From a virus, in IMG/VR virus record IMGVR_UViG_3300010158_000370, positions 1 through 21,291 of that record: 21,291 nt of DNA; one strand, given 5' to 3'. The notes under the pieces are model-generated. The model did not search any database and was not told the DNA's origin. It worked only from the letters and a program-made list of their open reading frames with translations. Below are positions 1 to 21,291 of the stretch, piece after piece. The translations under genes were made by a program, and so were the position numbers. Position 1 is the first letter of the stretch, and each line of letters opens with the position of its first letter.

Positions 1-21
1 AACCGGCGGAGGCTAAACGCC

Positions 22-1170
22 ATGGGGTATTTCGGCGAAGATTTCCTTCAAGGATTCTTTGGAGCCAATGGTCTTAAAGACTATAGTCACGCTTCCAAAA
101 CTTTTCGAACCAACGGCTATGAATTAGCTCCACGTCAAAAGTTCCTATTCCATGTTTTCTTTAACATAAACACTGGTCAGATTCCGGCCCTGGCCAATGT
201 GTTTGGCAATGGCGACATAGCCACTGTGGGCATGATGGTCAAGACTGTGCAGTTGCCCAGTTATCAAATTGAAGTGGCCACAATGAATCAGTACAACAGA
301 AAGCGTCTGGTTCAAACCAAAATAAATTATAATCCCATACAGGTTGTTTTTAACGATGATCAAGGCGACTTGATTCGCAACATGTGGTACAACTACTACA
401 GTTACTACTACAAAGATCCCACACAAAATTATGAAAATACTGCGGCCATCAACGGCAGTATTGGCAATCTACAAACCTTACAAAATGGATTTGGCTACAA
501 CACTCGCGACACTTACAGCAACAGTCGACAAGTCAACGACTGGGGCTATATTGGTGAAGGCAGTTACCAAGACAGCAGTGCGTTCACAGGCCAAAATCAA
601 GACAAGCCGCCGTTCTTTAGAGACATCAAAATTTATGGTCTCAGTCAAAAGAAATTTGCCAGTTATGTGTTGATCAATCCCATGATTGAAAGTTGGGCAC
701 ACGATACCTATGATTACAGTCAAGGTGCTGGTGTTATGACACATACTGTGGGCATCAAATACGAAACAGTCAAATATTATTCTGGTGCTGTTGGCGGCGA
801 AACTCCAAGCAGTACCGTGGTTGGCTTTGGCGATCCAGATCACTACGACACAGTCAAGAGTGCATTGGCCCGCCCAGGAGCTACCGCAAGTGTATTTGGA
901 CAAGGCGGACTGGTTGATGCTGGTATCGGTACCTTGGAAGATCTCAATGCCTTGGCCACTGGCCGTGGTGGCTTACAAAATGTTATTGGTGCTGTGCAAA
1001 AGGCCGGCACTGCCTACAACACATTCAAAGGCAAAGACATTGCCAGTATCGCCAATCAAGAGGCAAAACAAGCCAGCAAACAAATCCTACAGGCATCATT
1101 GCCTGGAGCCATGCGTCAAGCCATTAATAAAGGCAATGGCACATTCTTCCCCAATGGTCCCAAGGTGTAA
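22..1170 (+). CDS. T4 gp19/gp54-type tail tube or tail-tube initiator protein
   Basis: This 382-residue protein is probably a baseplate or tail-tube protein, most likely the tail-tube initiator (gp54 of T4, about 320 residues). The region at about residues 38-130 runs from PRQKFLFHVFF through MVKTVQLPSYQIEV and KRLVQTKINYNPIQVVFNDD to RNMWYNYYSYYY. It resembles the shared fold of T4 gp19 and gp54, in which a beta-rich tube domain carries a V-K-x-x-x-L-P segment followed by an N-D-D/E segment. The middle is rich in Gly, Asn, Tyr and Ser. The C-terminal third is Ala/Gly-rich and may be helical. A strong Shine-Dalgarno (GGAGG, 8-12) sits nine bases before the ATG. The position just upstream of another structural-type gene and gp4 fits a late assembly operon. 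Its size favours gp54 over the tail tube gp19 (about 163 residues in T4), but the two cannot be separated firmly by eye. Confidence 0.62.
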   Translation: MGYFGEDFLQGFFGANGLKDYSHASKTFRTNGYELAPRQKFLFHVFFNINTGQIPALANVFGNGDIATVGMMVKTVQLPSYQIEVATMNQYNRKRLVQTKINYNPIQVVFNDDQGDLIRNMWYNYYSYYYKDPTQNYENTAAINGSIGNLQTLQNGFGYNTRDTYSNSRQVNDWGYIGEGSYQDSSAFTGQNQDKPPFFRDIKIYGLSQKKFASYVLINPMIESWAHDTYDYSQGAGVMTHTVGIKYETVKYYSGAVGGETPSSTVVGFGDPDHYDTVKSALARPGATASVFGQGGLVDAGIGTLEDLNALATGRGGLQNVIGAVQKAGTAYNTFKGKDIASIANQEAKQASKQILQASLPGAMRQAINKGNGTFFPNGPKV

Positions 1171-1173
1171 TTT

Positions 1174-1533
1174 GTGGGCACAGTCAATTACCCTAATCCA
1201 GCCACTGATCAAACTGTAAAAATCTTTGATGAATTTTACACTTATGCAGCCAATGTTCCACAGCTAGAATATGATGCGGTGTATAGTTATCTGGCTTCGG
1301 TGTTTGGCACCAAAGAAGCCGCAGGCAATTTCACAGTTACACTATTTAGAATCGCACAGACAAGCGATATTCCAGTCATGACCTTGCTACAAGAAATTCA
1401 AGGTCAAAGTCAACCTGAGTTGACATTGACTCTGGCCTACTATCTAAATGGCCAACGCAGTAAAACCACTCTGCTGGGACTCAATCAAGCTACTCAGCCT
1501 AATTTTTACGTGGCCAGAAACGTCAGGGCCTGA
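1174..1533 (+). CDS. Small probable virion structural protein
   Basis: A 119-residue protein of unknown biochemical role. It starts at GTG with AAGGTG (1162-1167) upstream, three bases after the previous stop. The sequence is mostly helical in character. It has a phage-typical run around YDAVYSYLASVFG and a C-terminal segment LNGQRSKTTLLGLNQ, similar in type to small proteins that sit near gp4 in marine T4-like phages (recalled from family knowledge, not searched). It lies tightly between the tail-tube-type gene and the head completion gene, which suggests a late-expressed virion or assembly role. No catalytic motif, signal peptide or membrane segment is visible. Confidence 0.55.
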   Translation: MGTVNYPNPATDQTVKIFDEFYTYAANVPQLEYDAVYSYLASVFGTKEAAGNFTVTLFRIAQTSDIPVMTLLQEIQGQSQPELTLTLAYYLNGQRSKTTLLGLNQATQPNFYVARNVRA

Positions 1534-1535
1534 TC

Positions 1536-1973
1536 ATGCCCAACTTCCGTCAAGGCAATTACCTAGTAAGAAATCCCGGCAAGTATGTGGGCAAAGGCAC
1601 ACCTAGATATCGCAGTGGGTGGGAACTCACGTTCATGATGTTTTTAGACAGTAACGACAATGTCCTACAGTGGGCGTCAGAAAGCATCAGCATACCGTAT
1701 CGTAATCCGCTAACCGGCAAACAAAGTGTGTACATTCCTGATTTTTTAGTAACGTACAAAGGGCGTAATAATACTACAGTTGCTGAATTAATTGAAATCA
1801 AACCCAAAAAACAAAGTCTACTTGAAAGCAAAGCCACAGATCGCGATCGTGCTATTGTTGCTTTAAACTACGCCAAGTGGGATAGTGCCACCAAATGGGC
1901 TCGACGCAACGGACTTACATTTAGAGTTATCAACGAAGACATGATCTTTAGGCAAAGTGGCAACAAGCAATAA
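1536..1973 (+). CDS. gp4: Head completion protein gp4 (T4 gp4/gp50/gp65 family)
   Basis: A 145-residue protein closely matching the T4 head completion protein (about 150 residues), which acts late in head maturation before tail joining. Family hallmarks are FRQGNY and NPGKYVGKG near the start, YRSGWELTFM (residues 25-34), LQWASESISIPY (45-55), the N-P-L-T-G turn (58-61), YIPDFLVTY (67-74) and ELIEIKPKKQ (84-93). Glu30, Asp69 and Glu87-x-Lys89 occupy the positions expected for a PD-(D/E)XK/TnsA-like nuclease core, so endonuclease trimming of DNA at the portal is possible. The ATG lies two bases after the preceding stop, with only a weak GGG-type ribosome site. Assignment is confident, because motif order and length both agree. 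Confidence 0.88.
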   Translation: MPNFRQGNYLVRNPGKYVGKGTPRYRSGWELTFMMFLDSNDNVLQWASESISIPYRNPLTGKQSVYIPDFLVTYKGRNNTTVAELIEIKPKKQSLLESKATDRDRAIVALNYAKWDSATKWARRNGLTFRVINEDMIFRQSGNKQ

Positions 1974-1980
1974 GTAAATA
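1973..1980 (+). promoter_or_regulatory. Late-promoter-like box AGTAAATA
   Basis: The sequence AGTAAATA, followed by CACTATG, overlaps the gp4 stop and resembles the T4 late consensus TATAAATA. A transcript from it would begin about six bases further on and would lead into gp16. It matches seven or fewer positions of the consensus, so it is weak evidence alone. It is listed because similar boxes stand before three other genes here. Confidence 0.3.
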
Positions 1981-1984
1981 CACT

Positions 1985-2053
1985 ATGTTTACTAAACGCA
2001 ACAACCCACCGGGCTTCTATTACTACACAGAGCTGAGTTTGAAGCTTGTTTAA
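1985..2053 (+). pseudogene. Short ORF, possible N-terminal scar of a GIY-YIG homing endonuclease
   Basis: A 22-codon frame starts at ATG 1985 and ends at the TAA at 2051-2053, which itself forms the 5' end of the gp16 ribosome-binding site. Its residues 5-14 (RNNPPGFYYY) look like the opening of phage GIY-YIG endonucleases, which commonly begin with a basic residue, then NNPPGFYVY. After FYYYT the similarity stops, and the catalytic GIY...YIG continuation, Arg and Glu are missing. I read this as the residue left when a homing endonuclease gene was deleted. It could also be a short leader peptide whose termination delivers ribosomes to the gp16 start. Both readings are inference from a very short match. 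Confidence 0.35.
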
Positions 2054-2065
2054 AGGAGAATCAAA

Positions 2066-2569
2066 ATTACTAGGAAATTAGAAGAGCTTTTTGACTTTCC
2101 GCCCAGTGGCAGCAAAAGCGAGCCCACTGATTCCGCTCCTCCTGCCACTGAGTCGACCCGTGCTCAGCTAGCCGAAATAGATGCAACCATAGACAAAATA
2201 GATGCGGCCTTGCCCACAGTGCGTGATCTTGAAACCGGTGATCGTGAACTGGATGATCTAGCCAACATGGCCAAAGAAAGCTATGACAATCTTATGGATT
2301 TGGGCATGCAAGTTGACAGTAGATATGCCAGTGAAATATTTAATGTTGCTGGCACAATGCTAGGGCATGCTATTACAGCCAAAACTGCCAAGCTCAACAA
2401 GAAGTTAAAAATGGTTGATTTACAAATGAAAAAGTTAAAGCTAGACCAAGACGCTGTTAAAAATTCAACAGTTGATCAGCCTGAAACAGCACACGGACAA
2501 GTGCTAAGCCGCAACGATTTATTGGAACGCTTGATGACGTCAAGAGACCAAAAAGATGAATCCGCATAA
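2066..2569 (+). CDS. gp16: Small terminase subunit gp16, with a probable ATT start codon
   Basis: A 167-residue protein (T4 gp16 has 164) that would form the ring recognising phage DNA and regulating the large terminase. The N-terminal part (RKLEELFDFPPSG, residues 3-15) is followed by a Pro/Ser/Thr-rich linker and then helices. These include ELDDLANMAKESYDNLMDLG and a long Lys/Leu heptad-like stretch around NKKLKMVDLQMKKLKLDQ, as in the central coiled coil of the family. Between the stop at 2051-2053 and codon 2210 (TTG) the frame has no ATG, GTG or TTG. The TAAAGGAG site at 2051-2058 lies seven bases before ATT at 2066, and translation from there gives the family's normal length. Starting at TTG 2210 would give 119 residues and remove the N-terminal region. 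A G-to-T error in the assembly is the main alternative to a true ATT start. Confidence 0.72.
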   Translation: MTRKLEELFDFPPSGSKSEPTDSAPPATESTRAQLAEIDATIDKIDAALPTVRDLETGDRELDDLANMAKESYDNLMDLGMQVDSRYASEIFNVAGTMLGHAITAKTAKLNKKLKMVDLQMKKLKLDQDAVKNSTVDQPETAHGQVLSRNDLLERLMTSRDQKDESA

Positions 2570-2572
2570 ATA
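2565..2572 (+). promoter_or_regulatory. Late promoter box CATAAATA
   Basis: CATAAATA overlaps the gp16 stop codon and lies 18 bases before the next ATG. It matches seven of eight positions of the T4 late promoter TATAAATA, read by the phage late sigma factor gp55 with gp33 and gp45. A start about six bases downstream would give a very short leader containing the TAGGGA ribosome site of the 2591 gene. The position and match make it a good candidate for late expression of the head-protein block. Confidence 0.55.
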
Positions 2573-2590
2573 TTAGATAGGGATACAAAT

Positions 2591-3196
2591 ATGAAAAAAT
2601 TTCAAGAATACCTGGCCGAAAGCCAAAGAACCTACAATTATCGCATCAAAATTGTAGGTGATGTTGCGCCTGATTTTGTCAAGGCTTTGGAAGAAAAGCT
2701 CGCACAGTTTGACCCAGTCAAAATTGGCAAACCAAAGTCTACACCGGTTCAACTCAAACCAGCTGACTTTCCCAAGCACAGCAACGATTCAGTGACCAGC
2801 ATGGATGTGGAGTTCCGCTACCCAGCTATTGAGCCACAGATCAAACAAATTGCTCAACTGTTATTCTTGGATCCCAACAGAATTATCATGTTGACTACAC
2901 CATACGAAGATGGCATGGACAGTGAGCGTGAGCGGTTAGACTCACAGAACAAAGACTTGTTGGATACGGATTATCCTGCTGATACCGCAGAACAAAAGGC
3001 CTTGAGTGCTGATTACTCTGCACCCTATGATCAACACGCAGTTCTCAAGAACACATACCGTAGTGAATTCACAGTTGCTGGTGGAAAGACACCTCCTGCT
3101 AAAACCACAAATGATTTGCCAATGGGCAATACCAGCCCAATGACCAAAGTAAAACGCCCACCACGCCCAGCCACTGGTGCTAACCCAAGAGGATAA
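2591..3196 (+). CDS. Conserved phage protein with capsid-targeting-like N-terminus
   Basis: A 201-residue protein that I recognise only as a type common in marine T4-like phages. It begins MKKFQEYLAE, very like the 10-residue capsid targeting sequence of T4 internal proteins (IPIII: MKTYQEFIAE, from memory). It ends in the L-x-E pattern that the T4 prohead protease gp21 cuts after. Residues 13-100 alternate in a way that suggests a beta-alpha-beta-beta-alpha-beta (ferredoxin-like) unit: YNYRIKIVGDV, then DFVKALEEKLAQF, then SVTSMDVEFRYP, then PQIKQIAQLLFLD, then RIIMLTT. From about residue 110 it is polar and probably disordered, ending in a basic Pro-rich tail. A late-promoter box and TAGGGA precede the ATG. 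An internal head protein is inferred; no enzymatic motif is seen. Confidence 0.6.
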   Translation: MKKFQEYLAESQRTYNYRIKIVGDVAPDFVKALEEKLAQFDPVKIGKPKSTPVQLKPADFPKHSNDSVTSMDVEFRYPAIEPQIKQIAQLLFLDPNRIIMLTTPYEDGMDSERERLDSQNKDLLDTDYPADTAEQKALSADYSAPYDQHAVLKNTYRSEFTVAGGKTPPAKTTNDLPMGNTSPMTKVKRPPRPATGANPRG

Positions 3197-3200
3197 CACG

Positions 3201-5225
3201 ATGACATTTTTTTACGACCTAAACAAAAGATTGGCCCAGTTGGCCAGTAAGCAAGACGCTAAACAAATTACAGAAGAAGCCAAAGCTGTTGCTCCTAAAA
3301 GTAAATTAGCTCAAGCACTCAACGAGCGTGATCTAGGCAAGCATAACAATGCTACAACAGGATTCAAAGCCTTGGCTAAAAAAGTTGGTGGTGGCGAAAA
3401 AGGTGCTCGTATTGCTGGTGCACAATTGGCAAAAATGCGAGCCAAAGGGCAAGTTGAAGAAGGCGATATGGAAGAAGGTAATGCATTTACTGGTGCATTG
3501 GCTAAAACACCAAAAGGTGGCAAGTTCAAAGTAGGCGGTAAAGAATTTACAGATACTAGTAGTCTTGAAGAAGGCCATTGCCCATCCTGCGATTGCTCAC
3601 CATGCAAGTGCGACAGCATGGAAGAGTCAGCTTTACAGGCTTATCTTGGCAAAAAGAAATATGGTCCAGAAGGCATGAAAGCCCTGCAAAAAGCTGGTCG
3701 CGATCATGCTGGCAAGGACAAGATGAACCAGATCCGCAATCGCTATGATAAGATGGACGAAGCTGACTTTGAGGAAGGCAATGCGTTTGGCAATGCAGTG
3801 CGTAAGGCCAAAGCGGATGGTGTCCAAAAGGGTGAAACTGTTCGTGTAGGCAGCAAAATTTATCCGGTCAAAGAAGCTGACATGGTTGGTCTCGGCGAGA
3901 AGAAAAAAGAGCCACGTAGTAAAGGAACAGCTTTTGACAAAGAGCACATGGACAAGCTTCGCAAAGAAAAAGAAGCAGAGACACATGATCGTTATGATGT
4001 TCAAGACACCGGCTACAGCAAGCGTTACACTCGCAAGGCAACGGACACAGACATTGACAAGGACGACGAAGTTAAAAGCGATGAGCCAAAGCGTAAAGGA
4101 CGTCCAAAATCTACCAAACCAAAAGGTGACGAGCATGTTACCAAGGGCAGTTACAAATACAAGATGGTCAACGGCAAGCGAGTGATGAAGGACAAGGTCA
4201 AAGAAGATGGCATGCCCATAACCGATCGTGGCGAGTATGATGACGAAGCTGGCATGGCCAAAGACTCATTGCACACTATCATGCGTCATGCTAGAGAATT
4301 AGAAAACTGCTTGCGTCAGAATGAGAACCTGCCAGAGTGGGTACAAGAAAAGATTGGCCAGATCAAAGGCATGATGACCAGTGTTACAGATTATATTATC
4401 AGTACACACGAACGTGATGCAGAACAACACATGGAACCCATGGCAGAAAAAGCAGTAAGCCAAGCTCAACGCAAAGCAGCCGGTATTGCACATGCGGCAC
4501 AGAAGGGCGAAATTCCTAAGAGCCGGTTACGTGGAGCCAGCAAAGAAATGGCCAAAATGCCTCAAGGTGAGCTACACAAATTTGCTGCAACCAAAGAAAA
4601 AGGCCTGCCTAACAAAGTAAAAGAAGGTGGCAAACCAGACTTCTTAGATCTAGATAAGGACGGCAACAAATCCGAGCCAATGAAAAAAGCGGCCAAAGAA
4701 AAAGAAGAAAAAGTTGACGAAACAACAGTGTCAGGAAGTGTAGCCACTGCACCAGCCGCTTCTAAAGCCAGCAAAGGCATGCAGTTTGGCAAAGGTGTAT
4801 ACGAAGGATTCAACAACCGAGTTGAATCAATGATCACCGAAGGCATGAGCATAAACATCAGTGTTGATGAGCAAGGTAAAAAATCTATCAGCGTAAACGC
4901 TACTGAGCAAGATGCGGAAGCCCTAGCAGACTTGTTAAAAATGGCTGGCCTAGGCAACGGACAGAAACAACAAGTATGTTCAGCTTGTGGCAGTGCTGAT
5001 TGCGGTTGCGAAGAAGAGTTGGATGAAAATAGTCCTGACTATCCAACCAATACAGAAACAAGTGATGATGCACTACAATATTCAGGTGGCCTAAACGGTC
5101 CCAAGAGTACCGGACAAACAACCATTCCGGTTGTGGCCAGTCAACTGCGTCGTCAAGTATCAATGGAAGAATCAGTTGAACTTGAACGCAGTCTGTTCAA
5201 GACCTGGAAAAATTATAAAGGTTAA
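3201..5225 (+). CDS. Large modular Lys/Glu-rich protein, probable head-associated
   Basis: A 674-residue, highly charged mosaic of small phage modules. It contains two copies of an EEGNAF...GGKF/VRVG repeat (residues 91-122 and 191-225). A Cys-rich knot follows at 127-137 (CPSCDCSPCKC), then a KKYGPEGMKALQKAGR unit (152-167). An AT-hook-like KRKGRPK lies at 297-303 and a helical pair (LHTIMRHARELENCL...LPEWVQEKI) at 357-385. A DUF3008-like segment (AVSQAQRKAAGIAHAAQKGE...FAATKEKGLP, 418-470) precedes an EF-hand-like loop DLDKDGNKSE (483-492). A second Cys cluster CSACGSADCGC lies at 593-603. ATG 3201 is preferred over GTG 3177, since AGAGG (3188-3192) is eight bases before it and 3177 lies inside the previous gene. 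Its context and charge suggest a scaffold-like or DNA-associated internal protein. No catalytic function is assigned. Confidence 0.6.
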   Translation: MTFFYDLNKRLAQLASKQDAKQITEEAKAVAPKSKLAQALNERDLGKHNNATTGFKALAKKVGGGEKGARIAGAQLAKMRAKGQVEEGDMEEGNAFTGALAKTPKGGKFKVGGKEFTDTSSLEEGHCPSCDCSPCKCDSMEESALQAYLGKKKYGPEGMKALQKAGRDHAGKDKMNQIRNRYDKMDEADFEEGNAFGNAVRKAKADGVQKGETVRVGSKIYPVKEADMVGLGEKKKEPRSKGTAFDKEHMDKLRKEKEAETHDRYDVQDTGYSKRYTRKATDTDIDKDDEVKSDEPKRKGRPKSTKPKGDEHVTKGSYKYKMVNGKRVMKDKVKEDGMPITDRGEYDDEAGMAKDSLHTIMRHARELENCLRQNENLPEWVQEKIGQIKGMMTSVTDYIISTHERDAEQHMEPMAEKAVSQAQRKAAGIAHAAQKGEIPKSRLRGASKEMAKMPQGELHKFAATKEKGLPNKVKEGGKPDFLDLDKDGNKSEPMKKAAKEKEEKVDETTVSGSVATAPAASKASKGMQFGKGVYEGFNNRVESMITEGMSINISVDEQGKKSISVNATEQDAEALADLLKMAGLGNGQKQQVCSACGSADCGCEEELDENSPDYPTNTETSDDALQYSGGLNGPKSTGQTTIPVVASQLRRQVSMEESVELERSLFKTWKNYKG

Positions 5226-5230
5226 TTAAA

Positions 5231-5518
5231 ATGGCTACTCAAGTAATCAAGGACACAGCAGGTAATGTATTATGGACCACAGATAAAGCTGAAATCAATT
5301 CTGAAAGTAACAATGTGACTTATCAGATATTTGCTACTGCCTTGGGTACAGCCAATGCTGTGGGTAATCTATATGCCAATGCGGTATCGGTGCCTAACGG
5401 AACCATAAAAGACATCTATGTAGGTGCCGGCAACTATTTGATCATGACCGGAACCAACTTTACGGTCCGCGCCCTGGGCACACAAAGTTCAGCACAATCC
5501 GGTGTGATTGGCGGATAG
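5231..5518 (+). CDS. Small beta-rich hypothetical protein
   Basis: A 95-residue protein of unknown role with a Shine-Dalgarno-like AAAGG (5217-5221) nine bases before ATG. It is short of charged residues towards the C-terminus. It alternates polar and aliphatic residues (NVTYQIFATALG, GTIKDIYVGAGNYLIMTGTNFTVRALG), which suggests a small beta sandwich or barrel, and it ends in a flexible Ser/Gly tail. No Cys, signal peptide or membrane segment is present. It sits five bases after the large modular protein and two bases before the twin-protein pair, so it probably belongs to the same late head or decoration group. A minor capsid decoration protein is one guess, with no motif to prove it. Confidence 0.5.
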   Translation: MATQVIKDTAGNVLWTTDKAEINSESNNVTYQIFATALGTANAVGNLYANAVSVPNGTIKDIYVGAGNYLIMTGTNFTVRALGTQSSAQSGVIGG

Positions 5519-5520
5519 TT

Positions 5521-5895
5521 GTGCGAGCTCGAGAATTTCTTGCTGAAAAGCAAGAAGGCAAACTCACCAAGCGTCAGCAACAGCCCACAGTTGGGCTGCA
5601 CAAATTTCGTGACCCGGGTGGTTACGATCGTGCTTATGAACTCAATCGAGTCATGATGGCAGTGGCCTGTGCTGATGGCACTGACGCACCAATTGACATG
5701 GATCAGGCTAGCTGGGTTGGAAAATATAATACTGCTAGCCCATACACCAAAGAAGAACAAAAAATGCTGAAACAGGCCTTCAAAGCTGTTGGCAGCGAAA
5801 CACACGATTTAAATCACGGTGATTTGGAAAGTAAAGAACTTGAATCAACCAACAAGTCTAGTCCTGTAAAGGGATTCAAAGGATATCCTAGATGA
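5521..5895 (+). CDS. Twin head-protein candidate A (MRAREFLAE...SPVKGFKGYPR)
   Basis: A 124-residue protein starting at GTG, unknown in function. The first nine residues, MRAREFLAE, end in an L-x-E prohead-protease-type site and resemble the T4 capsid targeting peptide. The last eleven, SPVKGFKGYPR, recur exactly at the end of the next gene. The middle carries LTKRQQQPTVGLHKF, then a helical YELNRVMMAVACADG segment, and then a KEEQKMLKQAFKAVG helix, with no catalytic signature. The stop overlaps the next start as ATGA, so the two are probably translated as a coupled pair. I infer that the N-terminus is a removable head-targeting tag and the basic C-terminus a shared docking or DNA-binding tail. 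A pair of non-virion proteins sharing a common ancestor cannot be excluded. Confidence 0.6.
   Translation: MRAREFLAEKQEGKLTKRQQQPTVGLHKFRDPGGYDRAYELNRVMMAVACADGTDAPIDMDQASWVGKYNTASPYTKEEQKMLKQAFKAVGSETHDLNHGDLESKELESTNKSSPVKGFKGYPR
5860..5895 (+). repeat. 36-base direct repeat, copy 1 (end of twin A)
   Basis: This stretch and 6243-6278 match at 32 of 36 bases. All four differences are third-codon changes that leave the peptide SPVKGFKGYPR and the stop unchanged. The repeat therefore reflects protein-level conservation. It could still serve as a site for recombination between the twins. Confidence 0.75.
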
Positions 5896-6278
5896 GAGCT
5901 AGAGAGTTTATTACTGAAGAACAAAAGTTGCCACCCGAGCAAGGTGACCCACTTCGCCAAACTTTTATACTTCCAGGATTAAGTTCCGATCAACCATATC
6001 AAATTTATAGATTTGGCGTGGCAATGGCCCGTGCTAGAAGCGATGCAGTCAAAGATGAGTTAAATCCTTATATATTGCCCTGGAACAAAAAAGAAGTGTT
6101 TGGAAATCATGCTGTGGTAGCTGGTATGAACAACACAGTAGATCCTATTATAGATCAAGCATTACAAATGACCAACACTCCAGATGGAAAAAAATTAATT
6201 GGTACAGGTCGCAGTGAGGAACCTCCTAGCACTGACACAACCAGTCCTGTAAAAGGCTTCAAAGGTTATCCAAGATGA
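5892..6278 (+). CDS. Twin head-protein candidate B (MRAREFITE...SPVKGFKGYPR)
   Basis: A 128-residue paralogue of the preceding gene, overlapping it by ATGA. Its first nine residues MRAREFITE differ from the neighbour's only at the L-A/I-T pair, which still fits an (L/I)-x-E cleavage site. Its last eleven residues are identical to the neighbour's. The central part is strongly diverged, with a shared helical register (QIYRFGVAMARARSD against ELNRVMMAVACADG) followed by an Asn/Pro-rich region containing NPYILPWNKKEVFGNHAVVAGM. Conserved ends around a variable core suggest a family whose core varies in function or partner while its localisation is kept. Its stop overlaps the start of the exported nuclease. 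No enzymatic motif is visible. Confidence 0.6.
   Translation: MRAREFITEEQKLPPEQGDPLRQTFILPGLSSDQPYQIYRFGVAMARARSDAVKDELNPYILPWNKKEVFGNHAVVAGMNNTVDPIIDQALQMTNTPDGKKLIGTGRSEEPPSTDTTSPVKGFKGYPR
6243..6278 (+). repeat. 36-base direct repeat, copy 2 (end of twin B)
   Basis: Second copy of the 36-base repeat shared with 5860-5895. The differing positions are 12, 15, 24 and 30, all silent. The same ATGA stop/start overlap follows each copy, so the junction architecture is duplicated together with the coding end. Confidence 0.75.
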
Positions 6279-6985
6279 AAAAGTTATTATTAGTATTACT
6301 CTTTGTTCCACTTGCGGCTCTGGCACAGATCAACGCTCAATGCCCACAGTTCACAGCCAACGGCACACCCGAATATCAAGCTCAATCAGGTGATCAAGAG
6401 ATCTGCCACACCAACTATGCTGTGATCCACCGCTGTAGTGTCAAAGCTCCAGTTGCAGTTTTTGAACACTTGACCATGGCCGCAATGACTGGTCCGGCTA
6501 AACGCAAGGATAACTTCCGTCCAGATCCAGCTGTAACGCCTAACTGCTCTGCTAACCTAGCTGATTATGCCACTGTAGGTCGCACACATGACCGCGGACA
6601 CATGGCTCCAGCTGGCAACAACACACAGAACGATGCCATCATGAGTGAGAGTTTTTTCCTAAGCAACATGGTAGCACAAGTAGCCAACAACAATCGCGGC
6701 ATTTGGAAACAGTTAGAAACTTGGGAACGTCAGTGGGCCACAGCTCCGGGCACAGACTTCTACATCATCTCAGGCGGCATCTACGATCCAGGGCATCCTG
6801 TAACAGGCAATGGTCTAGGAATTCCTACACGCCTATACAAGATCATCATTGAAAAGAACAGCCGTAATGTTCAAGCATACTTGATGCCAAATACCGCACT
6901 GCCGGTGGCAGATTTACCTAAGTATCAAGTACCTATGGCAACAGTAGAGCAAGCAACTGGTATGCGTTTTAATTTAGGTCCGTAA
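6275..6985 (+). CDS. Exported DNA/RNA non-specific endonuclease (NUC1/Serratia nuclease type)
   Basis: A 236-residue beta-beta-alpha-metal nuclease of the Endonuclease_NS family. The signature TVGRTHDRGHMAPAGNN (residues 100-116) contains D-R-G-H, with His109 the expected general base. ANNNRGIWKQLE (137-148) supplies the expected metal-ligand Asn and the following helix. The N-terminus is a classical Sec signal: MKK, a Leu/Val/Phe core (4-16), and a likely cut after ALA at residue 17. There is no lipobox. Cys at 23, 44, 54 and 91 could form disulphides outside the cytoplasm. The ATG overlaps the previous stop (ATGA). The enzyme would degrade nucleic acid in the periplasm or outside the cell. 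Plausible roles are destroying DNA of competing phages during entry, or clearing host DNA and salvaging nucleotides on lysis. Family assignment is firm and the role is inferred. Confidence 0.9.
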   Translation: MKKLLLVLLFVPLAALAQINAQCPQFTANGTPEYQAQSGDQEICHTNYAVIHRCSVKAPVAVFEHLTMAAMTGPAKRKDNFRPDPAVTPNCSANLADYATVGRTHDRGHMAPAGNNTQNDAIMSESFFLSNMVAQVANNNRGIWKQLETWERQWATAPGTDFYIISGGIYDPGHPVTGNGLGIPTRLYKIIIEKNSRNVQAYLMPNTALPVADLPKYQVPMATVEQATGMRFNLGP

Positions 6986-7007
6986 CCAAAACAGCCATAA
7001 TTACAGT

Positions 7008-8150
7008 ATGGCACAATTTAAAATAACTGATAACCCCACATTTTGTTCTGCACCTTGGACAGGCCTAAACATTGATCAAGAAGGTAACACGTCGTGTTGT
7101 TTTATGATGACCCGGCCTATAGGAAATATCAAATCTCAGCCCATTGACAAAATACTCAATGGACCAATGCATATTGAAATCAAACAGGCCATGGCTCAGG
7201 GGCAGTGGCATCCGCACTGTCAACGATGTCAACATTTTGAATCAATTGATGGTACCAGTGCAAGAACTCGTCGTCGGTGTAATCAAGAATCATTAGACAA
7301 GATCAACAATGATTTTGATTGGTTTGAGCCTCAGCATGTATCAATTAACTGGAGTAACCTGTGTAATTTAACCTGCACCTATTGTAATCCTCAAACCAGT
7401 ACCGCCTGGCAAGCGGCCAAAAAACTTCCCATAACACACATAAAAAATGAACATGACAGTTTGATAAAGCTGGCCAGGAATCAAGGAAAAAAACTGCAAG
7501 GCCTATGTCTTGGCGGCGGCGAACCACTTTTACAACCTGGACTGTTGGAATTTCTCAATGAGTTAGACCCTAACCAAGTTAATGTAATGGTTACCACAAA
7601 TCTCAGTATTGATTTAACCAAAAATAAAATTTATCAAGAATTAAAAACCTGGCCCACAGTAGAATGGCAAATTAGTTTTGATAATTGTAATAAACAAAAA
7701 TTTGAATATGTTAGGCACGGAGCCAACTGGGAACAATTTGTTGACAACGTAAAAATTTTACAACAAGATCAACAGCGAGTAATGGCACATCCAGCATACT
7801 CAATTTATTGTGCATTTGATTTAAAAGAATATTATGAATTTTGTAAACAACACAATTTAGAAATCTTTTGGTGCGATGTAACTCATCCTTGGTCCTTGGA
7901 TGTTTGTCGACTTCCTAAACCGTTAAGAGATCTTGCCATTGCTGAGATTGACTATGTAGTCAAAAACTACGCTAATGCTCCTGGATCGTTTAATATTTTG
8001 CTACAGTATCGCAAAAGATTGTTAGATGATACGTTTACAGCTCCTAAAGTAGGGCCAATAGAATGGCATACGCAGATAGAAAAAGAGTTAAATAAAACCA
8101 CAACATTTGAACAGTTGTGGCCAGGCCTTGTAGAACAATTAAGGAATTAG
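7008..8150 (+). CDS. Radical SAM protein with N-terminal twitch-type domain (copy 1)
   Basis: A 380-residue radical SAM enzyme. The SAM-binding [4Fe-4S] motif is C119-x3-C123-x2-C126 (WSNLCNLTCTYCNPQ). LGGGEPLLQP (168-177) is the family's GGEP motif. The strand MVTTNLS (204-210) and QISFDN follow in the barrel order. Before the core, C13 (FCSAPWTGL), C30/C31 (TSCCF) and C71-x2-C74 (CQRC) form a four-cysteine set. This matches the N-terminal twitch-type radical SAM proteins found in marine phages and should bind an auxiliary cluster. The gene begins 22 bases after the nuclease and ends two bases before large terminase, whose ribosome site (AAGGA, 8141-8145) lies inside this gene's end. The substrate is unknown. 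It is one of four related copies in the window. Confidence 0.85.
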   Translation: MAQFKITDNPTFCSAPWTGLNIDQEGNTSCCFMMTRPIGNIKSQPIDKILNGPMHIEIKQAMAQGQWHPHCQRCQHFESIDGTSARTRRRCNQESLDKINNDFDWFEPQHVSINWSNLCNLTCTYCNPQTSTAWQAAKKLPITHIKNEHDSLIKLARNQGKKLQGLCLGGGEPLLQPGLLEFLNELDPNQVNVMVTTNLSIDLTKNKIYQELKTWPTVEWQISFDNCNKQKFEYVRHGANWEQFVDNVKILQQDQQRVMAHPAYSIYCAFDLKEYYEFCKQHNLEIFWCDVTHPWSLDVCRLPKPLRDLAIAEIDYVVKNYANAPGSFNILLQYRKRLLDDTFTAPKVGPIEWHTQIEKELNKTTTFEQLWPGLVEQLRN

Positions 8151-8151
8151 C

Positions 8152-9717
8152 GTGGCACAAGACGCATCAACATTAGTTAAAGCACCCTATCGTCGCCAGC
8201 ATTGGACCGACCAGCAGTTAGCTGAGTTTATGGCCTGTGCTGATCCTGTAACAGGTCCAGCATATTTTATGGACCACTTTTTTCATATACAACATCCTAC
8301 CAAAGGAAAGATGCTGTATCATCCGTTTGACTATCAAAAACGTCTAATAAACACTTACCACAATTATCGTTATAGTATCAGTATGATGCCGCGACAGACT
8401 GGTAAGTCAACAAGTGCCGCTGGTTACCTGCTGTGGATGGCCATGTTTCACCCAGATAGCACTATTCTTATTGCCGCACACAAGTACACCGGCTCACAGG
8501 AGATCATGCAACGTATTCGCTATGCCTATGAGCTGTGCCCAGACCATATACGTGCTGGAGTTACCAGTTACAACAAAGGTAACTTGGACTTTGAAAACGG
8601 TAGTAGAATAGTTTCAACCACAACAACAGAAAATACCGGTCGTGGTATGAGTATATCTTTGCTGTATTGTGACGAGTTTGCATTTGTTCGACCCACTATT
8701 GCCAAAGAATTCTGGACTTCTATTAGTCCTACCTTGGCCACTGGTGGTAAGGCAATTATTACTAGTACTCCAAACTCAGATGAAGATCAGTTTGCCCTGT
8801 TATGGAAAGGTGCTCTCAAATGCGAGGACAGCTATGGCAATCCTACCGAGTTAGGCATCAATGGCTTTAGAGCATATCGTAGTTATTGGAATGAACATCC
8901 AGACCGTGACGAAAAATGGGCTGCAGAACAACGAGCCCAACTAGGCGATGATCGTTTTCGTCGTGAGATGGGTTGCGAATTTATTATCAACGACGAAACA
9001 CTTATTGCTCCAGCCAAACTGATAGAACTGCAAGGGCACGAGCCCATGTACAAAACTGGCCAAGTGCGTTGGTATCAACATCCTAAAGCTGATAGAATTT
9101 ATGTGGTATCCTTAGACCCTAGTTTAGGCACTGGCGGCGATCCAGCTGCTATACAAATTTTTGAAGCCAACACTACAGAACAAATCGGCGAGTGGCGTCA
9201 TAATCGAACACCTATACCCGAACAAATTCGTATACTGGCTGATATTTGTCGGCACATAAATGAAAAAACCAATTCGCCAGAAAACATATACTACAGTATT
9301 GAAAACAACACCATTGGTGAAGCCGCCCTGATCAGCATAGCTGAATACGGAGAAGAAAATATTCCTGGATATTTCCTCAGCGAGCCCGGTGGCGGTGGAA
9401 ACCGTAGATATCGCAAAGGATTCAACACTGCTCCAAAAAGCAAACTTGCTGCCTGTAACAAACTTAAAACTTTGATTGAGAATGGACGCATGAAAATACG
9501 CAGTAGCAGTCTAGTCAGTGAGCTTAAAACTTTTGTAGCCCATGGTGTAGGATTTGCGGCCAAGCCCGGAGAAACTGACGATTTAGTAATGAGTACAGTT
9601 TTAGCTGTGCGTATGATGCAACAGCTACAGTCATTTTCTTTGGAAATGGACAATCAAATGCGGGATCACGGTGATGTTGTACAACCGCCCATGCCATTCA
9701 TTAGCACCAGATATTAA
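8152..9717 (+). CDS. gp17: Large terminase subunit gp17
   Basis: A 521-residue DNA packaging motor (T4 gp17 has 610). The ATPase domain shows Walker A PRQTGKST (80-87), Walker B ISLLYCDEFA (168-177, with Asp174-Glu175) and the coupling motif TSTPN (204-208). The C-terminal RNase H-like nuclease has Asp322 (VVSLDPSLGTGGDP), Glu384 (YYSIENNTIGE) and Asp476/477 (GETDDLVMS), matching the T4 acidic triad. It pumps DNA into the prohead through the portal and cuts the concatemer. Translation starts at GTG. The neighbour upstream is a radical SAM gene rather than gp16, which in T4 directly precedes gp17. The shorter length relative to T4 mainly reflects reduced N-terminal and linker regions and does not affect any catalytic motif. 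Confidence 0.95.
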   Translation: MAQDASTLVKAPYRRQHWTDQQLAEFMACADPVTGPAYFMDHFFHIQHPTKGKMLYHPFDYQKRLINTYHNYRYSISMMPRQTGKSTSAAGYLLWMAMFHPDSTILIAAHKYTGSQEIMQRIRYAYELCPDHIRAGVTSYNKGNLDFENGSRIVSTTTTENTGRGMSISLLYCDEFAFVRPTIAKEFWTSISPTLATGGKAIITSTPNSDEDQFALLWKGALKCEDSYGNPTELGINGFRAYRSYWNEHPDRDEKWAAEQRAQLGDDRFRREMGCEFIINDETLIAPAKLIELQGHEPMYKTGQVRWYQHPKADRIYVVSLDPSLGTGGDPAAIQIFEANTTEQIGEWRHNRTPIPEQIRILADICRHINEKTNSPENIYYSIENNTIGEAALISIAEYGEENIPGYFLSEPGGGGNRRYRKGFNTAPKSKLAACNKLKTLIENGRMKIRSSSLVSELKTFVAHGVGFAAKPGETDDLVMSTVLAVRMMQQLQSFSLEMDNQMRDHGDVVQPPMPFISTRY

Positions 9718-9724
9718 CTAAATA
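9717..9724 (+). promoter_or_regulatory. Late-promoter-like box ACTAAATA
   Basis: ACTAAATA overlaps the gp17 stop and stands eight bases before the ATG at 9732, in the context TAAATACATTACTATGG. It matches the core TAAATA of T4-type late promoters. The context is close to that at 1975-1987 (TAAATACACTATG), which suggests a shared promoter family. The predicted transcript start would fall almost on the ATG. No Shine-Dalgarno is visible, so a leaderless or nearly leaderless message is possible. Confidence 0.4.
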
Positions 9725-9731
9725 CATTACT

Positions 9732-11831
9732 ATGGCACAGCAAACACCCGCACGACAACTTTATGACTTGTTAGTCAGTAGAGATTTTGACCCAGAAATG
9801 CTAGACAGTTCTGGCAAACCAGCACCAGATCCTGCAGAAGCAGAGATATTCAGTTTTGACTTCCGTGCCGAAAGTGGCAAAGACTACGGCACAGTGGTAA
9901 TCATGCTGAGTGACAATAATGAACTAGATGTATATTGTGCTGACAATGTGGGCAAAAGCATGGAGGGTGCCGACAAGAACAATTGGTTTGCTTTCTTAGA
10001 ACAACTTAAAAACTTTGCGGTGCGTAATTTTTACAGTTTTGGAATTAAGAATCTCAATCGACTGCGTTACAGTATGCAAGGACAAGCCGCTATCAAAGAA
10101 GGCCTGTTTGAAAGTTGGACTGGAAATCGAACCACTAGCTGGAACGGTGTCGCAACAGAAGCACGGTTAATGATCCGTCACAAGAAAACAATCGGCGAAG
10201 GCGATGCTCGTTTCCGCTACATTGAAAATTTGTTTATTGAGACTGCAGACAGTGAACGTTACAAATTACCATTTACTAGCTTGACTGCCGGTCGTGCTAT
10301 GTTAGAGCATGTGCGTCAAGGCGGTCGTCCATATGATGCACGTGGTAACCATATTGCAGAAATAGTAACAGAATTAAATGTGTTGAGTCGTTTCCGTAGA
10401 GCTAATCAAGGACAAATCTTTGAAGGCGACACACAACAGCTGGTAGAACAAGTTCAAGAGTATCAAGCAAACTTACAACGTAATCTTAAAGGACTTGGTA
10501 CTAAGACTGGATATGCCACATATTTTGAATCATGGAGTCCTGCAGAAATCTCAGAACAGGATGTAGTAATCGAAAGTTTAAAAAGTCTTTTTGTCAAGCA
10601 AAGCATTGACACAAGAATTGAGTCAGCACTTCCCCTGCTGGCTAAAATACAACAACAAGGAACAGCAATGAAAGAAGCCAACATATTTGAAGCCTGGGCA
10701 GAACGCCTAACAGAAGGAACATGGCAAACGCCAGACACACCAGAGAAACAAGCTGAATTGGTTGAACTCTTGAGTACAGATCTGCCAGTGGGTGCTGATG
10801 CTACTAATGTTACAGAACAATTGTACAATTTGATTGGTGACGATAAACTGTTTGATCAGTTAGAAGAACTAGCCGAACGTGACGCCAATGCTGATGCACG
10901 TCAAGTGATCCTTGATCGTATGCAAGAACTAAGTGATGATCCAGATGTACGTAAGGTCATTGAACAGTTGAATATTGACGCTACTGCTGAAATGAATCCA
11001 GCCGAGCCAACTAACCCTGCTGATCTTGAGCCAATGAATGAAAGTGTATTAACTGATGATACCGGTTCAAAACTGCAACATATCATGGATACATTTAAAC
11101 GTGATGTTCGAGACTTTGAAGAAACTGACGAATTAAGTGACGACCTATATAATGCATTGTACGACTACTACGATGACGATATGCCATACGGTGTTAAAAA
11201 AGCTCGTTCCGGTGATCCGCACGAATGGGTAGCTGATCGTTTCGCTAAAGATTTAGGGCATCCTGGTGCTGGCATGAATAGTCCTAGCGATCCAGAAGAA
11301 GACTACAGTTTAGAACGTGAAAGTGTTATGCACGGCGACTATGCCGAAGAAAAGAGTAGAATCCGCGAACTTGCTGGCATGGCCCCCGAAATGACCGACG
11401 AAGGCCAAATGAAAAACATTGATATCATGCGTCAAGATTGCAAGGTTATGAATGACGTACAATTTATCAAAGCACACGGCATGACCAAAAGCGAATTCCA
11501 AAACAAATACAAAGATTTGTTAAAAGATGATGCTAATCCTGGTGTAACACCCGAAGACCTAGATGGCGTACCAGCTGAACCTACCGAACCAACCAACCGT
11601 GCTCCGTTGGTACCAGGCGGCCAAGACAATGATTTAGAATTCAACGAAGAGGCCGCATGCAACATGACCGAAGCTGGTGAAAACTGTGCGGTACACGGCA
11701 TGGAAGAGTGCTGGGGTGCCGATTCCAGTCCGTTAGCTGGACAATACGGACATAGCGGTAAAATGAAACCAGTTAGTAAAGATTTGAGCTTTTTGGATAG
11801 ACTCAAAGAACTCTCCGGAATGAAGAAGTAA
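9732..11831 (+). CDS. Large conserved marine-phage protein with FE(S/A)W repeats
   Basis: A 699-residue protein of unknown function, of a type I associate with marine T4-like phages. The N-terminal 220 residues are mixed alpha/beta (FSFDFRAESGKDYGTVVIML, ARLMIRHKKTIGEGDARFRYIENLFIE) and look like a folded domain. Three short (L/Y/I)FE(S/A)W motifs lie at 125-129, 264-268 and 318-322. The third begins a segment IFEAWAERLTEGTW followed by acidic helices (335-415). The C-terminal half is very acidic and includes a Cys/His patch (C643, C652, H655, C660), with a terminal helix SFLDRLKELSG. No catalytic signature, signal peptide or membrane span is present. It lies alone between gp17 and the gp32 control region, with a late-type box in front, so a late virion or head role is likely. 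Its real function is not known to me. Confidence 0.55.
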   Translation: MAQQTPARQLYDLLVSRDFDPEMLDSSGKPAPDPAEAEIFSFDFRAESGKDYGTVVIMLSDNNELDVYCADNVGKSMEGADKNNWFAFLEQLKNFAVRNFYSFGIKNLNRLRYSMQGQAAIKEGLFESWTGNRTTSWNGVATEARLMIRHKKTIGEGDARFRYIENLFIETADSERYKLPFTSLTAGRAMLEHVRQGGRPYDARGNHIAEIVTELNVLSRFRRANQGQIFEGDTQQLVEQVQEYQANLQRNLKGLGTKTGYATYFESWSPAEISEQDVVIESLKSLFVKQSIDTRIESALPLLAKIQQQGTAMKEANIFEAWAERLTEGTWQTPDTPEKQAELVELLSTDLPVGADATNVTEQLYNLIGDDKLFDQLEELAERDANADARQVILDRMQELSDDPDVRKVIEQLNIDATAEMNPAEPTNPADLEPMNESVLTDDTGSKLQHIMDTFKRDVRDFEETDELSDDLYNALYDYYDDDMPYGVKKARSGDPHEWVADRFAKDLGHPGAGMNSPSDPEEDYSLERESVMHGDYAEEKSRIRELAGMAPEMTDEGQMKNIDIMRQDCKVMNDVQFIKAHGMTKSEFQNKYKDLLKDDANPGVTPEDLDGVPAEPTEPTNRAPLVPGGQDNDLEFNEEAACNMTEAGENCAVHGMEECWGADSSPLAGQYGHSGKMKPVSKDLSFLDRLKELSGMKK

Positions 11832-11850
11832 TTCTACATTCTGAACAACC

Positions 11851-11872
11851 GCGTCATAAATATACTTGACGC
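11851..11872. repeat. Inverted repeat GCGTC-12-GACGC around a late box
   Basis: Five-base arms GCGTC (11851-11855) and GACGC (11868-11872) flank ATAAATATACTT. The left arm touches the CATAAATA box and the right arm overlaps the -35 element TTGACG. A protein bound here could control both promoters. The short arms could also have arisen by chance. Confidence 0.35.
11855..11862 (+). promoter_or_regulatory. Late promoter box CATAAATA before gp32
   Basis: CATAAATA is identical to the box at 2565-2572 and differs from the T4 late consensus TATAAATA only in the first base. It lies about 130 bases before the gp32 ATG and upstream of the intrinsic terminator. A transcript from it would therefore have to pass that terminator, or would produce only a short RNA. 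Confidence 0.5.
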
Positions 11873-11894
11873 TAAGAAATAAAGCGTGTACACT
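11866..11894 (+). promoter_or_regulatory. Sigma70-type promoter (TTGACG-17-TACACT) for gp32
   Basis: TTGACG (11866-11871) matches five of six bases of the -35 consensus. After exactly 17 bases comes TACACT (11889-11894), matching four of six bases of the -10 consensus. The expected start near 11901 gives a leader of about 90 bases ahead of the gp32 ATG. This is the best host-type promoter seen in the window. It fits early or middle expression of gp32 and the recombination genes by host RNA polymerase. Confidence 0.6.
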
Positions 11895-11916
11895 ACACAA
11901 GTGAATACGCTTTTTT
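11882..11916 (+). terminator. Intrinsic terminator ending the 9732 transcript
   Basis: AAGCGT (11882-11887) pairs with ACGCTT (11907-11912). Inside it, CACT and AGTG can pair around a five-base ACACA loop. The 3' arm runs into six Ts (11911-11916), as in a rho-independent terminator. The -10 element lies within the hairpin DNA, so RNA started at about 11901 would lack the left arm and escape termination. The element therefore stops transcripts from upstream without affecting its own promoter. Confidence 0.6.
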
Positions 11917-11928
11917 CTTTAGTATCAC

Positions 11929-11985
11929 AGGCAACGTAATCTAAAATTTAGATAGGCAACAACCATAAACAATTTGAAAGGCAAC
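11929..11985 (+). repeat. Three AGGCAAC repeats at exact 25-base spacing in the gp32 leader
   Basis: AGGCAAC occurs at 11929-11935, 11954-11960 and 11979-11985, with starts 25 bases apart each time. The third copy contains the gp32 ribosome-binding site (AAAGG at 11977-11981, nine bases before ATG). A 15-base palindrome sits between copies 1 and 2. T4 gp32 is known to repress its own translation by binding its mRNA leader, starting from a structured upstream site. This phased array is a candidate for an equivalent operator, or for binding of another repeat-reading regulator. Confidence 0.6.
11939..11953. repeat. Perfect palindrome ATCTAAA-A-TTTAGAT in the gp32 leader
   Basis: Two seven-base arms are separated by one A and lie exactly between the first two AGGCAAC repeats. 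As DNA it could bind a dimeric regulator. As RNA it could form a weak six-pair hairpin with an AAU loop. Its place in the leader suggests a role in gp32 control, perhaps as the structured nucleation point that the T4 gene 32 leader has as a pseudoknot. Confidence 0.5.
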
Positions 11986-11990
11986 TTATT

Positions 11991-12986
11991 ATGGCATCAT
12001 TAGCAGAAATCCGTGCGAGACTCGCACAATCAGAAGGTAAACAACAAGGCGGCAACTCCACAGGTGGTGATAATGCAATTTATCCACACTGGAATATGGA
12101 AGAAGGCGGAGCCGCAACACTCAGATTCCTCCCAGACGGTAACTCAAAGAACACATTCTTTTGGCAAGAACGTGCTATGATCCGTTTACCATTTAACGGC
12201 GTCAAAGGTGAGATGGAATCAAAACAAGTATATGTTCAGGTTCCTTGCGTAGAAATGTGGCAAGAGACTTGCCCAGTGTTGACAGAAGTTCGCACTTGGT
12301 TCAAGGACAAGAGTCTAGAAGAAATGGGTCGTAAGTATTGGAAAAAGCGTAGTTATATTTTCCAAGGCTTTGTTCGTGAGAATCCTCTTGCCGATGACAA
12401 GGCTCCAGCTAACCCAATTCGTCGTTTTATTATTGGTCCTCAGATCTTTACAACTATCAAGTCCGCATTGATGGATCCAGAGTTGGAAGAATTGCCAACA
12501 GACTTGATGCGTGGCTTGGACTTCCGTATCACTAAAGGTAGTAAAGGCGGCTTTGCTGACTACTCAGGATCAAAGTGGGCACGTAAAGAAACAGCACTCA
12601 CAGAAGCTGAACAAGCAGCCATTGCTGAACACGGATTGTTTGATCTTTCAACATTCTTACCAAAGAAACCAACTGACGTTGAGTTGAAAGTAATCAAAGA
12701 AATGTTTGAAGCGTCAGTTGATGGTCAAAGCTATGACACAGAACGTTGGGGTCAGTATTTCCGCCCAGCAGGTGTTAATGCTCCAGCAGGTGGATCAGCA
12801 CCAGTAACCGAAAGTGCTCCTGCACAAACCAGTGGGTTTGCGGCAACAGGAACTACTACATCAACAACATCAAGTGACTTTGACGATGAAGAGCCACCAG
12901 TGGCAACGGCTCCTGTAGCGGCTGCACCAGCAACTCAAAAAGCCGAAGACATCTTGGCAATGATTAGGGCCCGTCAAAAAGCCTAA
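11991..12986 (+). CDS. gp32: Single-stranded DNA-binding protein gp32
   Basis: A 331-residue T4-type ssDNA-binding protein (T4 gp32 has 301) that coats replication and recombination intermediates and cooperates with UvsX and UvsY. The N-terminal LAEIRARLAQ is followed by the OB-fold region. That region has GGAATLRFLPDG (39-50), FFWQERAMIRLPFNG (56-70), VYVQVPCVEMW (80-90), GRKYWKKRSYIFQGFVREN (113-131) and RRFIIGPQIFTTI (144-156), a pattern shared with cyanophage gp32. A Pro/Ala/Ser linker leads to an acidic stretch (DFDDEEPP) and a final helix ILAMIRARQK. Only two cysteines (86 and 94) lie in the area of the T4 zinc site (His64, Cys77, Cys87, Cys90), so the classical zinc finger appears to be missing. 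Expression is likely controlled through the repeat-bearing leader upstream. Confidence 0.9.
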   Translation: MASLAEIRARLAQSEGKQQGGNSTGGDNAIYPHWNMEEGGAATLRFLPDGNSKNTFFWQERAMIRLPFNGVKGEMESKQVYVQVPCVEMWQETCPVLTEVRTWFKDKSLEEMGRKYWKKRSYIFQGFVRENPLADDKAPANPIRRFIIGPQIFTTIKSALMDPELEELPTDLMRGLDFRITKGSKGGFADYSGSKWARKETALTEAEQAAIAEHGLFDLSTFLPKKPTDVELKVIKEMFEASVDGQSYDTERWGQYFRPAGVNAPAGGSAPVTESAPAQTSGFAATGTTTSTTSSDFDDEEPPVATAPVAAAPATQKAEDILAMIRARQKA

Positions 12987-12989
12987 TTA

Positions 12990-13649
12990 ATGTTGTCGTA
13001 TTTAGATCGCATTTTGTTTCCAGACCGCTGTGAGGTAATAGAAGTCATACCCTCACAGCGGTATGTCTATGTTATTTTTAAAAATGGACATAGTAGTTTT
13101 AATAATTTTAAAATAATAAATCCTCGTCAAATTTTCATTAATCAACAGATTCAAAAACTAAACAATATTGACGTTATTATACGAAACCCAGAAGATAGAT
13201 TACCTTCAGGAATTAATACATTTATACATCATACTCTTAGAGACAATCCTGACCTTGATCCGTTCACAGTAGAATGGTTTGCTTTAAATTATTTGTCTTT
13301 AAATCGTCATTACACTTCACAATTTTCGTGGTTGTTAAATTTGGCAAGATATTTAGATATCAACACAAAATTAAACTTTTTACCAATGGATGCCATTAGT
13401 GAAATAACCGGACTTAATAAAAAACCAGTAGGAGTTTCTCCGGTATCTGCAGAATTAATAGAAAAAATTTCACTAATAAAAAACAATGAAATGTATCACC
13501 GAATAGACACAGTTATATTTGATTGCATTGGACAGACTATGACATTTGCCCAATTATTGCAACATATTAAAACAACCGACCCGGCCGCATACGCATATGT
13601 AATCGGATATGCACAACAAATTTTAAATCCAACTTATGCATTGTCCTAG
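12990..13649 (+). CDS. Hypothetical protein, AT-rich, coupled to radical SAM copy 2
   Basis: A 219-residue protein that I do not recognise. The N-terminus is a small beta-rich unit (CEVIEVIPSQRYVYVIFKNGHSSF). The centre is helical (PFTVEWFALNYLSLNRHYTSQFSWLLNLARYLDI), and a Lys/Ile/Asn-rich helical C-terminus ends in AYAYVIGYAQQILNP. No catalytic signature, signal peptide or clear transmembrane helix is present. Its codons are visibly richer in A and T (many TTT, TTA, AAT, ATT, ATA) than those of gp32 before it, which suggests more recent acquisition. It starts three bases after the gp32 stop without a clear ribosome site, and its last 14 bases overlap the radical SAM gene. A partner or substrate carrier for that enzyme is possible. 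This is inference from position only. Confidence 0.5.
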   Translation: MLSYLDRILFPDRCEVIEVIPSQRYVYVIFKNGHSSFNNFKIINPRQIFINQQIQKLNNIDVIIRNPEDRLPSGINTFIHHTLRDNPDLDPFTVEWFALNYLSLNRHYTSQFSWLLNLARYLDINTKLNFLPMDAISEITGLNKKPVGVSPVSAELIEKISLIKNNEMYHRIDTVIFDCIGQTMTFAQLLQHIKTTDPAAYAYVIGYAQQILNPTYALS

Positions 13650-14511
13650 ACTAGATCATTTTGTACGTTTTAACCCTAACGGAACTGTAAGTCGTTGTGG
13701 ACATATGGTCAACGCACCACAATTCGATACATTGGCTGATATGGAATCAAGTATGTGGTTGGCAAAAACAAAAGAAAAAATGTCTCGTAACGAATGGCCT
13801 AGTGAATGCGTTCGTTGCCAAGAAACAGAACCCAACAGTATAAGAGTCTACGCTACAGAATTGGACAATAAAACTCAACAACAAAATTATCTACAAGTAG
13901 GTGGTGTATTAGATAACCTATGTAATGCGGCCTGTCAAACATGTAATGAAAATTTAAGCAGTAGGATAGGCAGTCTAACAGGTCCTGGGTTTCCTATTGT
14001 CAACAATCTTGAACAGTTTTGGCAACTACCACAAGATCGTATTGTTCATTTAGATATCAATGGCGGAGAACCTGGCTACAGTAAAAACTACAAGAAAATT
14101 TTAGCCAACCTACCACCAAATTTAAAAACCCTTAGGCTCAACACAAATTGTAGTACTGTGTTAACCGAGCTGGCAGAGATTGCTACACGTGGCATAGAAG
14201 TTACAGTTACAGTTAGTTGTGACGGCATCGGCCCAGTACATGATTTTGTACGTTGGCCAATTCCGTGGCAAGAGTTTTATCGTAATCTCATGTCATATAA
14301 AACTATGCCGGTTAAACTTAATTTATGGACCACAGTTAGTGTATTAAACGTAGATGATCTTTCAAATATTCAAAAGTTTGCTCAAGAGCACAGCATTGAT
14401 CACAGTTATGCTTATTTAAAACAGCCGTATGAATTGAGTGTAGATAACACCGACCTGGTCGCTCGTCAAACATATATAAGCAAACAGAAACAATTGAGGG
14501 GTATTGAGTGA
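13636..14511 (+). CDS. Radical SAM protein with N-terminal twitch-type domain (copy 2, short)
   Basis: A 291-residue radical SAM enzyme, the shortest of the four here. The cluster motif is C96-x3-C100-x2-C103 (LDNLCNAACQTCNENLSSR), followed by LDINGGEPGYS (139-149) and the strand LRLNTNCS (166-173). The N-terminal auxiliary-cluster set is C3, C21 and C58-x2-C61, with SRCGHM and ECVRCQETE. The chain ends soon after the barrel and lacks the 80-100 residue extension of the longer copies. This may be a smaller substrate lid rather than truncation, since the stop forms a GTGA overlap with the next start. The 5' end overlaps the unknown gene by 14 bases. The tight linkage to the dehydrogenase downstream suggests that the two act in one pathway. 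The substrate is unknown. Confidence 0.82.
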   Translation: MHCPRLDHFVRFNPNGTVSRCGHMVNAPQFDTLADMESSMWLAKTKEKMSRNEWPSECVRCQETEPNSIRVYATELDNKTQQQNYLQVGGVLDNLCNAACQTCNENLSSRIGSLTGPGFPIVNNLEQFWQLPQDRIVHLDINGGEPGYSKNYKKILANLPPNLKTLRLNTNCSTVLTELAEIATRGIEVTVTVSCDGIGPVHDFVRWPIPWQEFYRNLMSYKTMPVKLNLWTTVSVLNVDDLSNIQKFAQEHSIDHSYAYLKQPYELSVDNTDLVARQTYISKQKQLRGIE

Positions 14512-15053
14512 AAATAGCAATTACTGGACACACCGCTGGCATTGGCCAAGCCCTGGCCAATGAATACACACTTGACGGACATGAAATTATAGGACTTAGT
14601 CGCCGCAACGGCAATAACATACGCAACACGCCTAAAATTTGTGATCAAATTGAACCTTGTGATGTGTTTGTTAATAATGCTCAAGCCGGGTACGCACAAA
14701 CTGAATTGTTATTTGAAATGGCTCAGCGGTGGCAAGGTACTAAAAAACACATTATTGTTGTTAGTACCATGATGACGCAAGATCCTATTAGTGTGTTGCC
14801 AGGATTAGATATGCTATCTTATCATCAACAAAAAGTTACCTTAGAGGAAATGGTCAAACAACTACGCCATCAACGCCTTGGCATATCTATTACTATTGTC
14901 AGGCCTGGATACATTGCCACACAACCAGGACAAACTGTACCACCTGCTGCAGATGTCAACAACTGGGCCAGAACGTTATTGGATTTATTTGACATGGCTA
15001 AACATAATAATCTGTCAGTTCCAGACATATCCTTGGGGCCACAGAATTTATGA
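14508..15053 (+). CDS. Short-chain dehydrogenase/reductase (SDR)
   Basis: A 181-residue NAD(P)-dependent oxidoreductase of the classical SDR type, shorter than the usual 250. All key parts are present: TGHTAGIG (residues 6-13) for the nucleotide, NNA at 56-58, Ser86 (VVSTMM) and Y105-x3-K109 (YHQQK) as the catalytic set, and RPGYIAT after beta-6. It therefore looks active. SRR at 31-33 after the second strand would favour NADP over NAD. It starts at GTG (GAGGGG, 14496-14501, six bases upstream). Its start overlaps the previous stop (GTGA) and its stop overlaps the next start (ATGA), so it is translated between two radical SAM enzymes. Oxidising or reducing an intermediate shared with them, such as a sugar or nucleotide-linked keto group, is inferred. 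Confidence 0.85.
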   Translation: MKIAITGHTAGIGQALANEYTLDGHEIIGLSRRNGNNIRNTPKICDQIEPCDVFVNNAQAGYAQTELLFEMAQRWQGTKKHIIVVSTMMTQDPISVLPGLDMLSYHQQKVTLEEMVKQLRHQRLGISITIVRPGYIATQPGQTVPPAADVNNWARTLLDLFDMAKHNNLSVPDISLGPQNL

Positions 15054-16204
15054 CGCCAAAAGATATCCTAACAAATCAACATTTTTGTCCTATGCCGTGG
15101 ACAGGACTAATGTATAACTCAGATGGTAAAGTTAAAAATTGTATTCGCAGTGATGAAAAAACTGGCTTACTAGGCAATATTAAAGATATACCTATTGAAG
15201 AAATATTACTAGGTAATACAAACGTAACCAAACAAACAAATATAACCAATAACAAACCGGCTGCCGGATGTCATACCTGTTACGATTTAGAACATGGTAA
15301 AAAAGGTCTCGATATTATCAGCGATAGAATTTTTTACATACGAGAATTTAAAAAAACGCCGCTAGATACATATCAAGTTAATAACTTTGATCTTCAAACC
15401 ATTGATGTGCGTTGGACTAATTTGTGTAATTTTGCCTGTGTATATTGCAGTCCAGAGTTTAGCAGTCGCTGGGCCAATGAATTAAATGTCCAAATTAAAA
15501 CGCCTTCTGAGAATCAGTTGACCAACTTTAAAGAATACATTTATCGTCATGCTAAAAATCTCAAACATGTTTATCTAGCCGGCGGCGAACCGTTGTTGAT
15601 GAAAGAAAATTTAGAGTTGCTCAAAGAATTAAACCCTGAGGTTAATCTCAGGATAAACACTAATCTTAGTAAGGTTGACACAGGGGTGTTTGATACTGTA
15701 TGCGGTTTTAAAAATGTTCACTGGACTGTGAGTGTAGAAACTGTAGAAGAAGAATTTGAATATATTCGATTTGGTGGTCAATGGTCTGATTTTTTAGATA
15801 ATTTAAACACAATCAGAAAATTAGACCACAAAATAAGTTTTAATATGTTATGGTTTTTATTAAATTATGATACGGTGTTTGGGTGTGTAGATTACCTAAA
15901 AAGTCTGGGATTCCATAACAACAGCTTTGTTATTGGAGCATTGCTAACTCCAGAATACCTAAACATTAGACATTTACCAGAAAATGTGTTAAACTTATTA
16001 AAGACTAAGTTGGAATCTAAAATTAATGAGCGGCCTGGATATCTTCTCGAGGATAGTTATTGCAATATGCTACACTATATAGAACAACCAATTGACCAAA
16101 ATTTAGCAGGATCGTTTGAAAAGTTGACCGTAATGGATCAGCGGCGTGGAGTAGACAGCAGTAAGATTTTTACAGAATTATACAAACTTAAAGAAGGAAA
16201 GTAA
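15050..16204 (+). CDS. Radical SAM protein with N-terminal twitch-type domain (copy 3)
   Basis: A 384-residue radical SAM enzyme most like copy 1 in layout. It opens with HFCPMPWTGL (C13), then KNCIRS (C31) and GCHTCYDLE (C74-x2-C77) as the N-terminal cluster set. The core motif is C126-x3-C130-x2-C133 (WTNLCNFACVYCSPEFSSRW), then LAGGEPLLM (176-184) and RINTNLS (201-207). The segment YIRFGGQWSDFLDNLN matches YVRHGANWEQFVDNVK of copy 1, so these two share the late barrel strands as well. It overlaps the dehydrogenase by ATGA and ends two bases before uvsX, whose AAGGA-type site is inside this gene's end. Relatively AT-rich codon choice suggests a different history from uvsX. The substrate is unknown. 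Confidence 0.85.
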   Translation: MTPKDILTNQHFCPMPWTGLMYNSDGKVKNCIRSDEKTGLLGNIKDIPIEEILLGNTNVTKQTNITNNKPAAGCHTCYDLEHGKKGLDIISDRIFYIREFKKTPLDTYQVNNFDLQTIDVRWTNLCNFACVYCSPEFSSRWANELNVQIKTPSENQLTNFKEYIYRHAKNLKHVYLAGGEPLLMKENLELLKELNPEVNLRINTNLSKVDTGVFDTVCGFKNVHWTVSVETVEEEFEYIRFGGQWSDFLDNLNTIRKLDHKISFNMLWFLLNYDTVFGCVDYLKSLGFHNNSFVIGALLTPEYLNIRHLPENVLNLLKTKLESKINERPGYLLEDSYCNMLHYIEQPIDQNLAGSFEKLTVMDQRRGVDSSKIFTELYKLKEGK

Positions 16205-16206
16205 TC

Positions 16207-17262
16207 ATGGCAAAACCATTTGACGTATCAAAGTTCCGCAAGGATATCACTAAGAGCATTGACGGACTTAGTATTGGATTTAACGATCCTACTGATTGGA
16301 TCAGCACAGGCAACTTTGCACTAAACTATTTGATCAGCGGCGATTTTAACAAAGGCATTCCTTTAGGTAAAGTAACAGTGTTTGCCGGCGAATCTGGTGC
16401 GGGTAAAAGTTATTTCTGCTCAGGTAACATTATTAAAAACGCACAGGAGCAAGGTATTTTTGTCATCTTGATTGACAGTGAAAATGCACTGGATGAGGAT
16501 TGGCTTAAAGCGTTAGGTGTTGATACCAGCGATAGTAAATTGCTTAAATTGAGTATGGCCATGATTGATGATGTGGCCAAGACAATTAGCACATTTATGA
16601 GTGACTACAAAGCACTTCCAGACGGCGAACGTCCTAAGGTTTTATTTGTTATTGACTCGTTGGGCATGTTGCTTACACCAACTGACGTCAATCAGTTTGA
16701 TGCAGGTGAAATGAAAGGTGACTTGGGTCGTAAACCCAAAGCACTTACAGCATTGGTTCGTAACTGCGTAAACATGTTTGGTAGTTACAATGTGGGTCTA
16801 GTGTGTACAAACCATACCTACGCAAGTCAAGACATGTTTGATCCAGACGACAAGATCTCAGGTGGTCAGGGCTTTATCTATGCGTCAAGTATCGTGGTTG
16901 CCATGAAGAAAATGAAGCTGAAAGAAGATGAGGATGGCAACAAGATCACTGACGTTATGGGTATCCGTGCTGGCTGTAAGGTTATGAAAACTCGTTATGC
17001 CAAACCGTTTGAAGGTGTGCAAGTTAAGATTCCGTATGAAACAGGTATGAATCCCTACTCAGGCATGGTAGACATGGCTGAGAAACGTGGCCTGCTCAAG
17101 AAAGAAGGCAACAGTCTAGCGTTTGTGACTAGTGATGGCGAAGTAATCAAACAGTTCCGTAAAAAGTGGGAAGCCAATGAAGGCGGGTGTTTAGACAAAC
17201 TCATGACCGACTTTAACAATCAAAAAACGGTAAGTACTGAAGAAACAGCCACGGAGGAATAA
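16207..17262 (+). CDS. uvsX: RecA-like recombinase UvsX
   Basis: A 351-residue T4-type recombinase (T4 UvsX has 391) that forms filaments on ssDNA and performs strand exchange for recombination-dependent replication and repair. Walker A is GESGAGKS (61-68), and VLFVIDSLGML (145-155) carries the Walker B Asp. LIDSENALDEDWL (88-100) holds the glutamate region. The N-terminal part STGNFALNYLISGDFNKGIPLGKVTVFAG is the UvsX signature before the ATP site, and SGGQGFIYASSIVVAM (218-233) fits the DNA-binding loop region and the strand after it. The C-terminus ends in an acidic Thr/Glu tail. It follows a radical SAM gene by two bases. Its partner UvsY is separated from it by an acidic protein and another radical SAM gene. 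Confidence 0.95.
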   Translation: MAKPFDVSKFRKDITKSIDGLSIGFNDPTDWISTGNFALNYLISGDFNKGIPLGKVTVFAGESGAGKSYFCSGNIIKNAQEQGIFVILIDSENALDEDWLKALGVDTSDSKLLKLSMAMIDDVAKTISTFMSDYKALPDGERPKVLFVIDSLGMLLTPTDVNQFDAGEMKGDLGRKPKALTALVRNCVNMFGSYNVGLVCTNHTYASQDMFDPDDKISGGQGFIYASSIVVAMKKMKLKEDEDGNKITDVMGIRAGCKVMKTRYAKPFEGVQVKIPYETGMNPYSGMVDMAEKRGLLKKEGNSLAFVTSDGEVIKQFRKKWEANEGGCLDKLMTDFNNQKTVSTEETATEE

Positions 17263-17265
17263 TAG

Positions 17266-17526
17266 ATGTCAGTAGAATTAAGCAAAGAAATTTGGGACGA
17301 ACTTAAACGTTATGTTAACCCGCAAGATCGCGATGAAGCCGCAGAAACACTAGTTTCAGTGTTAATTGATAACGATTGTGATGCTGCTGACATCAAAAGT
17401 GTGTTTAAAAACGACTCTGGAGTCAAGGCCGCTCTAGCAAGTTATCTTAAAGATCACGCCGATGACGAAGAAGATGAAGAAGAAGATGACAACTACGATG
17501 ATTTTGAGGAAGACGACGACTATTAA
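17266..17526 (+). CDS. Small acidic-tailed protein between uvsX and radical SAM copy 4
   Basis: An 86-residue protein with a strong ribosome site (GGAGG, 17253-17257). The first 65 residues look like a small helical domain (SKEIWDELKRYV, EAAETLVSVLIDNDCDAADIKSVF, VKAALASYLKDHA). The last 21 are almost all Asp, Glu, Tyr and Asn (for example DEEDEEEDD). Such tails in ssDNA-binding and recombination accessory proteins compete with DNA or dock partners. Its position next to uvsX fits a recombination accessory role. Its stop overlaps the radical SAM start (TAATG). With a single Cys and no clear leader/core division it does not look like a peptide substrate for that enzyme, although this is not ruled out. 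Its function is unknown. Confidence 0.6.
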   Translation: MSVELSKEIWDELKRYVNPQDRDEAAETLVSVLIDNDCDAADIKSVFKNDSGVKAALASYLKDHADDEEDEEEDDNYDDFEEDDDY

Positions 17527-18779
17527 TGTCTAATAAATTTTTTCCAATCAAAACTGAAACTGCTTGCAAGTTAAAATGGAATTGGAATACTATTCGACTC
17601 TACAACGGGCTTACTAGCTCATGTCATAGAGTCGATGGTGATGTAGTGTCGGCCGAAACATTTGATACTTTTCATAATACACCAAAAAAATTAGCAGATA
17701 GAACTCTTATGTTACAAGGGCAATGGCCAACTGGTGGCTGCGAGTATTGCAAAAATATTGAAACAGCCGGTGGATCTAGTGATCGGCTGTTTCATCTTGC
17801 TATTCCAGATCAAGTTCCGCCTGAGCTGTTTGACAATCCTACTGCTGTAAATGTAACACCTACCATTGTTGAAGTATATCTTGACAATGTGTGTAACATG
17901 AGTTGCATTTATTGTTGGGACGGATTTAGCAGCCGCATTCAACAGGAAAATATTCAATTTGGACGCTTTGAAAAACAAGGTGTGGTAATTGATAACCGAG
18001 CAGAAAAAGCTAAAGACTTTGATACATTGTCTGACAAATTTTGGTCATGGATGAGCACAAACTACAAGACCTTGGGTAGGTTTCATGTCTTGGGTGGAGA
18101 ACCCTTTTATCAACCGCAATTTGACCGCTGTTTGGAACTGTTGGAAACGCATGAAAATCCAGAGTTGGAATTTAACGTTGTTACCAATTTAAAAACTCCA
18201 CACAATCGTTTGGTCAAGATAATTGACCGCATACATCAAATAGTTTTGCAAGGACGAATTAAACGATTTGATCTCACAGTCAGTATTGATTGTTTTGGTC
18301 CAGAACAAGAGTATGTGAGATTTGGCCTGGATCTTGACCAATGGCGAAGTAATTTTGAATATCTAGTTGAACAACCTTGGATAACTTTAAATATCAATCA
18401 GACTTTGTCCGGTCTTACTATTAAAACAGTGCCAGACTTGTTACAATATATAAATTTGTTACGCACTGATAGAGAAATTGGACATTATTTTTCAACCACA
18501 GTGATGACTTATGATTTTTTACATCCAGAAATTTTTGGACCTGGATTTTTTGATCAAGACTTTGAAAAGATTTTATCTGTTATGCCCAACGATACGTGGC
18601 AACAACAACAGGCTAAAAAATACATGCAAGGAATACAATTGCAAATAAATTCTGGCCAGCAAAATCAAGAAAAAATAAATCAATTGGTGGTGTTTTTAGA
18701 CGAAATAGATCGTAGACGTAATCTCGATTGGAAAGAAACATTTCCGTGGCTAGTAAAGGAATTAGAAAATGTGGTATAG
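17526..18779 (+). CDS. Radical SAM protein with N-terminal twitch-type domain (copy 4)
   Basis: A 417-residue radical SAM enzyme, the longest and most divergent of the four. The N-terminal Cys set is C14 (ACKLKWNW, in place of the W-T-G segment of copies 1 and 3), C33 (SSCHRVDGDV) and C72-x2-C75 (GCEYC). The core motif is C123-x3-C127-x2-C130 (LDNVCNMSCIYCWDGFSSR), then HVLGGEPFYQP (197-207), FNVVTNLK and LTVSIDCFG. A long Gln/Asn-rich C-terminal helix region follows. It lies between the acidic protein (1-base overlap) and uvsY (11-base overlap), so it is translated together with the recombination genes. The WDGFSSR/ENLSSR/PEFSSR sequence after the cluster is shared among copies 2-4 and shows common ancestry. 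The substrate is unknown. Confidence 0.85.
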   Translation: MSNKFFPIKTETACKLKWNWNTIRLYNGLTSSCHRVDGDVVSAETFDTFHNTPKKLADRTLMLQGQWPTGGCEYCKNIETAGGSSDRLFHLAIPDQVPPELFDNPTAVNVTPTIVEVYLDNVCNMSCIYCWDGFSSRIQQENIQFGRFEKQGVVIDNRAEKAKDFDTLSDKFWSWMSTNYKTLGRFHVLGGEPFYQPQFDRCLELLETHENPELEFNVVTNLKTPHNRLVKIIDRIHQIVLQGRIKRFDLTVSIDCFGPEQEYVRFGLDLDQWRSNFEYLVEQPWITLNINQTLSGLTIKTVPDLLQYINLLRTDREIGHYFSTTVMTYDFLHPEIFGPGFFDQDFEKILSVMPNDTWQQQQAKKYMQGIQLQINSGQQNQEKINQLVVFLDEIDRRRNLDWKETFPWLVKELENVV

Positions 18780-19221
18780 TAAAGTAGTAGCTGACCTAGG
18801 TAATATTCCAGACTTTATAGCATATTATGAGCATGAGCTAGACGATGCTAAACGTGACGTTCGCCTTGGCGGGTTAATCGAGCGTAGCATCAAAGAATTA
18901 CCTGGAATTACAGAACATAGATTTAATCAACTCCAAGAAATTGAAGCAATTCTAAATCATCTTAACATTCAACTGCGAAAAATACGACGCAAGCATTTTC
19001 AAAAATATCTTGAAGGATATGCTCGTGCGTTAACCAGTCGCGACGCCGAGAAGTATGTGGATGGTGAGGACGAAGTCATTGACTTTGAAACTATTATCAA
19101 CGAGGTGGCTTTGTTGCGTAATCGTTGGTTGGGTATTATGAAAGGCTTAGACAGCAAGAGCTGGATGAGTGGCCACGTTGTTAGATTACGTACTGCTGGT
19201 ATGGAAGATATACAATTATGA
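18769..19221 (+). CDS. uvsY: Recombination mediator UvsY
   Basis: A 150-residue protein matching T4 UvsY (137 residues), the hexameric mediator that loads UvsX onto gp32-coated ssDNA. The helical N-terminal part is followed by basic IRRKHFQKYLEGYARALTSRDAEKYVDGE (about 67-95), typical of the family. The closing signature EVALLRNRWLGIMKGLDSKSW (111-131) is followed by a short GHVVRLRTAGMEDIQ tail, as in marine T4-like homologues. ATG 18769 is chosen because AAAGGA (18755-18760) lies eight bases upstream; the start is inside the radical SAM gene. The stop overlaps the methyltransferase start as ATGA. Together with gp32 and uvsX it completes the T4 strand-exchange trio within about 7.3 kb. Confidence 0.85.
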   Translation: MWYSKVVADLGNIPDFIAYYEHELDDAKRDVRLGGLIERSIKELPGITEHRFNQLQEIEAILNHLNIQLRKIRRKHFQKYLEGYARALTSRDAEKYVDGEDEVIDFETIINEVALLRNRWLGIMKGLDSKSWMSGHVVRLRTAGMEDIQL

Positions 19222-19982
19222 AATTTATACATCCTGGCGACAGTCACAAACACAGTTTACGAGTGCTTGACGCTCTTTACGAGTATGACGACTTTATGGC
19301 TAGTATTCAAACGTTGGTAGATCTTGGGTGTGGCTCTGGTGAAGATTTAGAATGGTGGGCTACAAGAACCACACGTGATGATGTTCCAGAACCGTTAAAC
19401 ATACAATGTGTTGGCGTTGATCTAATTGACACACCGGGTATAGCAAGAAAATATCCTAACATTACCTATCAAAGAACAGACTTTGAAAAAAATATACATG
19501 CTCCTAATACTGCGTCAAAAGCCTTTGATGTGTTATGGTGCCATGATGCATTTCAATACTGTACGGATCCTCTTGGAACATTAGCTCAATGGTGGAACAT
19601 GACCAGCACAGGCGGTATGCTGGCCATCACACTACCGCAAACAACCTTGTTCCAACAACGAAAAGAATCATTCCATCAACCCAGCGGTTGTTACTATCAC
19701 CATACCATTGTTAGTTTAATTCATATGCTGTCGGTCACGGGTTGGGATTGTAGAGAAGGATTCTTTTTAAAACAGACAACAGATTCCTGGCTCACCGCCA
19801 TAGTTTACAAAAGCAAACACGCACCCATGGACCCCAAAACAACCACATGGTATCAGCTGAGTGAATTAGAGTTGTTACCTGAAAGTGCAGACCAAAGCAT
19901 ACAGGCACACGGACATCTTAGACAGCAAGATTTATTGGTGCCCTGGATAGATAAAAGCCTTACTTGGCTAGGCCAGCAATGA
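19218..19982 (+). CDS. Class I SAM-dependent methyltransferase (first of two)
   Basis: A 254-residue methyltransferase with a Rossmann-type SAM fold. Motif I is TLVDLGCGSGEDL (32-44), the acidic post-I strand is CVGVDLID (64-71) and the motif IV region is FDVLWCHDAFQYCTDP (103-118). GGMLAITLPQT (132-142) is the next strand. The layout is that of small-molecule, sugar or protein methyltransferases of the Methyltransf_11/25 type. There is no target-recognition domain, and no NPPY or DPPY motif as in adenine or cytosine DNA methylases, so DNA modification is unlikely. The C-terminal 60 residues are an extra part. It starts at the uvsY stop (ATGA) with GGAAG upstream and overlaps the next methyltransferase the same way. 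The acceptor is unknown. Confidence 0.8.
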   Translation: MKFIHPGDSHKHSLRVLDALYEYDDFMASIQTLVDLGCGSGEDLEWWATRTTRDDVPEPLNIQCVGVDLIDTPGIARKYPNITYQRTDFEKNIHAPNTASKAFDVLWCHDAFQYCTDPLGTLAQWWNMTSTGGMLAITLPQTTLFQQRKESFHQPSGCYYHHTIVSLIHMLSVTGWDCREGFFLKQTTDSWLTAIVYKSKHAPMDPKTTTWYQLSELELLPESADQSIQAHGHLRQQDLLVPWIDKSLTWLGQQ

Positions 19983-20521
19983 CATTAATCACGCCCGAAT
20001 ACCAACAAAATTTAAAGCAGCTACAAAAAGAAAACAAGTTCAAGGGTCTACTTGTCAAGTACGATCCTGTGCGAGATTTTGTTAAAAAATATCAACCAGA
20101 GAGTATTCTGGATTACGGTTGTGCCAAGGGTCGATTAGTAGAACAACTGCGAGAAGATTTTCCAGAGATTCAAGTAATCGATGGGTATGATCCTGGCGTT
20201 CCTGAATTTGAACGCATTCCTTTGGATCAGTATGATTGTTTGATCAGCAACGATGTAATAGAACATTTTGAGCCAGAATTCTTAGATCAAAGTCTACGAC
20301 AGATGAATGCTTTGTTTTCTCGTAGTGCTTGGTTGATCATTGCTTGCTATCCGGCTAAAAAAAGTCTGCCTGATGGCCGTAACGCACACTTGATTATTGA
20401 ACCACCGGCATGGTGGCGTGAACGTGTGGCTGAATGTTTCTCTGACTGTTGTGTTGTCTATGACCAAGTGGTAGAATTTGCACCAGGCAAGCCTGAGCTT
20501 AGACTCATACTAGAACGATGA
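19979..20521 (+). CDS. Class I SAM-dependent methyltransferase (second of two)
   Basis: A 180-residue methyltransferase of the Methyltransf_23-like type found in sugar and quinone modification. Motif I is SILDYGCAKGRL (42-53). The acidic residue after strand 2 is likely Asp71 (IDGYDPG), and YDCLISNDVIEHFEP (85-99) is the motif IV region with the typical D-V-I-E-H. It is shorter than its neighbour and has little beyond the core fold. ATG 19979 is preferred over an upstream in-frame TTG at 19964, because it forms the same ATGA overlap used by its neighbours and starts five residues later without loss of fold. Two unrelated-looking methyltransferases in a row, followed by a sugar-transferase-like gene, suggest a small glycan or metabolite modification module. 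The acceptor is unknown. Confidence 0.8.
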   Translation: MTLITPEYQQNLKQLQKENKFKGLLVKYDPVRDFVKKYQPESILDYGCAKGRLVEQLREDFPEIQVIDGYDPGVPEFERIPLDQYDCLISNDVIEHFEPEFLDQSLRQMNALFSRSAWLIIACYPAKKSLPDGRNAHLIIEPPAWWRERVAECFSDCCVVYDQVVEFAPGKPELRLILER

Positions 20522-21291
20522 AATATGCTTATGCTCTGGACATGCCAGGCGATCATGCTGGATGGACTTTACAGCCATGGCGACAACGAGGACTCAAAGT
20601 ATTTGATCGGGTAGCTGACATTCCAGATGATTATGTTTTAATAGCTACTCATTATGCTCCGTGGTGGAGTCCGCTTAAAAAATACATAGCCGAAGGGCGA
20701 CCCTACATAGAAATTGAATATGGATATTGGGGACCAGACACTCCACGTAGAGAAACTCGCAGAGTAACATACAATGGTCATCATAACATGACCATGCGTC
20801 CTGTGCCACACAGCCGAGCACACCTGTTTCCAACGCCAGCACAACAACCATGGCAACTGCGTACCGATGGCTATGTCGTAGGTATTCAGCCTGTGGAAGT
20901 GGTACTACAAGAACGCACTGGCGAAAATTTAGATCAATTTAGAACCAGACTAACCGCGTCTATACGGCCGTATTGGTCTGGCGAAATACAGTGGCGTAAG
21001 AAAACCGGTGCAAAAGATAATCGTTGGCCCAGGTACGTGGAACAATTAGCAGGTGCTAGAGCTGTGGTTGGAGAACGCACCATGGCCTGCGTTGAAGCCT
21101 GTTTGTTGGGAGTACCCGCTTATACCACAGATGCCAGCATGACTACCTTGCTCATGGGCGGCATTGAGAATTTGGCTATAAATAAATTACCAGACCGTAC
21201 AGCCTGGTGGGAACATATTTGTTGGAGTCAGTTTAATCGAGCAGAATTTGATACAACTGTGCCAGCAGATCTAGTAGAACAATATCAAATA
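20518..21291 (+). CDS. Glycosyltransferase-like protein (3' end outside window)
   Basis: The first 258 codons of a protein that stays open to the window end. It starts at ATG overlapping the methyltransferase stop (ATGA). The N-terminal region has alternating strands (KYAYALDMPGDHAGW, VFDRVADIPDDYVLIATHYAP, GRPYIEIEYGYWG). The later ARAVVGERTMACVEACLLGVPAYTT and a DRTAWWEHICWSQFN block resemble the C-terminal nucleotide-sugar half of GT-B glycosyltransferase-like phage and capsule proteins. In these, a G/S-x-x-x-x-E-A-x-x-x-G-(V/I)-P motif precedes an aromatic-rich tail of PDR-W type. No full catalytic assignment is possible from this part, so sugar transfer is a likely but unproven role. Linked to two methyltransferases, it may modify a phage or host glycan. 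Confidence 0.55.
   Translation, partial: MKYAYALDMPGDHAGWTLQPWRQRGLKVFDRVADIPDDYVLIATHYAPWWSPLKKYIAEGRPYIEIEYGYWGPDTPRRETRRVTYNGHHNMTMRPVPHSRAHLFPTPAQQPWQLRTDGYVVGIQPVEVVLQERTGENLDQFRTRLTASIRPYWSGEIQWRKKTGAKDNRWPRYVEQLAGARAVVGERTMACVEACLLGVPAYTTDASMTTLLMGGIENLAINKLPDRTAWWEHICWSQFNRAEFDTTVPADLVEQYQI

Follow-up and report, generated by a model that had tools for sequence, protein, structure and literature searches.

T4-like phages from aquatic environments are known to carry several radical-SAM genes, and a 183-kb marine T4-like genome holds 12 of them (PMC5332604). In pelagimyophages, radical-SAM gene cassettes are located in the host-recognition cluster and are gained or lost between related phages (PMC7029224). 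Small sulfotransferase genes have been described in cyanophages and OM43 phages, and the role of sulfotransferases in phages was stated to be unclear (PMC10580990). Radical-SAM and sulfotransferase genes therefore recur in aquatic phages without an assigned function (PMC5332604, PMC10580990).

The locus analyzed here lies in an IMG/VR record of 21,291 bases (the whole stretch is hereafter called the window) with T4-like gene content (gp17, gp32, uvsX, and uvsY), and it shares features with each of these systems. As in the multi-copy genome of PMC5332604, members of the N_Twi_rSAM family are abundant in the three longest contigs related to the window, with 9 to 15 matches each; however, the cassette combines two radical-SAM genes with an SDR gene and a sulfotransferase gene as a fixed set at the gp32-uvsX junction, and one of its radical-SAM proteins scores below the family cut-off. 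Cassette-like gain and loss of radical-SAM genes is shared with the pelagimyophages, whereas the position is gp32-uvsX and not the host-recognition cluster, and PMC7029224 mentions no sulfotransferase. The sulfotransferase gene is small, like those of PMC10580990, but here it overlaps and is tied to a specific radical-SAM partner. No description of the four-gene cassette was found in the literature searched, which covered few subscription journals. The new element is thus the four-gene set at gp32-uvsX, whereas multiple phage radical-SAMs, radical-SAM cassettes, and phage sulfotransferases were already known. Our main reading, to which we give a probability of about one half, is that this set is a four-enzyme auxiliary metabolic cassette, inherited as a unit in the gp32-uvsX hotspot of some T4-like phages, whose enzymes form one pathway leading to a sulfated product.

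Gene Organization of the Cassette

The cassette occupies positions 12990-16204 and, like its flanking genes, is encoded on the plus strand. The upstream flank is gp32 (11991-12986), an ORF for the ssDNA-binding protein with orthologues in both cassette-bearing and empty loci, and its stop codon lies 3 nt upstream of the cassette. The cassette itself comprises genes for a probable small sulfotransferase (12990-13649), the short radical-SAM protein rSAM2 (13636-14511), a short SDR (14508-15053), and the radical-SAM protein rSAM3 (15050-16204). The recombinase gene uvsX (16207-17262), recognized by tblastn matches of 60-68% to phage UvsX/RecA-like proteins, starts 2 nt past rSAM3. The originally predicted arrangement was exact, with all four ORFs present between gp32 and uvsX and overlapping by 14, 4, and 4 nt. 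Because 4-nt overlaps recur elsewhere in this compact window (at 5892, 6275, and 19218), overlap alone is weak evidence for a unit, and the strong evidence comes from co-inheritance across relatives.

Same-frame homologues of the four genes were present in dozens of IMG/VR contigs, and the median dN/dS values (sulfotransferase, 0.23; rSAM2, 0.08; SDR, 0.10; rSAM3, 0.075; compared with 0.12 for gp32 and 0.05 for uvsX) showed purifying selection on all four, indicating that they are real genes. Elsewhere in the window, positions 6275-6985 encode an endonuclease of the non-specific DNA/RNA type (Endonuclease_NS), whose N-terminus resembles a signal peptide.

Co-inheritance of the Four Genes

Samples collected with the cassette genes as bait are biased; gp32 and uvsX were therefore used as bait, and the resulting cassette-independent sample comprised 108 contigs carrying both genes. 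All four cassette genes were present in 24 contigs and none in 82, while 2 contigs contained only a sulfotransferase/rSAM2-like pair, so that 24 of the 26 cassette-bearing loci were complete. The cassette-free contigs split into 37 in which gp32 directly preceded uvsX and 45 with other inserts. Among the loci found with cassette bait, 76 intervals were complete, and 71 of these kept the order gp32-sulfotransferase-rSAM2-SDR-rSAM3-uvsX, whether or not further genes had been inserted; rSAM2 was the next recognized gene in all 54 further loci found via the sulfotransferase. The proposal that the four genes act as one unit was thereby supported: independent occurrence and scrambled order were looked for in relatives, and a fixed order with near all-or-none presence was found. 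These results demonstrate that the cassette is a co-inherited insertion in the gp32-uvsX hotspot.

Half-cassettes also occurred, with some relatives carrying only the sulfotransferase-rSAM2 pair and others only the SDR-rSAM3 pair (L299 and L309 have one half only, and L029 has rSAM3 only). In four further loci (L006, L013, L049, and L054), SDR-rSAM3 was kept, and the sulfotransferase and rSAM2 were replaced after gp32 by a different rSAM and a 184-185-aa protein, for which a Pfam search gave no match. The half-cassettes point to two sub-modules and make two half-pathways possible. The highest pairwise distance correlation was that between rSAM2 and the SDR (r = 0.73), with 0.67 for gp32 and uvsX. 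Subsets of relatives had additional genes, namely a second SDR, a weakly GDSL-like gene past rSAM3, or a 157-158-aa gene between rSAM2 and the SDR (L023, 5408-5881; L005, 2326-2799; L047, 2543-3019), which in L023 was weakly Asp/Asn-hydroxylase-like.

Characterization of the Encoded Enzymes

The first gene of the cassette (U219, 12990-13649) had been labeled an unknown protein, a label that its structural model, fold matches, and motif residues replace with that of a very probable small PAPS-dependent sulfotransferase. Its AlphaFold2 model was confident (pLDDT 90), and the top viral structure match in BFVD, at 39% identity, was a phage protein labeled "Sulfotransferase family" (E 1.2e-14, TM 0.80/0.86). 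After structural realignment against the PDB (VIA), the first 33 rows were PAPS sulfotransferases, with a modest best Z of 5.7 (rmsd 4.7, 143 aligned); the Foldseek E value against the PDB was just 0.02. In a 74-sequence alignment, K31 in a KxGxS-like loop and the residues R65-x-P67-x-x-R70-x-x-S73-G74 were invariant, as would be expected of the two phosphosulfate binding sites of sulfotransferases (5'-PSB and 3'-PSB). A Pfam search of the window's own sequence gave no match, whereas Sulfotransfer_2 was the commonest Pfam match among the relatives (16 of 74, best E 0.0015). Only chance matches were obtained with the profile against PDB sequences, and the single match from tblastn against isolated phages was marginal and fell under a PsbA gene.

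The sulfotransferase was the fastest-evolving gene of the cassette, with a mean protein distance of 0.52 compared with 0.28-0.32 for the other three. In one relative (L139, 9355-10011), identity to window positions 12990-13649 was approximately 60-75% over most of the gene, in flanks that were mostly 90-100% identical, showing that the sulfotransferase can be exchanged as a single-gene allele. A swap of this gene within nearly unchanged surroundings suits a target under host-driven selection.

The radical-SAM proteins were compared with the N_Twi_rSAM model (NF033640; curated cut-off, 170 bits). rSAM3 (239.9 bits), rSAM4 (17526-18779; 226.1 bits), and rSAM1 (7008-8150; 196.6 bits) were above the cut-off, whereas rSAM2 scored 130.6 bits over profile positions 12-335 of 398, with the C-terminal part missing; by sequence, rSAM2 is a shorter, divergent relative of this family. 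The CxxxCxxC motif (CNAACQTC in rSAM2) and GGEP were invariant in 42 rSAM3 and 59 rSAM2 sequences, placing both proteins in the radical-SAM superfamily. Across the 59 rSAM2 sequences, C3, C21, C58, C61, C96, C100, and C103 were invariant, the protein having an N-terminal four-Cys (twitch-like) region, and N-terminal cysteines were conserved in both cassette enzymes. In rSAM3, an N-terminal twitch radical-SAM protein with an AF2 model of pLDDT 91, the Radical_SAM and SPASM models of Pfam both scored over the cut-off, and the SPASM match was N-terminal (residues 13-78). The two had been described as radical-SAM copies 2 and 3, but at 23-28% identity they are old paralogues rather than recent copies. 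Every genomic position had its own rSAM clade in the tree, which makes rSAM2 and rSAM3 separate enzymes rather than duplicates.

SuiB and SkfB are peptide maturases, and BlsE, DesII, and MoaA are small-molecule enzymes. In the PDB fold comparison, rSAM3 matched many radical-SAM enzymes about equally, including all five of these, and no single substrate class was picked out; the comparison thus favors neither of the reactions proposed earlier, deoxygenation and epimerization. Among PDB sequences the best match was SkfB, and SPASM maturase models were matched weakly. The twitch region of rSAM3 weakly matched that of BtrN, a radical-SAM alcohol dehydrogenase with a twitch domain (E 0.00097), but the match was limited to the twitch and the domain order is reversed. 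By tblastn against isolated phages, rSAM3 had no match, and rSAM2 had only matches of approximately 21% in Vibrio phages, with an uninformative neighborhood. For viperin (pVip), the best cassette score was 35.9 bits, far below the NCBIfam viperin cut-off of 180; a search of a defence-system library returned only weak viperin matches, via the radical-SAM core.

For the SDR (14508-15053), the complete Ser-Tyr-Lys set that had been predicted was confirmed, with Ser86, Tyr105, and Lys109 invariant in 46 of 46 aligned sequences. The TGHTAGIG nucleotide motif was likewise invariant in the 46 sequences, as expected of the SDR superfamily, and adh_short of Pfam scored 30.2 bits (cut-off, 26.6). The protein has 181 residues (169-190 in relatives), fewer than the approximately 250 of a classical SDR. 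By general SDR rules, the SxR that is conserved past the second strand suggests NADP(H) as the cofactor. No match to the SDR was obtained by tblastn against isolated phages, and a scan of cellular genomes with the SDR alignment found just two distant loci.

Proposed Pathway and Alternative Explanations

In the proposed pathway, rSAM2 and rSAM3 would oxidize or rearrange a substrate via 5'-deoxyadenosyl radicals, with an auxiliary Fe-S cluster bound by the N-terminal cysteines, the SDR would reduce (or oxidize) a carbonyl with NAD(P)H, and the sulfotransferase would add sulfate from host PAPS. An APS kinase-like match, a weak one, was found in just one of the three large relatives, so PAPS would need to be supplied by the host. 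The original prediction of radical, SDR, and radical chemistry on one substrate remains reasonable as a sequence of radical and redox steps; it missed the sulfotransferase, whose presence alters which pathway is likely. The product would most likely be sulfated and belong to the surface of the cell or virion, as a sugar, a glycan, or a small metabolite. We infer the co-transcription, the shared pathway, and the reaction order, and more weakly a glycan or surface target. By linking both enzyme families to one testable pathway, the co-inherited set offers defined genes to express.

Concerning the substrate, the rSAM genes of the large relatives lie close to genes for carbamoyltransferase, DegT aminotransferase, NAD-epimerase, cytidylyltransferase, and UDP-sugar dehydrogenase, and in L171 (G003 116000-133000) and L166 (G001 9000-28000) about five N_Twi_rSAM genes cluster together with genes for carbamoyltransferase and for ADI/amidinotransferase-like proteins. 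These sugar-type neighbors, an association that concerns other rSAM copies and not this cassette, together with the lack of a precursor peptide in the cassette, make a glycan or small metabolite a likelier substrate than a peptide or DNA. Peptide or protein modification, in which the twitch radical-SAMs would act on a peptide or on a phage or host protein (RiPP-like or virion) and the sulfotransferase would sulfate a side chain, is consistent with the maturases among the rSAM3 fold rows, with SkfB as the top PDB sequence match, and with the weak SPASM maturase matches. We nevertheless consider it unlikely: the overlapping genes leave no room for a precursor-peptide ORF between them, no RRE-like gene was recognized, the twitch/SPASM region is N-terminal in rSAM3 but C-terminal in RiPP maturases, and small-molecule enzymes match the same folds. 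Less probable still is chemistry on nucleotides or nucleic acids, such as the production of a nucleotide analogue as by viperin or the modification of DNA bases. The replication neighborhood speaks for it, as do the weak matches of rSAM2 and rSAM3 to viperin models (22-37 bits), but these matches are restricted to the shared radical-SAM core, the hotspot holds unrelated metabolic genes too, and we are aware of no phage base-modification system that uses a sulfotransferase.

The remaining alternatives concern the unity of the cassette. The half-cassettes and the loci with another upstream pair would be expected if sulfotransferase-rSAM2 and SDR-rSAM3 were two independent modules that share one hotspot and act on different substrates; the top distance correlation, however, joins the two halves, and nearly all cassette-bearing loci of the cassette-independent set are complete, leaving this explanation improbable to a similar degree as peptide modification. 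The single-gene exchange of the sulfotransferase also counts against a unit pathway, since cassette genes are able to move singly. That the genes merely hitchhike, as unrelated accessory genes piling up in a permissive hotspot that hosts many other inserts, seems the most remote explanation, given that they occur all together or not at all, keep one order, are under purifying selection, and stay tightly packed in divergent relatives. For the single pathway with a sulfated product, a more specific version is tentatively put forward, namely that the two radical-SAMs, the minimal SDR, and the sulfotransferase might produce a sulfated compound by radical chemistry, one that remodels the surface of the infected cell or virion, with strain variation through exchange of sulfotransferase alleles.

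Transcription and Insertion at the gp32-uvsX Hotspot

Many unrelated inserts occur between gp32 and uvsX, some of them weakly ADI-like or GDSL-like. All 37 empty junctions (L249, L208, and L182 among them) contained a hairpin whose stem measured 8 bp or more. In 82 of 90 filled loci, the gap between gp32 and the first cassette gene was at most 12 nt, too short for a hairpin, and in 77 of 90 uvsX began at most 13 nt past the end of rSAM3 or overlapped it. A possible reading is that the hairpin is a terminator or regulatory hairpin that most cassette carriers have lost.

Upstream of gp32, a consensus scan (9/12) identified a sigma-70-like promoter, TTGACG-N17-TACACT (11866-11894, plus strand), whose -35 and -10 elements were kept in seven aligned relatives, with TATACT in several. 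The gp32 leader (window 11840-11990) also had a conserved strong hairpin (z -3.6) overlapping the -10 element and three AGGCAAC repeats spaced exactly 25 nt (11929, 11954, and 11979), two of which were fully conserved in the seven aligned relatives; the repeats and hairpin may form an autoregulatory element. The T4 late-promoter motif TATAAATA was not above chance. The suggestion of co-expression with gp32 gained sequence-level support from the conserved TTGACG-N17-TA(C/T)ACT promoter and the hairpin loss in most cassette loci. Because of these two features and the tight packing, gp32, the cassette, and uvsX are probably one transcription unit from the host-type gp32 promoter. The gp32-uvsX replication locus serves as an insertion hotspot, and a cassette in place of the hairpin may tie metabolism to the genes for recombination. 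The gap before uvsY (window 17526-18779) is a second hotspot, in which rSAM4 is present, absent, or swapped for another rSAM clade.
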